From the NCBI GenBank assembly GCA_034521445.1, contig JAXHMM010000006.1:496001-560000 (forward strand): a stretch of DNA of 64,000 nt, read 5' to 3'. Positions within the stretch are counted from its first letter, which is position 1. Every line of letters starts with the position of its first letter. This stretch comes from Balneolaceae bacterium (lineage in GTDB: Bacteria; Bacteroidota; Rhodothermia; Balneolales; Balneolaceae). Positions 1-64,000 of the stretch are shown piece by piece. The notes below the pieces were generated by a model. That model worked only from the letters and a program-made list of their open reading frames with translations, ran no database searches and was not told the origin of the DNA. A program made the translations under genes and the position numbers.

Positions 1-400
1 GGTCCAGTCCAAATTGCTCACGGCTATGGCCGTGCTGTACGGCCAGGCGCCGGCCGAATCGCTCTGCGGCGCCCCCGGCGGGGCTGCCCTCCTCCACGTA
101 TTCCATCAGCAGGTATCCGGTGCCGCCGGTTTTCCCGAAGGAGAGCGTGCGGGGAATGCGGAGTCCGCTGGCGGCCGCGCGAAGCTCTTCCAGCCCCAGG
201 CTCTCCGCGCGGAACATGTCCGGGTCGGCGGCGCGGTTCCATTTGAGAAAACAGGTTCCGTGTGTGCCGGTCTCCAGTCGCGCCGCCTCGTTGATGCTGC
301 CGCCGGATACGCGGGTAACGCCGGAAATGCGCAGGGGCTCTCCCACGCCCGAATCGGGCCGGACGCCCTCGAGTGCGTCGCGCAGCTCCCCGGGAATCAT
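1..400 (-). CDS. Fructosamine/ribulosamine kinase family protein (C-terminus outside window)
   Basis: The 133 visible residues match the N-terminal lobe of the fructosamine-3-kinase family (aminoglycoside-phosphotransferase fold): a glycine-rich GGSINEA segment at about residues 33-39, FLKWN at 51-55 with the likely ATP-binding Lys, and a YLLMEYVEE hinge at 96-104. Family members phosphorylate sugar amines on glycated proteins or small molecules, making the adduct unstable so that the amine is freed. The ATG overlaps the stop of the upstream phosphatase gene as ATGA, so the two are probably translationally coupled. The catalytic loop lies beyond the window edge, so activity cannot be judged. 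Bacterial members often prefer ribulosamines; the substrate here is unknown. Confidence 0.85.
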   Translation of the reverse strand, partial: MIPGELRDALEGVRPDSGVGEPLRISGVTRVSGGSINEAARLETGTHGTCFLKWNRAADPDMFRAESLGLEELRAAASGLRIPRTLSFGKTGGTGYLLMEYVEEGSPAGGAAERFGRRLAVQHGHSREQFGLD

Positions 401-924
401 GATTCGGTGCCGGAGTCGGCGTCCACGCGCTCGGAGAGCCGGTCGAGTAGCTCCTGGCAGGAGCGGCGGACCACCTGGAAGACCTTTTCGAAGCCGTCTA
501 TGCCCCCGTAGTAGGGATCGGGCACCTCGCGATCGCCGGGATTGGGGTCGAACTCCCGCATCAGGGCTATCTTGTGACCGTACCGACTTTGTGCGTCCAG
601 GCTCTTGATGTTGGAGAGGTTCTCCTTGTCCATGGCCAGGACCAGGTTGTAGTAGTCGAGGTCGGAGGACTCAAAGCGGCGGGCCCGCGAGTGCAGGGTG
701 ATGCCGTGACGGTTGGCTGTCTGCTGGCTTTTGCTGTTGGCCGGCTCGCCTATGTGGTAGGCGGAGGTGCCGGCCGACTCAATTTCAAAATAACCCTGCA
801 GGCCCTCCTCGTTTACCAGGTGCTGAAACACGCCCTCGGCGGTGGGACTGCGGCAGATGTTGCCCAGGCAGACAAAGAGGATGCGGAAGGGAGAATCCTT
901 GGTGATCGGTTTGTCAGGAATCAT
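397..924 (-). CDS. Low-molecular-weight protein-tyrosine-phosphatase family protein
   Basis: The 175 residues contain the N-terminal P-loop CLGNICRS (CX5R, nucleophile Cys at about residue 20) and the C-terminal DPYYGG with the general-acid Asp, the two diagnostic elements of cytosolic LMW phosphatases. Length is normal. The family removes phosphate from tyrosines, and some members act on ribulosamine-5-phosphates. The downstream gene is a fructosamine/ribulosamine kinase that starts inside this stop codon, which favours a role in deglycation or sugar-amine handling over signalling (inference). I see no convincing promoter in the 240-bp gap to ileS on this strand. Confidence 0.9.
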   Translation of the reverse strand: MIPDKPITKDSPFRILFVCLGNICRSPTAEGVFQHLVNEEGLQGYFEIESAGTSAYHIGEPANSKSQQTANRHGITLHSRARRFESSDLDYYNLVLAMDKENLSNIKSLDAQSRYGHKIALMREFDPNPGDREVPDPYYGGIDGFEKVFQVVRRSCQELLDRLSERVDADSGTES

Positions 925-1117
925 GGGGTCGTTATTGGGTTGGACGGAAGATAGCTTAAGCCGGGCAGAGGATGCAAAAAGCCCTGGGGTCCATCAATAT
1001 TAAAATTCCTCCTTCCATGTGAATTGGAGAACTAAGACTTGTATCTTGGGCGACTGTTGACGTTGCGGGTTCCCTCCCGGGGATCTTCAAACCTACGGTT
1101 AATCGGCGATTTTTTTG

Positions 1118-1125
1118 TATATTTG
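1118..1125 (+). promoter_or_regulatory. Bacteroidota-type -7 promoter element for ileS
   Basis: TATATTTG fits the TAnnTTTG consensus of the primary sigma factor of Bacteroidota and ends 39 bp before the ileS start. A clear -33 TTG was not seen at ideal spacing, so this rests on the -7 box and its position. Confidence 0.55.
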
Positions 1126-1164
1126 CGGTTTTCTGTAAGCCAAAGCAGTATGTAAACGGCCTTT

Positions 1165-4100
1165 ATGAGCAAACAGTTCGAAGAAGTAAAGAAACTCAAC
1201 TACTCCAAACACGAGGTGGAAACCCTCCGCTGGTGGAAGGAGAACGACATCTTCCGCAAGAGCCTCAGCAGCCGCGAGGAGGGCATCCCGTTTACCTTCT
1301 ATGAGGGACCCCCGACGGCAAACGGCAAACCGGGCATCCACCACGTAATGTCGCGTACGGTGAAGGACCTCTTCTGCCGCTACAAGACCCTCAAGGGTTT
1401 CCGCGTGGAGCGCAAGGCGGGATGGGACACCCATGGCCTGCCGGTGGAGATCGAGGTTGAGAAGGAGCTGGGGCTCGAGGGACGCGAGCAGGTCGAGGCC
1501 TTCGGCATGGACAAGTACAACGAGAAGTGCCGCAGCAGCGTGCTGAAGTACAAGGACCTGTGGGACAAGCTCACCAATCGCATGGCTTACTGGGTGGACC
1601 TGGACGATCCCTATGTAACTTTTGAGAACGACTACATCGAGTCGGTCTGGTGGGCCTTCAAAACCCTCTACGAAAAAGGCCTGGTCTACCAGGGCTACAA
1701 GATCCAGTGGTACTCTCCCGGCAGCGGCACCGTGCTCTCCTCCCACGAGGTGAGTCTGGGCTACCAGGAGACGCAGGATCCCTCCATTTTTGTGAAGTTC
1801 CCGGTGGACGGCGAGGAGAAGACCTATTTCCTGGCCTGGACCACCACTCCGTGGACCATCGTCTCCAACATGGCCCTGGCCGTGAATCCCGACCTCGACT
1901 ACGTCCGCGTGCGCCTGTCGGAGGGCGGCCGGACCGAAGACTATATCCTGGCCAAGGAGTGCCTGGAGGAGGTGCTCGACCACGACTACGAGATCGTGGA
2001 GGAGTACCGCGGCAGCGACCTGGTCGGCCGCACCTACGAGCCTATTTTCGACTACGGCCGCCGGGCCCATCCCGAGGCGGACGCCTGGAAGGTGATCGAG
2101 GCCGATTACGTCTCCACCGAAGAGGGCACTGGCCTGGTGCACATCGCCCCGGCCTTCGGCGCCGACGACTACGACCACGCCATCGACAAGGGCATTCCCC
2201 TGTTCAACCCCATCGACGGGGACGGTCGCTTCACGGAGCAGGCCGGAGACTTCGCCGGCCAGTGGTTCAAGGACGCCGACAAGGAGATCGCCCGCGCCAT
2301 CAAGGACAGGCACATGATGTACAAGCACGAAACCTGCGTGCACAACTACCCCTTCGACTGGCGCAAGGGCACCCCGCTTATGCAGTTTCCGGTGGAGTCG
2401 TGGTTCATCCGCACCACCGACGTGAAGGACAAGATGGTCTCCTCCAACAGGGAGATCAACTGGAAGCCCCCCAGCACCGGCACTGGACGTTTCGGCACCT
2501 GGCTGGAGAACAACGTCGACTGGGCCGTCTCCCGCCAGCGCTACTGGGGCACCCCCATCCCCCTCTGGGTCAGCGACAAGGACCCGGATTACGTGGAGTG
2601 CATCGGCAGCGTAGAGGAGCTGCGCCGCAAGGCGGGGCTGCCGGAAGACAAGGAGATCGACCTGCACCGCCCGCACATCGACGGCATTACCTGGGAGGGG
2701 CCCAACGGCGGCACCATGCGCCGCATCCCCGACCTGCTGGACGTCTGGTTTGACTCCGGCTCCATGCCCTTCGCCCAGTGGCACTACCCCTTTGAGAACA
2801 AGGAGCTTTTCGACGAGAACTTTCCTGCCGATTTCATCGCCGAGGGGGTTGACCAGACCCGCGGGTGGTTCTATACCCTGCACGCCCTTGGCACCATGCT
2901 CTTCGACCAGCCCGCCTACCGCAACGTGGTTTCCAACGGGCTGGTGCTCGACGAGAACGGCGAGAAGATGAGCAAGTCGAAGGGCAATAGCGTGGAGCCC
3001 TTCGAGGTGATACAAAAATACGGGGCCGACACCGTCCGCTGGTATATGATGAGCAACTCTTCTCCCTGGGAGAACCTGCGTTTCAGCGAGGATGGACTGC
3101 AGGAGACCCAGCGCAAATTCTTCAACACCTTGGTGAACACCTACTCCTTTTTCGCGATGTACGCCAACATCGACGGCTTCACCTACGACGGCACGCCCAT
3201 CCCCGCCGGGGACCGCACGGAGATGGACCGCTGGATCATCTCGCGCGCCAACACCACCGTAAAGCTGGTGGACGAACACCTGGACGACTACGAGCCCACC
3301 AAGGCGGCGCGCGCCATCGAGGATTTCACCGAGGAGCTCAGCAACTGGTACGTGCGCCGCAACCGCCGGCGTTTCTGGAAGGAGGGCAAGAGCCTGGACA
3401 AGAAGGCCGCCTACCAGACCCTCTACGAATGCCTGATGGACCTGGCCAAACTTATCTCCCCCATCGCTCCCTACCTGGGCGAATGGCTCTTCCAGCGCCT
3501 CAACCAGGTTACGCAAAAAGACGAGGAGTCGGTGCACCTCTCCTTCTATCCTACGGTGGAGGAGACTGCCATCGACAAGCAGCTGGAGAACCGCATGCAG
3601 ATGGCGCGGCAGATCTCCTCCATGGTGCTCAGCCTGCGCAACCGCATCGAGATCAACGTGCGCCAGCCGCTGGCCCGCATCATCCTGCCCATCGAGAACG
3701 AGGAGGACCGCCAGGCTGTGGAGTCGATGAAGGACATTATTCTGGACGAGGTGAACGTTAAGGAGATCCAGTACGCGGACGACGACTCCGGCATCGTGGA
3801 GAAGTCGGCCAAGCCCAACTACCCTGTGCTGGGCAAGAAACTGGGCGAGAAGGTCAAGGCCCTGGCACCGCGCGTGAAGGAACTTACCACTGAAGAGATT
3901 ACGCAATACGAGCAGAGCGGCTCCATTGAAATCGACCTGGGCGGGGAGTACGGTACCGTGCGCCTGGGCAGCGAGGGACTTGAAATAAGCCGGACCGGCC
4001 TGGAAGGCTGGTCGGTGGAGACCGAGGGCGGGCTCAGCGTAGCCCTCGACACCGAGATGACGCCCGAACTGGAACGCGAGGGGTTGGCCCGCGAGTTTGT

Positions 4101-4341
4101 CAACCGCATCCAGAACATGCGCAAGGAGGCCGATTTCGAGGTGGTCGACCGCATCTGGATCGGTTTCGAAGGCTCCGGCCGTCTGGAGGAGGCCGTTGCG
4201 TCCATGGATGACTACATCCAACGGGAAACCCTCGCCGAAGAGATTCACAGCAAGAAGCTGGAGGTCTCGGATTTTGTCAAACAGTGGGAAATCGGTGACG
4301 AACCATGCACCATTTCCATCAGAAGAACCCCCAAACAATAA
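1165..4341 (+). CDS. ileS: Isoleucyl-tRNA synthetase (type 2)
   Basis: Class I synthetase of 1058 residues that charges tRNA-Ile. The HIGH signature appears as GIHH (residues 57-60, after PPTANGKP) and KMSKS at about 601-605; the editing domain lies between them. The PPTANG form and overall length place it in the long, eukaryote-like group, which is often less sensitive to mupirocin. In the Thermus enzyme of this type two CxxC pairs bind zinc; here the matching sites read SPGSGT (184-189) and FDWRKGT (397-403) with no cysteines. From memory, Bacteroides enzymes lack the first pair too. First gene of a probable operon with the DksA-like gene and lspA. Confidence 0.97.
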   Translation: MSKQFEEVKKLNYSKHEVETLRWWKENDIFRKSLSSREEGIPFTFYEGPPTANGKPGIHHVMSRTVKDLFCRYKTLKGFRVERKAGWDTHGLPVEIEVEKELGLEGREQVEAFGMDKYNEKCRSSVLKYKDLWDKLTNRMAYWVDLDDPYVTFENDYIESVWWAFKTLYEKGLVYQGYKIQWYSPGSGTVLSSHEVSLGYQETQDPSIFVKFPVDGEEKTYFLAWTTTPWTIVSNMALAVNPDLDYVRVRLSEGGRTEDYILAKECLEEVLDHDYEIVEEYRGSDLVGRTYEPIFDYGRRAHPEADAWKVIEADYVSTEEGTGLVHIAPAFGADDYDHAIDKGIPLFNPIDGDGRFTEQAGDFAGQWFKDADKEIARAIKDRHMMYKHETCVHNYPFDWRKGTPLMQFPVESWFIRTTDVKDKMVSSNREINWKPPSTGTGRFGTWLENNVDWAVSRQRYWGTPIPLWVSDKDPDYVECIGSVEELRRKAGLPEDKEIDLHRPHIDGITWEGPNGGTMRRIPDLLDVWFDSGSMPFAQWHYPFENKELFDENFPADFIAEGVDQTRGWFYTLHALGTMLFDQPAYRNVVSNGLVLDENGEKMSKSKGNSVEPFEVIQKYGADTVRWYMMSNSSPWENLRFSEDGLQETQRKFFNTLVNTYSFFAMYANIDGFTYDGTPIPAGDRTEMDRWIISRANTTVKLVDEHLDDYEPTKAARAIEDFTEELSNWYVRRNRRRFWKEGKSLDKKAAYQTLYECLMDLAKLISPIAPYLGEWLFQRLNQVTQKDEESVHLSFYPTVEETAIDKQLENRMQMARQISSMVLSLRNRIEINVRQPLARIILPIENEEDRQAVESMKDIILDEVNVKEIQYADDDSGIVEKSAKPNYPVLGKKLGEKVKALAPRVKELTTEEITQYEQSGSIEIDLGGEYGTVRLGSEGLEISRTGLEGWSVETEGGLSVALDTEMTPELEREGLAREFVNRIQNMRKEADFEVVDRIWIGFEGSGRLEEAVASMDDYIQRETLAEEIHSKKLEVSDFVKQWEIGDEPCTISIRRTPKQ

Positions 4342-4350
4342 GGTGTGCTT

Positions 4351-4746
4351 ATGGCATCCCCCAAAAATGATGAACGCGTATCTCCCTATTCGGACGAGGA
4401 TTTGGAGTATTTCAAGGAGATCATTCTGAAAAAGCGGTCGGAGGCCGAGAATGAGCTGGAATCGCTGCAGAACTCCCTCCGTGACAGTATGGAGAACGCC
4501 TCCGACGAGTCGGCCTACTCCTTTCACATGGCGGACGCCGGCACTGACGCCCAGGAGCGCGAGAAGACCTACATGCTCTACAACCGTACCCGCAAATTTG
4601 TCAAATACCTCGACGAAGCGCTCAAGCGCATCGAGAACAAGACCTACGGGGTGTGCAAGGTGACGGGCAAGAAAATCTCCAAGGGCCGCCTGGAGGCCGT
4701 ACCCCACACACAGCTCAGTATCGAGGCCAAGTTAAAACGCCGTTGA
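4351..4746 (+). CDS. TraR/DksA-family protein with degenerate zinc finger
   Basis: About 131 residues: an N-terminal helical region (predicted coiled coil, roughly residues 12-90) and a C-terminal DksA-type finger segment reading GVCKVTGKKI then PHTQLSI. Of the four zinc cysteines of classical DksA only the first remains, so zinc binding is unlikely. DksA-like proteins enter the RNA polymerase secondary channel and tune initiation with ppGpp; whether this one does is inferred only from the family. I chose the ATG at 4351 rather than a GTG at 4345 because AAGG lies at good spacing. It follows the ileS stop by 9 bp and precedes lspA. Confidence 0.85.
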   Translation: MASPKNDERVSPYSDEDLEYFKEIILKKRSEAENELESLQNSLRDSMENASDESAYSFHMADAGTDAQEREKTYMLYNRTRKFVKYLDEALKRIENKTYGVCKVTGKKISKGRLEAVPHTQLSIEAKLKRR

Positions 4747-4765
4747 ACGTACCTGCTGTCCCTGC

Positions 4766-5380
4766 GTGTCTATCGAATCCTCCCATAACGCCAAACTTTG
4801 GGCCCTCAGCCTGCCTGCCGTACTGGTGGTGGTTCTCGACCAGGTCACGAAGTACCTGGTGCGGACGACTCCCGAGCTGCAGAACTGGGACTTGGTTCCC
4901 GGCCTGCTCTCCTTTCACTACACACAGAACCCGGGGATGGCCCTGGGAATGGACTGGGCTCCCACACCGGTCATCAGTTCCGTCGCCATCGTGGTCGCCC
5001 TGGGTCTGCTGGTCTACATCCTGAAAACCCTGCACCATGCCACTGCGGGCTACCTGGTGTGCATGGGACTAATTATCGGAGGGGCCTTCGGCAACATCAT
5101 CGACCGCCTGATCATGGCGAAGATTCAAGGCTACGGGGGTGTTCTCGATGGACACGTCGTCGATTTTATTCACTTCACCATGATCGCCCCTGACTGGGTG
5201 CCCTGGCTGGGCGGTTATCCCGTCTTTCCTTACATTTTCAACATCGCCGACTCGGCCATAAGCGTGGCCATAGTCGTGCTGCTTCTTTTCCACCAGAAAT
5301 TTCTGCATCCGCAGACGCGCGGAGATTCCGGCGCCCACGAGGCCGCGGAGACTTCACCGGAGGGTACAGCTACTCCCTGA
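4766..5380 (+). CDS. lspA: Lipoprotein signal peptidase (signal peptidase II)
   Basis: The 204-residue inner-membrane aspartyl protease removes signal peptides from prolipoproteins; this window encodes several. Four hydrophobic segments are visible, and the two catalytic Asp motifs are GNIIDR and NIADSAI. The first helix carries DQVTKY, the conserved N-terminal motif. The start is GTG, 19 bp after the dksA-like stop. The C-terminal tail of about 25 residues is polar. The gene end overlaps the convergent ribBA end by 11 bp, leaving no room for a separate terminator. Confidence 0.96.
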   Translation: MSIESSHNAKLWALSLPAVLVVVLDQVTKYLVRTTPELQNWDLVPGLLSFHYTQNPGMALGMDWAPTPVISSVAIVVALGLLVYILKTLHHATAGYLVCMGLIIGGAFGNIIDRLIMAKIQGYGGVLDGHVVDFIHFTMIAPDWVPWLGGYPVFPYIFNIADSAISVAIVVLLLFHQKFLHPQTRGDSGAHEAAETSPEGTATP

Positions 5381-6632
5381 CAATGCTGTCGAGGAATTCG
5401 GGATCGTGGGGGTCCAGTTCCTTCAGTTTCAGGTCGTGTCCCATCTTGTCCCTCTTGGTCTTCAGGTAACGCACGTTTTCGGGATAGGCGCCCACTTCCA
5501 GGGGCACGCGCTCCACCATCTCCAGACCGAAGCTTTTCAGCCCCACCCTCTTGACCGGGTTGTTGGTCATCAGCCGCAGCTTGCTCACGTCCAGCGTGCG
5601 CAGAATCTGCGCCCCCACGCCGTAGTCGCGGTGGTCGGGCTCGAAGCCCAGGGCCTCATTGGCCTCCACCGTGTCCATGCCCTGCTCCTGCAGCTTGTAG
5701 GCCTTCAGCTTGTTGACGAGTCCGATGCCCCGTCCCTCCTGGTTCATGTAGAGCACCACGCCCCGGCCTTCCTTCTCCACCTGCAGAAGGGCCTGGTGGA
5801 GCTGCTCGCCGCAGTCGCAGCGCTTCGAGCCGAAAATGTCGCCCGTCATACAGGACGAGTGCACCCGCACCAGCACCGGATCGCTCTCCTCCCAGCTTCC
5901 TTTAGTGAGCGCCAGGTGGTGGTCGCCGGTCAGGCGCTCTTCGAAGGCGTGCAGGTTGAAGTCGCCGTAGATGGTGGGCAGGTTCACCTGGACGATCTTG
6001 CGCACCAGGGTCTCGTTCTGCATGCGGTAGGCGATGAGGTCCTTGATGGTGACGAGCTTCATGTTGAACTCGTCGGCGATCTCCACCAGGTCGGGGATGC
6101 GGGCCATCTCCCCGTTGTCCTTCATGATCTCGCAGATGATGCCGGCGGGCCTGAGCCCGGCCAGGCGCGCAAGGTCGATGGCCGCCTCGGTATGGCCGGC
6201 GCGGCGCAGCACGCCGCCCTCGGTTCCGATGAGGGGGAAGATGTGGCCCGGCCGGCGGAATTGTCCCGGCTGGGCGTCGTCACGGATCAGCTCGCGAATG
6301 GTGTTGGCCCGGTCGGAGGCGGAAATGCCCGTGGTGGTCAACTCCTTATGGTCCACCGAGACCGTAAAAGCGGCCTCGTCAGGGTCGGCGCCCTCGTTGA
6401 CCATGTAGTCCAGGTCCAGCGAGTAGGCTTTCTGGCGGGTGATAGGCACGCAGATGAGTCCCCGCCCGTATTTGGCCATCAGGTTGACCGCTTCCGGGGA
6501 TACCTTTTCGGCGGCCATCAGGAAGTCGCCTTCGTTCTCGCGGTCCTCGTCGTCCACGACGATGACCATGCGACCCTGTTTAATGTCTTCGACAGCTTCT
6601 TCAATGCGGTCGAAGCGGGTGGAGCCGGACAT
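5370..6632 (-). CDS. ribBA: Bifunctional 3,4-dihydroxy-2-butanone-4-phosphate synthase / GTP cyclohydrolase II
   Basis: Catalyses the two entry steps of riboflavin synthesis. The N-terminal half (about 1-205) is the RibB domain with EDRENEGDF and GRGLICVPI. The C-terminal half is GTP cyclohydrolase II, with the zinc-ligand cysteines in [18 protein letters not shown] and the [11 protein letters not shown] segment. At 420 residues both domains are full length. It lies 11 bp after yajC and probably shares its transcript, an unusual pairing of flavin synthesis with the Sec accessory gene. No FMN riboswitch-like leader is visible because the intergenic gap is too short. Confidence 0.96.
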
Positions 6633-6643
6633 GGCGCTGGTGC

Positions 6644-6970
6644 CTAGTTATCGTTCTTGTTGGGATTGACGTCCGTAATGGAGCTTTTCATAAAGCGCGC
6701 TTTCACGCCCTTGTCAATTTCGGCCAGTACAGAGTCCTCCTCAACAGCCGTAACCTGTGCCACCATTCCGCCCGAGGTGACGATCTTGTCGCCCTTCTCA
6801 ATGTTGGAAACTTTCTCCTGGATCTCTTTTTGGCGCTGGCTCTGGGGACGGATGATGAACCAGTAAAAAATGAGGAAGATGGCCGCCATGAAGATGAGGC
6901 TGGTCCACCCGCTTCCTTCCTGGCCGGCCATGAACAACAACGGTGCTGATTCGAACATGTAAGGGTGCAT
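6644..6970 (-). CDS. yajC: Preprotein translocase subunit YajC
   Basis: Small membrane protein of 108 residues with one transmembrane segment (about 24-42, ending in [12 protein letters not shown], the family signature) and a cytoplasmic domain with [14 protein letters not shown]. It associates with SecDF at the Sec translocon. M5 is an alternative start. A good TAnnTTTG promoter lies 30 bp upstream on the same strand. First gene of the yajC-ribBA unit. Confidence 0.95.
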
Positions 6971-6999
6971 TTGGTTGGTGTGGATGGTGCTGCAAAAGG

Positions 7000-7007
7000 C
7001 AAAGATA
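7000..7007 (-). promoter_or_regulatory. Bacteroidota-type promoter for yajC-ribBA
   Basis: On the minus strand this reads TATCTTTG (TAnnTTTG), with a TTG 20 bp upstream as the -33 element. The predicted transcript start lies about 25 bp before the yajC ATG. Confidence 0.6.
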
Positions 7008-7063
7008 CCATTTTTGGCACCTTCCTACAATTTGGGGCGCGGGGAGGAGGGGCTGCGCCGGTC

Positions 7064-9190
7064 TCAGCCGCCGGGATAGAATTTGCCGTCGCCGGAGGCG
7101 TGGTCACGCAGCAGGCCGGCCGGCTTGAATCGCTCGCCATGCCGGCTTTCGAGGCGCTCCAGGCGGGCGAGCACCGTGTCGGGCCCTTCCCGGTCAATCA
7201 GCCGGAAGGGTCCCCCGAGAAAGGGCGGGAAGCCCAGTCCCAATATGGCGCCCATGTCGCCGTCCTCCGGCCGGTCCAGGATCTCTTCCTGAAGGCAGTG
7301 CAACGCCTCGTTGACCATCACCAGGCTCATGCGGCGCTGCACCGCCTCCGACTCCATCTCCTTGCGGCCGGAGCTCCCGAAATGACGGTAGATCTCCTCG
7401 TTGGGAGATTTTTTCTTTCGTTCGCCGTTTTTCTGCTCGTAGCGGTAGAATCCCCTGCCGTTCTTTTTGCCCTCGTAGCCCTCATCGTGGAGCTTCTTGG
7501 CCTTGTCGCTGGGCTGGGCGCCGCGGGCGCTGAACATGGGATTGAGCACGTCGGTGATGTGGGCGGCCACGTCGATGCCCACCTCGTCGAAGAGTGCGGC
7601 AGGTCCCACAGGAAAGCCGAAGTCCTTCATAATGCGGTCGAGCTGTTGGATGGAGATGCCCTCCTCCAGCAGGGTGAGTGCCTCGTTCATGAAAGGCGCC
7701 AGGATGCGCGTGGTGTAGAAGCCGGGTCCGTCGTGTACCACGATCACGTGCTTGCCCTGCTCGATGCCCACCTGGCGGGCCGTGGCAGCCACCCAGTCGG
7801 CCGTCCGGTCGGTGGTGATGATCTCCAGCAGGGGCATTTGGGGTACGGGCGAGAAGTAGTGCATGCCCACCACCTGCTCCGGCCGGGAGGAGGCCTCGGC
7901 GATGTCGGCGATGGGCAGGGAGGAGGTATTGGAGGCGAAAATGGCGTGGTCGGGCAGCACCTTCTCGGCTTCACGGAGGATGTTTCGCTTGAGTTCCAGG
8001 TCCTCGAAGACCGCCTCGATGACCAGGTCGACGTTTCCAAAGCCCTTGTAGCTCCCGCTCGGGGTGATCAGTCCGCTTACGCGGTCGCGCTCAAAGGAGG
8101 AGATAATGCGCTTGGATACTTTCTTGTCCAGCTCCTTCCATACGGCCCGCTTGCCCTGGGCGGCCTCCTCGGCCGAGCGGTCCTTGAGCAGCACCCGGTA
8201 GCCGTTGTTGGCGCTTACGTCGGCGATGCCCGAGCCCATGAGTCCCGCGCCTAGCACGCCCAGCTTGCGGACCGGCCGCGCCAGCTCCTTCTGCGGGTTT
8301 TTCTTGGCGCCCTGCATGCCGAAAAAGAGATTGACCAGCGCCTTCGATTCGGGGGTGGCGGCCAGCTCGCCGAAGGCCTTCGACTCGGCCTCCAGGCCGG
8401 CTTCGAGGCCCTGTCGCATGCCTGTCTCCACGCATTCGATAATGCGGGCGGGGGCCGGATAGTTACCCCGGCTCTCTTTGGCGGCGCGCTTGCGCGACTG
8501 CCGGAAGATGATCCATCGTCCCAGGGGGTTGCCCTCCAGCAGGCGGGCAAGCAGTCCCCGCTTGTCCTTGCGGGAGAATTTGCCGGCGTTCATGCGCTCC
8601 ACGGCGGCCAGCGCGGCGGTAAGCACCGCGTCGCGATGGGTGAGCTCGTCCACCAGTCCCATCTTGTAGGCCTGCCGGGGATAGATGTTCTTGCCGGTGA
8701 GCATGTAGGTGAGGGCGTTCTGCAGGCCGACCAGGCGCGGAAGGCGCTGCGTGCCGCCCCCACCCGGGAGGAGCCCCAGTTTTACCTCCGGCTGTCCCAT
8801 TACGGTTTTGGAATGGCGGGAGGCTACGCGGTAGTGGCAGGCCATGGCCACCTCCAGACCCCCGCCGAGGCAGGCCCCGTGAATGGCGGCCACCACCGGT
8901 TTGTCGAGCTTCTCCACCTGCAGCAGCAGCTCGTTGCCGCGTCGGCTCAGCTCCTCGATGTCTTCCGGCGCCTCCTTGTTCTTGAGCATCTCCACGTCGG
9001 CCCCGGCGATGAAGGCGTCTCTCTTGCCGCTGACCAGCACCACGCCCTTCACCGAGGGCCGGGAGAGTTCGTCCATAGCTCCGGTGAACTCCGAGATCAG
9101 CTCCTCGTTGAGGGTGTTCACGCGGGAGCCGGGCTGGTCGAGGGTGATCACGGCCACATCGTCGCGGTAGGAAATATCCAGGTAGCTCAT
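7064..9190 (-). CDS. fadJ: Fatty acid oxidation complex alpha subunit (enoyl-CoA hydratase / 3-hydroxyacyl-CoA dehydrogenase)
   Basis: The 708-residue protein hydrates trans-enoyl-CoA and oxidises the 3-hydroxyacyl-CoA product. The N-terminal crotonase domain (about 1-190) has [11 protein letters not shown] and the oxyanion/catalytic stretch [17 protein letters not shown]. From about residue 290 an NAD-binding Rossmann domain begins with [13 protein letters not shown], followed by the dehydrogenase C-terminal domains with [16 protein letters not shown] and [10 protein letters not shown]. It follows fadI by 9 bp, so the thiolase and the bifunctional subunit form one operon. FadB and FadJ are hard to separate by eye; the FadI-like partner favours FadJ. 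Confidence 0.93.
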
Positions 9191-9199
9191 GGCAGTCGG

Positions 9200-10504
9200 T
9201 CAGGATGAAAGACGTTCCAGGATGAGGGCGTGTCCCTGTCCCCCGGCCGCACAGGCGGCCACCAGGGCGAAGGTGCCGTCCTCGTCGTGCAGCCGGTTGA
9301 CGGCGGTGGTCACCAGGCGCGTGCCGGTGGCCCCGAAGGGATGGCCCAGCGAGAGGGAGCCGCCCAGGGTGTTGAAGCGGTCCATGGGAATCTCCCCCAC
9401 AGCCTTGTCGCGCCCCAGCTTCTCGCGGGCGAAAGTTTGGGAGTCCAGCGCCTTGAGCACCGTCAGGATCTGTCCGGCGAAGGCCTCGTGGAACTCGAAC
9501 ACGTCGATATCGTCGAGGGTGAGTCCCATGGCGTCCAGCACCTTCGGCGTAGCGTAGGCGGGTCCAAGCAGCAGCTCGTCCTTCGGGTCCTGCGCCACAT
9601 AGGTGTAGGCGCGGAGGACGGCCCTGGGATGCAGTCCCAGTTCCTTCGCCTTGGACCGGCTCATGATCAGCGAGGCCGAGGCGCCGTCGGTCAGGAAGGA
9701 GGAGTTGCCGGCGGTGACCGTGCCGTGGGGCTTGATGAAGGCCGGACTGAGCTTTTCGAGCTTCTCCATGGAGGTGTCCTCCCGGAAGCCGTTGTCCTGC
9801 TGTAAGGTGGCAAAATCGGGCGGCACCGCCGCGGGGAAGAGCTCATCGTCCAGCTTGCCGCTGTGGGTGGCCTCGGCCGCCAGTCGGTGGGAGCGGAGGG
9901 AATAACGGTCCTGCTCCTCCCGGCTGATGCCAAACCGGGCCGCCATGCGGTCGCAGCTCTCGCCCATGGTCTCCCCGGTGGAAAATTCGGCGATTTCGGG
10001 GATATCGGGCAGCAGGTCCGAGGGACGCAGGCCCTTGAAAAAGGAGAGCCAGTCTGACAGCGACTTGTACTTGCGGGCGTCCAGCAGCTTCTGCCGGAAT
10101 TTCCTGCGGAACCGGATGGGGATGTCCGACATGGTCTCGGTGCCTCCCGCCAGCACGATCTCGCACTGTCCGCTGCGGATCAGGTCCACCGCGCTGGTAA
10201 CCGCCTGGTTGGAGGAGATGCAGGCCATGGTCACCGTGTGGGCCGGCACGGAGTCCGGCACACCCGCCCCGAGAGCCGACTCCCGGGCCACATTGCTGGT
10301 GTTCACGTCCTGGATGACCGTCCCCATGATCACGCGGTCCAGCTGGGAGGCGTCGATGGCGGAACGCCCGATCAGGCCTTCGATGGCCATGCGTCCCAGG
10401 TCATAAGCCATCAGCTCCCTATACCCGGTGCCGGATCGCTGGAAAGGAATACGGCCGCCGTCCACAAACACGGCGGTACGTTCGGGTCGGGAGGATTCAT
10501 CCAT
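9200..10504 (-). CDS. fadI: Acetyl-CoA C-acyltransferase (beta-ketothiolase, FadI-like)
   Basis: Thiolase of 434 residues that cleaves 3-ketoacyl-CoA in the last beta-oxidation step. The nucleophilic Cys lies in TVTMACISSNQA, the second catalytic region is EFHEAFAGQ, then GGSLSLGHPFGATG with the active-site His, and near the C-terminus VAACAAGGQGHA carries the proton-shuttle Cys. The length and an insert around residues 130-170 fit the FadI/trifunctional-beta branch rather than the shorter FadA. First gene of the fadIJ operon. Confidence 0.93.
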   Translation of the reverse strand: MDESSRPERTAVFVDGGRIPFQRSGTGYRELMAYDLGRMAIEGLIGRSAIDASQLDRVIMGTVIQDVNTSNVARESALGAGVPDSVPAHTVTMACISSNQAVTSAVDLIRSGQCEIVLAGGTETMSDIPIRFRRKFRQKLLDARKYKSLSDWLSFFKGLRPSDLLPDIPEIAEFSTGETMGESCDRMAARFGISREEQDRYSLRSHRLAAEATHSGKLDDELFPAAVPPDFATLQQDNGFREDTSMEKLEKLSPAFIKPHGTVTAGNSSFLTDGASASLIMSRSKAKELGLHPRAVLRAYTYVAQDPKDELLLGPAYATPKVLDAMGLTLDDIDVFEFHEAFAGQILTVLKALDSQTFAREKLGRDKAVGEIPMDRFNTLGGSLSLGHPFGATGTRLVTTAVNRLHDEDGTFALVAACAAGGQGHALILERLSS

Positions 10505-10671
10505 GGGAGGGCGCCCTCGGGAGGCGCAGGTTAGATTGAGGTTCCTTTGCCAGGTAAGCTAAAATGGGCCAACGGCGGCTGCGAGTCAAGGGGAAGTTAA
10601 CAGTGTTAACCTGTAAGTCATTTCCCCGCACATTCCGGTGAAAAGCGTTTTGTCTGCATTTCCATTCTTCG

Positions 10672-10679
10672 TATATTTG
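10672..10679 (+). promoter_or_regulatory. Bacteroidota-type promoter for tRNA-Val
   Basis: TATATTTG matches TAnnTTTG; a TTG of a TTTTG run sits 19 bp upstream as the -33 element. It lies 44 bp before the mature tRNA 5' end. Nothing else was recognised between fadI and this tRNA. Confidence 0.65.
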
Positions 10680-10723
10680 CACATCGCTTCCGGGCGGTGC
10701 CCTGCCCGTAACAATCCCGAGAG

Positions 10724-10798
10724 GGGTGGTTAGCTCAGCTGGTTCAGAGCACCTGCCTTACAAGCAGGGGGTCACTGGTTCGAATCCAGTACCACCCA
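10724..10798 (+). tRNA. tRNA-Val (anticodon TAC)
   Basis: A full cloverleaf can be drawn: acceptor GGGTGGT pairs with ACCACCC, the D-arm contains AGCTCAG, the anticodon stem CCTGC/GCAGG encloses CTTACAA with anticodon TAC, and the T-arm has GGTTCGAATCC. The discriminator is A. CCA is not encoded and must be added after transcription. Confidence 0.95.
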
Positions 10799-10823
10799 CA
10801 CACAGGATTTTATCGTTTTTTAA

Positions 10824-10876
10824 GAGCCCCGTTTGGCCGTCCTCCTCCTCCCAGGCCATTCGGGGCTTCTTTTTTT
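10824..10876 (+). terminator. Intrinsic terminator after tRNA-Val
   Basis: AGCCCCG pairs with CGGGGCT, with an inner GGCC/GGCC helix, followed by a T-rich tract to about 10876. The T-run is only on the plus strand and overlaps the stop codon of the convergent hypothetical gene. Confidence 0.75.
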
Positions 10877-11387
10877 AATCCTTTTCAAACACCCTATCCC
10901 CCCATTTGCGCTCCCGGCGGGTGAGCCACGATCCCTGTCCCCGCTGCCGGACGAAGCGGCAGCCGCGGGCCGAGATCCAGCAGGCCAGGAAGGCCAGCAG
11001 CACAGCCGAAACGGTGGCCACCGGCTGCAGGGACACGTTACCGTAGACGGCCTGCCCAAAGTCTACCGCCCGGTTCAGGTGGGCCATGACCTGGTTGAGA
11101 GCCTCGCCCCCGTATCGCTGGTTGAAGGCGGCCGCAGTAAGGGTATTGTAGTCCTCGATCACGCGCGCCAGCCATGCGGCCTGATCGGGCCAGGCTACCA
11201 CGCGGCGGACCGCCTCTCCCAGCGACCCGAAGCCGGTCGCCAGTTTCTCAGGAAAGGATCCAGGCGCAGCCAGCGTGATGAGGGCGGCCAGCCCGGCCGC
11301 CGCTTTCAGCAGGTATTCCATCAGAAAGAGGATGGGCCTGATTACCATGTCAGCAGGGGAGTATCTCATGGCTGGCTTTGGGTTCAA
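10875..11387 (-). CDS. Hypothetical membrane protein
   Basis: I do not recognise this 170-residue protein. It has a hydrophobic segment at about residues 15-38, a central polar helical region of some 80 residues, a second hydrophobic stretch (about 122-142, VATVSAVLLAFLACWISARG), and a strongly basic C-terminal tail, giving two predicted membrane helices with a loop between. The stop codon lies in the T-tract of the tRNA-Val terminator. M7 is an alternative start. Amino acid use looks like a real protein rather than an antisense shadow, but no conserved motif was seen. Confidence 0.55.
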   Translation of the reverse strand: MNPKPAMRYSPADMVIRPILFLMEYLLKAAAGLAALITLAAPGSFPEKLATGFGSLGEAVRRVVAWPDQAAWLARVIEDYNTLTAAAFNQRYGGEALNQVMAHLNRAVDFGQAVYGNVSLQPVATVSAVLLAFLACWISARGCRFVRQRGQGSWLTRRERKWGDRVFEKD

Positions 11388-11564
11388 CGGGGACGCCTGA
11401 AGTATAGCAAAATATGCCGGAAGCTCCGCCCGCCCCGCTTGTTCCGTTGCATGTATCCGGGATTTAACCGTATTTAAAGACAGTAATCTGGAGAGACTGC
11501 GTTTCAGCGTACATACGGCAGGTGTTACCCTCTAACTCACACCAACCAAAGAAACGGGGTTCAT

Positions 11565-12002
11565 ATGGATGCCAAAAAGTACCTGATTGCAACGGTAACG
11601 GGGCTGATCGTGATGTTTGTTCTCGCCTACCTGGGACACACCCTCCTGATGGAGGCCATGTTCGAGAATTCTCCCATGGATGCCATCGCCAAAGATATGC
11701 CCAGCATACCGGGCATTGCAGTGGCCTACCTGGTTCTCTCGCTGCTAATGGCCTACATGTATCCGAAGGGGGTGGAAGGCAGCAGCGTGATGGGCAACGG
11801 GCTGCGTTTTGGCCTGCTGGTGGGGCTGCTCTTCTCGGTACCCATCTCTATCATCATGTACAGCACCATTGAGGGCGGCACTGTTACCATGATTGTGGCT
11901 GAGGGCGTCTGGCATATGATCGAACAGGGCGCCGGCGGCATGGCTATAGCCTACGTATATGGCGCGTCCGGCAACACCTCCTCGGCTTCGCCGGGCATGT
12001 AG
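11565..12002 (+). CDS. Hypothetical four-helix membrane protein
   Basis: A 145-residue hydrophobic protein with about four predicted transmembrane segments (roughly 6-28, 48-66, 80-102 and 108-132). No catalytic motif is evident and I cannot assign a family. It is a single gene between two divergently placed units and is followed by a strong hairpin at 12023-12061. The ATG was chosen because the hydrophobic helix starts right after a short basic MDAKKY segment. Confidence 0.65.
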   Translation: MDAKKYLIATVTGLIVMFVLAYLGHTLLMEAMFENSPMDAIAKDMPSIPGIAVAYLVLSLLMAYMYPKGVEGSSVMGNGLRFGLLVGLLFSVPISIIMYSTIEGGTVTMIVAEGVWHMIEQGAGGMAIAYVYGASGNTSSASPGM

Positions 12003-12022
12003 CCGGTAGACAGAATTAAAAA

Positions 12023-12061
12023 GCAAACCCCGCAGGCCCAATCTGGGCTGCGGGGTTTGTT
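12023..12061. terminator. Bidirectional intrinsic terminator
   Basis: AAACCCCGCA plus GCCCA pairs with TGGGC plus TGCGGGGTTT around a 3-nt loop, with one bulged G. It sits between the convergent membrane-protein gene and the DUF4382 gene and can serve both. Confidence 0.8.
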
Positions 12062-12085
12062 ATAGGCGGGATGGCCTGCGGGGGA

Positions 12086-12952
12086 TTAGTTTCCGCTGAG
12101 CGTAACGGTGCCCAGGTCGGTTTCCTCGCCTTCCTCCACTTCGATGTCTGTAATTGTGGTGTCGGCCCACGCATCGCCGGTAGGCTCGATGGAAAGGCGG
12201 TAGGTGCCTGCATCCAGTCCCCGGAAAAGGAAGCTTCCGGTGGAGTCAGGTTGGGTGGAGGAGGTGTCGTCCTCCATAATGGCAAAGATATTGGGATGGG
12301 CTTCGACCGGTTCGACCTGTCCTGCAAGGGACCCCGTATCGGAATCCCCTCCGTTTTCCACGAACGCCTTGAGAACGGGCTTCAGCAGGTACATGCCACT
12401 GTTTCCGGCCTTAACCACCGACTGTCCGGCATCAAAGTCAACGACCAGCTCCAGGTTTTCTCCCTCATCGAGTTGGGTGTCAAATCTTACTTTGTATCCG
12501 GACTGCTGTCCGCTGGGGACCTTCAGGTCCCGCAGGGAACTGTTCACCATCACGGTGTTATCGCTGCCCAGCAGCAGGCGCAGTTCGGTGTAACGGCCCG
12601 GCTCCAGGTCGGCGCTGGCCAGGAGCGTGTCTACGCCATTCTGCAGCTTGAGCAGGTCAACCGTCATGGGCTCCATCTCCAGGTCGATCCACTGCTCGTT
12701 TTCGCTGGAATCTTCCTCCGTGGCGTCTGAATCGGGAGGCAGGTGGCGGATACGGAGTCCCTGTACGTCAATATTCACCTGCTGGTAGTCGCCCGGGGCA
12801 TCGGTCAGGCGGATGTCGATGCGTCCCTTGCCTTCTTCCATCCCGCCCGTTAGGGTGTCGCTGCACGAGTAGCCGACCACAAGCAGCAATGCCAGTGCCA
12901 GGATGCTGTTCATCAGGGTGCGCAGGGGAGATGTCGTCGAAAGGTCTTTCAT
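12086..12952 (-). CDS. DUF4382 domain lipoprotein with C-terminal carboxypeptidase-regulatory-like domain
   Basis: About 288 residues. A signal sequence ending in LVVGYSC provides a lipobox, so the protein should be lipid-anchored outside the cytoplasmic membrane. The mature part opens with GRIDIRLTDAPGDYQQVNIDVQGLRI, the typical start of DUF4382 (beta-rich, extracellular, unknown role), followed by a prealbumin-like repeat (about 205-288, SLAGQVEPVEAHPNIFA then FLFRGLDAGTYRLSI). The ATG at 12952 was chosen because the reading frame upstream of it is not signal-like. Transcribed alone toward the shared terminator. Confidence 0.8.
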   Translation of the reverse strand: MKDLSTTSPLRTLMNSILALALLLVVGYSCSDTLTGGMEEGKGRIDIRLTDAPGDYQQVNIDVQGLRIRHLPPDSDATEEDSSENEQWIDLEMEPMTVDLLKLQNGVDTLLASADLEPGRYTELRLLLGSDNTVMVNSSLRDLKVPSGQQSGYKVRFDTQLDEGENLELVVDFDAGQSVVKAGNSGMYLLKPVLKAFVENGGDSDTGSLAGQVEPVEAHPNIFAIMEDDTSSTQPDSTGSFLFRGLDAGTYRLSIEPTGDAWADTTITDIEVEEGEETDLGTVTLSGN

Positions 12953-13183
12953 GGTTCTGAGCGTTAAATGGGCATTACATGGATGCTTCAGCATGGTATT
13001 GTTACTGTACAATGCGCGGGATGTTCCACGATGCCGCGCGGAGGTAGCAGGGCTAGTGTAGGGGATTTCCCCACAACTGCAAATAGGTCTGTCGTCCATT
13101 TGGATAGGCCTTATTTCCTTACATTTACCCTATTCCGGCTTGCAGGCATCCGGCCGGCAGACGGGTCACCGCATGATAGCCCT

Positions 13184-14680
13184 ATGGACGCACAACTCCA
13201 TATTTCCGTTGACGAGCAGGTCATCAATCCGGTCTGCGAATTTGCCTACAGCTGGTGTCGCAATTGCGGTATGGGAAAAAAGGATGCCGAGCGATTTACG
13301 GTAGCTGTGAGCGAGCTGATCAGCAACATCATCCAGTTCGCCTATCCGCGGGAAAGCCGCCACGGCATCGACCTGAGATTTCGGCATACGCTGACCGAAG
13401 TGGAGCTGGTGGTCAGCGAGGTGGGCGAGCCCTTCGATCCCGACCGTCATCGTTACGACCCACGCCGGGCCCTGGAAATAGATCAATTCGAGGGAGCCGG
13501 GCTGCGCCTCATGCGCGCCTTTACCGATGAGTGTCTCTTCGTCAACAAGGGCAAGGAGGGCAAGGAATTTCATCTCTCCAAGCGCCTTCCCGTGAGTGAG
13601 CTGGATACCGTTTTGGAGCGCTCTCGGATTTTAAAGCCTGCCCCTCCCAGAGAACCGGACGAGGGGAAAACGGCGGGGGATGAGGCCCGTGAAGCCTGGA
13701 CAGTGGAACGTGTGCGGGCAGAGGATGCCGAAGATGTGGCCAAACTGATCTACCGAACCTACGAATATTCCTATACCAAGGAAGACCTCTATTTCCCGAA
13801 AAAGATCGAGCAGTCCCTGCTTGCCAAGGAGAAGCTGGGCGTGATCGCCCGGCTGAAGAGCGGCGAGGCCATCGGTTACTTTGCCGTGCTGCGCAAGAAG
13901 GATTCCAATATCGCAGAGGTAGGGGAGGCGGTGGTATCCCCGCAGCATCGCCGCCGCGGAGTGATGAGCGCCATGATGGAGCGGCTCATTGAAGAGGCAC
14001 GCCGGCAGCGGCTGCATGGGCTCTTCGGCAAGGCGGTCACCATCCATCCGGTCAGCCAGCGCGTCAACCATAAATACGATTTTGTGAGTACTGCTCTGCT
14101 CTTGGCGGAGACCAGCAGCAAGGTGGTTTACAAGGGCTTTGACGAGCAGTACCCGCAGCCTGTCTCGGTGGTGGTCGATTTCCTGCCGTTGGCCGAATGG
14201 TCTCCCAAGAAGGTCTTCCTGCCCGCTCCTTACACGGAAATGCTGTTGGAGACCTACCGACAGCTGAGGGTCCCGATCGAACAGGCAACGCCGAAAGAAG
14301 GGCGTATGGCACCCCGGTCGGAAATTGAACTGATCATCAACTACTCCTATGCTACATCCCTGATAGTCGTGCACAAATACGGTCCGGACTTTCAGGAGGT
14401 GCTGGGCGACATGCTGGAAAGCCTGGAAGGACAGGAGAAGCGCAACGCAACTTATATGGACCTGCCTTTGGAAAATCCCCTAACGCCTGCCCAGTTTCCC
14501 CATATCGTCTCCCTGGGATTTATCTACAGCGGACTGGTTCCCCTCTTCCATCGAGACGCAGACTACCTGAGAATGCAGAAAATCTACAAACCCCTCGACC
14601 TGGAGCTGGTTGAGGTCTATTCCGACTTTGGAAAGGAAATCAAAAAACGAATTGCCGATGAGTACCGCCGCCATACATAA
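13184..14680 (+). CDS. Fusion of RsbW-type anti-sigma kinase domain and GNAT acetyltransferase
   Basis: About 498 residues. Residues 1-130 are a GHKL ATPase of the RsbW/SpoIIAB type: N-box ELISNIIQFAY and the G-box region FEGAGLRLMRAF. Residues about 150-310 form a GNAT domain with AEVGEAVVSPQHRRRGVMSAMM, whose HRRRGV binds acetyl-CoA. The C-terminal 190 residues are unassigned. The start at 13184 gives the normal domain start; the longer frame upstream is not protein-like. It overlaps the STAS gene by 23 bp. It probably works in partner switching, possibly coupling kinase output to an acetylation signal (inference). Confidence 0.85.
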   Translation: MDAQLHISVDEQVINPVCEFAYSWCRNCGMGKKDAERFTVAVSELISNIIQFAYPRESRHGIDLRFRHTLTEVELVVSEVGEPFDPDRHRYDPRRALEIDQFEGAGLRLMRAFTDECLFVNKGKEGKEFHLSKRLPVSELDTVLERSRILKPAPPREPDEGKTAGDEAREAWTVERVRAEDAEDVAKLIYRTYEYSYTKEDLYFPKKIEQSLLAKEKLGVIARLKSGEAIGYFAVLRKKDSNIAEVGEAVVSPQHRRRGVMSAMMERLIEEARRQRLHGLFGKAVTIHPVSQRVNHKYDFVSTALLLAETSSKVVYKGFDEQYPQPVSVVVDFLPLAEWSPKKVFLPAPYTEMLLETYRQLRVPIEQATPKEGRMAPRSEIELIINYSYATSLIVVHKYGPDFQEVLGDMLESLEGQEKRNATYMDLPLENPLTPAQFPHIVSLGFIYSGLVPLFHRDADYLRMQKIYKPLDLELVEVYSDFGKEIKKRIADEYRRHT

Positions 14681-14957
14681 GAGGGGGGATTGCGTTTCGG
14701 TTACCGTCTCGCGAACTTTCAATTTGCATCTGAGAAACTGCATCCAGGCACGCCTCGACAGCAACGTCAGCTGTCTGAAATTGGATCTTGGGCGATGCCG
14801 TTTTTTGGATACCGAGGCTGTTATCTTTCTCCTGCGGTGGATGAAATCCGGAAGGGAACTGGAGCTCGTGGATCCCCCGCCCATTTTACACGAAATTCTG
14901 GAGATCCTGGAACTAAGCGAGGAATGGGAACGCCTTTTCAACAAGCAAACCCCCTGA
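14658..14957 (+). CDS. STAS domain protein (anti-sigma factor antagonist-like)
   Basis: A 99-residue single STAS domain: a beta strand, then LKLDLGRCRFLDTEAVIFLLRW, matching the loop-helix region around the phosphorylatable residue in SpoIIAA/RsbV (usually DxSG.D-S; here LDTEA, with Thr where Ser is usual). The start ATG lies inside the end of the RsbW-GNAT gene, indicating tight co-expression and a cognate kinase-antagonist pair. No sigma factor or PP2C phosphatase gene lies next to it. Confidence 0.8.
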   Translation: MSTAAIHKRGDCVSVTVSRTFNLHLRNCIQARLDSNVSCLKLDLGRCRFLDTEAVIFLLRWMKSGRELELVDPPPILHEILEILELSEEWERLFNKQTP

Positions 14958-14960
14958 TTA

Positions 14961-15575
14961 ATGGCACAAGACGCATCTTCACCCATGGTTGAAATCGAGC
15001 TCGACCGCAACCTCTGGAACCGCTGCTACACCGTCCATACGCTGGTGCTCATTGGCAGCCGCGAGGAGGACGGGGAGTACAACCTGGCTCCCAAGCACAT
15101 GGCCATGCCCATGGGATTCAGCCCCTATTTCGGCTTCATGGGGACGCCTCGAAAAAGTACCTATCGGAATGTGAAGAGGGAGGGTTTTTTTACAGTCAGC
15201 TTCCCGGCCCCGGACCAGCTCATTACCTCCAGCCTGGCTGCCTCCCAGAGGGAAGAGGACGACTCCAAGCCCGTGATTCGCACCCTTCCCACCGTACCCG
15301 CGCGCAAAGTGGAAGGTTACCTGCTGGAGGGCGCCTGGTTTCAGTTGGAGTGCCGTCTGGACCAGATTGCGGGCAAGTTCGGCGAATGGGAAATGGTGGT
15401 GGGCGAGGTGGTGGCGGCCTACGTTCACGAGAAGGCCCTGCGTCGGACGGGAGAGGACGAGGAGGGAGGCAAGCGCATCTACCGGTCGCCCCTGCTGGCC
15501 TACCTGTACCCAGACCGCTTTGCGGTGATACACGAAAGCCATGCCTTCCCCTTTCCCAGGAATTTCAAGAGGTGA
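14961..15575 (+). CDS. Flavin reductase-like, FMN-binding split-barrel protein
   Basis: The 204-residue protein resembles the flavin-reductase-like/FMN-binding split-barrel family (DIM6/NTAB type): APKHMAMPMGFSPYFGFMGTP matches the N-terminal flavin-site region, with STYRNVKREGFFTVSFP after it. Such proteins reduce or bind FMN and often pair with oxygenases; no partner oxygenase is visible here. It starts 3 bp after the STAS gene and belongs to the same transcript. The substrate is unknown. Confidence 0.78.
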   Translation: MAQDASSPMVEIELDRNLWNRCYTVHTLVLIGSREEDGEYNLAPKHMAMPMGFSPYFGFMGTPRKSTYRNVKREGFFTVSFPAPDQLITSSLAASQREEDDSKPVIRTLPTVPARKVEGYLLEGAWFQLECRLDQIAGKFGEWEMVVGEVVAAYVHEKALRRTGEDEEGGKRIYRSPLLAYLYPDRFAVIHESHAFPFPRNFKR

Positions 15576-15585
15576 GCCTCGCATA

Positions 15586-16758
15586 ATGAGTGAACGAGCG
15601 CGCGCATTTCAACAGTGGTTTCTGGACCGGGAGGATGCCTTTACCGGCTATCTTCGCTCCCTGGTGGAAGTGGAGACGCCCTCCGACCGGCCCGACTGCT
15701 TTGAAGAGCTTTTTGACATCTTGAAGAGTTCATTTGAGGAGCTGAACTTCCGCGTGGAGCACCGGGAGGGGGAGACGTCGGCCGGTCAACTGCTCTGCTT
15801 ACCGCCGGATCTGCCGCCGGGTGAACCGGCACAGCTCGTCGTAGGACACTGCGACACGGTCTGGGAGGAGGGCACGCTAGGGGAGATGCCCTTCCGGATC
15901 GACGGTAACGAGATCTCCGGCCCCGGCGTCTACGACATGAAAACAGGCCTCGCCATGATGGTCTTCGGGCTGCGGGCCATTCGTGAACTTGACGGCACAC
16001 CGGCTTTGCCGCCGGTCTTTCTGATCACAAGCGATGAGGAAGTGGGCAGCGGGGACTCCCGCGCGCTGATCATGGAACAGGCCCGCCGTGCCCGGCGCAC
16101 CTTTGTGTTGGAACCCTCGCTGGGCATAGATGGGCGCATTAAAACGCGCCGAAAGGGCGTGGGACATTTTGAAATCGAAATCACGGGCAAGGCTTCACAC
16201 GCTGGACTGGCCCCGGAGGAGGGAGTGAGCGCCATCCTGGGACTCTCACACATTGTGCAGCAGCTCTTCAAGCTGAACGACCAACAGCGCGGGGTATCAG
16301 TCAACGTCGGGACCATCGAGGGAGGAGAGCGTTCCAACGTCATCGCGGCGCGCAGCAGGGCGGTAGTGGACGTCCGCGTGCCTAACAAGGAGGAGGGTCG
16401 GAGGATAGGTGAGGCCATTTACAGCCTTGAGCCTGAAATTGACGGGGTGGAGCTGGTGATAACCGGCGACATCAACCGCCCGCCCATGGAGAAGGGGGTG
16501 GCCAATGAGGCGCTCTGGCAGATAGCGTGCCGGCTGGGTGACGAGCTGGGGCTGGATCTTCAGGAAGGCACTTCTGGTGGGGCTTCCGACGGGAACTTCA
16601 CCAACCAGCACTCCCCCACTCTTGACGGACTGGGCGCGGTGGGGGAGGGGGCCCACGCATGGCACGAGAAGATCTTTCTGGAGGAGACCCTCTGCCGGGC
16701 GGCTCTTTTTTCGCTACTGCTGCTGGAACCCGAAACCGGGGAAGGCAAGGGCGCCTGA
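15586..16758 (+). CDS. M20 family metallopeptidase (carboxypeptidase G2-like)
   Basis: A 390-residue zinc exopeptidase. Metal and catalytic motifs in order: GHCDTVW (first His and Asp ligand region), GPGVYDMKTG (bridging Asp), TSDEEVGS (general-base Glu and ligand Glu), and GAVGEGAHAWHE near the C-terminus (last His ligand). The dimerisation insert with GKASHAGLAPEEG lies in the middle. The ATG at 15586 has AGAGGTGAG upstream and follows the flavin-reductase stop by 10 bp. Likely hydrolyses a C-terminal Glu-like residue from peptides or folates; the exact substrate cannot be told. Confidence 0.9.
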   Translation: MSERARAFQQWFLDREDAFTGYLRSLVEVETPSDRPDCFEELFDILKSSFEELNFRVEHREGETSAGQLLCLPPDLPPGEPAQLVVGHCDTVWEEGTLGEMPFRIDGNEISGPGVYDMKTGLAMMVFGLRAIRELDGTPALPPVFLITSDEEVGSGDSRALIMEQARRARRTFVLEPSLGIDGRIKTRRKGVGHFEIEITGKASHAGLAPEEGVSAILGLSHIVQQLFKLNDQQRGVSVNVGTIEGGERSNVIAARSRAVVDVRVPNKEEGRRIGEAIYSLEPEIDGVELVITGDINRPPMEKGVANEALWQIACRLGDELGLDLQEGTSGGASDGNFTNQHSPTLDGLGAVGEGAHAWHEKIFLEETLCRAALFSLLLLEPETGEGKGA

Positions 16759-16767
16759 CACTGCCGC

Positions 16768-17733
16768 TCAGCCTGCGACCAGCCGCCCGGCTAGATTATT
16801 CAGTTCCTGCCTTCGTTCCCCGATCAGGCCTTCCGCCAGCAGCTGAAGTTCCCTGAGGTTGGCCTTCCGGGTATTGTCCATGCCCTCGTTGCCTTCGTTG
16901 AGTCGCACCTGGTACCGATAATAGCGATTTTCCGGCAGCACCTGGCGGAGCTGAAAGTCGATGGTGTCGGCCACCCCGTCGAAGACCACGTCCAGGATGG
17001 GTGTGGCCCAGCCGGCCACGCCCCACCGTTCGGCTTTCTGAAGGGCGATGCGCCGGGTCAGTTTGCCGGTTCCCAGGGAGACCAGCAGAATATCCTCCCC
17101 CGGCCACATTACCTGAGCCTCGGCCCAGGCGCACATGGCGGGATTGTTGGCGTAGACGCCGCCGTCCACCAGGGCGTAGTAGTCGGTCTCGTCCTCGGGC
17201 GCGTCCAGGCGCAGGGGATCGAAGTAGGTGGGCGCGGCCGAGGTGGCGCGGCCTACCTTCTTCATGGGAAAATCGTATTCGCCGGCGAGTTCGGGATCGG
17301 AAGCTTTCCGGCTCTTGAAAAACCAGGGTACGCGACGTTCGATCTCGTAGCTGGTGACGACCACCGGTGTGAGGGCTTCCGACAGGCGGCTCTCCCCGAA
17401 ATATCGGTCGAGTACCTCCTCGATGCCCTTGGGCGGGTATTTGGCGTCGGCCAGGTTGCCCGCCGATCGCAGCCAGTAGCCGAAGGAGCGGTGAAAAATA
17501 CGGCTGCCTTCGGTGCGGTAGAGGTCCGCCAGCTCTCCCGCGGTATAGCGGGGCGTTCCGTCCTCCCATGGCGTGACCAGTCCCAGCGCCAGGATGCCCC
17601 CGGTTGACGTGCCCGCCACCAGGTCGAATAGTTGGCTGACCGGCTGCCCGGCCTCCTCCTCCAGGTGCTCCAGCAGCAGGGCCGGAATGAGTCCACGGAT
17701 GCCTCCCCCGTCTATGGCCAGTACCTTTTTCAT
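16768..17733 (-). CDS. Patatin-like phospholipase
   Basis: The 321-residue cytoplasmic lipid acyl hydrolase has the full patatin set: oxyanion loop IDGGGIRG (about 7-14), nucleophile elbow GTSTGG (about 41-46), and the catalytic Asp in VDGGVYANNP (about 188-197). No signal peptide. It converges with the M20 gene, ends 9 bp apart. Single gene; the physiological lipid is unknown. Confidence 0.93.
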   Translation of the reverse strand: MKKVLAIDGGGIRGLIPALLLEHLEEEAGQPVSQLFDLVAGTSTGGILALGLVTPWEDGTPRYTAGELADLYRTEGSRIFHRSFGYWLRSAGNLADAKYPPKGIEEVLDRYFGESRLSEALTPVVVTSYEIERRVPWFFKSRKASDPELAGEYDFPMKKVGRATSAAPTYFDPLRLDAPEDETDYYALVDGGVYANNPAMCAWAEAQVMWPGEDILLVSLGTGKLTRRIALQKAERWGVAGWATPILDVVFDGVADTIDFQLRQVLPENRYYRYQVRLNEGNEGMDNTRKANLRELQLLAEGLIGERRQELNNLAGRLVAG

Positions 17734-17935
17734 GTCGTATAGGGTTGATGAGCGTGGGTTTAGGTTAAAGGTATCAAAAAACCGTCAGCGATGGATGGCG
17801 ACTGCACCGCGGGCGGAAGTCACCTCCTGAAGCCCCTGTGGCGAATGTCGCCTGAATACCCTACCATACATGATATAGACCGGACGCGCTCCGCCGGTTA
17901 TGGCATACGGACATGCTCACTACGGCTCCCATCTC

Positions 17936-18742
17936 ATGACACGACGTCTCCTGCTCCTGCTGCTGGCCGCCTTCCTGGCGAATGCGGCTGCCGCGCAGCC
18001 CCTCGAGATTCATTCCAAGCACTTTATCAAGGGCTATCCCATCGGTACGCCCGCCTCCAACGACCTGATCATCCGCGACCTCTATGCGATGAGCAGCAAC
18101 GACCGGACCAAGTTTGCCGACTGGGTGGCCTACCGGCTTACGCCCGTCACGGTCAGCGGTTCGTCCGGCGAACGGAACTGGGAGGTCGATCCCTGGCTTG
18201 ACGATGATGAGACCCTGGAACCCGGGGACTACGAAGGTGCGTTTGTCGCGCTGAATACCCACCGGGGTCACCAGGCGCCGCTTGCGGCCCTCAACGGTAC
18301 GGGACACGCCCACCAGACCAACTATCTGTCCAATATAACTCCCCAGAAGGGTCCCCTCAACAGCGGTAGCTGGCAGGTGATGGAATCCCGCATCCGCGCC
18401 CTGTTAGAGGATAAGGTATTCGGGGAAGTCTACGTGATGACCGGTCCCCTCTACGAAGAGGAGATGCCTGATCTTCCGGGAGCAGACGAGACGCACCGCG
18501 TACCCAGCGGATATTGGAAGATCGTGGCGGTGCCCGGAGAGCATAGCCTGCAAACGGCGGCCTTTATCATGGACCAGAACACGCCGCGGTCCTCGCCCGT
18601 GATGGATTACCTCGTATCCATTGACGAGGTGGAGCAGCGTTCGGGCCTGGACTTTTTCTGGGAGTTGGGTGAGCATCGCCAGAACCGACTCGAAGGCGGT
18701 ATGGGACGCGACTGGGCCGCCCGCTGGTTTTCCGGGCAGTAG
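17936..18742 (+). CDS. Secreted DNA/RNA non-specific endonuclease (NUC family)
   Basis: About 268 residues with a clear signal peptide (MTRRLLLLLLAAFLANAAAA then QP). The beta-beta-alpha-metal active site is present as HRGHQAPLAAL and, 22 residues later, SNITPQKGPLN with the metal-binding Asn. In the Serratia and NucA enzymes the motif is DRGH; here the Asp is His, while Arg and catalytic His remain. The start at 17936 gives the best signal peptide. Probably degrades extracellular nucleic acid as nutrient. Confidence 0.85.
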   Translation: MTRRLLLLLLAAFLANAAAAQPLEIHSKHFIKGYPIGTPASNDLIIRDLYAMSSNDRTKFADWVAYRLTPVTVSGSSGERNWEVDPWLDDDETLEPGDYEGAFVALNTHRGHQAPLAALNGTGHAHQTNYLSNITPQKGPLNSGSWQVMESRIRALLEDKVFGEVYVMTGPLYEEEMPDLPGADETHRVPSGYWKIVAVPGEHSLQTAAFIMDQNTPRSSPVMDYLVSIDEVEQRSGLDFFWELGEHRQNRLEGGMGRDWAARWFSGQ

Positions 18743-18897
18743 CTGCCGGTATGAGCACCTGCACGTCCGGCTAACAATGAACGGCATTTCCCGTATGAAA
18801 TAGAGGGTAAAATCGGCCCGCTTTGTATTGCAGGGAAATTTTTCACCCCATATTTCCGTTATAATACACCAAGGATAACAAATACGGGAGCGAAGCT

Positions 18898-19095
18898 ATG
18901 CCTGAGAAAGTGAAGAAGTTTGAGGAAATGATAGACAATCCCACGTCCCACCAGCTCAAGGCATATTACGACGCCAAGGAAAAAGCATGTCTGGACGCCA
19001 TGAAGTCATCCAAATCCAAGAATCCCCACAATAAAGGGTCGAATCTGGCCGACTTCTGGGATTACGTATATGATCAGTTTTATCAGATACAGTAA
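18898..19095 (+). CDS. Hypothetical small protein (65 aa)
   Basis: Unrecognised hydrophilic 65-residue protein, rich in Lys and Asp, with one cysteine and a tryptophan-containing C-terminal helix (ADFWDYVYDQFYQ). GGAGCGA sits 7 bp before the ATG. A perfect 14-bp hairpin follows at 19125. A TATAAT-like box lies about 40 bp upstream. The AT-rich setting and defined ends suggest a real monocistronic gene. Confidence 0.6.
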   Translation: MPEKVKKFEEMIDNPTSHQLKAYYDAKEKACLDAMKSSKSKNPHNKGSNLADFWDYVYDQFYQIQ

Positions 19096-19124
19096 TAACA
19101 GTATCTGGAAACACGATAAACTTT

Positions 19125-19161
19125 AACAGGGTTGCAGGCTTATATGTCCTGCAACCCTGTT
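19125..19161 (+). terminator. Strong hairpin terminator
   Basis: AACAGGGTTGCAGG pairs perfectly (14 bp) with CCTGCAACCCTGTT around a 9-nt loop, followed by ATTGTTTCC. It ends the 65-aa gene. The interval from here to 19295 is AT-rich and probably holds the promoter of the next small gene, but no exact box was found. Confidence 0.75.
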
Positions 19162-19294
19162 ATTGTTTCCTGGCAGAGAATAATTAGGATCACCTTCCAT
19201 TTAAAAAGATATTAGAATCATTAACTTTTTATTTAATAATTGCATATATTAAACTGCTTTCTTAATCAACGGCAAACAATTACGAAATGAGACC

Positions 19295-19546
19295 ATGGAT
19301 ATTAAGTTTGTAGAACGCGAAAAAATTCAAAAATCAAAGAAGCGGTCATCTAAATTTAAACCTCTTCTTGAAGCCCTGGACAAGTTGGAAGTGGGCGGCG
19401 ATGCCATCGAAGTAAATTATAAAGACGATAAGAACGTCAATTCGATGCGCACTGCGGTCTACCAGTTTAACCAGGAGAAAGGCGTCAAGATCAAGAGCGG
19501 AAAGGATTCCAAGAACAAGAAGATCTATTTCTACCGCGAAAAATAG
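19295..19546 (+). CDS. Hypothetical small basic protein (83 aa)
   Basis: Unrecognised 83-residue, very Lys-rich soluble protein. The C-terminal half (AVYQFNQEKGVKIKSGKD then KKIYFYREK) looks like a compact alpha/beta nucleic-acid-binding module, but no known motif is clear. It converges on glpD with a 9-bp gap. Base composition is lower in GC than the flanking genes, as for the 65-aa gene upstream, hinting at a small acquired or lineage-specific patch. Confidence 0.6.
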   Translation: MDIKFVEREKIQKSKKRSSKFKPLLEALDKLEVGGDAIEVNYKDDKNVNSMRTAVYQFNQEKGVKIKSGKDSKNKKIYFYREK

Positions 19547-19555
19547 TTTTTCTTT

Positions 19556-21145
19556 TCAGACCAGCAGGTATTCCCCTGCCAGTTTCCGGTAGCTTTGCGC
19601 CTGTGCTTCAGCCCAGTCGGCCGTACGTCCGAGTTCGGCCGCCAGGAGGGCAGCCACCTCGTCGGCCATCTCCATGCTGGCTCGGGCATCCAGAACCAGT
19701 GCCCGCGTGCGGCGGGCCAGCACGTCCTCCACGCTGCGGGCCATCTCCTGCCGAACCGCCCACACCACGTGTGCGGCGGTATAGGGCAGGGAGGGATGCA
19801 ACGGCTCTCCCCATACGTGTCGTGAGGCCAGTTGCCGCAGGGCCTGCGCGTCAGATCCGTATTCTGCGTAGGGTGCCTCGAGGTCCACGGTGTCGGGGTG
19901 CATCCACCCGTGTATTTTCAGGCCTTCGCTGACCGAACGACGGCCTTCCAGGTTGCCAATGCGCTCAGCTTCATCGATGGTGTCTTCGCCCATCAGGCGA
20001 TAGGTAGTCCACTTGCCGCCTGTAATGGTCACCAGTCCCGAAGGGGAGGAGATCAAGGTATGGTCCCTCGAGATGGCGGAGGTATCTTCGTCGTCTCCTT
20101 CACTGACCAGCGGACGAATACCGGCGAAGACGCTCAGCACATCTCCCGGGCCGGGATCCCGGGTCAGGTATTGTGCGGCGTGGCTGAGCAGGAACTCCAC
20201 CTCCTCCTTTAGGGCGCGCGGCTCCAGGGACGGCCCCTCCACGGGGGTGTCGGTGGTGCCCACCAGTATACGCCCGTACCAGGGCACGGCAAAGAGCACA
20301 CGCCCGTCCGAGGTACGCGGTACCATGATGGCGCTCTCCCCCGGCTGGAAGGAGTCGTCGAGCACCAGGTGCACGCCCTGGCTGGTCCGGATCATGGGTG
20401 TGGCCTGCGGGTTGTCCATGCGGCGGATCGTGTCGGTGAAGATACCGGTGGCGTTGACCGTCACCTTCGCATGGAACTCGTAGTCCCGCCCGCTTTCGTG
20501 GTCGAGGGCGCGAACACCACGCACGACTCCGTCCTCTTTCAGCAGGCCGGTCACCTCCATGTAATTCAGTCCCGTGCCCCCCTGCTCGTGGAGCGTCTGC
20601 AGCAGGTTGACAGCCAGCCGCGCGTCGTCGAACTGTGCGTCGTGGTAGATAACCCCGCCGTCCAGGCCCTCGGGCTCGAGCGTGGGAATGTGCTCCAGCG
20701 TCTCCTCCCGCGAAAGGTACCGGGAGGTCCCCAGGCCGAGGCGCCCGGCCATCTTGTCGTAGATCTTCAGTCCAATGCCGTAAAAGGGTCCCTCCCACCA
20801 GTCGTAGATGGGTACGATAAAGGAGAGGTTGTGCACCAGGTGGGGGGCGTTCCGGTGAAGCAGTCCCCGTTCCCGGAGCGCCTCGCGCACCAGGCGGACG
20901 TTGCCCTGCTGCAGGTAGCGCACGCCCCCGTGCACCAGTTTGGTGCTGCGGCTGGAGGTGCCCTTTGCGAAGTCGTGCTGTTCCAGCAGGAGGGTATCGT
21001 AGTCCCGTGAGGCCGCTTCCAGGGCGGCGCCGAGTCCGGTAGCCCCGCCCCCGATGACGATCACGTCCCATTCGTCCTCGCGGGAGGCTGCCGTCTTAAG
21101 AAGTTTTTCTCGGTCCATGTGCATGGCCTGTTCGGTAGTGTGCAT
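19556..21145 (-). CDS. glpD: FAD-dependent glycerol-3-phosphate dehydrogenase
   Basis: The 529-residue membrane-associated enzyme oxidises sn-glycerol-3-phosphate to dihydroxyacetone phosphate and passes electrons to quinone. FAD-binding GGGATGLGAALEAASR lies at about 32-47, followed by the family signature SSRSTKLVHGGVRYL; the C-terminal domain (from about 390) is the alpha-helical cap. It starts directly after the acyltransferase stop, so both genes sit on one transcript. M8 or M10 may be the true start. Confidence 0.95.
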   Translation of the reverse strand: MHTTEQAMHMDREKLLKTAASREDEWDVIVIGGGATGLGAALEAASRDYDTLLLEQHDFAKGTSSRSTKLVHGGVRYLQQGNVRLVREALRERGLLHRNAPHLVHNLSFIVPIYDWWEGPFYGIGLKIYDKMAGRLGLGTSRYLSREETLEHIPTLEPEGLDGGVIYHDAQFDDARLAVNLLQTLHEQGGTGLNYMEVTGLLKEDGVVRGVRALDHESGRDYEFHAKVTVNATGIFTDTIRRMDNPQATPMIRTSQGVHLVLDDSFQPGESAIMVPRTSDGRVLFAVPWYGRILVGTTDTPVEGPSLEPRALKEEVEFLLSHAAQYLTRDPGPGDVLSVFAGIRPLVSEGDDEDTSAISRDHTLISSPSGLVTITGGKWTTYRLMGEDTIDEAERIGNLEGRRSVSEGLKIHGWMHPDTVDLEAPYAEYGSDAQALRQLASRHVWGEPLHPSLPYTAAHVVWAVRQEMARSVEDVLARRTRALVLDARASMEMADEVAALLAAELGRTADWAEAQAQSYRKLAGEYLLV

Positions 21146-21931
21146 CTAGAGTATGCCCCGGTCGCCGTATTCGTCCGGGGAGATGTCCTCCTCCACGCCC
21201 GCCCAGAGCAGGTATTTACGGCGTACCTCGTGGATCTTGTGCTCGTAGTTGTCCAGGGTCCAGTCGCCGGTGTCGATGGGCGGATAAAAGTGGGCCACCG
21301 CCTCGCCCGATCGCACCAGCAGGCTGCCACCCACGCTCAGCTCACGGTTGCCCTCGAAATAGATGGGCACGATGGAATAGCCCAGATCCATGGCTGTGCG
21401 AAAGGGGCCTTTCTTGAAAGGTCCGATGACGCCGGGATGCTTGCGAGACCCCTCGGGGGCCATCAGCAGGGAGAGCCGGTCGCGGTGCACCCGCCGGTAG
21501 GCTTTCTGGAGGGTGGCCACCGCCTGATCGGAGTCGCCCCGCCTGATGAACACCTGTCCCGTCAGACGTCCCACAACCAGGAAGATGGGGTTGTACTGCA
21601 GTTCCCATTTGGCCACGAAGCGCACGCGCGGCAGTCCAAGAGCGATTAGGGTCAGAAGATCCACCGTCGAGCTGTGGTTGACGATGTAGACCACCGGTTC
21701 TTGCGGCGGCGGGGCGTGACGGTTGATGCGGAAGGTGATGCCGGTGACCGCGAAGACCGGTTTCATCATCAGGGGACCGATGGTGCGGATTACGAAATTG
21801 GTGGCCTTGCCCAGGGTAAGAAGGACCAGTGTCATGATCACGGGCAGGGCCAGCAGGAATACCGCCAGAAAGGTAAGGATGCCGAGCAGGCTGCGAAGGT
21901 ATTCCAGCGGTTGTAGGTCGGGTCGACTCAT
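21146..21931 (-). CDS. 1-acyl-glycerol-3-phosphate acyltransferase family protein (PlsC-like)
   Basis: The 261-residue membrane protein has an N-terminal hydrophobic region (about 12-40) and the acyltransferase blocks NHSSTVD (HX4D catalytic motif, about 84-90), FIRRGDSD, and APEGSRKHPG. It transfers acyl groups to lysophosphatidic acid or a related glycerolipid. Its stop abuts the glpD start, coupling consumption of glycerol-3-phosphate by lipid synthesis and by oxidation in one operon. Confidence 0.9.
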   Translation of the reverse strand: MSRPDLQPLEYLRSLLGILTFLAVFLLALPVIMTLVLLTLGKATNFVIRTIGPLMMKPVFAVTGITFRINRHAPPPQEPVVYIVNHSSTVDLLTLIALGLPRVRFVAKWELQYNPIFLVVGRLTGQVFIRRGDSDQAVATLQKAYRRVHRDRLSLLMAPEGSRKHPGVIGPFKKGPFRTAMDLGYSIVPIYFEGNRELSVGGSLLVRSGEAVAHFYPPIDTGDWTLDNYEHKIHEVRRKYLLWAGVEEDISPDEYGDRGIL

Positions 21932-22066
21932 GGGAACGGGGGAATGGTGAAATATAGAAGGATGGGGGGCAAGTACAAAAACGCAGGCCCTATTTGCTTG
22001 CCACCAGTCATTTCATGAGATTTACCCACGCACCTTGAACCTCTGATCATTATAGCAACGGCGTCT

Positions 22067-23614
22067 ATGGATTCCCATCTGCAGAAGTGGTACGACAAAT
22101 TCTCCCGTGGAAACCTGATCAACCTGGGTGTCGCCGTACTGGTGATTCTCCTTGGCATCGTCTTTTCGGGTGAGATCCCGAAGCAGGGCGATCACTACGG
22201 CTGGTGGTCGGTGCTCCCGCCCCTTGTGGCCATCGCGCTGGCTTTCTGGACCAAGGAGGTGATCAGCGCGCTCTTCGTCGGCATCGCCCTGGGCGGGGTC
22301 ATTGCGGGCAACCTGAACATCGTGGACCAGTTTCTGCTGCCTTCCATTGGCACGGAAGACTTTGCCCTTATCCTGCTGGTGTACCTCTGGTCGCTCGGCG
22401 GACTCATCGGGATCTGGACACGCACCGGCGGCGCGGAGCGTTTCGCCGCCTGGGCCTCCCAAAAGATGGTACGCGGCAAGAAAAGCGCCAAATTTTTCAC
22501 CTGGATGATGGGACTTGTTTTCCACCAGGGCGGCACCATCTCCACCGTGCTGACCGGCGCCACCGTGCGCCCCATCGCCGACAAGCACGGGGTCTCCCAT
22601 GAGGAGACCGCCTATATGGTCGACTCCACCGCCTCTCCCGCGGCCACCATTATTCCCTTCAACGTATGGCCCATCTACATCGCCGGGCTTGTGGTGGGAA
22701 CCATACCCCTCTTTGAGACGACCGGGGACGGTATCAACTTTTTCATCTCCTCGCTGCCCTTCAATTTCTACGGCATTTTCGCCGTGATCATCACCCTGCT
22801 GTTTGCCTGGGAGCTGCTGCCCTGGATACCCGGGAAAAAGATGCGCGGGGCCATCGAGCGGGCACGCACCACCGGCGAACTGGACCGTGAGGGGGCCGAA
22901 CCGCTGTCGGCCGAAGAACTCACTGAGATGAAGGTACCGGAGGACTACCGTCCGGGACTGATCGACTTTTTCGGTCCCATCGGCATTCTGCTCGGGGTAG
23001 CCATCATTCCCTTCGCCTACACCAAGTACTGGCTGGGCATGCAGGATCCCACGCTGCTTATTGCCGAGGCCTTCGTACTGGCCGTGCTGGCGGGTATGTT
23101 CCTGGCCCTGGCCAAGGGTATGGAGCTCAAGGAGGTGATCGACGGCTTCGTGGACGGCTGCAAGGGGGTCACCATCGGGGCGATAATCCTGGCCCTGGCC
23201 GTCTCGCTGAAAAGTGTGGCGGACGCAGTGGGAACCGCACCATACGTGGTGAGCCTGGCCGGCGACCACCTGACCCCGGTCATGCTGCCCTCCATTCTCA
23301 TGCTGCTCTGCATGGTCATTGCTTTCTCTGCGGGCACATCCTGGGGCACCTATGCGGTGGTCTTTCCCGTAGCCATGCCCCTGGCCTGGGCGGTGCTGCC
23401 CGATGAGCTGTTTATCATGATCTGCTTCGGAGCCGTGGTGGGAGGAAGCGTCTTCGGCGATCAGTGCTCGCCCATCTCCGACACCACCATTCTCTCTTCG
23501 CTGTCGACAGGCTGTGATTTGATGGACCACGTCTACACGCAGATTCCGCTGGCGCTCCTGGCGGCGGGCATCGGCGCGATCTTCTCGACGCTGATGGTTG
23601 TGTTTTTTGTCTGA
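22067..23614 (+). CDS. NhaC-family Na+/H+ antiporter
   Basis: The 515-residue polytopic protein has about 11-12 predicted transmembrane segments. Family features include [17 protein letters not shown], the [20 protein letters not shown] region, an [16 protein letters not shown] half-helix, and [20 protein letters not shown] with [15 protein letters not shown] near the C-terminus. Extrudes Na+ or exchanges a related substrate; NhaC-like proteins also include organic-acid exchangers, so substrate specificity is uncertain. Its 3' end overlaps the degenerate mscL frame on the other strand. Confidence 0.88.
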
Positions 23615-23850
23615 GGCCGGGTACAGGAAAGCGTCAGTCCAACTGCGACGTACAATACGGGCACGCCGTGCTGGAGGAGCACATAGGCATCCTTGTAATC
23701 TGAAAAGTCACTTAACAGGCTCAGAGGGGGCATCAGGACGTCGGCGACCAGCGATTGGACAAGCAGCGTGAAGGCGGCCCCTATAATAATGCCGACCGCC
23801 ATATCGATTACGTTTCCACGTATGGCAAAAGCCTTAAACTCTTTCCACAT
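23533..23850 (-). pseudogene. mscL: Truncated mscL (large-conductance mechanosensitive channel)
   Basis: The first ~62 residues are a good MscL N-terminus: [20 protein letters not shown], the first transmembrane helix with [21 protein letters not shown], and the start of the periplasmic loop. After LLQHGVPVL the frame runs into unrelated sequence that overlaps the NhaC 3' end. The second transmembrane helix and the cytoplasmic helix are missing, so no channel can form. The likely cause is a deletion at the mscL/nhaC junction. The intact 5' half indicates a recent loss. Confidence 0.8.
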
Positions 23851-23936
23851 GACGAATCCAGAGGTAGGAGTTGAAGCCTCGAGAGGCGTGTGTTTTTATT
23901 ATTTACCCAAATCGACCGCTGGATGGGAAACTACCC

Positions 23937-25985
<2,049 letters not shown>

Positions 25986-26092
25986 AAAAAGGTGTCAGAC
26001 TGAAAACCATGCAAAGTATAAGGTAGTAGCATAACGAAGAGGATGAAAGCGGCATTCCACCACTCTGCTGCACCGTGAGCGAGAGTCCGGCC

Positions 26093-27376
26093 CTATTCGT
26101 CATCCTCCTCCTCGCGGTCCAGGCGCACGGCTTTTACGCCCCCGAGGCCGGCGGCCACGATAAGGTAGTTATGGCGGTAGGAGACATGGTTGGCAGACTG
26201 CAGGTCGTCGAACTGCAGCTGGCCGACCATACCGACATCCAGTTCTTCCCCGTTCTCTCCTTCAAAGTCATTGAGGCTCTCGTCGGCCCTGGCCACATAG
26301 ACCCCTGCCTCTCCATTGGAGATGAAGACGTATTCACCGTCGGCCGAGACGGCATTGGTGGTCACCACATCAGGCGACAGGCCCAGCTCCTCCGCATCGG
26401 GCACGGGGATGGTATCGATGATCTCCCCATTAACTAGGTTCATGAAATGGGCTCCTTCGTCGCCGGCCGCGATCAGGGCCAGATCCCCCACGATCTCTAC
26501 GGTGTTTTTGGCCCCGGGTGTACCGGCGCCGGGGAAGGAGTAGGAGGCCTGCAGCTCCAGCGACTGCCGGCTGTATTTTCTGATGGTGCCCTGGCTGCCC
26601 CCACTCAGTACCACGACCCACCGGTCGTTGACGTCCACCCACCGGGCATCATCGATTTCGAGATAGTCCAGGCGTTCGGAGAGGTCGAGGTTGTAGACTG
26701 AAAGACCGGCGTTGCTTCCGGAGACTACGTACATACGGTTGTCATACTCTGTTACGCGGGTGGCCGCAAAGCCGGGGAGGGAGACTCCGTTGAGTGATTC
26801 TTCGGAAATGTTGAAGCCATTGAAGGCGAATTGCCTCACCGCGGCGTAGTCGCCCTCTTCCACCAGGCCGGGGTTGTCGGAGGCGTGGGCCACCCAGGCG
26901 CGGTTGCTGTTCACGTAGACGGCGTTGGCGTCCGCGTCCGAAAACTCCACGCCGGAGCGTATGCGCAGCCTGCCGCTGTTGCCCGAGGGCAGCTGGATTA
27001 CGTCCACCGCCCCGGCATAGCCGCTGCCGCGGAGATTGTAGCTGGCGGCGGCGCGCGGGCTGTTGCCGAGGATGCTGACCATGGTGGCCTGCACCTCGAT
27101 GCCCTCCGCGGAGGGTGCGTCAATCTCGGCCACGAGGCTCAGGTTGAAGTCTTTATTCTTGCGTCCCTTGTGCAGGACGTCGTCCGGGGAACCCGAGTCG
27201 GTGGTGTCCACCGCCACGGTATCGTCGCGCAGGGCCAGGCGCTGGGAGAGCTCAGATTCGTCGTTGGTGATGCGGACGTCATCACTTTCCTCTGACTCCG
27301 GGTTGGAGGTGACGTCGCAGGCGCCCAGGGCAAGGGTGAAAAGAAGCAGGGTGATGCAAGGTATGCGTGGGTTCAT
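26093..27376 (-). CDS. LVIVD-like propeller lipoprotein
   Basis: A 427-residue lipoprotein: signal peptide ending in LALGAC (lipobox) and an acidic Ser/Asp-rich linker to about residue 75. It then has repeated beta-propeller-like units in which each blade contains a V-D/Y-V-x-x segment, such as MYVVSGSNAGLSVYNLDL, and LALIAAGDEGAHFMNLVNG. The pattern resembles LVIVD-repeat surface proteins of unknown function. It ends in a poly-acidic tail. Monocistronic. Confidence 0.72.
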   Translation of the reverse strand: MNPRIPCITLLLFTLALGACDVTSNPESEESDDVRITNDESELSQRLALRDDTVAVDTTDSGSPDDVLHKGRKNKDFNLSLVAEIDAPSAEGIEVQATMVSILGNSPRAAASYNLRGSGYAGAVDVIQLPSGNSGRLRIRSGVEFSDADANAVYVNSNRAWVAHASDNPGLVEEGDYAAVRQFAFNGFNISEESLNGVSLPGFAATRVTEYDNRMYVVSGSNAGLSVYNLDLSERLDYLEIDDARWVDVNDRWVVVLSGGSQGTIRKYSRQSLELQASYSFPGAGTPGAKNTVEIVGDLALIAAGDEGAHFMNLVNGEIIDTIPVPDAEELGLSPDVVTTNAVSADGEYVFISNGEAGVYVARADESLNDFEGENGEELDVGMVGQLQFDDLQSANHVSYRHNYLIVAAGLGGVKAVRLDREEEDDE

Positions 27377-27519
27377 GGCAAGTCTTTTTGATGGTTGTGT
27401 GAATTAAGGGGCTTGTGCTCCCCGCGGCTCTCCATGGGGTCGGGAACCCTAGGTGCGAGAGAGCCTATACATGGGTGGGAAGGCCATGCGCCCAGCGGCG
27501 TTTACCGGCCCACTCATAT

Positions 27520-27556
27520 GAAAAAGCCCCTGAGGTTATCCACCTTCAAGGGCCTG
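27520..27556 (-). terminator. Intrinsic terminator after tRNA-Lys
   Basis: On the minus strand an imperfect hairpin (GGCCCTTGAAGGT with ACCTCAGGGGC) is followed directly by TTTTT. It lies 17 bp past the tRNA-Lys 3' end. Confidence 0.6.
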
Positions 27557-27572
27557 AGAGAGAGTTCGTTGG

Positions 27573-27648
27573 TGGTGAGTCGGGAGGGGATCGAACCCTC
27601 GACCCACGGCTTAAAAGGCCGTTGCTCTACCATCTGAGCTACCGACTC
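27573..27648 (-). tRNA. tRNA-Lys (anticodon TTT)
   Basis: On the minus strand the acceptor GAGTCGG pairs with CCGACTC, followed by discriminator A and an encoded CCA. The D-arm is AGCTCAGATGGTAGAGC. The anticodon stem ACGGC/GCCGT holds CTTTTAA (anticodon TTT). The T-arm contains GGTTCGATCC. Unlike the tRNA-Val in this window, CCA is encoded. Confidence 0.95.
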
Positions 27649-27668
27649 ATCGCAATCTAAACAGATTC

Positions 27669-27676
27669 CAAATATA
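27669..27676 (-). promoter_or_regulatory. Bacteroidota-type promoter for tRNA-Lys
   Basis: TATATTTG on the minus strand matches TAnnTTTG, 20 bp before the tRNA 5' end, with a TTTG 21 bp further upstream. The same octamer precedes tRNA-Val. Confidence 0.6.
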
Positions 27677-27874
27677 CGGCTTTAGGCGATTTAATTTCAA
27701 ACCGAATTTGGGTAATTTGCCTGCGGGAGAGTCCGGGACGCAGGTCCCGCGGCGCCGGGGAAGTACTTCGACCGGCTGATTTGCCGGGGCCGCGGCAAAC
27801 CGAAAAAACCTGTAATTGAATCGCATTTGCTATATACTGCGGGAACCTCATCGTTCCCTAAGCCCTCGGTACCC

Positions 27875-28273
27875 ATGGCAACCATTTTTACCCGCATTAT
27901 CGAAGGAGAGATACCCTGCCACAAGGTGGCAGAGGACGACCGCCACATAGCCTTTCTGGATATCAATCCCATTGCTGAGGGACACACCCTGGTGGTGCCG
28001 AAGGAGGAGGTCGACTATTTTTTTGACCTGCCCGAGGAGCGCATGCACCAGACCATGAGCTTTGCCCGGGTGGTCGCCTCTGCGATCGTCCGAGCGCTGG
28101 AGCCCCTCCGCACGGGCATCATCGTGCAGGGCCTGGAGGTGCCACACGCCCACCTGCACCTGGTGCCCCTCTACAGGGTAGACCAGGCCATGGCGCTGGG
28201 CCACAATGTGGAGATAGGGGAGGAGCGCATGAAAGAGATCGCCGAAAGCATCAGGAAGGACGTAAACCTATGA
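27875..28273 (+). CDS. HIT family protein
   Basis: A 132-residue histidine-triad nucleotide hydrolase or transferase with HAHLHLVP (HxHxHxx, active site) and the N-terminal TRIIEGEIPCHKV typical of the Hint branch. The start at 27875 (ACCCATGGC) gives the family N-terminus. Its stop overlaps the aroQ start as ATGA. The family hydrolyses adenosine phosphoramidates; the native substrate is unclear. Confidence 0.92.
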   Translation: MATIFTRIIEGEIPCHKVAEDDRHIAFLDINPIAEGHTLVVPKEEVDYFFDLPEERMHQTMSFARVVASAIVRALEPLRTGIIVQGLEVPHAHLHLVPLYRVDQAMALGHNVEIGEERMKEIAESIRKDVNL

Positions 28274-28710
28274 AGCTGTTCATTCTCAACGGACCCAACC
28301 TCAACCTGCTGGGCCGCCGCGACACGGAGCAGTATGGCTCGGAAACCCTGCAGGACATTTGCGAGCATCTGGAGGAGACCTTCCCGGATCACACCCTGAA
28401 CTTCTACCAGAGTAACGTGGAGGGGGAAATCGTACAAGCCATTCAGACCATCATCGACAGCGACTACGACGGACTGGTGGCCAATTTCGGGGGATACACA
28501 CACACCTCAGTGGCCATACGCGACGCGCTGGACCTGCTCGACCTGCCCGTAGTGGAGGTGCATCTGTCCAATATCCATGCCCGCGAGGAGTTCCGCGAGC
28601 GCTCCATCACCGGATCCCGGGCAGACGGCATTATTACAGGTTTCGGCATGCACAGCTACGTGCTGGGTGTCCGTGCCCTGGAACTTCTTGCGAAGGCAAA
28701 GAAAGGATAG
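28270..28710 (+). CDS. aroQ: Type II 3-dehydroquinate dehydratase
   Basis: A 146-residue shikimate-pathway enzyme converting 3-dehydroquinate to 3-dehydroshikimate. The family start LNGPNLNLLGRRDTEQYG includes the catalytic Arg and Tyr loop; NFGGYTHTSVAIRDAL and VEVHLSNIHAREEFR carry the active-site Asn/His; SRADGIITGFG ends the fold. It overlaps the HIT gene by 4 bp and is followed 4 bp later by the flippase gene. Confidence 0.96.
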   Translation: MKLFILNGPNLNLLGRRDTEQYGSETLQDICEHLEETFPDHTLNFYQSNVEGEIVQAIQTIIDSDYDGLVANFGGYTHTSVAIRDALDLLDLPVVEVHLSNIHAREEFRERSITGSRADGIITGFGMHSYVLGVRALELLAKAKKG

Positions 28711-28714
28711 CGGG

Positions 28715-30199
28715 GTGAAGAAACTCAAGGAACTCTTCTCCGACACCCTCCTCTACGGTATCAGCAGCGTACTGGCACGATTCATCAACTACCTGCTGGT
28801 ACCTCTTCATACCAATGTATTCAGCCGTGACCAGTACGGCGTGGTCGGGCTCGTCTATGCCGCCATCGCCCTGCTCAACGTGGTGTTTACCTTTGGGATG
28901 GAGTCGGCTTACCTGCGTTACGCCAAAGACCGCGAGAAGGCGCGGGACGTATTCAAGACCCTGCAGCTCAGCCTCCTGGCTTTCGCTTCGGTGCTGACGG
29001 CCGCGCTCTGGCTGGGCGAGCCCCTGCTGCGTCCCCTTATGGGATTGGATGCGGCCAACGCCGACATCTATCTCTTCATGCTGGGTATCCTCTGGTTCGA
29101 CGCCCTGGGAATCGTACCCTTTGCGGAGCTCCGTCTCGTGCGACGCACCGTAACCTATGTGGCCCTGCGCACGGTCAATGTGCTGATCAACCTGGGACTC
29201 AATGTCTATCTCATCCTCTCCCTCGGCTGGGGACTTCCCGCCGTTTTCCTGGCTAACCTGGCGGCCTCCGTACTTACCACCCTGGCGCTCTGGGTGATTA
29301 CCGGTCCCATGCTCCGCGGCGACTGGCAGAGGGGACTGCTGCGGCAGGCCCTCTATTTCGGATTTCCCTTTGTGCCGGCGGGTATAGGATTCACCATGAA
29401 TGAGATGCTCGACCGTTACCTGCTGGAGCACTACATGTCGCCCGCGACCACCGAGATGCTCTATGGTACGGGGATGGACAGCACCGACGTGGTGGGTATT
29501 TACAACGCCTGCTACAAGCTGGCGGTCTTCATGCTGCTGGTCATACAGATGTTCCGCATGGCCTGGCAGCCCTTTTTCCTGCGGCATGCCGACGATCCGG
29601 AGGCTCCCAAACTCTACAGCGAAGCCTTTCGCTACTTCAACCTGGCCGCCGGCGCGGTCTTCCTGGCCGTGGCTCTCTTTGCAGAGCAGATTGTGCAGAT
29701 CCGCATCCCGGTGCTCGACATGTACCTGGTGGACGCCAAGTTCTGGTCCGGACTCCACGTAGTGCCTCTCCTGCTGGGCGCCTACTGGTTCCACGGATGG
29801 TACATGAACTTCTCGGCGGGTATTTTCATCCGGGAAAAGACCAGGGTGCTGGGCTATATCACCCTGGGCGGTGCCGCCATTACGCTGGCAGCCAACCTGT
29901 TGCTGATACCGTGGATGGGCATGACCGGTTCGGCGGCGGCCACCCTGCTCAGCTATGCGGCCATGGCCCTGATGCTCTACTACAAAAGCATGCAGGTATA
30001 CGAGGTGCCCTACGCCATGAAGCGCGCCGTGCTGACCATGGCCGTAGCCGCCTGCTGTGTGCTCTACGCCCCCGATCTGGTGCAGCTGGTCAATTCGGAA
30101 TGGATGGGCCGGTTCATTATGTTGGGATTAGGCGGCGCGGGCATTGCAGCCGCCGGCCTCTGGGGCAGGGGTTTTTCCCTGGAGTCCCGATCCGACTGA
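28715..30199 (+). CDS. Oligosaccharide/lipid flippase-like protein (MOP superfamily)
   Basis: About 494 residues with 12-14 predicted transmembrane helices, belonging to the Wzx/PST-type polysaccharide export family (N-terminal SDTLLYGISSVLARFINYLLVPL is characteristic). The GTG at 28715 was chosen: it has GGATAGCGG upstream and follows aroQ by 4 bp, whereas the longer frame runs through aroQ. Likely moves a lipid-linked glycan across the inner membrane; no glycosyltransferase genes lie nearby, so the substrate is open. Confidence 0.85.
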   Translation: MKKLKELFSDTLLYGISSVLARFINYLLVPLHTNVFSRDQYGVVGLVYAAIALLNVVFTFGMESAYLRYAKDREKARDVFKTLQLSLLAFASVLTAALWLGEPLLRPLMGLDAANADIYLFMLGILWFDALGIVPFAELRLVRRTVTYVALRTVNVLINLGLNVYLILSLGWGLPAVFLANLAASVLTTLALWVITGPMLRGDWQRGLLRQALYFGFPFVPAGIGFTMNEMLDRYLLEHYMSPATTEMLYGTGMDSTDVVGIYNACYKLAVFMLLVIQMFRMAWQPFFLRHADDPEAPKLYSEAFRYFNLAAGAVFLAVALFAEQIVQIRIPVLDMYLVDAKFWSGLHVVPLLLGAYWFHGWYMNFSAGIFIREKTRVLGYITLGGAAITLAANLLLIPWMGMTGSAAATLLSYAAMALMLYYKSMQVYEVPYAMKRAVLTMAVAACCVLYAPDLVQLVNSEWMGRFIMLGLGGAGIAAAGLWGRGFSLESRSD

Positions 30200-30295
30200 T
30201 TTGAGGAGGACGACCTCGCGGTCTACCGCGGCTTTCTGCCCGTTTACTATTATTTGCCGACACTATTATTTAACAGTATTAAATCACCTATTGTC

Positions 30296-31114
30296 ATGGA
30301 CACCCACGGAAACCGAGTTGGTATCTACGTCGACGCCGTTAACGTCACCATGAACGGGGGCTTCGGCCTCCGATATGACCGTCTGCGAAGCTACGCATGC
30401 CGCGACGGCTCGCTGCCCTCCCGCATGAATGTCTACCTTGCCTACGACCAGCGCAGGGCGGAAGAGGACAACAACTACGAAAGCAAGACGGCCCGTTTCA
30501 GCGAGGTGCTCCGCGACTTCGAGTACAAGGTGCACCAGAATCCCATGCAGTATTACCGCGATTCCGACACAGGGGAGACCATTGCCCGGTCGACGGTGGA
30601 TATGGACATGGCGGTGGATATGGTCACGGAGGCCGAACATATGGAGAAGGTGATCCTGCTGACCAACCACGGCAACTACATCAGCCTCATCGAGGCCATG
30701 CAGCGGCAGGGCTGCCGCGTGGAGCTGATAGGTTTTGACGACATGCCCGCGGAGCTCAAGAAGGAGGCCGATATGTACTACTCGGGCTACCTGATACCGG
30801 GACTGCTGCCGGTGGAGTCGCCCTATGACTGGGGAGAGATAGGCTCGCGGGTGCGCGGAGTCTGCTACGACTACTCCCACAGCGACGGCTACGGCTTTAT
30901 GCGCTTTCTCACCAGAATCGATCCCTACCTCTGGATCACCGACTCCCGTAACGACAAGTCGCCCTACCAGACGGTCTTTGCGCACGTCTCGCAGTTCGAG
31001 GACAACTTCGAGACCGACTTTCTGCCCAGCAGGGAGCTCATCTTCGAGTTCGACCTGGTGGAGAACGACAAGGGACTGGTGGCCGAGGACATCGTGCTCA
31101 TTTCGGCGCCCTGA
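30296..31114 (+). CDS. NYN-domain nuclease-like protein with C-terminal cold-shock-like domain
   Basis: About 272 residues. Residues 1-170 are a NYN (LabA/PIN-like) domain: VGIYVDAVNV with the first metal Asp and Asn, DMDMAVDM with two more Asp residues, and VILLTNHGNYISLIEAM, where the usual SGDGD-type acidic motif is replaced by TNHGN. Residues about 200-270 resemble a cold-shock/S1-like OB fold: a GYGFMRF core and VFAHVSQF, then VENDKGLVAEDI. This suggests an RNA-binding nuclease or its catalytically altered relative. The start gives the canonical NYN N-terminus. Confidence 0.75.
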   Translation: MDTHGNRVGIYVDAVNVTMNGGFGLRYDRLRSYACRDGSLPSRMNVYLAYDQRRAEEDNNYESKTARFSEVLRDFEYKVHQNPMQYYRDSDTGETIARSTVDMDMAVDMVTEAEHMEKVILLTNHGNYISLIEAMQRQGCRVELIGFDDMPAELKKEADMYYSGYLIPGLLPVESPYDWGEIGSRVRGVCYDYSHSDGYGFMRFLTRIDPYLWITDSRNDKSPYQTVFAHVSQFEDNFETDFLPSRELIFEFDLVENDKGLVAEDIVLISAP

Positions 31115-31169
31115 GGGAGAGGCTGCGCCCGCTTTCGTGCGAACGCACCATCTGGCAACGTGCCATACG

Positions 31170-31203
31170 AAAAGGCCCTGCTGTGATCGGCAGGGCCTTT
31201 TTC
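31170..31203. terminator. Bidirectional intrinsic terminator
   Basis: AAAAGGCCCTGC pairs with GCAGGGCCTTTT around a short loop, with runs of A and T on either side. It lies between the convergent NYN gene and mdh. Confidence 0.85.
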
Positions 31204-31256
31204 AGTAAATGCAAGTAGTGAAGAAGCCTAGGTTGACCCTTCGTCTTTATTGCGGT

Positions 31257-32213
31257 TTACTTGTTCATCAGCTTGCGAAAGTCCTCCAGAACGGAATGGA
31301 CATGCGCAGCCGATTCATCTAAAAGTTGTTGTTCTTCGGCGTTTAAATCAACCTCGATGATCTGTTTGATGCCGCCCTTGCCCAGCTTGACGGGAACGCC
31401 CAGGAAGAGGTCCTTCTGGCCGTATTCGCCATCCAGGTAGGCTGCGCAGGGGAAGACGCGGTTCTGGTCGAGCACGATGGCTTCCACCATCTGTGCGGCG
31501 GCCGCGCCCGGGGCGTACCAGGCGGAAGTGCCCATCAGGTTGACGATCTCACCGCCGCCGCCCTTGGTGCGTTCGACGATTTCGTTGAGTCGTGTTTCGT
31601 CGATAAAGTCGGTGATCGGCATGCCGCATACGGTGGTAAAGCGGGGCAGCGGCACCATGGTGTCGCCGTGTCCCCCGAGCAGCAGGGCCTGGATGTCCTT
31701 GGGCGAGACGTCGATTTCCTCGGCCAGGAAGGATCGGAAGCGCGCGGTATCGAGGATGCCCGCCATGCCCATCACCCGGCTGGAGTCGAAGCCGCTGGTT
31801 TCGTAGGCCACCTGGGCCATCACGTCCAGCGGGTTGGAAACGACGATGAGAATGGTGTCCGGGGAGTGCTTGGCCAGCTGTTCGGTGACGCTTCGCACGA
31901 TATTGGCGTTGGTCTCCAGCAGGTCGTCGCGGCTCATGCCCGGGCGGCGCGGCACGCCGGCGGTGATCACGCATACGTCCGAACCGGCGGTCGGCTCATA
32001 GTCCACGGTGCCGGTCAGGCGGGTGTCGAACTGGTGAATGGGAGAAGACTCCCACTGGTCGAGGGCGCGTCCCTTGGAGGGGTAGAACTTCTCCCCGTCC
32101 CGTTCCTGGACGATGTCGACCATGACCACTTCCTTGGCAAAATCACGCTGCGCTACAGAGAGCGCTACAGTAGAACCGACATTCCCGCCGGCACCGACTA
32201 CGGTTACTTTCAT
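31257..32213 (-). CDS. mdh: Malate dehydrogenase
   Basis: A 318-residue NAD-dependent enzyme of the LDH-like malate dehydrogenase type (TCA cycle). N-terminal VVGAGGNVGSTVA binds NAD; GVPRRPGMSRDDLL carries the malate-selecting Arg; the catalytic pair is the Asp in GILDTARFR and the His in GGHGDTMVP. Length is normal. Single gene. Confidence 0.95.
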   Translation of the reverse strand: MKVTVVGAGGNVGSTVALSVAQRDFAKEVVMVDIVQERDGEKFYPSKGRALDQWESSPIHQFDTRLTGTVDYEPTAGSDVCVITAGVPRRPGMSRDDLLETNANIVRSVTEQLAKHSPDTILIVVSNPLDVMAQVAYETSGFDSSRVMGMAGILDTARFRSFLAEEIDVSPKDIQALLLGGHGDTMVPLPRFTTVCGMPITDFIDETRLNEIVERTKGGGGEIVNLMGTSAWYAPGAAAAQMVEAIVLDQNRVFPCAAYLDGEYGQKDLFLGVPVKLGKGGIKQIIEVDLNAEEQQLLDESAAHVHSVLEDFRKLMNK

Positions 32214-32306
32214 AATAGGTGAATAGATTTTTGGATTGCGGTTTGAGAGTGCCGGGCGCGCGTGACTGCGACCCCGGAGTACAGTATGAAATAAAAGGGT
32301 CAGGCA

Positions 32307-33179
32307 TCAGCGCCCCTTGCGAAAATCCATGCCCCACATCAGCTTGCTGCGCAGGGTTTCGAAGTAGCTCTGGTCGGGCAGTTCGACCAGGTTAATGGTG
32401 AATTCGGAGCGCCTGATTTCCACCTCGAAGGGATAGTCCGGAAGTTCATAAATTTCACCGTCATAAGAAAACAGAACTTCGTGTTCCTGCTCCTCCACAG
32501 TGATGCGCAGGGCCCTGTCGGAGGGAAGTACGAGGGGGCGCGTGGTGAGGGTGTGGGGATTGATGGGGGTGAGCACCATCACGTCGGTGCCGGGCATCAC
32601 GATGGGTCCGCCGGAGGAGAGGTTGTAGGCGGTGGAGCCGGTCGGGGAGGCCACAATCAACCCGTCGGCCCAGTAGGTGTTGATGAACATATCGTCGTAC
32701 TCCGCCTGCACGCTCACCATGGAGGTGGAATCCTTCTTGGAAAAGAGGAACTCGTTGAGGGCGTGCCAGATGCGACCTTCCCCGTCCTCTGCCTCCAGCA
32801 TGTAGCGCTTGTCCAGGCGGTAGTTTCCTGCGGTGAGCTGCTTCAGGGCATTCGACAAATTTTCCCTCTGCGTATTGGCCATGAAACCGAGGCGGCCGCT
32901 GTTCACGCCCAGGATAGGTTTCGGGATGTTTTTCATCAGGCGTGCGGTGTAGAGCATGGTGCCGTCGCCCCCCATAGCCACAACCGCATCGGCCCGGTCG
33001 ATAGCCTCCTCCTCGTCATTGCAGGCCACCGCACTGGCGTGTCCTCCCCCGTCGTAGAGCTCACGCAATTCCCGGCTGAAATAGACGGTCACCTCGTTGC
33101 GGTCGGCCCACTCCAGGGCCTCCACGAAGGGTTCCCTTACAGAATACTTGCCCGGATTGGCGATGACGGCGAGCTTCAT
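32307..33179 (-). CDS. nadK: NAD kinase
   Basis: About 290 residues. Phosphorylates NAD to NADP. The GGDGT motif (AVVAMGGDGTML) and the second signature SPTGSTAYNLSSGGPIV, with the NAD-ribose-binding region, are intact. The ATG at 33179 overlaps the stop of the upstream substrate-binding-protein gene as ATGA; the longer frame runs backwards through that gene. Last gene of ddl-SBP-nadK. Confidence 0.94.
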   Translation of the reverse strand: MKLAVIANPGKYSVREPFVEALEWADRNEVTVYFSRELRELYDGGGHASAVACNDEEEAIDRADAVVAMGGDGTMLYTARLMKNIPKPILGVNSGRLGFMANTQRENLSNALKQLTAGNYRLDKRYMLEAEDGEGRIWHALNEFLFSKKDSTSMVSVQAEYDDMFINTYWADGLIVASPTGSTAYNLSSGGPIVMPGTDVMVLTPINPHTLTTRPLVLPSDRALRITVEEQEHEVLFSYDGEIYELPDYPFEVEIRRSEFTINLVELPDQSYFETLRSKLMWGMDFRKGR

Positions 33180-34726
33180 GGACGGGTCCCTCCCGCGGCG
33201 GCGGTACCGGTGGTGACCCCGCGTACGTCCAGCCACCACGGCCAGGCGTTGAAGGTCAGTCCTTCGACCTCCGCACGCCAGACGCTTACGCGCGGCAGGC
33301 GGAATTCCACCAGGGGAGGGGAGACAGCGGTTGGCGCGTCGCCGGGATGGTGGGGAATCCAGGTGTCGGCATGCAGGGAGGTGCTTCGGGTGGGCACGCG
33401 GATGGGAATCATCCGCAGTCCCACGCCCCGTTCGGCCAGCCGGCCCGACCAGCGGCTGATGAAATTTTTCAGGTAGAGGTCGTCGCTGTAATTCGAATAA
33501 ACCGAGTCGGCCGGGAAAGCCTGCCAGGCGGAGTCCATTGCAGCTTCAGGGTCATCCCTTCCCAACTCCACGGTGCCTGCTGCAGCAAGGCCGCCCATGT
33601 CCAGGTCGAGCAGCGAGCCGGGGAAATTCGGGCCGAAGGCGGCAGAGTCGATGGCGGAGGCCAGCAGCTGGACGGCATCCCGGGAGAGAGGACCTTCCCC
33701 GTGGTGGCGGATGCGGTAGCGGTAGCGCTTGTCCGAGTGGTGCACGCGGTATTGCCCGCGGTAACTGTCGGAGAGTTCACCGTCCTCTTCCAGGATGGTT
33801 TCAAGGGTCTGGGGACCCGCATGCGGGATGAGGTGCACGCGGCCGGTGGCGAGGGCCCGGAAGAGTTCACTCTCGTTGTCGTAAAGATGTAGGTCTACGC
33901 GGTTCGGCAGGTCGGCCGGTTCGGCGCCCTCCTCGGGTTCGTGACGCGAAAAGATCAGCAGGGAGTCGCCCTGCTGGCGGGTGCGCTGGTAGGGACCGGT
34001 TCCCACAGCGGGGAACTGGGAGGGATAGGGGGTTCGGATGTTTTCAGGCGGGTAGATGACCGCGTAGGGAGAAGCCAGCCGGTGCAGGAACTGAGGATCG
34101 GGTTCGGTGAGCCGGAAGACCACCGTGCTGTCGTTCGGCACGGTGATGCCGCCGACGCCTCCCAGGCGGCGAAGCTCGGGGTTGAAGACGCCGCGCTGTT
34201 CGCTCAAAAAGGGTTCAAAGCCGCGTATATGCATGAACAGGCTTGCGGCACGGTCGGGTACGGTGTTCCACGCCATCCGCTCGAAGGCGAACTTTACGTC
34301 GGAGGCCTGCAGCCGCCTTCCCAGTCCGGTGCGGAAGATGGGGCTGTCGTGGTAAAAGGTCTCTGTTTCGAGGGTGAAGCGCCAGGTTAGGGAGTCGTCG
34401 GAGACCTCCCATGTACGGGCCAACGCAGGCTGCGGATTGCCGGAGGCGTCGTAGCGGGTGAGTCCCTCATACACCAGCTGCACGGCACGGAGGGTGGCGC
34501 CGTTGCGGGCGTGCAGGGGATCCAGAGAGGGGACGGGCGAGGTCTCGCCGACGGCAAGCACCTCGAATTTCTCGTCACCGGGTCCGGAAAGCGAGTCAGA
34601 GGCGGGTTCCGTTTCGGAAGGCGTGGCCGGCTGCCGGTTGACGGTTACGCTCTCCTGCTGCTTGCAGGCGACGGCCAGCAGCGCCAGGCCCAGCAGGATC
34701 GCGGAGACGTTCAGAAGCTGTTTCAT
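33176..34726 (-). CDS. Family 5 extracellular solute-binding lipoprotein
   Basis: The 516-residue lipoprotein (signal ending LLAVAC) matches peptide/nickel-type ABC substrate-binding proteins: SLDPLHARNGATLRAVQLVYEGL, a WRFTLETETFYHDSP segment followed by ASDVKFAFERM, and TGPYQRT in the middle. No ABC permease or ATPase genes are adjacent. It sits between ddl and nadK, 12 bp after ddl. Possible ligands include muropeptides, given the D-Ala ligase neighbour, but this is a guess. Confidence 0.82.
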   Translation of the reverse strand: MKQLLNVSAILLGLALLAVACKQQESVTVNRQPATPSETEPASDSLSGPGDEKFEVLAVGETSPVPSLDPLHARNGATLRAVQLVYEGLTRYDASGNPQPALARTWEVSDDSLTWRFTLETETFYHDSPIFRTGLGRRLQASDVKFAFERMAWNTVPDRAASLFMHIRGFEPFLSEQRGVFNPELRRLGGVGGITVPNDSTVVFRLTEPDPQFLHRLASPYAVIYPPENIRTPYPSQFPAVGTGPYQRTRQQGDSLLIFSRHEPEEGAEPADLPNRVDLHLYDNESELFRALATGRVHLIPHAGPQTLETILEEDGELSDSYRGQYRVHHSDKRYRYRIRHHGEGPLSRDAVQLLASAIDSAAFGPNFPGSLLDLDMGGLAAAGTVELGRDDPEAAMDSAWQAFPADSVYSNYSDDLYLKNFISRWSGRLAERGVGLRMIPIRVPTRSTSLHADTWIPHHPGDAPTAVSPPLVEFRLPRVSVWRAEVEGLTFNAWPWWLDVRGVTTGTAAAGGTRP

Positions 34727-34738
34727 GGTTGTCGGAGG

Positions 34739-35950
34739 CTATTGCGGGGGCTTCTTCTTTCCGGGGTCCCCTTTCAGTCCTTTGAGTCCCTTGACCGCCT
34801 TCTCGCTGAGCAGGTTGGTATCGTAGCTGCGGATGCGGCTCATCTTCCGGCGCTGCCGCGCGACGGCGATCTCTACCAGTTCAAGCATTAAATCGCGCAT
34901 ATTCATTCCGCCCTCCTCCCACAGGTAGAAGGAGAAGGAGCCCGGGATGGTGTTGATCTCGTTGAACCAGACTTCCTCGGTGTCGGCGTTCACCAGGAAG
35001 TCGAGGCGGGCCACGCCAGAGGCTCGGAAGAGGCGGAAGATCTGTACCGACAGGTCCTGTATGCGCCGGGCCAGGGAGTCGGGGATGTCGGCCGGGATCA
35101 CACGGTCGGCCGAGGCCATGCCCTTGACGCCCTCCCCCGACTGGTACTTGTCCTCGAAGGAGAGGGTCTCCTCTTTGCCAAGGGGACGCTCGCAGACGCT
35201 GGGGCGGGCTTCCTCTTCCCAGCCGAGCACCGCGCAGTTGATCTCCATCAGGGGGCGCACGGCCTTCTCCACCAGCAGGTCCCGGTCGTAGCGGAAGGCG
35301 TTTTCCACGGCCTCCACCAGCTCCTCGCGCCCGCTGGCCCGGGCCACGCCAATACTGCTGCCGAGGGTGACCGGCTTGACGATCTGGGGATAGTCCAGCT
35401 CATTTTCCGCCTCTGTGATGATGGCGTCCTGCTCCCGCTCCCAGCGGCTTTCGTCGAAGGAAATCCCGTCGACCACCGGCACGCCGGCGGCGCGGCATAG
35501 CTCCTTGGCTTTCACCTTGTCCATGCCCACCGAGGAGGCCAGCACGCCGCTGCCTCCGCATGGGATGTTGTACATTTCGCAGGCGCCCTGGAAGCTCCCG
35601 TTTTCTCCCTCCGAGCCGTGGAAGGCGGGTATGAGGGCGTGGATGGGGTGTTGACGGGGACCCGAAAAGATTCCCCTTTTTACGGTTTCCAGCAGCACAG
35701 GACGCCCCATGTCGTCGTGGGAGAAGGTGCAGGGACGGGAGGCCTCCACGAGGGCGTCGATTTCGCCGTAGGCATCGAGGTCCAGAAGCTTTTCACCGGT
35801 CAGCCAGCGCCCCTTTTTGGTCACGTAGAGAGGGACCAGCCCGTAGTCGGTATCTTCCAGGGCTGAGATGGCCTGCATGGCGGTGAGGACGGAGACTTCG
35901 TGTTCGGGCGACATGCCCCCGAAGGCGACAACGATGTTCTTATCGGGCAT
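34739..35950 (-). CDS. ddl: D-alanine--D-alanine ligase
   Basis: A 403-residue ATP-grasp enzyme making D-Ala-D-Ala for peptidoglycan. The N-terminal VAFGGMSPEHEVSVLTA is the family start; KPVTLGSSIGVARA and the late VARLDFLVN and FNEINTIPGSFSFYLWE carry the ATP/Mg sites. It is longer than the E. coli enzymes, like the VanA/Ddl group with an insert, plus a short basic Gly/Pro-rich C-terminal tail. First gene of an operon with the solute-binding lipoprotein and nadK. Confidence 0.95.
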   Translation of the reverse strand: MPDKNIVVAFGGMSPEHEVSVLTAMQAISALEDTDYGLVPLYVTKKGRWLTGEKLLDLDAYGEIDALVEASRPCTFSHDDMGRPVLLETVKRGIFSGPRQHPIHALIPAFHGSEGENGSFQGACEMYNIPCGGSGVLASSVGMDKVKAKELCRAAGVPVVDGISFDESRWEREQDAIITEAENELDYPQIVKPVTLGSSIGVARASGREELVEAVENAFRYDRDLLVEKAVRPLMEINCAVLGWEEEARPSVCERPLGKEETLSFEDKYQSGEGVKGMASADRVIPADIPDSLARRIQDLSVQIFRLFRASGVARLDFLVNADTEEVWFNEINTIPGSFSFYLWEEGGMNMRDLMLELVEIAVARQRRKMSRIRSYDTNLLSEKAVKGLKGLKGDPGKKKPPQ

Positions 35951-36002
35951 GGTCAGCTGATTGCAATAAACGTGCGCGGTTCCCTCGAATGATAAGGCAA
36001 AT

Positions 36003-36072
36003 AAGTCTGAAAGTCTGGAAGTCGGAAAGTCTGAAAGTCGGAAAGTCGGGAAGTCCGAAGTCCTGAAGTCGG
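36003..36072. repeat. Degenerate short tandem repeat downstream of recQ
   Basis: About eight imperfect copies of an 8-10-bp unit close to GAAAGTCGG/GGAAGTCTG fill the recQ-ddl spacer and end about 10 bp from the recQ stop codon. Unit length varies, so it is a slipped-strand microsatellite-like array rather than a CRISPR or an operator set. Confidence 0.8.
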
Positions 36073-36082
36073 AGGTTGGGGG

Positions 36083-37933
36083 TTAGTCGCGGGCCATGTG
36101 GTAGAGCTGAAGCACCCGGAGCTCATCGTAGCCCACCGACTTGTCAAGCGCGTCGTAGACGGGTCGCAGCACGCGGGCGTTCTTTTCCTCCATGGTTTGC
36201 AGCACCTTGTCCCGGTTGCGGTGGGAGAGGCTCGAGGCTTCCAGGATGGCATCTGCGCGCAGCTCGTTGCCCTCCTCGAAATATTCCTTAAGGTGCTTCA
36301 CAATGGTTACCGGGCGCACGCCGTACTCTTCGGCCAGATGGGGGATGGACTGTCCGGCATTGAAAGCTTCTCCGATAAGCACGTGCTGCTCCACCCCGGA
36401 GAGCTCCTCGATGCGCTCCTTCAGGCGTTCGGCGCGGCCGTTCACGCCTCGCTCCTCGCAGTACTCGCGTATGATGCGCAGGAAATCCCTGCCGTAGCGC
36501 TTCATTTTCAGCGAGCCTACGCCGTAGAGGTGTAGCATCTGCTCCTCGTCGCGGGGGTAATACCAGGCCATCTCCATAAGGGTGGCATCGGGAAAAATGG
36601 CGTAGGGCGTCACGTCGCGTTCGTCAGCCAGGGTCTTGCGGTGGCTGCGCAGCCGGTCGAACAGCTCCTTCTCGTAGCCCTCGCGGATCTCGGCGGAAAT
36701 GCGCGAGGCGTTCTCCTCGTCCTCGAAAGTCTCGGCCTCCTCCGGCTCCACGCAGTTGTCGCACATGCCGCAGTTCTCCTTCCCGTACTCCTCCCCGAAA
36801 TAGTTCATGAGCGGAATTCGGCGGCACACGTCGGTCTCCAGGAAATCCACCAGGTCGTTGAGGTGCTGCTCGGCCACCTTTTTTTCCTCGCCCTCCTTCT
36901 GGTTGATGAAGTAGCGGATTTTCTGGGTGTCGTTGTGGCTGTAGAGCAGCAGGCAGTCTGCCCGCAGCCCGTCGCGCCCGGCGCGGCCGATCTGCTGGTA
37001 GTATGACTCGATGTTCTGGGGCATGTCGTGGTGCACCACGAAGCGCACGTCGGGCTTGTTGATGCCCATGCCGAAGGCGATGGTGGCGACGATGATGTTC
37101 ACATCGTCGCGGATGAAGGCGTCCTGGTTGCGGTTGCGTACCTTTTCGGAGAGGCCGGCGTGGTAGGGTTTTACGGAGTGGCCCTCCTTTTTGAGGTTCA
37201 CGTAGAGCTCGTTCACCAGCCTGCGGGAAAAGCAGTAGATGATGCCCGACTGGTGCTCGCGGGTGTAGAGAAAGTCGAGCACCTGCTCGGTGGGATTCTC
37301 CTTGTCGGTCACCCGCAGCATGAGGTTTTTGCGGTCGAAACTGGCCAGGAAGGTCTCAGAGTCCTCTACCTGCAGAATCTGCCGGATGTCTTCGCGAACG
37401 CGGGGGGTGGCCGTGGCCGTCAGGGCGAGGCAGGGGGCGTCGGGAAAATCTTTTTTGACCTTCGCCAGCTTGCGGTACTCCGGTCGGAAATCGTGTCCCC
37501 ATTCCGAGATGCAGTGCGCCTCATCGATGGTGAAGAGGTCCACCTGCAGGTCGGCCAGCAACTTGCGGGTGCGCTTCATAAGCAGGGTCTCGGGGGCCAG
37601 GTAGAGCATCTTGGCCTCCCCGCTGCGCAGGGCCTGGAGGTTGGCCCGGTACTTCTCCTCCGACAGGGAGCTGTTGAGGCAGACGGCGGGGATGCCCAGC
37701 TCGCTGAGCTGCTCCACCTGGTCCTTCATCAGGGAGATCAGCGGGGAGACCACCAGGGTAAGTCCGTCGAAGATGAGGGCGGGAATCTGGTAGCAGATGG
37801 ACTTGCCGCCGCCGGTGGGCATGATGACAAGGGTGTCGCGGCGGTCGAGCACCTGCTCGATGATCTCCTCCTGCAGGGGCCGGAAGGTCTCGTATCCGAA
37901 TACTTCGTTTAAAACCTGTTTCGGGTTGGTCAC
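36083..37933 (-). CDS. recQ: ATP-dependent DNA helicase RecQ
   Basis: About 616 residues. The superfamily 2 helicase core has IMPTGGGKSICYQIPAL (Walker A) and TIDEAHCISEWGHDFRPEY (DEAH and aromatic loop). A RecQ-Ct zinc site follows (CRRIPLMNYF then CGMCDNC), then an HRDC domain (about 405-475) and a C-terminal helix-turn-helix region. The GTG start at 37933 was chosen because it overlaps the carB stop as GTGA; the longer open frame only reads through carB. Acts in recombination and fork repair; its coupling to pyrimidine genes is unusual. Confidence 0.94.
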   Translation of the reverse strand: MTNPKQVLNEVFGYETFRPLQEEIIEQVLDRRDTLVIMPTGGGKSICYQIPALIFDGLTLVVSPLISLMKDQVEQLSELGIPAVCLNSSLSEEKYRANLQALRSGEAKMLYLAPETLLMKRTRKLLADLQVDLFTIDEAHCISEWGHDFRPEYRKLAKVKKDFPDAPCLALTATATPRVREDIRQILQVEDSETFLASFDRKNLMLRVTDKENPTEQVLDFLYTREHQSGIIYCFSRRLVNELYVNLKKEGHSVKPYHAGLSEKVRNRNQDAFIRDDVNIIVATIAFGMGINKPDVRFVVHHDMPQNIESYYQQIGRAGRDGLRADCLLLYSHNDTQKIRYFINQKEGEEKKVAEQHLNDLVDFLETDVCRRIPLMNYFGEEYGKENCGMCDNCVEPEEAETFEDEENASRISAEIREGYEKELFDRLRSHRKTLADERDVTPYAIFPDATLMEMAWYYPRDEEQMLHLYGVGSLKMKRYGRDFLRIIREYCEERGVNGRAERLKERIEELSGVEQHVLIGEAFNAGQSIPHLAEEYGVRPVTIVKHLKEYFEEGNELRADAILEASSLSHRNRDKVLQTMEEKNARVLRPVYDALDKSVGYDELRVLQLYHMARD

Positions 37934-40767
37934 TTGCTCAGATAAAGATTTTTGAACTCGAACGGTTTTTTGAAGTGCTCGTCGTTGAAGTCTTCCATGA
38001 AGTAGATGCTTTCGCCGGTGGACTTCATTTCGGGTCCCAGCTCCTTCTTCACCTCGGGGAACTTGTCGAAGGGGAAGACCGGCTCCTTGACGGCCCACTT
38101 GGTAAGGGTGGAGGTGAGGTCCTTCTCCGGGAAGTCCTTGATCTTGGCTCCCAGCATCACCTTGACGGCAATCTGCGCCTCCGGACGTCCCGTGGCCTTG
38201 GCCAGGAAGGGGATGGTGCGGGTGGAGCGGGGATTGGCTTCCAGCACGTAGACCTTGTCGTCCTTCACCGCGTACTGCACGTTGATGAAGCCCACGATGC
38301 CCATGTTGGAGGCGATTTTTTCCTGGTACTTCTTGATGGTCTCCACGGCCTGCTCGCTCAGGGAGTAGGTGGGGATGACCGCGGTGGAGTCGCCCGAATG
38401 CACCCCGGCCGGCTCGATATGCTGCATGATGCCGGCGATGTGGAGAGTTTCGCCGTCGTAGACCGCGTCGACGTCCACCTCCACGGCTTGCTCCAGGAAT
38501 TTGTCGATGAGAAAGGCGTTCTCGGGGTGGGTGTCCAGCACCCGCTGGGTGTAGCGCTCCAGTTCCTCGGGTTTGACGGCGATGCGCATGCCCTGTCCTC
38601 CGAGCACATAACTTGGACGTATAAGCACCGGGTAGCCGATGCGTTCGGCAATCTCCAGGGCGCCCTCCACGTCGCGGGCGGTGCCGTACCGCGGGAAGGG
38701 AATGTCCAGTTTTTTGAGAAATTTCGAAAAGGAACCGCGGTCTTCCGCGAAGTCGATCATCTCAAAGGGGGTGCCGAAGATCTTGATGTCCTCTTCCACG
38801 AAGCGCTTGCCCAGCTTGAGGGCGGTCTGTCCGCCCACCTGGAGGATGACCCCTTCGGGCTGCTCGTGCTCGAAGATGTCGAGTACCCGCTCCCAGTAGA
38901 CCGGCTCGAAGTAGAGTTTGTCGGCGATGTCGAAGTCGGTCGATACCGTCTCGGGGTTGCAGTTCACCATGATGGCCTCGTAGCCCATCTCCTGGGCGGC
39001 CAGCACGGCGTGGGTGCAAGAGTAGTCGAATTCAATGCCCTGGCCGATGCGGTTGGGTCCGCTTCCCAGGATCATCACCTTTTTCTTGTCGGTTACCTCG
39101 CTTTCGTTTTCGCCCTCGTAGGTGGAGTAGTAGTAGGGAGTCTGGGCGGGGAACTCGGCCGCGCAGGTGTCCACCATCTTGAATACGGGCTTCACGTCCA
39201 GCTCCTTGCGGCGGGCGCGGACCTGGTTCTCGGTGACCTCCCCATTGCTCTGGCTGAGCAGCCAGGCGATCTGCACGTCCGAGAAGCCCGCCTGCTTGAG
39301 CTCGTAGAGGTCCTCGCGGGCCAGGGAGTCGAGGGACTGTCCCTCGGTGCGGTTCTCCAGGGAGACCATGTTTCGAATCTGTTGCAGGAACCAGGGATCC
39401 ACCTTGGTGATGTCGGCGATCTCTTCGACCGATGCCCCCAGCTTGAAGGCGTTGCGGATGTTGAGCATGCGGTCCCAGTAGGGCTTGAGCAGGCGCTCGC
39501 GGATATGCTTGCGGTCCAGCTCCTCGTAGCCGTCGGCTCCCAGCCCGCTGCGTCCGACCTCGAGCGACTGCCACGCCTTGTTGAGAGCTTCGGGGAAGTT
39601 GCGGCCTATGCTCATCACCTCACCAACAGCTTTCATCTGCGTGGTGAGCTCCTCGTCCACGTTGGGGAATTTCTCGAAATTGAAGCGTGGAATCTTTACG
39701 ATCACATAGTCGATGGAGGGCTCGAAGCAGGCCGAGGAGACGCCTGTGATAGGGTTGGGAAGTTCGTCCAGGGTGTAGCCCACAGCCAGCTTGGTGGCGA
39801 TCTTGGCGATGGGGTATCCGGTGGCCTTGGAGGCCAGGGCGGAGGAGCGGCTCACCCGTGGGTTGATCTCGATGGCTACGAAGCGGTCGCTGCCCGGCTC
39901 CACAGCAAACTGCACGTTGCAGCCGCCGGCGAAGTTGCCGATGGAGTTCATCATTTTAATGGCGGCGTCGCGCAGCATCTGGAACTGCTTGTCGGTGAGG
40001 GTCTGTGAGGGCGCCACCGTGAGGGAGTCGCCCGTATGAACCCCCATGGGATCCACGTTTTCGACGGTGCAGATAATCACCACGTTGTCATTGTCGTCCC
40101 GCAGAAGTTCCAGCTCGTACTCTTTCCAGCCGAAGATGCTTTCCTCGATGAGCACCCGATGCACCGGACTCATCTCGAGTCCCCTGAGCACTTTGCGCTC
40201 GAACTCCTCCCATTTCCATACAATGCCTCCGCCGGAGCCTCCCAGGGTGAAGGAAGGCCGTATGACGATGGGCAATCCCCCGAGCTCCTCCACGATTTCC
40301 TTGGCCTCCAGCATCGATTCGGCGGCGCGGCTGCGGCACTGCGGGATGTCAATCTCCTCCATCAGGTCACGGAAAGCCTGGCGATCCTCGGTGATGTCCA
40401 CCGCCGCGATGTCCACGCCGATAATGCTGATGCCGCGCTCGCTCCAGAAGTTCTCCTGCTGCAGATCGCGCGCCAGGTTGAGGCCCGTCTGCCCGCCCAT
40501 GGTGGGGAGCACGGCGTCGGGCTTTTCCTTTTCGACCACCTCCCTCACCGACTCGGGCGTGAGGGGCTTCAGGTAGATCTCGTCGGCCATCAGAGGGTCG
40601 GTCATGATGGTGGCCGGGTTGTTGTTGATCAGCACTACCTCGTAGCCGTCGTCCATGAGCGAGCGGCAGGCCTGCGTGCCTGAGTAGTCGAATTCGCAGG
40701 CCTGTCCGATGACGATGGGTCCGGAGCCGATGATCAGGATTTTGTGTAGGTCGTCGCGTCGTGGCAT
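37930..40767 (-). CDS. carB: Carbamoyl-phosphate synthase large subunit
   Basis: The 945-residue subunit makes carbamoyl phosphate from bicarbonate, ATP and glutamine-derived ammonia. Both ATP-grasp halves are present, each starting with a GSGP motif (IGSGPIVIGQACEFDYSG; LGSGPNRIGQGIEFDYS). The protein ends at EMKSTGE plus about 25 residues, so the C-terminal MGS-like domain that binds UMP and ornithine in E. coli (about 130 residues) is absent; I recall similar short CarB in other Bacteroidota. It follows carA by 4 bp and overlaps recQ by 4 bp. Confidence 0.96.
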   Translation of the reverse strand: MPRRDDLHKILIIGSGPIVIGQACEFDYSGTQACRSLMDDGYEVVLINNNPATIMTDPLMADEIYLKPLTPESVREVVEKEKPDAVLPTMGGQTGLNLARDLQQENFWSERGISIIGVDIAAVDITEDRQAFRDLMEEIDIPQCRSRAAESMLEAKEIVEELGGLPIVIRPSFTLGGSGGGIVWKWEEFERKVLRGLEMSPVHRVLIEESIFGWKEYELELLRDDNDNVVIICTVENVDPMGVHTGDSLTVAPSQTLTDKQFQMLRDAAIKMMNSIGNFAGGCNVQFAVEPGSDRFVAIEINPRVSRSSALASKATGYPIAKIATKLAVGYTLDELPNPITGVSSACFEPSIDYVIVKIPRFNFEKFPNVDEELTTQMKAVGEVMSIGRNFPEALNKAWQSLEVGRSGLGADGYEELDRKHIRERLLKPYWDRMLNIRNAFKLGASVEEIADITKVDPWFLQQIRNMVSLENRTEGQSLDSLAREDLYELKQAGFSDVQIAWLLSQSNGEVTENQVRARRKELDVKPVFKMVDTCAAEFPAQTPYYYSTYEGENESEVTDKKKVMILGSGPNRIGQGIEFDYSCTHAVLAAQEMGYEAIMVNCNPETVSTDFDIADKLYFEPVYWERVLDIFEHEQPEGVILQVGGQTALKLGKRFVEEDIKIFGTPFEMIDFAEDRGSFSKFLKKLDIPFPRYGTARDVEGALEIAERIGYPVLIRPSYVLGGQGMRIAVKPEELERYTQRVLDTHPENAFLIDKFLEQAVEVDVDAVYDGETLHIAGIMQHIEPAGVHSGDSTAVIPTYSLSEQAVETIKKYQEKIASNMGIVGFINVQYAVKDDKVYVLEANPRSTRTIPFLAKATGRPEAQIAVKVMLGAKIKDFPEKDLTSTLTKWAVKEPVFPFDKFPEVKKELGPEMKSTGESIYFMEDFNDEHFKKPFEFKNLYLSK

Positions 40768-40771
40768 GGAG

Positions 40772-41875
40772 TTAGTTTTTTTCGATCATTTCAATGAAGC
40801 GGTCGAAGAGGTAGGCCGAGTCGTGGGGGCCGGGAGATGCCTCCGGGTGGTACTGCACGGACATCCCGGGGAAGTTCTTGAAGCGCATGCCCTCGATGGT
40901 GTCGTCGTTCAGGTTCAGGTGCGTGATCTCCACCTTCGACTTGTCGATCTTTAGCTCGTCCACGGCAAAACCGTGGTTTTGGGTGGTGATCTCCACCTTG
41001 CCGGTCTCCAGGTTTTTGACCGGTTGGTTGGCCCCGCGGTGTCCTACGTACATTTTTCTGACGGGGATGTCTTCGGAAAGGGCCATAAGCTGGTGTCCAA
41101 GACAGATGCCGAAGAGGGGCTTGCCTGTCTGCTTGGCGTAATTCACCGCTTCCAGGGCGTAGGAGCTCGTGGCGTTGGGATCGCCCGGTCCGTTGCTGAA
41201 GAAGAAGCCGTCGGGATTCCACTCCTCGAGCTCCTCGCGGAACTCGCCTTTGGCGGGAAAAATGCGCAGGGTGCAGCCCCGGTCGCGCAGGTTGTTGATG
41301 ATGTTCTGCTTGATGCCGTAGTCGAAGGCGGCCACTTTCCAGGGCCCGTCGCTGTGCACCGTTTGGGCCTCCCGGCGGGTCACTTTCGTGGCCAGCTCAA
41401 GTCCCTCCATGGGGTCCCAGGATTTGGCGCGACCAACCAGCTCCTCCTCGTCGAGAATCTCCGAGGAGATGACGGCGTTCATGACGCCCTTGTCCCGTAT
41501 ATGCCGTACCAGCCGGCGGGTGTCCACCCCGCTGATGCCCACCACCTCGTGGCGCTCCAGGTACTCCTGGAGGCTGCCGTCGGCCTGGGGATTGCTGTAC
41601 TCCCGGGAAAAAGCTCGGGTGATGAGACCGGCAATCATCACGGTGCGTGCTTCGTCGTCGCGGCTCATGGTGCCGTAGTTCCCAATGTGGGGATAGGTCA
41701 TCATCATGAGCTGGCCGTAGTAGCTGGGATCGGTGAAGATCTCCTGGTAGCCGGTCATGGATGTGTTGAAGCAGAGCTCGCCGCCGGTGGTGCCTTTCTT
41801 GCCGATAGCGAATCCGCGTTCGACGGTTCCGTCGGACAGGGCGATGACTGCTTTATCATTGGATTGAAGGGACAT
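40772..41875 (-). CDS. carA: Carbamoyl-phosphate synthase small subunit (glutaminase)
   Basis: A 367-residue class I amidotransferase subunit that releases ammonia from glutamine for CarB. The N-terminal domain has FNTSMTGYQEIFTDPSY; the glutaminase nucleophile Cys lies in LFGICLGHQLMAL and the His-Glu pair in QYHPEASPGPHDS. First gene of carA-carB-recQ. A terminator-like hairpin lies 42-74 bp upstream of the start, inside the likely leader. Confidence 0.96.
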   Translation of the reverse strand: MSLQSNDKAVIALSDGTVERGFAIGKKGTTGGELCFNTSMTGYQEIFTDPSYYGQLMMMTYPHIGNYGTMSRDDEARTVMIAGLITRAFSREYSNPQADGSLQEYLERHEVVGISGVDTRRLVRHIRDKGVMNAVISSEILDEEELVGRAKSWDPMEGLELATKVTRREAQTVHSDGPWKVAAFDYGIKQNIINNLRDRGCTLRIFPAKGEFREELEEWNPDGFFFSNGPGDPNATSSYALEAVNYAKQTGKPLFGICLGHQLMALSEDIPVRKMYVGHRGANQPVKNLETGKVEITTQNHGFAVDELKIDKSKVEITHLNLNDDTIEGMRFKNFPGMSVQYHPEASPGPHDSAYLFDRFIEMIEKN

Positions 41876-41916
41876 GGCAGGGTCGTATTCTGGGGGAAGG
41901 GTTCGAATGGATGTCT

Positions 41917-41949
41917 AAAAAAAATCCGACAACGGAGACCGCGTCGGAT
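41917..41949 (-). terminator. Attenuator-like intrinsic terminator in the carA leader
   Basis: On the minus strand ATCCGAC and GTCGGAT form a 7-bp stem around a 12-nt loop, followed by eight T residues. It stands between the likely promoter and the carA start. A pyrimidine-rich tract (CCTTTCCCTCTCTCCC) directly precedes the hairpin. The remaining 41950-42241 interval shows no gene. Confidence 0.7.
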
Positions 41950-42015
41950 GGGAGAGAGGGAAAGGCTTTCAGCCATTTTCGGAAAAGGGAAGGCCCATGT
42001 TTGCTCAACGGATGG

Positions 42016-42023
42016 CAAATATG
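42016..42023 (-). promoter_or_regulatory. Possible carA promoter -7 element
   Basis: CATATTTG on the minus strand is one mismatch from TAnnTTTG. It would give a leader of about 135 nt that includes the attenuator hairpin. No matching -33 TTG is obvious, so support is weak. Confidence 0.3.
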
Positions 42024-42244
42024 GAAGGGATGAACTTCGGCCTTTCCTATGCGAATCAAATGCCTGTTGCTTTGCAGATTTTGTTGCCTGGTTGGATGCC
42101 TTTTCAGTTCCGAGGCAAAACTGGCTTAAAATAGGTACTTCGCTTCTAATTTTCAACGACTTTGACGCTTCCGGAATTATTATTGTGTTACCGGGAAATT
42201 TCTATTAAAGTGGGCTGTTAAGATGAATAAAATGGGAGTCGGTG

Positions 42245-42910
42245 ATGAGCAATAAATTTTTTTCGGGATGTACGGGGTGCCTGGGTGCGGTTGCCCTGGT
42301 TGTAGTGGCGGGCGGTGTACTGGCCTATTTTTTTATAGCCCGACCGGTTATGAGCGGACTCTCCGCCTTCGAAGAGATTCACCAGTCCAACGAGCGCATA
42401 GATAATCGGGATTCTTATGAACCTTTAGCCAGCGGCGAGCTTACCCGGTCGCAGGTTGAGCGGTTCGTGGCGGTTCAGCGGGCCATCCACGAGCAGATGG
42501 AGCAGAGACTTACCCGGTTTGAGGAAAAGTACCGGCAGGTCAGCGAGGAGTGGGAGCAGCGCCAACCGGGCTATCGTGAAGCCCTGCAGGTCTGGACCGA
42601 TCTGGGCAAGCTCTACGCGGAGGTGAAGACCATACAGGTCGACGCGCTGAATGCACAGGATTTCTCCCTGGAAGAGTACCACTATGTGCGCCGTTCCTTT
42701 TACCAGAGCATGGGCTTAGGACTTGTATCCTATAATCTGGACGCCATAGCGGAGGCAGCCAGCGAGGGGAGTATGGGCACCGATTTCGAAAATTACAGGT
42801 CGGAGTGGAGCGAACTGCCGGATGAGACCCTGGAAAAGAACCGTGAACTGGTTTCGGAGTATACCGATCAGGCCGAAGAATGGCTGGTCTTTGCCTGGTG
42901 GGGTCTCTGA
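42245..42910 (+). CDS. Hypothetical single-pass membrane protein
   Basis: A 221-residue protein not recognised as a known family. An N-terminal CTGC segment precedes one transmembrane helix (about 15-36). The rest is a hydrophilic, mainly helical domain with heptad-like stretches (about 60-120), probably outside the membrane. The ATG at 42245 was preferred to an in-frame GTG one codon earlier. Single gene. Confidence 0.6.
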   Translation: MSNKFFSGCTGCLGAVALVVVAGGVLAYFFIARPVMSGLSAFEEIHQSNERIDNRDSYEPLASGELTRSQVERFVAVQRAIHEQMEQRLTRFEEKYRQVSEEWEQRQPGYREALQVWTDLGKLYAEVKTIQVDALNAQDFSLEEYHYVRRSFYQSMGLGLVSYNLDAIAEAASEGSMGTDFENYRSEWSELPDETLEKNRELVSEYTDQAEEWLVFAWWGL

Positions 42911-42979
42911 TATCCGGCTGCCTTGACGGTATGATCCGTCGGCGATCCTGACCGGCAGGCCGTTAGACAGGTATTATTC

Positions 42980-43876
42980 CTACCAGACCATCTGCTTCAT
43001 GCAGAAGACGCTCCCACCGCTTTTGAGGTACTCCGAAGTGTCCACTTCGTGCACCTGGTAGCCGGCATCCCGCAGTTTCTTATTTACGTCGGTGCAGCCC
43101 TTCTGGATAATGACGTTGCGGCCGTCGGGGCAGACGGCGTTGCAGGCCAGCAGCTTACGCGCCTCGTAACTGGTAGCCCGGATGACCCGCTCGAAGACCG
43201 TCTCGATCAGTTCCATCCCTTCGCCGGTAAATGCATCAGGGTAGACCAGCGCGGTACGACGATCGAGCACGCAGAGGCAGGTGTCCAGGTGGTAGAAGGC
43301 ATCGTCGATCAATTCCACGGCCAGTACCGGCACGTCCAACAACTCCGACACCCGGCGGTGGCCTTCAAGCGTGCTGCGAAACCCATGGCCGCCCCAAAGC
43401 AGACGCAGCCCGTCGTGACAGATGGCATCCCCGCAGCCTTCGTAGTAGTCCACCTTCTCCTCGTTCAGGTAGAAAATCTCGTAGCCGTCGCGTCGGTACC
43501 ACTGTTCGAGGTACGGCACCTCCCTGCGGCGGTGCTCGGCCTTCATGATGCTCATTATCACCTGCTTGTTTCCTTCGGCATCCAGGAAGGGCAGGCTCTG
43601 ATTGGCGCAGAAGACCATGTCGTCCAGTCCCTCCTCCCCCTCGATGACCTCGGTCTGGAGTTCCATCTGGCGGTAGGTATCGCGAAGAATCTCCCACTGG
43701 TCCTCAGCCTGCATCTTATCCACCTTACCTGTTTGACCCTTCATATGGGGGTTGATCTCGTGCTCCACGGTGTAGTAGGTGGGACGGACCAGCAGTACCC
43801 TCTTGGGGAGGGGCATGGAGGGAATGTCGTCCAGGGAGAAGTCGAGCTGATCGGCCGATGTTATCACGTTGCTCAT
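42980..43876 (-). CDS. Amidinotransferase / dimethylarginine dimethylaminohydrolase-like protein
   Basis: A 298-residue pentein-fold enzyme. The substrate region DMVFCANQSL (about 86-95) and RRREVPYLEQW match the arginine-handling guanidino-modifying family; the catalytic His is in DDAFYHLDTC (H196) and the nucleophile Cys near the C-terminus in GGSVFCMKQ (C292). Probably hydrolyses or transfers a guanidino group (methylarginine, arginine or related). DDAH and other branches cannot be separated by eye. Confidence 0.83.
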   Translation of the reverse strand: MSNVITSADQLDFSLDDIPSMPLPKRVLLVRPTYYTVEHEINPHMKGQTGKVDKMQAEDQWEILRDTYRQMELQTEVIEGEEGLDDMVFCANQSLPFLDAEGNKQVIMSIMKAEHRRREVPYLEQWYRRDGYEIFYLNEEKVDYYEGCGDAICHDGLRLLWGGHGFRSTLEGHRRVSELLDVPVLAVELIDDAFYHLDTCLCVLDRRTALVYPDAFTGEGMELIETVFERVIRATSYEARKLLACNAVCPDGRNVIIQKGCTDVNKKLRDAGYQVHEVDTSEYLKSGGSVFCMKQMVW

Positions 43877-43948
43877 GGGGTCACTCGTATAGCGGATATA
43901 TGCAGATTGTGGAAGGCGGCAAGGTAACGAATTTGCCTGTGATTGTCC

Positions 43949-44608
43949 CTATTCCTGCGTTCCCAGCAATTCGATGGCCAGGCCCTCCGCCAGGATGCGG
44001 CTGTATTCGCCGGGATTGTCACTCAGCGCTACAAAGTCGCTGTTGCTGGAGGCGGTCGCCTCCGACAGGGCCTCCCAGACCACGTCCCCGGTCTGGGCAT
44101 CCCAGATTTGGGCGTAGGCATTCACTTCGTTGGTACGCGTAGTCTCCAGTCCTGAAAAGATGTTGTATTCGGTATTGGAGGTCTGCTCAAAATTTCCCAG
44201 TTGTATGTAAAGGTAAAAACGCGGGCCGACTTCCGACTGCAATTCCGACAGGAAGGACTGGTCCAGCACCGACGTTTGCCGGTAGCTGCTGATAGCTTCG
44301 TTATAGTCGTCCGAGAGGCCGGCATCGTTCAACTCGGACATGGTGGTCTGCCAGTCCGAATACTTGAATTCCCGGTTGCCCACGCTGTCTACATAGTGGT
44401 TGATCCAGTTACCAAAGGGGCGGCGGTAGCCCTCCAGTCCGGATCCTGCGGTGATGGGCAGGATGGCCAGACCGTCTTCCTTCAACTGTTCCGATGAGTA
44501 GTCCGGACTCGTATAGCTCACCTCGGTGGCGTTTTGAATGGTGGCCATACAGCCGGTGAGAAAGAGCGCGATAGCAACAGCGGTGAATCGCCTGTCCGGT
44601 TTGATCAT
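43949..44608 (-). CDS. Lipoprotein of unknown function
   Basis: About 219 residues with a signal peptide ending in FLTGC (lipobox). The mature part has a mixed alpha/beta pattern with DGLAILPITAGSG near the N-terminus and a late VNAYAQIWDAQTGDVVWEALSEA. That pattern recalls lipoproteins that sum secreted components such as the DUF4136/CsgG-like folds, but I cannot assign it. The ATG at 44608 places the signal peptide at the N-terminus. Confidence 0.65.
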   Translation of the reverse strand: MIKPDRRFTAVAIALFLTGCMATIQNATEVSYTSPDYSSEQLKEDGLAILPITAGSGLEGYRRPFGNWINHYVDSVGNREFKYSDWQTTMSELNDAGLSDDYNEAISSYRQTSVLDQSFLSELQSEVGPRFYLYIQLGNFEQTSNTEYNIFSGLETTRTNEVNAYAQIWDAQTGDVVWEALSEATASSNSDFVALSDNPGEYSRILAEGLAIELLGTQE

Positions 44609-44851
44609 AAATCCCTGCCCTGAATTATTTTGCTGTTCTCTTGCCTGCATTTGACGGTTGTTGCCGGTAAACCTACTAAGAAAATGAGTTTTATCAAGAT
44701 GTCCTCCTTCTGAGCTTCCCTGGGGTTCATGGAAAGGTGAGGAGTTAAGCCCGATTTGAATGCCACCCGTGCATTTGATATTGTGCAGGTGAACCTAACG
44801 GAGGCCGCACAGACTGACATTGCGCCGGTCATTCGATTCCAGACAAAAATC

Positions 44852-45772
44852 ATGCTGCTAAAACCTGATTTACTGTCCCAGCTGGCACCCCTCGAACTGA
44901 GGGCGCGCAAAATCGTGGAGGGATTCATCTCCGGCCTCCACAAGAGCCCCTACTACGGTTTCAGCGTGGAGTTTGCTGAGCACCGTCCCTACACACCCGG
45001 CGACGAGATCAAGCATATCGACTGGAAGGTCTATGCCAAGACCGAGCGCTACTACATCAAACAGTACGAGGAGGAGACCAACCTGCGCTGCTATGTAATG
45101 CTCGACACCAGCAGCTCCATGTACTACAAGTATTTCGGGGAGTGGACCAAGCTGCGCTACGGTATTCACTTCGCCGCCGCCCTCATGTACCTGATGCACC
45201 GCCAGCGGGATGCATGCGGACTGGTACCCTTCAGCGACGAGATGGAGTCTTTCATCCCGGCCAAGTCCTCCTACACCCATCTGCGGCAGGTATTCACCAT
45301 GCTGGAACAGCTGCTGGAAAAGGAAGACGAGCAGTCCGCCGGGCAGCGCAAGACCTCTTCGGCCAAGGTGATCCACGAGCTGGCTGAGCGGCTCAACCAC
45401 CGCAGCCTCGTGGTGCTGGTCACCGACTTATTTGAAAACGTGGACGACCACGAGAACCTGATATCCTCCCTCAAGCATCTGCGCCACCGCAAGCACGAGG
45501 TGCTGCTCTTCAACGTGATGGAGAAGAAGAGCGAGCGGGACCTGGACTTTCCTGACCGGCGCTTTCGTATGGAGGATATGGAAACGGGGGCATCCATGGA
45601 GGTACTTCCCGCGCAGGTACGCGAAGACTACAGGAAGAAGGTGGAGGAGTACATCCACCGCTTCAAAATGGCCTGCAGCGAATTCCAGATCGACTTCGAG
45701 CAGATCGACACCCAGCAGGACTTCGACCTGGCACTGCTGGCCTATCTCAACAAGCGCAAGAACCTGGGGTAG
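44852..45772 (+). CDS. DUF58 domain protein (vWA-like)
   Basis: About 306 residues. The DUF58 core is YGFSVEFAEHRPYTPGDEIKHIDWKVYAKTERYYIKQYEEE (written here as family landmarks at about residues 35-75), then CYVMLDTSSSMYY, a MIDAS-like DTSSS in a vWA fold. Such proteins usually partner with MoxR ATPases, but no moxR is in the window. The last 22 codons (IDTQQDFDLALLAYLNKRKNLG) recur as non-coding relics at 48317, 50810 and 53323 between downstream cassettes. The start was placed at 44852, directly before the family N-terminus. Confidence 0.86.
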   Translation: MLLKPDLLSQLAPLELRARKIVEGFISGLHKSPYYGFSVEFAEHRPYTPGDEIKHIDWKVYAKTERYYIKQYEEETNLRCYVMLDTSSSMYYKYFGEWTKLRYGIHFAAALMYLMHRQRDACGLVPFSDEMESFIPAKSSYTHLRQVFTMLEQLLEKEDEQSAGQRKTSSAKVIHELAERLNHRSLVVLVTDLFENVDDHENLISSLKHLRHRKHEVLLFNVMEKKSERDLDFPDRRFRMEDMETGASMEVLPAQVREDYRKKVEEYIHRFKMACSEFQIDFEQIDTQQDFDLALLAYLNKRKNLG

Positions 45773-45869
45773 TGGTTCTGAGCGGCCAAGAGGGGGGCTT
45801 CGGGGTGATTCAAGAATTGGCAATCAGTCCCTGCACACGAAATGAACATCGCCAATTGAGAAAGAAGAA

Positions 45870-47051
45870 TTACTCATTCATAATGATTTTTGTAACACGT
45901 ATGACCGGCACACCGGAGGAGTAGTCCGTGTAGTAGAGCCGGTTTTGATCATCTAAGTGTTTGGGAAAGAAGATAGTGGTTTCCAGCCGGGGTGTGAAGT
46001 CGTCTTCTATGGAAGTGTAGCCGAGATATTTCCCTTCCTTGTCAAGGAGCTCAATAGTGTAGGCATTCTTCTCTCCTTGTGATCCCTCCGCCGTTTGAAC
46101 AAAGTGAAGTACCCACTTGTCGTTTGCCAGCAGTGCTGTGGATCTGAGCCTTATCTGGTATACTATCTGGCTGGTATTTGGAGTCGCACTTGCCGTAACT
46201 AAATTTACTCTATTTTCTCTGTAGGACCTTCTATATTGCCAGTCCAGCATCTCGTAGGAATCTCTGCCTGTAAAATGGCCTTGAACCTCCCGGACCTCCC
46301 CGCTGTTAATGTTCACCAGGTATATGGAACCATCCGTAATTTCGTGGGTGATAGCTAGTATAGAGTCGTTTAGTTTTGCCAAATTATAATCTCCCCACAT
46401 AGCAAACCTGGCTTCCACGGGCTTTTCTTTGTCAAATTGCATATTGTCGTATACGTTAAAAAAGGAACGGATCCTTTCCCAGGAATAGCCATCTATCAGA
46501 TGTACGGGTTTGTCTTGGTAATCTACTGGATCAAGATCATCGGCATATTCGTAAATCCAAGGTGCTGAAATGGAGACACTGGCAAACTGCTCATTCGGCA
46601 GTGGGACTAAATTACTTGCCGTCCACGTTGGATGCTGCAAAGTCTGTGACTTCAAGGAATCTCCAAAATTAAAGAACTTCGTAAGACGCCGTAATCTGCC
46701 ATCATATACAATGAGTTCGTCGTTATTTCCAATAGCCATTGCTGTGATACCAATGAACTCTCCGGGCCCCCTGCCCCGCCTGCCGATATTTTTCAGATAT
46801 TTACCCTCGGGACCGAATACCCGGATGGAATTGTTCATGGTCGCGACATAGATTCGGTTCTCCGAGTCTGTCCGTATGTATCTGGGACCGCCGAACAGGT
46901 ACTCCTTGGGTGCATCCTCTTGATTGCCTATAACGAGCTGCTCCTCGAATGAAACCGAAAGTTCCTGGGCAAGTCCCTGATTTTGTAGGGCTAATAGTGC
47001 TGTGGCAATCAGAGAGAGAATAATTAAGGAATGAATCTTCCAAGGATACAT
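45870..47051 (-). CDS. Exported six-bladed beta-propeller protein, cassette 1
   Basis: A 393-residue protein with an N-terminal signal peptide (hydrophobic 8-28, ending GLAQ) and no lipobox. The body has repeated beta-propeller blades with NRIYVATMNNSIRVFGPEGKYL and the hallmark IGRRGRGPGEF turn, as in Bacteroidota six-bladed propellers of the BF3164/DUF5128 type. Role unknown; the family is often surface or periplasmic. Last gene of cassette 1 (thioredoxin-like, peptide, propeller), all intact here. The C-terminal SSGVPVIRVTKI block is shared by all three copies. Confidence 0.82.
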   Translation of the reverse strand: MYPWKIHSLIILSLIATALLALQNQGLAQELSVSFEEQLVIGNQEDAPKEYLFGGPRYIRTDSENRIYVATMNNSIRVFGPEGKYLKNIGRRGRGPGEFIGITAMAIGNNDELIVYDGRLRRLTKFFNFGDSLKSQTLQHPTWTASNLVPLPNEQFASVSISAPWIYEYADDLDPVDYQDKPVHLIDGYSWERIRSFFNVYDNMQFDKEKPVEARFAMWGDYNLAKLNDSILAITHEITDGSIYLVNINSGEVREVQGHFTGRDSYEMLDWQYRRSYRENRVNLVTASATPNTSQIVYQIRLRSTALLANDKWVLHFVQTAEGSQGEKNAYTIELLDKEGKYLGYTSIEDDFTPRLETTIFFPKHLDDQNRLYYTDYSSGVPVIRVTKIIMNE

Positions 47052-47080
47052 TGGCAGGCCTGGCTTGCATTATTTAGGGA

Positions 47081-47126
47081 AAGCTGAGTCTACTCATTGT
47101 AAATGTTACAATGAGTAGACTAGCTT
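47081..47126 (-). repeat. Intercistronic inverted repeat, cassette 1
   Basis: AGTCTACTCATTGTAA and TTACAATGAGTAGACT form a perfect 16-bp stem around a 3-nt loop, extended by AAGCT/AGCTT across a one-base bulge. It lies between the peptide and propeller genes. There is no T-run, so it looks more like an mRNA processing or 3'-end protection element than a full terminator. A second 8-bp hairpin (GAAAGATC/GATCTTTC) follows the peptide gene at 47146-47168. Confidence 0.8.
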
Positions 47127-47179
47127 CAGGATTATTCTAAATCCAGAAAGATCAACTCATGATCTTTCAATGGATTTGC

Positions 47180-47461
47180 TTACGGGCAATTGTATGCTTC
47201 ACCCCCCGGTCCCAATATAAGCTGGCAATTCAGGGGTGGATCTAAATCGTGATTATAATCACAGGGGTTATAAAATCCCCATGGTTGACCGCCCACCTCG
47301 CAAGCTGCTATACTCCCACAATGGTAACATGGATTGTATTCACTTGGTTCTTCCGGCCCCGATTGCCATGAATAGACATTGGAGACGGTAAACGAAGTCA
47401 TACCGAAGGTAAAGACAAGTGCCGATAGGATTATCAGAGCTTTCGATTTTTTAAATAACAT
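47180..47461 (-). CDS. Small exported six-cysteine peptide, cassette 1
   Basis: A 93-residue protein: Lys-rich start, a hydrophobic leader (about 8-26) ending near SNVYSW, then an acidic core with six cysteines at 45, 48, 54, 67, 79 and 92 (CYHCGS, then ACE, PCD, NCQ, NCP). The pattern implies up to three disulfides. The leader and its NVYS stretch loosely recall the NVEALA-type small peptides found next to propeller genes in Bacteroides, without the NVEALA motif. It lies 23 bp after the thioredoxin-like gene. Function unknown. Confidence 0.75.
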   Translation of the reverse strand: MLFKKSKALIILSALVFTFGMTSFTVSNVYSWQSGPEEPSEYNPCYHCGSIAACEVGGQPWGFYNPCDYNHDLDPPLNCQLILGPGGEAYNCP

Positions 47462-47484
47462 GGCGGTACCTCTTTTGATTTGTA

Positions 47485-48099
47485 TTAGGATGCGCGAGAA
47501 TCCAGAATGGAAGCGAGCTCATTCAGGATGTTCTCTTTATCTTCTACCGGTGTCATAGCTCCTTTGGGTAACTGTACCCTGAACATCACCTGTTCAGCGG
47601 TTTTATCGATCACGATCAGTTGACCGTCGACAGTCTCATTATGGAAAGAAGTAAGCCTTGGCGGCAGAAAGGAAGTGACACTGTACAGTTTTGGGAGCTC
47701 GAAATCTGCGACGAGGGCAAACTGCCGTGCATATTGTTCCGTCTCCCCATGAAACCATATGACCTGGTCCAGTTCCAGGTTGGAAGTGGTGTCGTTCAAC
47801 AATCCTACATATTCATCAACCTCGTTCAGACAATTTCCGCAAGCTGCAGCAGGCATCAGGTACAATGCCATGACCCTCTTTGTTGAATCGCCCACATCGG
47901 TCAGCGAAGGGACATCCTCAGGTGGTTCATTCGGGATTTTAAAGCTATAGGATGAGGTATCCAGTTGATCCTCAGTCTGATAGTAGTAATCGGAATTACT
48001 TGGTTCGGTTGAGTCTGTGGCCGGAATCAGGGAGAGGATGAAAAACACGATTCCCCCGCAACACAATAGAAGTGCGATTATTTTGTCTCTAAATTTCAT
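47485..48099 (-). CDS. Membrane-anchored thioredoxin-like protein, cassette 1
   Basis: A 204-residue protein with one N-terminal transmembrane segment (about 7-26) and an extracytoplasmic domain. A CxxC site (CGNC, 87-90) in MALYLMPAAACGNCLNEVDE sits at the strand-helix junction expected of a thioredoxin fold; LPPRLTSFHNETVDGQLIVIDK follows as the later beta strands. Length and layout fit an anchored thiol oxidoreductase. It is first in the cassette and could form or reshuffle the disulfides of the six-cysteine peptide encoded next (inference). Nearly identical in three copies. Confidence 0.72.
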   Translation of the reverse strand: MKFRDKIIALLLCCGGIVFFILSLIPATDSTEPSNSDYYYQTEDQLDTSSYSFKIPNEPPEDVPSLTDVGDSTKRVMALYLMPAAACGNCLNEVDEYVGLLNDTTSNLELDQVIWFHGETEQYARQFALVADFELPKLYSVTSFLPPRLTSFHNETVDGQLIVIDKTAEQVMFRVQLPKGAMTPVEDKENILNELASILDSRAS

Positions 48100-48128
48100 A
48101 AGGCGAATCTTTGCTTCGCTCTCTCTTA

Positions 48129-48196
48129 ACCCTGATTCAGGGTAAAAAAAATAACCCTATATGCAAGATATTCCTAAATTTACGTAAATATACGTA
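48129..48196 (-). promoter_or_regulatory. Upstream regulatory region of cassette 1
   Basis: Two elements precede the thioredoxin-like gene. A perfect inverted repeat ACCCTGA-T-TCAGGGT lies at 48129-48143. At 48162-48196 a block reads TGCAAGA on the plus strand, then TTTACGTA and TATACGTA starting 10 bp apart. The second block recurs upstream of the peptide gene at 61206, so it is probably a promoter/activator site. No TAnnTTTG box is present. Confidence 0.6.
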
Positions 48197-48316
48197 CTCA
48201 AGTAGTAGGTTGAAGAATGAGGGATAAATGGTGTAACAGAATGAGCTCGAGTAGTTTATGGGGAAGATGCCTGGTAATAAACCCCTTTCAGTAATGACTC
48301 CGGAATAGTTTTTACA

Positions 48317-48385
48317 GACACCCTGCAGGACTTCGACCTGGCCCTGCTGGCCTATCTCAACAAGTGGAAAAACCTGGGGTAATGG
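48317..48385 (+). repeat. DUF58 gene 3'-end relic R1
   Basis: About 68 bp align with the last 22 codons, stop and 2-3 bases after the DUF58 gene (45707-45775), with roughly six differences. The frame still reads TDTLQDFDLALLAYLNKWKNLG and stop. Sequence on both sides is unrelated to DUF58. It separates cassette 1 from cassette 2. Confidence 0.9.
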
Positions 48386-48408
48386 TCAGTGACCGTCGAC
48401 CCATAGAA

Positions 48409-49581
48409 TTACTCTTCCATAACTATTTTAGTAACGCGGATGACGGGTACTCCAGAGGAGTAGTCCGCGTAATAGAGCTGGTTTTGATTGTCCAGGTGCA
48501 TGGCTACAAATACTGGGGAATCATCCTGCCGGGTGGTAAAATCGTCGCGAATGGGAGTGTAGCCAAGATAATTTCCATCCTTGTCAATAAATTCAATATT
48601 GTAGGTAGTGTTATTTCCTTCCGCAGTTTGTACAAAGTGAAGCAACCACTTATTGTTAGCCAGTAATGCTCTAGATCTGAGTTTAATTTGATACACTAAC
48701 GTGCTGGTATTGGGGGTTGCGCTTGCTGTAACCATGTTGTAGCGATTTTCATGATAAGATCTTCTATACTGCCATTCCAGTATCTCGTAGGAGTCATGTC
48801 CCGCAAAGTGGCCTTGGACCTCCCGGACGTACCCGCTCTTAGTATTCACCAGATATATGGAACCGTCTGATATTTTATGTGTAATAGCCAGTGTGGTGTC
48901 GTTAAGTTTTGCCAGTTGATAATCCCCCCCCATGGCAAATCGGGCTTCCACTGGCTCTTCTTTGTCAAACATCATATGGTCATAGACATTAAAAAGGGAA
49001 CGGGTCTTTTCCCAAGAATCACCGTCTATCAAATGTATGAGTCTATCTTTGTAATCAACGAAGTCAATATCCGCAACTTCATAAATCCAAGGGAATTGGA
49101 TTTCAACTGAGGCAAACTGATTATTTGGAAGTGGGACTATATCGCTCCCAGTCCAGTCCGGATGAGTCAAGTTCAGCGACTTCAAGGAATCCCCGAAATT
49201 GTAGAACCAGGTCAGACGCCCCAGCCTGCCATCATATGCAATAAGCTCATCGTTTTTTCCGACAGCTATAGCTGAAATGGATATAAACTCTCCGGGCCCT
49301 TTGCCCCGTCGCCCAATGTTCTTCAGATATTTCCCGTCCGGACTGAATACCCGGATGGAATTATTCATGGTCGTGATATAGATTCGGTTCTCGGAATCGG
49401 TCCGTATGTATCTGGGGCCGCCGAACAGGTATTCTGCCGGTGGGTTATTTTGATTGCCAATTACGAGCTGTTCCTCAAAGGTGACCGATCGCTCTTGGGC
49501 GGCTCCCTGATTTTGTAGGAATAATACTCCTGCAATAATGATACTTAAAATAGTGAAATAACGAATCGTCAAAGAGTACAC
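48409..49581 (-). CDS. Exported six-bladed beta-propeller protein, cassette 2
   Basis: About 390 residues, clearly paralogous to the cassette 1 propeller (same blade order, IGRRGKGPGEF, IYDG-like AYDGRLGRLTWF, C-terminal SSGVPVIRVTKIVMEE) but divergent in most blade surfaces. I place the start at a GTG at 49581, where the signal peptide (TILSIIIAGVLFLQNQGAAQ) matches copy 1; an upstream ATG at 49638 lies inside the intercistronic hairpin and adds an unlike N-terminus. Its upstream peptide gene is frameshifted. Confidence 0.78.
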   Translation of the reverse strand: MYSLTIRYFTILSIIIAGVLFLQNQGAAQERSVTFEEQLVIGNQNNPPAEYLFGGPRYIRTDSENRIYITTMNNSIRVFSPDGKYLKNIGRRGKGPGEFISISAIAVGKNDELIAYDGRLGRLTWFYNFGDSLKSLNLTHPDWTGSDIVPLPNNQFASVEIQFPWIYEVADIDFVDYKDRLIHLIDGDSWEKTRSLFNVYDHMMFDKEEPVEARFAMGGDYQLAKLNDTTLAITHKISDGSIYLVNTKSGYVREVQGHFAGHDSYEILEWQYRRSYHENRYNMVTASATPNTSTLVYQIKLRSRALLANNKWLLHFVQTAEGNNTTYNIEFIDKDGNYLGYTPIRDDFTTRQDDSPVFVAMHLDNQNQLYYADYSSGVPVIRVTKIVMEE

Positions 49582-49620
49582 GACAAGTCTTTTGGCATAT
49601 ATTGAAAAAAAGTAGTTGCA

Positions 49621-49650
49621 CCCACCCATTGCGGACATTCAATGAGTGGG
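49621..49650 (-). repeat. Intercistronic inverted repeat, cassette 2
   Basis: CCCACCCATTG and CAATGAGTGGG form an 11-bp stem with one mismatch (a G-U pair in the minus-strand RNA) around 8 nt. It has the same place as the hairpin of cassette 1. A T7 run follows about 12 nt later. Confidence 0.65.
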
Positions 49651-49677
49651 CGAACTATGAAATTGCGATCAATTAAA

Positions 49678-49954
49678 TTATGGACAATCGGTTAGTCCTT
49701 CATCAGGCCCTAACTCAAGCTGGCAATTTTGAGGCGGGTCTTCTTCGTCGTCATAGTCACAGGGATTGTAGAAACCCCAAGGTTGACCACCCAGCGCACA
49801 AGCTATATAACTTCCACAATGATAACAGGGATTATATTCTCCCGGTGGGTCCGTCTGCCACGGGGTAAACATTGGAGACGGTAAACGAAGTCATACCGAA
49901 GGTAAAGACAAGTGCCGATAGGATTATCAGCGCTTTCGATTTTTTAAATAACAT
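49678..49954 (-). pseudogene. Six-cysteine peptide gene of cassette 2, frameshifted
   Basis: From the ATG at 49954 the leader is nearly identical to copy 1 through SNVY. One extra base in a run of C then shifts the frame. The core (CYHCGSYIACALGGQPWGFY and four further residues-pattern cysteines) continues in the other frame to the stop at 49678 and keeps all six cysteines. Either a recent inactivating insertion or a sequencing error in a homopolymer. Confidence 0.75.
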
Positions 49955-49977
49955 GGCGGTACCTCTTTTGATTTGTG

Positions 49978-50592
49978 TTAGGATGCGCGAGAATCCAGAA
50001 TGGAAGCGAGCTCATTCAGGATGTTCTCTTTATCTTCTACCGGTGTCATAGCTCCTTTGGGTAACTGTACCCTGAACATCACCTGTTCAGCGGTTTTATC
50101 GATCACGATCAGTTGACCGTCGACAGTCTCATTATGGAAAGAAGTAAGCCTTGGCGGCAGAAAGGAAGTGACACTGTACAGTTTTGGGAGCTCGAAATCT
50201 GCGACGAGGGCAAACTGCCGTGCATATTGTTCCGTCTCCCCATGAAACCATATGACCTGGTCCAGTTCCAGGTTGGAAGTGGTGTCGTTCAACAATCCTA
50301 CATATTCATCAACCTCGTTCAGACAATTTCCGCAAGCTGCAGCAGGCATCAGGTACAATGCCATGACCCTCTTTGTTGAATCGCCCACATCGGTCAGCGA
50401 AGGGACATCCTCAGGTGGTTCATTCGGGATTTTAAAGCTATAGGATGAGGTATCCAATTGATCCTCAGTCTGATAGTAGTAATCGGAATTCCTTGGTTCG
50501 GATGAGTCGGTGGCCGGAATCAGGGAGAGGGTGAAAAACACGATTCCCCCGCAACACAATAGAAGTGCGATTATTTTGTCTCTAAATTTCAT
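49978..50592 (-). CDS. Membrane-anchored thioredoxin-like protein, cassette 2
   Basis: Differs from the cassette 1 copy by only three residues (Thr for Ile at about 21, Ser for Thr at 31, Arg for Ser at 34). The transmembrane anchor and CGNC site are intact. Near-identity against divergent neighbours points to recent duplication or gene conversion of this segment. Confidence 0.72.
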   Translation of the reverse strand: MKFRDKIIALLLCCGGIVFFTLSLIPATDSSEPRNSDYYYQTEDQLDTSSYSFKIPNEPPEDVPSLTDVGDSTKRVMALYLMPAAACGNCLNEVDEYVGLLNDTTSNLELDQVIWFHGETEQYARQFALVADFELPKLYSVTSFLPPRLTSFHNETVDGQLIVIDKTAEQVMFRVQLPKGAMTPVEDKENILNELASILDSRAS

Positions 50593-50622
50593 AAGGCGAA
50601 TCTTTTACTTCGCTCTCTCTTA

Positions 50623-50689
50623 ACCCTGATTCAGGGTAAGAAAATAACCCTATATGCAAGATATTCCTAAATTTACGTAATTATACGTA
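50623..50689 (-). promoter_or_regulatory. Upstream regulatory region of cassette 2
   Basis: Same layout as cassette 1: inverted repeat ACCCTGA-T-TCAGGGT at 50623-50637 and, at 50655-50689, TGCAAGA followed by TTTACGTA and TATACGTA with 10-bp spacing. A single base differs between the two half sites. Confidence 0.6.
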
Positions 50690-50809
50690 CTCAAGTAGTA
50701 GGTTGAAGAATGAGGGATAAATGGTGTAACAGAATGAGCTCGAGTGGTTTATGGGGATGATGCCTGGTAATAAACCGCTTTCAGTAATGACTCCGGAATA
50801 GTTTTTACA

Positions 50810-50878
50810 GACACCCTGCAGGACTTCGACCTAGCCCTGCTGGCCTATCTCAACAAGCGGAAAAATCTGGGGTAATGG
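50810..50878 (+). repeat. DUF58 gene 3'-end relic R2
   Basis: Second copy of the DUF58 tail; reads TDTLQDFDLALLAYLNKRKNLG and stop. It differs from R1 by a few bases and restores the CGG codon for Arg. Separates cassette 2 from cassette 3. Confidence 0.9.
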
Positions 50879-50901
50879 TCAGTGACCGTCGACCCATATA
50901 A

Positions 50902-52064
50902 TTACTCTTCCATAACTATTTTAGTAACGCGGATGACGGGTACTCCGGAGGAGTAGTCTACATAGTAGAGCTGGTCTAGATCATCCAAGTGTTTGGGATA
51001 GAATTTCTGTTTTAGATCCATAATAGTTGTAAAATCATCATTTATAGGGATATATCCGAGGTAGTTTCCTCCCTGGTCAATAAACTCCATATAAGATGAA
51101 CTGGTACCTCCATTCGCTGTTTGAACAAAGTTGAGTCCCCACTTGTCATTGGTCAGCAAAGCTCGAGACTCAAGTTTTTTTTGAAAGACCACTTGTTGAT
51201 TTCCTCCTAATATTACAATTCCAACTCGTTCATCTGCATATACAAACTTATTATCCAATCCAGCACTACATAGGGTTCCATGCCTGTAAAGCGTTCGCAG
51301 TACCGTTGACTACGCTGTTTTTCAAATTCAAAAGGTATATTGAACCATCATAGATTTGGTTGGTGAGGGCGATGGTTGAATCGTTTAGCATCCCTATTCT
51401 ATAACCGCCTCTTGAGAAATGAGCCTCTATTGGCATATTCATATCAAACATATGGTTTGATACCTTGTAATATGAGCGAATACGCTTTGAAAAACTGTTA
51501 TCTACTATATGCAATAAAGAATCACCAAGATTAAGGGCATCATATTCACCTGCATATTGATATATCCAGGCTTGTTCAGGGAAGCGGTTACATACCGTTC
51601 CCTATCCTTTATAGGGAATATCTGTGCTCTCCCATCCAAGCAGGGTGTGAGGCGTTACGGGACTCCAAGGAATCACCTAAATTATAGAATATTGAAACGC
51701 GTCTTGATCTACCATCATAAATGATAAGTTCATCGTGAATGCCAATTGCCATACCTGATATAGCAATGAATTCTCCTGGCCCTCTTCCTCGTCTGCCTAC
51801 CGTTTTTAGATACTTGCCATCTGGATCATATATCCGGATGGTGTTGTTCATGGTTGCTACATAGATATTATACTTAGAGTCTGTTTCAATGAACTTGGGC
51901 CCGCCGAATAGGTATTCCTTGGGTGCACTCTGTTGATCGCCAAGGACTAATTGCTCGTCAAAATTCACCGTTAACTCTTGGGCAAATCCGGGCTGATTGG
52001 AGCTTAATATTACTATCAAGATAAAATTACAGGCTACAATAAGACGGAATTGCCAAGGACTCAT
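50902..52064 (-). pseudogene. Beta-propeller gene of cassette 3, multiply frameshifted
   Basis: Three frames together cover a full propeller. An N-terminal part (52064 to about 51609) has signal peptide, GRRGRGPGEF and IYDGRSRRVSIFYN. A middle part (about 51514-51266) has SIYLLNLKN. A C-terminal part (51258-50902) ends SSGVPVIRVTKIVMEE. At least two frameshifts and a stop separate them, so no functional product is expected. It is the most diverged of the three propellers. Confidence 0.85.
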
Positions 52065-52148
52065 TGATATTTCTCAGTGTGATTTTTAAGATTCAATCGT
52101 TTCTCTTTTTCTGGTGGGTTCTTGGTGAAGAGTTATAGCATGTCCTAT

Positions 52149-52168
52149 AAAAACAGGGGGATGTTTTT
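52149..52168 (-). repeat. Intercistronic hairpin, cassette 3
   Basis: AAAAACA and TGTTTTT form a 7-bp stem just after the peptide stop; on the minus strand the second arm ends in TTTTT, so this one resembles a weak terminator. The position matches the inverted repeats of the other cassettes. Confidence 0.55.
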
Positions 52169-52179
52169 CCTAACTCCGA

Positions 52180-52467
52180 TTATGGACAGTCCACAAGTTC
52201 ATCATCACCGTTTCCAACTCCCCAAAATATACAGTACTCTGGTGTTCCATATTCACTTGGTTGTATCGTACAATCCGAGTTGTAAACGCCATAAGGTTGG
52301 CCGCCAGTAAGACATGCTGAATAACTTCCACAGTGGTAACAAGGGTCAGAAGTCTCCGGGTCCTCTATTTGCCATGAATAGACATTGGAGACGGTAAACG
52401 AAGTCAGTCCGAATGTAAAGACCAGCGCGGAAAGGATGACCAGCGCTTTCGATTTTTTAAATAACAT
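52180..52467 (-). CDS. Small exported six-cysteine peptide, cassette 3
   Basis: A 95-residue protein. The leader (1-32) is almost identical to copy 1, ending SNVYSWQ. The core keeps CYHCGS and six cysteines (43, 46, 52, 66, 79, 94), but the loops between the later cysteines are different in length and sequence (TIQPSEYGTPEY, IFWGVGNGDDELVD). Conserved leader with diversified core is typical of polymorphic secreted peptides. Its own propeller is a pseudogene. Confidence 0.75.
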   Translation of the reverse strand: MLFKKSKALVILSALVFTFGLTSFTVSNVYSWQIEDPETSDPCYHCGSYSACLTGGQPYGVYNSDCTIQPSEYGTPEYCIFWGVGNGDDELVDCP

Positions 52468-52490
52468 GGCGGTACCTCTTTTGATTTGTG

Positions 52491-53105
52491 TTAGGATGCG
52501 CGAGAATCCAGAATGGAAGCGAGCTCATTCAGGATGTTCTCTTTATCTTCTACCGGTGTCATAGCTCCTTTGGGTAACTGTACCCTGAACATCACCTGTT
52601 CAGCGGTTTTATCGATCACGATCAGTTGACCGTCGACAGTCTCATTATGGAAAGAAGTAAGCCTTGGCGGCAGAAAGGAAGTGACACTGTACAGTTTTGG
52701 GAGCTCGAAATCTGCTACGAGGGCAAACTGCCGTGCATATTGTTCCGTCTCCCCATGAAACCTTATGACCTGGTCCAGTTCCAGGTTGGAAGTGGTGTCG
52801 TTCAACAATCCTACATATTCATCAACCTCGTTCAGACAATTTCCGCAAGCTGCAGCAGGCATCAGGTACAATGCCATGACCCTCTTTGTTGAATCGCCCA
52901 CATCGGTCAGCGAAGGGACATCCTCAGGTGGTTCATTCGGGATTTTAAAGCTATAGGATGAGGTATCCAGTTGATCCTCAGTCTGATAGTAGTAATCGGA
53001 ATTCCTTGGTTCGGATGAGTCGGTGGCCGGAATCAGGGAGAGGATGAAAAACACGATTCCCCCGCAACACAATAGAAGTGCGATTATTTTGTCTCTAAAT
53101 TTCAT
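52491..53105 (-). CDS. Membrane-anchored thioredoxin-like protein, cassette 3
   Basis: Differs from copy 2 at two positions (Ile at about 21 and Arg for Trp in the QVIRFH segment). CGNC and the anchor are intact. Third near-identical copy. Confidence 0.72.
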   Translation of the reverse strand: MKFRDKIIALLLCCGGIVFFILSLIPATDSSEPRNSDYYYQTEDQLDTSSYSFKIPNEPPEDVPSLTDVGDSTKRVMALYLMPAAACGNCLNEVDEYVGLLNDTTSNLELDQVIRFHGETEQYARQFALVADFELPKLYSVTSFLPPRLTSFHNETVDGQLIVIDKTAEQVMFRVQLPKGAMTPVEDKENILNELASILDSRAS

Positions 53106-53134
53106 AAGGCGAATCTTTACTTCGCTCTCTCTTA

Positions 53135-53202
53135 ACCCTGATTCAGGGTAAAAAAAATAACCCTATATGCAAGATATTCCTAAATTTACGTAATTATACG
53201 TA
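53135..53202 (-). promoter_or_regulatory. Upstream regulatory region of cassette 3
   Basis: Inverted repeat ACCCTGA-T-TCAGGGT at 53135-53149 and the TGCAAGA ... TTTACGTA ... TATACGTA block at 53168-53202, as in cassettes 1 and 2. Confidence 0.6.
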
Positions 53203-53322
53203 CTCAAGTAGTAGGTTGAAGAATGAGGGATAAATGGTGTAACAGAATGAGCTCGAGTGGTTTATGGGGATGATGCCTGGTAATAAACCGCTTTCAGTAA
53301 TGACTCCGGAATAGTTTTTACA

Positions 53323-53390
53323 GACACCCTGCAGGACTTCGACCTAGCCCTGCTGGCCTATCTCAACAAGCGGAAAAATCTGGGATAGGG
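53323..53390 (+). repeat. DUF58 gene 3'-end relic R3
   Basis: Third copy of the DUF58 tail, ending in a TAG stop at 53386-53388 followed by GGTGATTCAA, the same short string that lies about 30 bp after the real DUF58 gene (near 45803). It marks the outer edge of the cassette array, next to the toxin-antitoxin operon. Confidence 0.88.
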
Positions 53391-53394
53391 TGAT

Positions 53395-53760
53395 TCAACC
53401 CGGTAGATCGGATAGCTTGATACGGTCGTAGGATCCTCTCTTATCCTCGGGGTGTGGCTCAATGCCCAGAATGGTAATTTCTTTTCGATTTGGGCCATAC
53501 GTCCAGAAGATACGCCTGGCTTTCTGACCCTGGTCGAGGTACGATTGCCATATCTTCATATCGTACTTGTTGCTGAGAGCCTCAATCTCATGAGTTCGCA
53601 GGCCGGGATGACGTGGGTTGTTACTCAGGAACCGAAGGGTTTTGGCAAGTTTGTTGAACAATTCTATCTCCTGAGTGTCCATCTCACCCGTTTTTTTCTT
53701 ATCAAGAAGAGAGTCCCAGAAATTTTTCATTCCCGGGACTCCCATGCGTATGGCAAACAT
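53395..53760 (-). CDS. RelE/ParE-like toxin-family protein
   Basis: A 121-residue basic protein. The N-terminal helices (KNFWDSLLDKKKTGEMDTQEI) and LSNNPRHPGLRTHEI lead to a beta core KIWQSYLDQGQKARRIFWTYGPNRKEITILGIEPHPED, listed here as landmarks of the Bacteroidota toxin-like family with a RelE/YoeB-like fold. Ribosome-dependent mRNA cleavage is plausible but not shown. The start at 53760 has GGAG at good spacing; M11 is an alternative. It lies 12 bp after the antitoxin gene. Confidence 0.75.
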   Translation of the reverse strand: MFAIRMGVPGMKNFWDSLLDKKKTGEMDTQEIELFNKLAKTLRFLSNNPRHPGLRTHEIEALSNKYDMKIWQSYLDQGQKARRIFWTYGPNRKEITILGIEPHPEDKRGSYDRIKLSDLPG

Positions 53761-53772
53761 GATTGCTCCAGG

Positions 53773-54030
53773 TTAGTCGAGGAGCTCCTCCAGTTCATCC
53801 ATGTCGATCGGATCCGATACCTCTCCTTCTTTATACTTGGTTATGGCTTTGTCCATCATTTCCAGCGTATTTCGAGAAATTTCGTCCGGGTGAACCAGCT
53901 CGCGCGGACTCAGTTCGATGGTACCGTCCTCATGCTCGGTAACATGGTAGTACGTAGTCCGTGCCCCTCGAATGGTTATTCGTTTTTTGGAGTCCAACTT
54001 TGCGTTGTACTCCCTCACAAGGTTGTCCAT
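53773..54030 (-). CDS. AbrB/SpoVT-like antitoxin
   Basis: About 85 residues: KLDSKKRITIRG and TYYHVTEHEDGTIELSPREL form a swapped-hairpin-like AbrB DNA-binding domain, followed by an acidic C-terminal tail (SDPIDMDELEELLD) that could wrap the toxin. The start was set at 54030, not 54123, because AGGAGG stands 5-6 bp upstream, a rare strong Shine-Dalgarno site for this genome. First gene of the pair. Confidence 0.78.
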   Translation of the reverse strand: MDNLVREYNAKLDSKKRITIRGARTTYYHVTEHEDGTIELSPRELVHPDEISRNTLEMMDKAITKYKEGEVSDPIDMDELEELLD

Positions 54031-54108
54031 AATGGCCTCCTGAACAGCGTGTCTGTAATTATTATAGTGCTGCCCTCTTTGTCTGAGGTTGCTTTTAATG
54101 TGGGAATA

Positions 54109-54120
54109 TGGGAATTCCCA
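54109..54120. promoter_or_regulatory. Palindromic operator candidate of the toxin-antitoxin operon
   Basis: TGGGAATTCCCA is a perfect 12-bp palindrome about 80 bp upstream of the antitoxin start, with a further TGGGAAT half site at 54101. Autorepression by the AbrB-like antitoxin is the simplest reading. Confidence 0.45.
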
Positions 54121-54171
54121 CACAAATATTACGTAGATATCCTGAATAATTCAACCCTGAGGCAAACAGGT

Positions 54172-54966
54172 TCAGGTCACTTCCGAGCGGCGCAGCACCC
54201 AGTTGAGCAGGCGGGGAGCGAAGCGTTTCAGGTAGATGGCAATGATTTCGGTGCCGCCGATGTAGATCTCGGGCTTGCCGCGGGCCAGCTTGGGAAGCAG
54301 CTTTTTAGCGAAGGTTTCTGGCGCCATGCCCTGCTTTTGTCCTCTTCCCATCTCTCCATGCCGGCTGCCGTCGCCTTCCAGGGCGTTGACGGTTACCTGT
54401 GTTTTGACGTAGCCCGGGCAGACCAGGCTGACCTGCAGTCCCTCTCCGTACACTTCCTGGCGAAGGCAGTCGAACCAGCCGTGCAGGGCGTGTTTGGAGG
54501 CGGCGTAGGTGGAGCGCAGGCGGGTACCGAATTTGCCCATGACACTGCTGGTCACCGCGATGTGTCCCTCACCCCGCTCCAGCATGTGCGGCAGCACGGC
54601 CTTGGTGAGGGCCACCGTGCCGAAGAAGTTGATCTCCATAACGCGGCGGATTACCTCCATCTCTGCGTCCACGGCCAGGGAGCGCTGGCTGATGCCCCCG
54701 TTGTTGAACAGCAGGTCGATGCGCCCGAATATCTCTACGGCTTCTGCAGCCTTGGCAGGCAGGGTATCGGTCTCGACCAGGTCGAGAGTTAGCACATGTA
54801 TGGTGCCGGAGTCACCGGCGCAGTTGGCTTTTACGCGCTCCAGTTCGTCCCGGCGGCGGGAGGATAGAATGAGTCGCGCGCCGCGTTCGCTGAATGCGTA
54901 GGCGAGGGCCTCGCCGATGCCGGAGGAGGCGCCGGTTATCCAGACGACCTTGTCTTGAAATGCCAT
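54172..54966 (-). CDS. Short-chain dehydrogenase/reductase
   Basis: The 264-residue NAD(P)-dependent oxidoreductase has TGASSGIG (cofactor loop, 11-18), NNGG, the catalytic Ser (TSSVMG) and YAASK (Tyr-Lys). The C-terminal hydrophobic region (EIIAIYLKRFAPRLLNWVL) resembles DHRS7-like membrane-associated members. Substrate unknown. It marks the return to GC-rich core sequence after the cassette array. Confidence 0.92.
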   Translation of the reverse strand: MAFQDKVVWITGASSGIGEALAYAFSERGARLILSSRRRDELERVKANCAGDSGTIHVLTLDLVETDTLPAKAAEAVEIFGRIDLLFNNGGISQRSLAVDAEMEVIRRVMEINFFGTVALTKAVLPHMLERGEGHIAVTSSVMGKFGTRLRSTYAASKHALHGWFDCLRQEVYGEGLQVSLVCPGYVKTQVTVNALEGDGSRHGEMGRGQKQGMAPETFAKKLLPKLARGKPEIYIGGTEIIAIYLKRFAPRLLNWVLRRSEVT

Positions 54967-55195
54967 GGGACGGGGATCTTATAGTTGGCGGTGCGGCGGT
55001 GCCGGGACCTGTCATCCGGACCGGCCGCCCACTCATGCGGTTCCAGACAAAGATGCCCAATCCCCTCCGCAGAGACAAGCCCCATGAAGTTCAGGCGAAT
55101 TTTCCTATCTTGATACCCGTTTCCGATACACCGGTGCGGCCTCCGACGTCCCGCCGGCCGGAACCCAGTATAAACCATCTCAAATTCCCTTCGGC

Positions 55196-55900
55196 GTGAA
55201 ACCCAGGCACACCATACTGCTGGTAGAGGACGAGGAGGAGCCGGCCGAAATGCTGGCTGACTTCCTGGAGATGAACGACTACCAGGTGCTGATGGCCCAC
55301 GACGGGGAGGAGGCCCTGTCGCTCATTGAACAGCATGCGGGCGACATCCACCTGGCGGTGCTGGATATCATGGTACCCAAGGTGGACGGCAAGGAGGTCT
55401 GCCGTCGCATCCGCCGCCACCCGGTGCTGTCTGATATCCCCGTCATATTCCTGACGGCCAAGGACGAGGAGAAGGACGAGATCGAGGGACTGGAGCTGGG
55501 GGCGGACGACTACATCTCCAAGCCGGCCAGCCTTAATCTGGTGAAGGCTCACGTGGAATCGCTGCTGCGCCGCCAGAATCCCCGTACAGCCAACTGGCTG
55601 CAGTACGGTGACGCCTACCTTGACACGGAGGCGCGGGAGCTCTATGTGAAGGAGGAAAAGGTGGAGCTCACCTCCACCGAGTTCACCCTGCTGGAGCTGC
55701 TGTTCCAGAATCCCAAACGGGTCTACACACGACAGGAGATTCTGGCGCACATCACCGAAGACGGCAAGTACGTCTTCGACCGGACGGTGGACGTGCACAT
55801 CAAGAATCTGCGGCTGAAGATGGAGGAGGCCGGCAAGTTGATAAAAACCTACCGGGGCATAGGCTACGGGATGAACCGCGAGATCATCAAGGTGTCCTGA
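55196..55900 (+). CDS. OmpR/PhoB-family response regulator
   Basis: A 234-residue regulator. The receiver domain (1-120) has the acidic pair VEDEE, phospho-acceptor Asp in LAVLDIMVPKVDG (about 55), Thr in FLTAKD and Lys in SKPAS. The C-terminal winged helix (about 135-230) has LTSTEFTLLELLFQNP and RTVDVHIKNLR. Start is GTG. It precedes its kinase by 6 bp. OmpR-type regulators bind 10-11-bp-spaced direct repeats, which is the pattern found upstream of the nearby cassettes. Confidence 0.95.
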   Translation: MKPRHTILLVEDEEEPAEMLADFLEMNDYQVLMAHDGEEALSLIEQHAGDIHLAVLDIMVPKVDGKEVCRRIRRHPVLSDIPVIFLTAKDEEKDEIEGLELGADDYISKPASLNLVKAHVESLLRRQNPRTANWLQYGDAYLDTEARELYVKEEKVELTSTEFTLLELLFQNPKRVYTRQEILAHITEDGKYVFDRTVDVHIKNLRLKMEEAGKLIKTYRGIGYGMNREIIKVS

Positions 55901-55906
55901 CCGATC

Positions 55907-57304
55907 ATGTCCATCCGATCCAAACTGGCCTGGACCTTTATCCTGCTGCTTATTTTTGGCATTACCGCCATCAGCAGCTACTCCATTGTGTTCATTCGGA
56001 ACTACATGCTGGAAGAGGGCAAACGCGAGATGGAGCGTGAAACCCGCTGGCTGGCCGTCACCGTGGAGAACATGGCAGACGACAGCGCATTCACACGCCA
56101 CCTGCGGGAGGCGGCCGATATCTCCGGCTACCGGCTGGCTGTCTACGGGGAGGACGGCGCGTTGCTTTTCGCCTGGCCCGACAGCACCTCGCCGCATCAC
56201 CCCCGGCGACTGGATACCGGTCTCCTGGCCAGCCTGGAGGCGCGCGACGGCATCCCCCTGCTGCCCGAGCGTCCTGATTCCGAGTACCTGGTCAGCATGG
56301 TACACCTGGATACCAGCGCCAATACCGCCCGATATATCCGTGCGAGCCAGCTCAAGGACGACCTCTACGCCCCTATACGCACCATCCGCTGGATCATCTA
56401 CTACGGCATGTTTATCAGTATAGGATTGGTCATCCTGGTCAGCATCCTGATGGCGCGCTACCTCACCCGCCCCATCACCCGTATCAAGAACGCCGCCCAG
56501 GAGATTGCTTCGGGCGATACCAGCCGGCAGATCGACCTGGAACGCGGGGACGAATTCGGCACCCTGGCCGACTCTCTTAACCGCATGGCCTCACGCCTGC
56601 GGGCCGATACCGCACAGATTAAGCAGTTCGCCGAAAAGCAGCGGCAGTTTTTCGGGGATATCACCCACGAAATCCGCAATCCCCTGCACACCATCACCGG
56701 CGCCCTGGAGATGCTGGAGATGGAGGATCTGCCGGAGGACGAGCGTCGCAGATACCTGCGCTCCGCCCGCAAACAGACCGAGCGCATCTCCCGGCTGTTC
56801 AAGGATCTACTCACGTTGCAGCGCTACGACTCCGACGAGAAGTTTATCGAGCGCAAAACTTTCGACCTGTCCATGATAGCCGAGCACATGCTGGAGTGGT
56901 ACGGGGATGCCGCCGCCGAGAAGGGCATCGACCTGCATGTGGATACCCACGAATGCCGTGCGGTCGGCGATCCCGGTAAGATCGAGCAGGTGATTGACAA
57001 CCTGGTCTCCAACGCCGTCAAGTACACCTCGGAGGGTACCATTACGATGAGCTACTCGCGGGAAGACGACGAGGTGGTTGTAGAGGTTGAGGACACCGGC
57101 ATAGGTATCTCCGAGGAGCACCTGGAACGGCTTTTCGACCGATTCTACCGCACCGACAAGGCGCGCTCGCGCGACAAGGGAGGCACCGGACTGGGCCTGG
57201 CCGTGGTCAAGAGCATCCTGGGCGCCCACGGCTCCGAGATCGAGGTGGAGAGCGAGCCGGGAAGGGGCACCAGCTTTTGGTTCAGTCTGCCGGCTTCCGG
57301 CTAA
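55907..57304 (+). CDS. Sensor histidine kinase
   Basis: A 465-residue membrane kinase: transmembrane helix at about 8-28, a periplasmic sensor region to about 160, a second helix (about 163-185), HAMP, dimerisation domain with phospho-accepting His in FFGDITHEIRNPLH, and HATPase with N-box (VIDNLVSNAVKYT), DTGIGIS and GGTGLGLAVV. The extreme 3' end (VESEPGRGTSFWFSLP) has a diverged relic at 59690-59746. Partner of the upstream response regulator. Confidence 0.95.
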   Translation: MSIRSKLAWTFILLLIFGITAISSYSIVFIRNYMLEEGKREMERETRWLAVTVENMADDSAFTRHLREAADISGYRLAVYGEDGALLFAWPDSTSPHHPRRLDTGLLASLEARDGIPLLPERPDSEYLVSMVHLDTSANTARYIRASQLKDDLYAPIRTIRWIIYYGMFISIGLVILVSILMARYLTRPITRIKNAAQEIASGDTSRQIDLERGDEFGTLADSLNRMASRLRADTAQIKQFAEKQRQFFGDITHEIRNPLHTITGALEMLEMEDLPEDERRRYLRSARKQTERISRLFKDLLTLQRYDSDEKFIERKTFDLSMIAEHMLEWYGDAAAEKGIDLHVDTHECRAVGDPGKIEQVIDNLVSNAVKYTSEGTITMSYSREDDEVVVEVEDTGIGISEEHLERLFDRFYRTDKARSRDKGGTGLGLAVVKSILGAHGSEIEVESEPGRGTSFWFSLPASG

Positions 57305-57386
57305 GGCAATTTATTCCAGTCTGTATAGGTTATACCGGGGGGGAACATCCTTACCAGAATTCAGACAATATATTTTCATCGATTCG

Positions 57387-57887
57387 ATGACTGCCTACGC
57401 TGGTCGTACACACCGATTCCTTTTTGAAATCCCGCCGACACTTCTGCTGGGGCTGCTGTTGCTGTTGACAGGCTGTGCGCCCACGGCGGAGGTAAGGGAC
57501 GAGTGGGCGGATAAGGTGACATCGGGAACGTACGGTTGGATCAATTTTAATACCGGGGAGGTCAAAAATCCGGATCCCTATCCCCCTTCCCGCATCGATT
57601 ATCTCAGGGGCAATCTCTATCCCGAGTATTCCCAGCAATGCCTGCAGCAGTTGAGAAGCTTGACCGGAGCAGTAACCGTTGAGATCCACTTTCTGCTCAC
57701 GGAGCAGGGTCACCCGGGCCAGTTCATCACCATGTCTGATACTCCCGCTACCTGTAACAGGGATATCATCGATGCACTCCGCACCCTTTCCTTCCAGCCC
57801 GGAGTGCGGGATGGAGAGCCGGTCGCCTCGGTAGGCGAATTTGCCCTGCGACTAACTCCCGGGGGAGGGTTTAAGATCGACCAGTAA
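57387..57887 (+). CDS. TonB C-terminal-domain-like lipoprotein
   Basis: A 166-residue protein with signal peptide and lipobox (LLLTGCAP). The C-terminal part (about 85-160) resembles a TonB C-terminal beta-alpha-beta unit: GAVTVEIHFLLTEQGHPGQF, a Cys, then DIIDALRTLSFQPGVRDGEPV. Without a TonB-type N-terminal helix anchor it is more likely a TonB-like partner than an energy transducer. It lies 82 bp after the kinase and converges with the cassette at 58 kb. Confidence 0.7.
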   Translation: MTAYAGRTHRFLFEIPPTLLLGLLLLLTGCAPTAEVRDEWADKVTSGTYGWINFNTGEVKNPDPYPPSRIDYLRGNLYPEYSQQCLQQLRSLTGAVTVEIHFLLTEQGHPGQFITMSDTPATCNRDIIDALRTLSFQPGVRDGEPVASVGEFALRLTPGGGFKIDQ

Positions 57888-57972
57888 AACAGGGTGGTCG
57901 GACAGCTGGGGGTTTACCTACGATGGGTTAACGAGGCATTTTGTTGCATTGCAACACCCGGAAAAATTGTCA

Positions 57973-59061
57973 TTAAAAACTCATAATGACAATGTCATTG
58001 TCTCCATCAGTATGGTCTATGCCGACCAGATGGTTTTCATGTATTTCATAAATATTAAACAGGGGGGGGACCAGGATTTTTCCCATCTTTTTTGAATGCC
58101 TGTCTACCCTCAATATGATACCATAGTTTTTATTCGCTGTGAATAAAGTGTAGTAAAAATGATCTTCGGAAGGAATAAAATTTATGAAAAACGGGAGTTC
58201 CATACCCTCCGCCAACACTTCAGGATCTTGTACATTACTCCCTTGAATTACCGATTTAAGAAAATTAATCTCTTCTTCGCCTGCCATCGGCTTAGGATAA
58301 CCCGATAAATTAAATTCTTCAGATGATCCATTCTGGGTGTTTACCGTGGTTATAGAAAGAGTTGCAGAGTTCGAATAGTAAAATTGTACATCTTTCATTT
58401 TCCATATTGTACTTGCTCCAAGGGGATTTTCTCTTCTAACCCCATTTGACTCAAATGTGTCGCTTCCCGGCATATCAAACTGGTGTCGCTGCAGGTGGAA
58501 ATCATCATCCAGTCGATATACCTCAATATCATTATTTTCCCCACTGGCGATCTGAACGCTCTTAAACACTCCCAGATATCCATCATCTGTCTCATACAGA
58601 GCATTTAAATTACGGGAGTCATAATCAGGCAGTCTTATTTCACGCTCTGGCTCAAATCCACCTTCCAGGATTGAGTAAATGGATACTACTCCAGAACGGC
58701 CATCATAGACATGAAGTCGATTATCTCTCCCAATATGGATTTGATTTATGGCAAAAAACTCATTCGGGCCGCCTCCTGACCCTCCGATACTATCCAAAAG
58801 GGCACCATTGAGCTCCATTAAATTTAAAGTCCAGTTAGAAGCATCAACTACCACCATCCGTCCCTCACCATCCATAGTCAGATCCAGGGGTGAATACACA
58901 TTCGTGGTGGAAGTTTCAATTCGAGTACTATCTTGAAGAATGATCTCTTCAACTTCCGAGATGAATTGATCAAACGAATGCTCATTTTTGTCTGGATCGT
59001 TGGAACAGGAGATCGCAATTAACCCAATTGCAAGATATTTAATGTATTTAGAATACTTCAT
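57973..59061 (-). CDS. Six-bladed beta-propeller lipoprotein, cassette 4
   Basis: About 362 residues with a lipobox (GLIAISC), so membrane-anchored, unlike the propellers of cassettes 1-3. Blades include MVVVDASNWTLNLMELNG, SIGGSGGGPNEFF (the GxGPxEF turn) and RLHVYDGRSGVVSIYSI. The start at 59061 was chosen because it yields a normal signal; the longer frame starts inside an 18-bp inverted repeat. Encoded after the four-cysteine peptide gene at 59128-59352. Confidence 0.8.
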   Translation of the reverse strand: MKYSKYIKYLAIGLIAISCSNDPDKNEHSFDQFISEVEEIILQDSTRIETSTTNVYSPLDLTMDGEGRMVVVDASNWTLNLMELNGALLDSIGGSGGGPNEFFAINQIHIGRDNRLHVYDGRSGVVSIYSILEGGFEPEREIRLPDYDSRNLNALYETDDGYLGVFKSVQIASGENNDIEVYRLDDDFHLQRHQFDMPGSDTFESNGVRRENPLGASTIWKMKDVQFYYSNSATLSITTVNTQNGSSEEFNLSGYPKPMAGEEEINFLKSVIQGSNVQDPEVLAEGMELPFFINFIPSEDHFYYTLFTANKNYGIILRVDRHSKKMGKILVPPLFNIYEIHENHLVGIDHTDGDNDIVIMSF

Positions 59062-59070
59062 ATTTAAAAC

Positions 59071-59111
59071 ATAGTATTGGGCATCCAATTTACTTGGATG
59101 CCCAATACTAT
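59071..59111 (-). repeat. Intercistronic inverted repeat, cassette 4
   Basis: A perfect 18-bp inverted repeat (ATAGTATTGGGCATCCAA with its complement) around a 5-nt loop lies between peptide and propeller. On the minus strand it is followed by GTTTTAAAT before the propeller ATG. Confidence 0.85.
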
Positions 59112-59127
59112 AGTAAACAATCTTGGA

Positions 59128-59352
59128 TTAATTTTCACCAGGTTGTTCTATACAGATGTCATATGAGGCTTGACACGCGTTGTCCCATACTGCGTGTTCA
59201 GTGGCTTGGAATAACCAATGGTAAGGATTACCAGCTTCACACTGGTCAAGGATCACTTGGCACATTTCTTCGGAGGCCTCAGTAGAATTTGTGATTCCCA
59301 CAATCAAAACTGGGGTCATCATTAATGTGAGCATGATAGTTTTTATTTTCAT
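59128..59352 (-). CDS. Small exported four-cysteine peptide, cassette 4
   Basis: A 74-residue protein: signal peptide (about 1-27, ending EAS) and a mature core of about 47 residues with two CX6C pairs (31/38 and 60/67: CQVILDQC and CQASYDIC). This suggests two disulfides bracketing two helices. Unrelated in sequence to the six-cysteine peptides of cassettes 1-3, but in the same position relative to a propeller gene. The 59353-59427 gap is AT-rich with no clear promoter. Confidence 0.7.
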   Translation of the reverse strand: MKIKTIMLTLMMTPVLIVGITNSTEASEEMCQVILDQCEAGNPYHWLFQATEHAVWDNACQASYDICIEQPGEN

Positions 59353-59427
59353 AATTAAAGATAATTTATTTAAATTTTAGTGTATGTGTTTAGTTATGCT
59401 TTTGTAGAATTAAATACAAAAATTAAA

Positions 59428-59700
59428 CTACTCATCATATTGAGTGTTCCTAGTTTTCAGGTTTTTAACTATTCCAGAACGGCCATCATAGATATAGAGT
59501 CGATTATCTCTCCCAATATGGATTTGATTTATGGCAAAAAACTCATTCGGGCCGCCTCCTGACCCTCCGATACTATCCAAAAGGGCACCATTGAGCTCCA
59601 TTAAATTTAAAGTCCAGTTAGAAGCATCAACTACCACCATCCGTCTCTCACCATCCATAGTCAGATCCAGGGGTGAATACACATTCGTGGTGGAGAGCAA
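59428..59700 (-). pseudogene. Fragment of a beta-propeller gene (N-terminal blades)
   Basis: About 226 bp at 59472-59697 are nearly identical to 58691-58916 of the cassette 4 propeller and encode TTNVYSPLDLTMDGERRMV through YDGRSGIV. Its 5' end is fused to a histidine-kinase tail relic through a short shared GGTGGA string; its 3' end runs into unrelated sequence and a stop. Remnant of another cassette. Confidence 0.85.
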
Positions 59701-59746
59701 GCCCGGCCGGGGGATGTGCTTCTGGTTCAGCCTGCCGGGATACTAA
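59690..59746 (+). repeat. Relic of a histidine-kinase gene 3' end
   Basis: The plus strand encodes VESKPGRGMCFWFSLPGY and stop, matching the end of the kinase at 57304 (VESEPGRGTSFWFSLPASG) at protein level but diverged at DNA level. Its stop overlaps the stop of the convergent cassette 5 propeller. Same arrangement as the DUF58 relics of the other locus. Confidence 0.8.
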
Positions 59747-60825
59747 TGTTCCTGTCGGTCAAACACATATATAGCAGGATGTGATATGCTATTTAGATAA
59801 ACTCGTCCATCCGATTGAGAAATAAACGACATCGAAATCGACTCGTTACCTTTGGTTCTGTCCCGGATATCATATCTGCCCTCTACTTCGTAATTATTAT
59901 TGGTATCAATGATAGTCAATGTATTGTCGATGATTGCATAGAGATGCCCGCTTTCTGAGAGTTTGAAATCGGTGATATATCTTCGTACCGCGCCTTCCAT
60001 CCGGCCAATATTATCTACTGGGATTGCTTCAGGATTGTCTATGTCGCTAAAGGAGTCAGCGGTAAACTGGATGGTCGAGGTCAGATTTAGATTATCGTCG
60101 AACAGAAATAGATAGGGGAATCCGGGATAAGCGGCCATAGTCACACCGTTGGTAGCATCTATTTGGAATGTATTATAACCTGATGGCTCTTTGCCCATAG
60201 GAATCAATCTTGGAAGGAGTGAATCGTATTCAGCATACGGCTCTGCATTATTATATACCTGGGTCAGGTTTTTCGCACCGGACCTGGTTGATGCAAAAAT
60301 GTAGTTATTAGAGGCAGCCAGGTCGTCAAGTCCCACATATATATTGAATGATTTTATATAGTTGAAAGTATCATATTCATATTGATTGACTCGTGATAGT
60401 GACCCGTCTGCAATAAAAATGTGCTCCTCACTGGAAAAGATAGCACTTACACTCTCAAATTCTCCAGGCCCTCTTCCTTTCCGTCCAATCGCATCAATTA
60501 TTGTATTTGAAGTGTCGGCGATTAATACTGTCGGTTGCCGTAGATCGGTGATGTACACCCTCTCACCCTTTGCAAAAGTATTCGTCGGTGAGGTCAACAG
60601 GAGATCCGCATCTACTGAATCCTGCTGAATGATGTTTTCTGGACCAAGGGAAATGTCCGTAATCGGAATCTGATCCAAATTGATTGTATTTAAACTTGTT
60701 TCGTCAATTAGAGTCTTCAATACTTCTGACTCTGTGCCGAATTGCATGGAAGAATTACTTTCGCAACTGACGATAAAAGTTATACTCAGGATGCAGAAAA
60801 GGATGCTTTTAAACTGAATAGTCAT
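59743..60825 (-). CDS. Six-bladed beta-propeller lipoprotein, cassette 5
   Basis: About 360 residues with a lipobox signal (SITFIVSC). Propeller blades include RVYITDLRQPTVLIAD, AIGRKGRGPGEFESV and HIFIADGSLSRVNQYEYD. Divergent from the other propellers but with the same GPGEF turn. An upstream ATG at 60837 is possible. Preceded by the six-cysteine peptide gene at 60931-61206 and an inverted repeat. Its stop touches the kinase relic. Confidence 0.8.
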   Translation of the reverse strand: MTIQFKSILFCILSITFIVSCESNSSMQFGTESEVLKTLIDETSLNTINLDQIPITDISLGPENIIQQDSVDADLLLTSPTNTFAKGERVYITDLRQPTVLIADTSNTIIDAIGRKGRGPGEFESVSAIFSSEEHIFIADGSLSRVNQYEYDTFNYIKSFNIYVGLDDLAASNNYIFASTRSGAKNLTQVYNNAEPYAEYDSLLPRLIPMGKEPSGYNTFQIDATNGVTMAAYPGFPYLFLFDDNLNLTSTIQFTADSFSDIDNPEAIPVDNIGRMEGAVRRYITDFKLSESGHLYAIIDNTLTIIDTNNNYEVEGRYDIRDRTKGNESISMSFISQSDGRVYLNSISHPAIYVFDRQEH

Positions 60826-60872
60826 GATGCGGACCATTTGATAAAAAACTCAAATATAATTTACTAAATAGA

Positions 60873-60912
60873 AATGAGCTACCCTGCAACTTTACTTGCC
60901 TGGTAGCTCATT
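60873..60912 (-). repeat. Intercistronic inverted repeat, cassette 5
   Basis: AATGAGCTACC pairs with GGTAGCTCATT, with an inner GCAA/TTGC helix, between the peptide and propeller genes. The arms are unrelated in sequence to those of cassettes 1-4. Confidence 0.8.
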
Positions 60913-60930
60913 GATGATGTCCATAGAAGA

Positions 60931-61206
60931 CTAGTTAATCATGGGAACATTACATGTTTCGACACCATCACAAATGGTGCCGGTGAAATCTCCCTGCCCC
61001 TCAGCTACATCTATTAGCCCGTCTCCACAATCCATATTCATATCCCAATTTGTATCAGTCTGTATGAATACAACTTCGCAGCTTTCCGATGCATCACAAT
61101 AGGTCATACACATTGGATCACCAGGTTGATACGCTTCGATTGGAGTTGTCACTAAAAAAAGAGCTATAAGTGCAATTGCATTCAGAAATTTTGTCTTGGT
61201 AGTCAT
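60931..61206 (-). CDS. Small exported six-cysteine peptide, cassette 5
   Basis: A 91-residue protein with signal peptide (about 1-25, ending IEA) and an acidic core with cysteines at 33, 37, 43, 60, 79 and 85 (CMTYC, SCE, DCG, ICD, TCN). The spacing differs from the CYHCGS family of cassettes 1-3. It is followed by the inverted repeat and propeller 5. The promoter region shares the TGCAAGA/TTTACGTA block with cassettes 1-3. Confidence 0.72.
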   Translation of the reverse strand: MTTKTKFLNAIALIALFLVTTPIEAYQPGDPMCMTYCDASESCEVVFIQTDTNWDMNMDCGDGLIDVAEGQGDFTGTICDGVETCNVPMIN

Positions 61207-61327
61207 AAGATAGATGATTTATAGATATTATTTTATATAGCGATATATGTAGGTTCATGGTAACTCCAATCCTATCGGTTAGATGTTTTTTTAGATCACT
61301 CTCCTTCTCGCAAGCTTCAAATACACT

Positions 61328-61380
61328 AAAAAAAAATACCCAAAGTGCAAGAATTTAAAGGGATTTACGTATTTTTACGG
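61328..61380 (-). promoter_or_regulatory. Upstream regulatory region of cassette 5
   Basis: An A-rich run (61328-61337), TGCAAGA at 61346 and the direct repeats TTTACGTA (61364) and TTTACGG (61374), 10 bp apart, repeat the order and spacing of the block upstream of cassettes 1-3 (offset 18 versus 17 bp). The rest of the 61207-61681 interval shows no gene or repeat I can support. Confidence 0.6.
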
Positions 61381-61681
61381 ATATGATTAGTAGCAATATT
61401 ATACTGGGTATCCTGCTCAATTATTTGGAGTATAGTAAGTTAGAATGATTACGGGTTTGCAGAAGTACTTTGGTAGGGAAATGATACTGTTTGAGGAAAT
61501 TGGCTCAAGAATTGTAGTGATGAGTTCGGGAAGGCCGATAGGAGAGGTATATCTATATCTGTTATTGTTGCTCCTGTTCGGCGATGAGAAGATTGTCCAA
61601 TGAGTGGGTGGCGAAAACTATCGAGGTTTCCGGGACACGGTATTCAGAAAACGGTATGACCTGAGACACGTCACTCCCCCA

Positions 61682-61786
61682 TCATCCCCCGAAGATGGAA
61701 AGTAGAATGAAGGCAATCAGGTAGGCGCAGAGCAGGTAGAGGTTCCTGTTTGAATGCGGGTACTGGTGCTGGAATGAAGTTCCCAT
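61682..61786 (-). CDS. Possible 34-aa single-helix membrane protein
   Basis: A short frame encodes a polar start (MGTSFQHQYPHSNRN) and one hydrophobic helix (LYLLCAYLIAFILLSIFGG). No good ribosome-binding site is visible. It could be a small membrane protein or a chance frame in a decayed region; reported because it has a clean start, helix and stop. Confidence 0.3.
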   Translation of the reverse strand: MGTSFQHQYPHSNRNLYLLCAYLIAFILLSIFGG

Positions 61787-61857
61787 GGTGCGGTAATTGG
61801 ACTGCCCGGAAGCAGTAGTTACGGGTGCATGAGTCTCTCTAGCCACTCTGACTTATG

Positions 61858-62124
61858 TTATCGGCAAAACCCGTAAAAACTTGAATTACCAGCAGATAGG
61901 GTATAGGATGATATTCTCGACTTATTGTCCCAATTTCGCAATGTGGCGACGCTTATTCCAAGTAGTGAGGTGAATTCTTGTTGTGTCATGTTGTACTTTT
62001 CGCGGATGGTAGGAGCGTCCGGTTCCTCTATGACGGAATGTCGAGTTGATTTTCTGGTACCTCTTTTTATTTCTCCAGCCTGTTTGATGCTTTCAAGCAA
62101 GTCATTGAAAATTTCTTCATTCAT
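61858..62124 (-). pseudogene. NadS-family antitoxin remnant, frameshifted
   Basis: The N-terminal part is typical of the NadS helix-turn-helix antitoxins: NEEIFNDLLESIKQAGEIKRG, then IREKYNMTQQEFTSLLGISVATLRNWDN. After this the expected GRRxPxGPA-type helix is not in frame; the neighbouring frame reads a PIPYLLVIQVFTGFAD-like ending, so a single frameshift has replaced the true C-terminus. Its ATG overlaps the stop of the toxin relic. Confidence 0.7.
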
Positions 62125-62189
62125 TGGAGTTGGTTCTCCACCAATTTTTCAAGGCTGCTGGTGAAAATGGATTTTTCAAAGAGTTCCAT
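62121..62189 (-). pseudogene. RelE-type toxin relic (22 codons)
   Basis: MELFEKSIFTSSLEKLVENQLQ and stop: the first ~15 residues look like the N-terminus of NadS-linked RelE toxins, after which almost the whole toxin is missing. It overlaps the antitoxin start as ATGA. Together they are the decayed remains of a toxin-antitoxin operon. Confidence 0.5.
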
Positions 62190-62383
62190 TTATAGCGAGA
62201 GTACATTTTGCAACATTATCCTACCCCCCTCCCCAAGGTAATTGGAGGTTCTACCTGTGGGATCCTTACGCTGACTTTCTAGAACCGTTCTAAATAGGCC
62301 CGGGCCCCCTCCCTCTTCAAATTCCCTTCATATAGGCTGGGTTTTTTGCCCTTTGTTAAAAAGCCGATGTGTAAAACGGAAAT

Positions 62384-63502
62384 ATGCCGTCTGACGAGAT
62401 ACGCCTTGGAATTGTGCTGATGAACCTGGGGGGACCCACGGGCGAGGACCATGTGCGGCCGTTTTTGTACAACCTGTTTCGAGACGAGGACATCATAAAG
62501 CTGGGAGGGGGACGCGTGCAGGAGCTCTTTGCGCGCGTCATCGCCAAATTCCGCGCCCCCTCCGTCCGGGAGGACTACGAAGAGATCAACGGCTGTCCCA
62601 AGGGCTGTACGGGCAACAGGCACTGCCTCAATCGCCAGAACAGCGTGGTGTCCACTTGCTGCTCGCCCATCAACGGACTGACCGAGCGGCAGCGCAGGGG
62701 ATTGGAAAAGCATTTCAGGAAGGAGCATCCCGACCTGGACGTGTCCGTCTACACATGCATGCGCTATTGGATTCCCTTCGCCGATCAGATCATGGACGAC
62801 ATGGTGGACGACGGCATCACTCACGCCGTGATGCTTCCCCTCTACCCGCAGTTTTCGTGGACCACCACGGGCTCCAGTTTCCGAGACTGGGAAAACCATC
62901 GGCGGGAGAAATTCGGCAGCCTTGAGAACACCCCCTGGAAGGAGTACCAGGTGAAGAACTACCACCGGAATCCCTATTATCTGGAAGCCCTCAACGCCCG
63001 CATCGATGAGGCCATGGAGGAGCTGGAACCGGAGACGCGCGAGAAGACTCACCTGGTCTTCAGCGCACACGGCACGCCCAAAAAGGAGGTGCGCAGCGGA
63101 GATCCCTACACCACGGAGATCGAGCAGACCATGGAGGCCATTATGGAGATGCGCGGCCTGCGGGAGGACTATTGGATCGGCTACCAGTCGAAGGTAGGGC
63201 CCGGTGAGTGGACCCAGCCGAATACCGCTGAGCTGGTGGAGCGTCAGGTACAGTACGGTATCCGAAATTTCGTGCTGGTGCCCGTCGCCTTTGTGACCGA
63301 CCATATAGAAACGCTCTACGAGTTGGGCGTGGAGCTGCCGGAGGATCTTGAGGAGGAGGGCTATCACTTTGAGAACATCAAGGTCATGCCTGGCATCAAC
63401 GACCATCCGAAATTTATCTGGGCGCTGGCCGACGAGACCCTCAAGAAAGTGGGATACCTGTTTGACGAAATCCAAGAGAAGCCGGTTAATCCTGGGTCAT
63501 GA
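62384..63502 (+). CDS. hemH: Ferrochelatase with internal cysteine cluster
   Basis: A 372-residue enzyme inserting Fe2+ into protoporphyrin IX, the last step of protoheme synthesis. Family motifs: LMNLGGPTGEDHVRPFL at the N-terminus, PQFSWTTTGS in the middle, the catalytic His in FSAHGTPKKEV, and YQSKVGPGEWTQP. Between REDYEEI and SPINGLT, where most ferrochelatases have a short GGGSP turn, an insert carries cysteines at 71, 75, 81, 92 and 93, suggesting an internal [2Fe-2S] site. It overlaps hemA by 4 bp. Confidence 0.94.
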   Translation: MPSDEIRLGIVLMNLGGPTGEDHVRPFLYNLFRDEDIIKLGGGRVQELFARVIAKFRAPSVREDYEEINGCPKGCTGNRHCLNRQNSVVSTCCSPINGLTERQRRGLEKHFRKEHPDLDVSVYTCMRYWIPFADQIMDDMVDDGITHAVMLPLYPQFSWTTTGSSFRDWENHRREKFGSLENTPWKEYQVKNYHRNPYYLEALNARIDEAMEELEPETREKTHLVFSAHGTPKKEVRSGDPYTTEIEQTMEAIMEMRGLREDYWIGYQSKVGPGEWTQPNTAELVERQVQYGIRNFVLVPVAFVTDHIETLYELGVELPEDLEEEGYHFENIKVMPGINDHPKFIWALADETLKKVGYLFDEIQEKPVNPGS

Positions 63503-64000
63503 CCGAAAAGGCACCTGACATAGAGGAGTTCTGCTGCGTGGGCGTCAACCACTGGGAGGCGGCCATAGAGGTGCGCGAGGGTTTCAGCCTTGACGCCGCC
63601 CGCACCCAGGCCCTGCTGGAAGGGGCCAAGAGGGAGGGTGTGCCCGGGCTGATCGTGGTATCTACCTGCAACCGTACCGAGCTTTTTGCCCACGGAGCGG
63701 GCACGCAGGAGCTCATTCGCCTGCTGGTGACCTATTCCGACGGCTCGCTGGACGAGTTCCACAGTCACGGATTCGAGTACAGCGGTCTGGAGGCGGTAGA
63801 CCACCTTTTTCAGGTGGCTGTGGGAGTCGACTCGCAGATCCTGGGCGATCTGCAGGTCGTCAACCAGGTGAAGGAGGGTTACGAGATGGCCTCCGAAATG
63901 GATGCCGTTTCCGGGGAGCTGCACCGTATGATGCAGCACGTCTTCCGTGCCCACAAGCGCTCGCGCAACGAGACCTCCCTGGGTGAGGGCGCTGCCACCA
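63499..64000 (+). CDS. hemA: Glutamyl-tRNA reductase (3' end outside window)
   Basis: The visible 167 residues match the catalytic N-terminal domain of the enzyme that reduces glutamyl-tRNA to glutamate-1-semialdehyde, starting C5-pathway tetrapyrrole synthesis: GVNHWEAAIEVREGFS, the nucleophile Cys in VVSTCNRTELF, and VGVDSQILGDLQVVNQVKE. It starts at ATG 63499 inside the hemH stop (ATGA), so the last and first haem enzymes are coupled. The NADPH-binding and dimerisation domains are cut by the window edge. Confidence 0.95.
   Translation, partial: MTEKAPDIEEFCCVGVNHWEAAIEVREGFSLDAARTQALLEGAKREGVPGLIVVSTCNRTELFAHGAGTQELIRLLVTYSDGSLDEFHSHGFEYSGLEAVDHLFQVAVGVDSQILGDLQVVNQVKEGYEMASEMDAVSGELHRMMQHVFRAHKRSRNETSLGEGAAT

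Follow-up and report, generated by a model that had tools for sequence, protein, structure and literature searches.

Which features of a repeated gene cassette in Balneolaceae are functionally linked, and what might its three products do together? We analysed a stretch of DNA of 64,000 nucleotides (the window), in which the region from 45.8 to 53.4 kb contains three minus-strand units, each encoding a thioredoxin-like (Trx-like) protein, then an exported peptide, then a beta-propeller, with unit A (52.5 kb) first in transcription order, followed by B (50 kb) and C (47.5 kb) (Table 1). An earlier sequence-only reading had described these as three tandem cassettes, and its gene order and coordinates hold, but only unit C is intact throughout (45870-48099); the peptide gene of unit B is frameshifted, possibly by a sequencing error, and the propeller gene of unit A is broken. 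Upstream of unit A, on the minus strand, are two small ORFs (53395-54123) with no Pfam match.

Table 1. Coordinates of the cassette genes and associated features in the window
Feature	Position	Strand
Unit A Trx-like protein, anchored, CGNC	52491..53105	-
Unit A exported peptide, six Cys, intact	52180..52467	-
Unit A propeller, broken, three frames (51609-52064, 51266-51514, 50902-51258)	50902..52064	-
Unit B Trx-like protein, anchored, CGNC	49978..50592	-
Unit B peptide, frameshift where leader (frame 49832-49954) meets core (frame 49678-49872)	49678..49954	-
Unit B propeller, intact, start uncertain	48409..49638	-
Unit C Trx-like protein, anchored, CGNC	47485..48099	-
Unit C exported peptide, six Cys, intact	47180..47461	-
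Unit C propeller, Pfam DUF5128, without Cys	45870..47051	-
DUF58 gene 3'-end copy, unit A boundary	53323..53383	-
DUF58 gene 3'-end copy, unit B boundary	50810..50870	-
DUF58 gene 3'-end copy, unit C boundary	48317..48377	-
Native DUF58 gene, source of duplicated 3' end	44756..45772	+
Related Trx-less pair: peptide with six Cys (60931-61206), propeller (59743-60837)	59743..61206	-
Related Trx-less pair: peptide with four Cys (59128-59352), propeller (57973-59088)	57973..59352	-

The anchor and CGNC site that the sequence-only reading described in the Trx-like protein are present in all three units: the protein has 204 amino acids, and its hydrophobic anchor is N-terminal. The family has no Pfam or NCBIfam match over the cut-off, and its profile matches in the PDB are weak (E at least 0.15; ResA, E 0.15). 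In a structure model the order of elements and the CxxC fit the strand-CxxC-helix arrangement and beta-alpha order of a thioredoxin fold, but pLDDT was only 46; models of the Trx-like protein and the propeller reached 46-47, with the window proteins and one locus only as input. The peptide had been described as exported and carrying six cysteines. This is true of the intact copies in units A and C, and the core frame of unit B also encodes six, in identical order, although its reading frame is broken. Like the Trx-like family, the peptides match no Pfam or NCBIfam model over the cut-off; their profile has no useful match in the PDB, and they have no invariant tryptophan. Had the cysteines been unconserved, the earlier reading would have been undermined; instead, they are the conserved positions in peptides whose remaining columns are ~22% identical, and a CxxC plus further cysteines occurs in all 23 peptides used for the distance comparison described below. 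The third gene does encode a propeller, with window copies matching DUF5128 (PF17170; 44.2 and 50 bits, E 2e-11 and 3e-13; cut-off 22.9 bits), but the unit A copy is split over three frames.

A copy of the 3' end of the DUF58 gene, ~61 bp long, lies at each unit boundary (native counterpart, 45707-45767), indicating that the array arose by tandem duplication of a segment that took in that end. Aligned to one another, the units are 86-100% identical (mostly 95-100%) over a stretch that begins with the DUF58 fragment, includes the Trx gene and runs as far as the peptide leader, a uniformity that assembly of near-identical repeats may exaggerate and that could be partly artefact. Across the peptide core, spacer and propeller, identity drops sharply to 32-86%, placing the boundary between constant and variable parts within the peptide gene; units A and B are again 93% identical at the extreme end. 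Estimates by the Nei-Gojobori method follow the same division: dS was 0.014 for each pair of Trx genes and 1.15 (dN 0.18) for the propellers of units B and C, and the peptide cores gave pS of 0.77-0.84 against pN of 0.19-0.33. By these figures, the peptide cores and propellers diverged long ago and evolve under purifying selection, and the front half was recently homogenised or spread. With near-identical Trx genes beside long-diverged cores and propellers, the units are not three equal copies. We infer that recombination occurs in the constant part and that peptide core and propeller act as a single block.

The same genome contains Trx homologues at a complete triad (L022), at a decayed locus (L015) and at L014, where Trx and peptide are intact and the propeller is interrupted by an insertion (~2850-4130) that, judged by eye, seems to bear a transposase. 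Peptide-propeller pairs without Trx occur in the window (Table 1), with a propeller fragment between the two (59428-59700, minus strand), and at a further locus (L024). Propeller homologues are numerous (30 matches across the genome), many of them solitary; at two loci on different contigs (L011 and L012; C2 and C17) the same propeller scored identically, perhaps reflecting a duplicated region or assembly redundancy.

With a profile built from the Trx-like protein only (A1, then A2), relatives turned up in 13 of the order's 129 genomes, in more across the class, and, at E<=1e-6, in 7 of 297 genomes of Acidobacteriota, the phylum of a Vicinamibacteraceae locus (L062). The triad with matching gene order is present in Acidobacteriota; the order is conserved across families and in two phyla. 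Trx homologues picked by sequence alone adjoin peptide and propeller in several families, which does not bear out the refuting case named by the sequence-only reading, homologues mostly apart. An automatic detector placed peptide and propeller both downstream in 23 of 33 loci; it missed loci at contig ends, decayed copies, L132 with its different gene order, L014 with its insertion and L068 with its long start. At six loci (L022, L065, L069, L070, L073, L074), small AraC-type or LuxR-type proteins consisting only of a helix-turn-helix (HTH) are encoded immediately upstream of Trx.

Rather than lying mostly apart, the genes proved tightly associated. A propeller gene lay within 4 kb of all 29 Trx-family loci (matches at E<1e-7 plus own-genome loci, provided that their downstream sequence reached 2 kb or more) against 0 of 26 loci for ordinary thioredoxins in the same class (Fisher 3e-16), a comparison in which the 2-kb filter and the exclusion from the controls of L133 and L134, which context places in the family, were post hoc choices. 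With own-genome and seed loci removed, the propeller adjoined 25 of 25 Trx-family loci (4e-15). General TlpA-like matches (WCPPC) in other Bacteroidota had no such neighbours. Neighbouring genes can ride along in a tandem duplication, and the three genes might travel jointly without any joint function; however, the conservation of their order in two phyla and the co-occurrence counts nearly refute this explanation, which we consider very improbable.

The cysteines of the Trx-like proteins suggest what they act on. The CxxC is kept in 32 of 39 aligned members; five others, all with peptides (L071, L072, L127, L216, L218), keep only the first cysteine. Every aligned peptide-bearing locus retains that cysteine or both. 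HSTR replaces the CxxC in the remaining two aligned members and one relative (loci L220, L221 and L223); at these loci the propeller gene directly adjoins or overlaps that of Trx, its frame opening no later than the Trx stop codon, and no peptide fits; we count this loss of both cysteines as one evolutionary event. Selenocysteine, raised by an in-frame TGA reported in three Acidobacteriota matches, was rejected, since the active site reads HSTR and the stop codon lies at the end of the protein. The intact window propellers contain no cysteine, and the median beyond residue 40 is zero in 32 family propellers, leaving the peptide as the obvious thiol substrate. The earlier proposal that the Trx-like protein oxidises or isomerises the peptide's disulfides therefore gains comparative support, from these propellers and from the loss of the active-site cysteines where the peptide is absent, but oxidation is the doubtful half of it, because five peptide-bearing members retain the first cysteine only.

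A second set of comparisons links the peptide to the propeller. Across 23 loci, peptide distance correlated with propeller distance when Trx was controlled (partial Mantel r=0.56, p=0.0005) and not with Trx distance when the propeller was controlled (r=-0.11, p=0.93), the input being short divergent peptides from related loci. Between loci L074 and L076, the peptide-propeller DNA is 96-100% identical (mostly 99-100%) and the adjoining Trx 88-97%. Peptide and propeller are best read as a matched pair. Of the suggestion that the propeller binds, displays or exports the peptide, binding gains comparative support from this tracking of divergence, but nothing here supports export.

Together, these comparisons point to a module in which a disulfide-folded exported peptide would be paired with a matched six-bladed propeller, with the Trx-like protein acting on the peptide; we give this reading about an even chance of being correct. 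Judged from the sequences, a signal sequence would direct export of the peptide, the Trx-like protein would be anchored in the inner membrane and face outward, and the propeller would be either exported or a lipoprotein. The Trx-like protein would then act on the peptide, its sole cysteine-rich partner, making or shuffling disulfides; the members that have lost the second cysteine and kept the first favour exchange or isomerisation of disulfides over net oxidation. Once folded, the peptide may bind its own propeller, as a ligand or as a small subunit. Recombination would keep the upstream region, Trx and leader uniform, and core and propeller would vary as the block seen in the unit alignment. 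Because the cassettes are patchily distributed, multicopy, diverged and in many cases decayed, we favour recognition or signalling at the cell envelope, rather than a part in core metabolism, as the output of the complex.

More specific outputs can be weighed against the same evidence. The folded peptide might be secreted as a signal that its matched propeller reads, the output being the small DNA-binding proteins encoded upstream of some cassettes; peptide and propeller vary in step, and HTH-only proteins stand directly upstream at six loci. However, the window array has no HTH gene, its two upstream ORFs being without Pfam match, and the propellers have no transmembrane signalling part, making this proposal unlikely. 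Matched variable pairs, patchy distribution and tandem arrays are also what an antibacterial peptide toxin with a propeller immunity protein would show, but the intact unit A peptide lies beside a broken propeller and solitary propellers are numerous, and we regard antagonism as improbable.

Methylamine dehydrogenase (MADH) offers a third model. The enzyme has a propeller subunit, and MauD has a Trx-like fold. Its operon (MauB, MauA, MauD, MauE) resembles the cassette in combining a propeller, a disulfide-rich small exported chain and a Trx-like maturation protein. MauE and MauD are maturation proteins (PMC7794033), and the MADH beta subunit has six disulfides (PMC7876137). By analogy, a crosslinked, possibly cofactor-bearing peptide could sit on a propeller large subunit, with the Trx-like protein in the role of MauD. 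The parts list agrees, but the propeller family differs, no family match to any Mau protein was obtained (the Pfam/NCBIfam models of the MADH large and small subunits and of MauD included), no tryptophan is invariant in the peptides, and the paralogues are many, diverged and decayed; a two-subunit enzyme of this kind is accordingly unlikely. For the proposed action of the Trx-like protein on the peptide, Mau-type redox proteins provide a precedent: candidate RiPP families from decRiPPter contain mauE/mauD, and these proteins were proposed to modify the precursor peptides (PMC7794033). Those families are from Streptomyces, with no propeller mentioned (PMC7794033).

Another likeness in layout, raised by the sequence-only reading, is to NVEALA peptides of Bacteroidia, which are small, exported and cysteine-containing, each beside a DUF5128/TolB-like propeller lipoprotein, in tandem arrays. 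One such array in G424 includes a CTSC lipoprotein whose profile match to the Trx family described here is marginal (hhalign Prob 77), and one pair of units in the G424 arrays is similar in upstream region and leader (72/86%) and unlike in core and propeller (39/37%). We take this as resemblance only: the window peptides lack an NVEALA match or motif and each window unit has its own anchored Trx, none of 16 peptides matched NVEALA (PF14055) at E<=1, and the window genome has no match. DUF6520 (PF20130) peptides resemble ours in being small, exported, cysteine-containing and adjacent to a thiol-redox membrane protein, but that protein was MauE, not Trx, in 9 of 9 loci examined (L169-L177), and no MauE-like ORF was found at the Trx-family loci searched. 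P0002 did not match DUF6520; two relatives among the 16 peptides of A3 did so weakly (best E 0.003), with no match in the window genome. In six of the DUF6520 loci MauE is fused to a domain of ~350 aa that has no Pfam match; the idea that this partner is a homologous propeller was not supported, as it had no detectable match to window-type propellers. Among PDB sequences, the propeller profile matched, with others, NHLRC2 and SOQ1, in which a Trx-like domain is fused to an NHL propeller (PMC6107167), but these are eukaryotic single proteins without a cysteine-rich peptide.

Literature searches, with most subscription papers outside their coverage, returned no description of the triad, in line with the earlier impression that the combination is undescribed, and nothing on NVEALA or DUF6520. 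The module is real, recurrent and apparently undescribed, the support for its mechanism coming from comparison alone.

Tentatively, and as a possibility rather than an expectation, peptide core and propeller may form matched pairs for recognition, exchanged as blocks by recombination, with the upstream region, maturation protein and leader in front of them held in common; the result would be a diversifying envelope recognition system in Bacteroidota and Acidobacteriota. The module recurs across phyla, though its Trx-like and peptide families are unmatched in Pfam and NCBIfam over the cut-off. An abundant propeller family would gain a testable role, as the partner of a peptide, and a dedicated thiol protein a testable substrate. 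The module may also help to account for the unexplained NVEALA and DUF6520 peptides.

Follow-up and report, generated by a model that had tools for sequence, protein, structure and literature searches.

Cassettes lodged between a gene and the cut-off end of another version of it suggest arrival on foreign DNA in Balneolaceae

Natural genomes seldom make it easy to see how small gene modules that lack a recombinase of their own reach new places in the chromosome. The question is raised by two loci in the window, by which we mean the whole stretch of DNA analysed (64,000 nucleotides of contig JAXHMM010000006.1 of a Balneolaceae bacterium, positions 496,001 to 560,000). At each locus, cassettes containing a propeller gene and a peptide gene lie between an intact gene and a second, cut-off 3' end of the same gene. 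The initial annotation, made from the letters alone, took the two examples to suggest that gene ends undergo insertion or duplication in one common way. Where do the cut-off ends, here called relics, come from, and how did the cassettes come to lie in front of them?

Layout of the two loci

Locus 2 extends from a sensor histidine kinase gene to a gene that we take, from its sequence, to be hemH:

55907..57304, plus strand: intact sensor histidine kinase gene (Pfam HATPase_c/HisKA/HAMP); the relic corresponds to its final ~60 bp (57240-57304)
57387..57887, plus strand: small gene within the inserted stretch, weak similarity to TonB_C (Pfam E 0.005, below cut-off)
57973..59064, minus strand: cassette 4 propeller gene (DUF5128; Pfam PF17170, E 1.9e-12)
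59128..59352, minus strand: cassette 4 peptide gene, 74 aa (open reading frame; no Pfam match)
59468..59694, minus strand: propeller 4 fragment lacking both ends, 97.8% identical to 58685-58911 over 227 nt
59689..59694, no strand: GGTGGA, the microhomology where propeller fragment and kinase tail join (sequence)
59690..59746, plus strand: relic, the 3' end of a kinase-gene allele through its stop, 57 bp
59743..60837, minus strand: cassette 5 propeller gene (PF17170, E 2.5e-10); its stop overlaps that of the relic
60931..61206, minus strand: cassette 5 peptide gene, 91 aa (open reading frame; no Pfam match)
62384..63502, plus strand: presumed hemH, directly after the kinase in relatives (by their gene order)

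The annotated join of a propeller 4 fragment through GGTGGA to a kinase end is confirmed, and in a self-search the kinase tail at 57240-57293 matches 59685-59738 at 79.6% over 54 nt (E 1.2e-5); the same hexamer also occurs in propeller 4 and in the intact kinase gene. The relic reads VESKPGRGMCFWFSLPGY*, in frame to the stop, with 13 of 16 residues identical to the intact kinase tail, and its stop (59744-59746, plus strand) overlaps the stop of propeller 5 (59743-59745, minus strand), as had been noted at first. The propeller fragment lacks both its ends, which makes the tract an incomplete repeat, spaced at 783 bp, that the kinase tail subsequently cut. A search of the own genome with 59440-59760 found two places only, the query itself and propeller 4, so the relic did not come from a second copy in the assembly. 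The idea that its source might be found among the kinases of the genome did not hold for the tails that could be compared: none of those extractable, by a pattern that did not catch every tail, was closer than the neighbouring kinase. Propellers 1, 4 and 5 score 40-48 bits, above the Pfam cut-off for PF17170 of 22.9 bits.

At locus 1 the neighbouring gene belongs to the DUF58 family:

45707..45776, plus strand: 3' end of the DUF58 gene (gene 44756-45772; PF01882; repeat family D7)
45870..53105, minus strand: three cassettes in tandem, each with propeller, peptide and 204-aa gene; the propeller of the third is broken into several open reading frames
48317..48386, plus strand: DUF58 relic, first copy, 91%
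50810..50879, plus strand: DUF58 relic, second copy, 90%; 5 synonymous and 1 non-synonymous codon change
53323..53388, plus strand: DUF58 relic, third copy, 89%, with a different flank adjoining

The duplicated 3' end described here by the initial annotation is confirmed and recurs three times, at 48317, 50810 and 53323; the order is end-cassette-end-cassette-end-cassette-end with near-identical spacers. Tandem amplification at this locus is clear, with cassette parts 96-99% alike. The three copies of the 204-aa gene (47485-48099, 49978-50592 and 52491-53105) share 99% protein identity, and propellers 1 and 2 only 73%; to judge from the sequences, it looks as if propeller and peptide diversify and the remainder is homogenised. 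In the third cassette the propeller is split into three open reading frames (50902-52064), and the peptide and 204-aa genes are open. Directly past the last relic lie two small minus-strand genes with no Pfam match (53395-54123), which by their look may be a toxin-antitoxin pair.

The two sites were compared with those of Balneolaceae relatives including Fodinibius. Where hemH falls inside the fetched flank (26 of 38 loci, some of the loci apparently being one genome counted twice), the gap between kinase and hemH is 101-338 bp in 19 cases and 799-1476 bp in 7; in the window it is 5,079 bp. The gap between the DUF58 gene and the following SDR gene is about 36-1,626 bp in five of nine relative loci (both genes in reach), compared with 8.4 kb in the window. 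Because the kinase leads directly to hemH, and the DUF58 gene directly to its next gene, in these relatives, both loci are insertions; the empty sites all come from related species rather than from the window's own. The TonB-like gene has no counterpart between kinase and hemH in the nine relatives compared.

A survey of propeller regions

We scanned 101 regions around propeller genes (the window, 20 from its own genome, 60 from relatives and 20 further ones) for truncated ends of neighbouring genes, applying one threshold to test and control regions alike: 80% or more amino-acid identity across 16 residues or more. Displaced 3' ends of non-propeller genes with a cassette between were found at six loci: those of the DUF58 and kinase genes, gltA and tex (both in genome G017), gcvP (G083) and an HhH gene (G103), with families assigned by Pfam. 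The tex relic overlaps a spurious 108-aa open reading frame. Two mirror cases involve displaced 5' ends of RND transporter genes. In the first (L221), a TolB-like propeller, below the Pfam cut-off, lies between gene and relic; in the second (L308), the intervening gene has no Pfam match and the segment lies at the edge of a propeller array. Beyond the two examples first described, five other genomes have the arrangement, as the proposal of the initial annotation required: gltA, tex, gcvP and HhH have 3' relics and the two RND genes 5' relics. The rule is thus wider than 3' ends.

Forty control regions (three genomes, 0.80 Mb, 533 genes) contained no relic of equal strength, and in 95 of the 101 cassette regions a 3' relic of this kind, from a gene other than a propeller, was absent. 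Counted by regions, the excess (6/101 against 0/40) falls short of significance (P 0.18); the numbers by themselves are weak evidence, and the argument rests on the layout. Propellers with a non-propeller downstream neighbour are arranged tail to tail with it in 48 of 97 cases, compared with 216 of 631 for other genes (P 0.004), a modest bias of propellers towards gene 3' ends.

Several candidates were discarded. A 61-bp repeat (L103) reads as terminator-like and lies in a stretch with transposase-like genes, and at L180 several FtsX-like paralogues make fragments ambiguous. Head matches were dropped at L172 for internal repeats, at L179 for want of an intervening propeller and at L196, where signal peptides are apparently shared. 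Relics of propeller genes themselves, at L175, L192 and L221, were set apart as array rearrangement.

PF17170 matches number 34 in the 3.2 Mb of the window's own genome and 39, scattered, in G017; genome G034 has many in one array (around C1:1.19-1.24 Mb). Elsewhere in the own genome, a 2.15-kb unit is repeated about three times in tandem at 92-95% identity beside another propeller (C5:452000-468000, L108), and contigs C2 and C17 (L112, L113) share 13.3 kb at 99.8% identity with a propeller on both, a large duplication or an assembly duplicate.

The gcvP site could be followed across 23 congeners with gcvP in reach. A propeller also stands right after gcvP in three of them (G084, G088 and G099), and in twelve the genes that lie downstream in G083 are in reach and a propeller is lacking. 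The three propellers are 41-53% identical to that of G083, and gcvP itself is about 80% identical; the gcvP relic was not seen in the readable sequence of these three genomes, two of which end early at contig ends. In a tree of 157 propellers, the four post-gcvP propellers fall within a clade of eight (support 0.84), the other members of which have different neighbours, such as D-ala-D-ala ligase with RecQ (L218) and pyrimidine phosphorylase (L293). Similarly, the cassette at gltA in G017 has its nearest relative in G065, not far from a Bac_export_1 gene. Closely related cassettes thus stand beside different genes in different genomes, from which it follows that cassettes change place. Their G+C content is about 8-20 points lower than that of their hosts (0.44 and 0.40 vs 0.605; 0.325 and 0.345 vs 0.427; 0.373 vs 0.477).

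The relics as ends of other alleles

At each of the eight loci the relic is homologous to the gene end; the differences are mainly synonymous at seven, and at gltA there are none over 93 codons. Pooled over five loci, 31 codons differ synonymously and 10 non-synonymously, against a synonymous share of 0.20-0.27 expected from random change. The individual counts, synonymous before non-synonymous, are 5/1 for DUF58 (one of its three copies), 6/3 for the kinase, 3/2 for tex, 12/1 for gcvP and 5/3 for HhH, the excess at tex alone being not significant (P 0.07). The 5' relics behave in the same way (7 synonymous against 1, a stop, at L221; 34 against 11 at L308). The gcvP relic is 83% identical to the gcvP of its own genome and at most 73% to that of any of the 23 congeners.

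These patterns bear on another explanation, local tandem duplication of gene end and cassette followed by decay of the extra copy. Amplification in tandem has clearly taken place at locus 1, and arrays contain partial propeller repeats (L175, L192 and L221). Unselected decay, however, should alter amino acids. The differences in the kinase relic are mostly synonymous, which marks it as the end of a different allele that was once functional rather than as a decayed local copy. At the same locus the propeller fragment shares 98% identity with its source and the attached kinase tail differs by about 20%, so the divergence of the tail predates the junction. As an account of the relics we therefore consider local duplication improbable. 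Of the shared mode of insertion or duplication proposed at the outset, the insertion half is supported: relics that are ends of different alleles are better explained by insertion of foreign DNA.

Relics that represent other alleles of the same gene could also arise if strains of one species had been merged during assembly, and the own genome, in 18 contigs, is listed with 3.84% contamination. The same layout is nevertheless present in six genomes, among them G017 (listed as 100% complete with 1% contamination), and an overlap of 6 bp is too short to mislead an assembler. We regard an artefact of this kind as very improbable.

The HhH relic is a mosaic, in which 3 of 46 codons are changed and then all of the last 5 (P 2.4e-5, for a split chosen post hoc). 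This is as expected if a homologous crossover took place inside the tail.

Joining, routes of arrival and known systems

The positions at which relics start vary from about 57 to about 290 bp from the stop. By eye, eight rows from six loci contain no shared sequence at the junctions, and no recombinase domain was found in the cassette proteins scanned. Microhomology can be read at one junction only, the GGTGGA of locus 2, where the joint falls inside the broken propeller gene; the chance of an overlap of at least 6 bp at a random junction is about 0.0013.

Cassettes placed between an intact gene and the cut-off end of another version of it suggest arrival on foreign DNA with that gene as foothold. 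Our preferred reading, on balance a probable one, is that incoming cassette DNA underwent homologous recombination at one gene end and illegitimate joining at its other side, so that the resident end was displaced. Foreign DNA from a related bacterium, consisting of a gene end and a cassette, would recombine homologously with the resident copy of the gene, and its other end, without homology, would join by microhomology just inside the resident gene end. The product would be an intact (chimeric) gene, the cassette and the truncated resident end, the relic being the end displaced when the cassette arrived. Locus 2 would previously have consisted of the kinase followed by propeller 5; the incoming DNA would have carried a kinase end and the TonB-like gene together with propeller 4, peptide 4 and a portion of another propeller 4. 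It would have broken within this second propeller, which would then have been fused at GGTGGA with the end of the resident kinase. The layout, the allelic nature of the relics, the empty sites and the recurrence at unrelated genes are observed; what we infer in this scheme is the direction, meaning which end of the pair is foreign, how the joint was made and by what route the DNA entered. Compared with 14 typed tails of relatives, the kinase relic has a mean of 9.9 identities in 16 and the present tail 10.9, which leaves the direction undecided. A ComEC domain is present in four of four genomes, but 10 of the 14 control genomes have one as well, E. coli among them; being so common in controls, it says little about natural transformation.

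The DNA might instead have come as a circle of gene end and cassette that had been excised from a different genome when gene end and relic recombined there, and that then integrated by one homologous crossover. The resulting layout would perpetuate itself, would place the relic on the far side as required, and would explain the array at locus 1 with its alternating ends and cassettes and near-identical spacers. This route leaves the broken propeller at the 6-bp overlap of locus 2 unexplained, and the first end-cassette-end arrangement would have to arise in another way; we think it unlikely on the whole. Alternatively, gene ends could be attachment sites for a tyrosine recombinase acting in trans, the cassette bringing its own version of the gene end and pushing the old one away. 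Some prophages integrate in protein genes in this manner. The outcome would be the same, an intact gene with a recoded end, a small insert and the displaced original end, and the mosaic HhH tail would also fit a core followed by a replaced end. Against it stand the lack of a recombinase among the cassette proteins scanned, the variety of targets (six unrelated 3' ends and the RND 5' ends, with relics of ~57 to 290 bp) and the insert at locus 2, which terminates within a broken propeller gene; site-specific integration would seem an unlikely explanation.

If joining of incoming DNA as in our preferred reading is accepted, displaced gene ends are direct traces of single acquisitions, each with its foothold gene, the allele of the other parent and a readable joint. 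They could serve to count and date acquisitions and to test DNA uptake in the phylum, and they account for short gene ends, kinase-like or enzyme-like, which might otherwise be annotated as pseudogenes or small genes. That a family of secreted-peptide/propeller cassettes spreads in Balneolaceae without its own recombinase, using whichever housekeeping gene end it carries as homology handle, and that its landings can leave a datable allelic scar, is a proposition for which we see the chances as evenly balanced.

Several known systems offer comparisons. When a prophage or island integrates into a protein-coding gene at its 3' end (icd, for instance), the element's version replaces the gene end and the old end is displaced; the cassettes differ in that no integrase was found with them, in their many different targets and in their use of 5' ends too. 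Integrons resemble the cassette loci in that small cassettes are inserted in order and older ones pushed away, but here neither an integrase nor a common recombination site was seen and insertion is beside housekeeping genes. Literature searches found nothing useful on a precedent of the integrase type and no paper on the peptide family NVEALA. At T6SS effector-immunity and Rhs loci, incoming modules displace older 3' parts and leave strings of orphan ends, for which homology-facilitated illegitimate recombination (HFIR) was proposed (PMC5361080). In those arrays, as described there, the displaced part comes from the same system and is maybe kept for immunity, whereas at the cassette loci what was displaced belongs to a bystander housekeeping gene, and the remnant looks inert. 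In HFIR itself, incoming DNA is inserted at one end by homology and at the other by illegitimate joining (PMC3240628). The likeness is that one border lies inside a tract homologous between insert and resident DNA; the difference is that HFIR is known from experiments with competent bacteria and conjugation, and the events considered here are read from sequence, repeatedly and for one cassette family. The cassette loci appear to fit this known process, proposed here for peptide/propeller cassettes at the ends of housekeeping genes.
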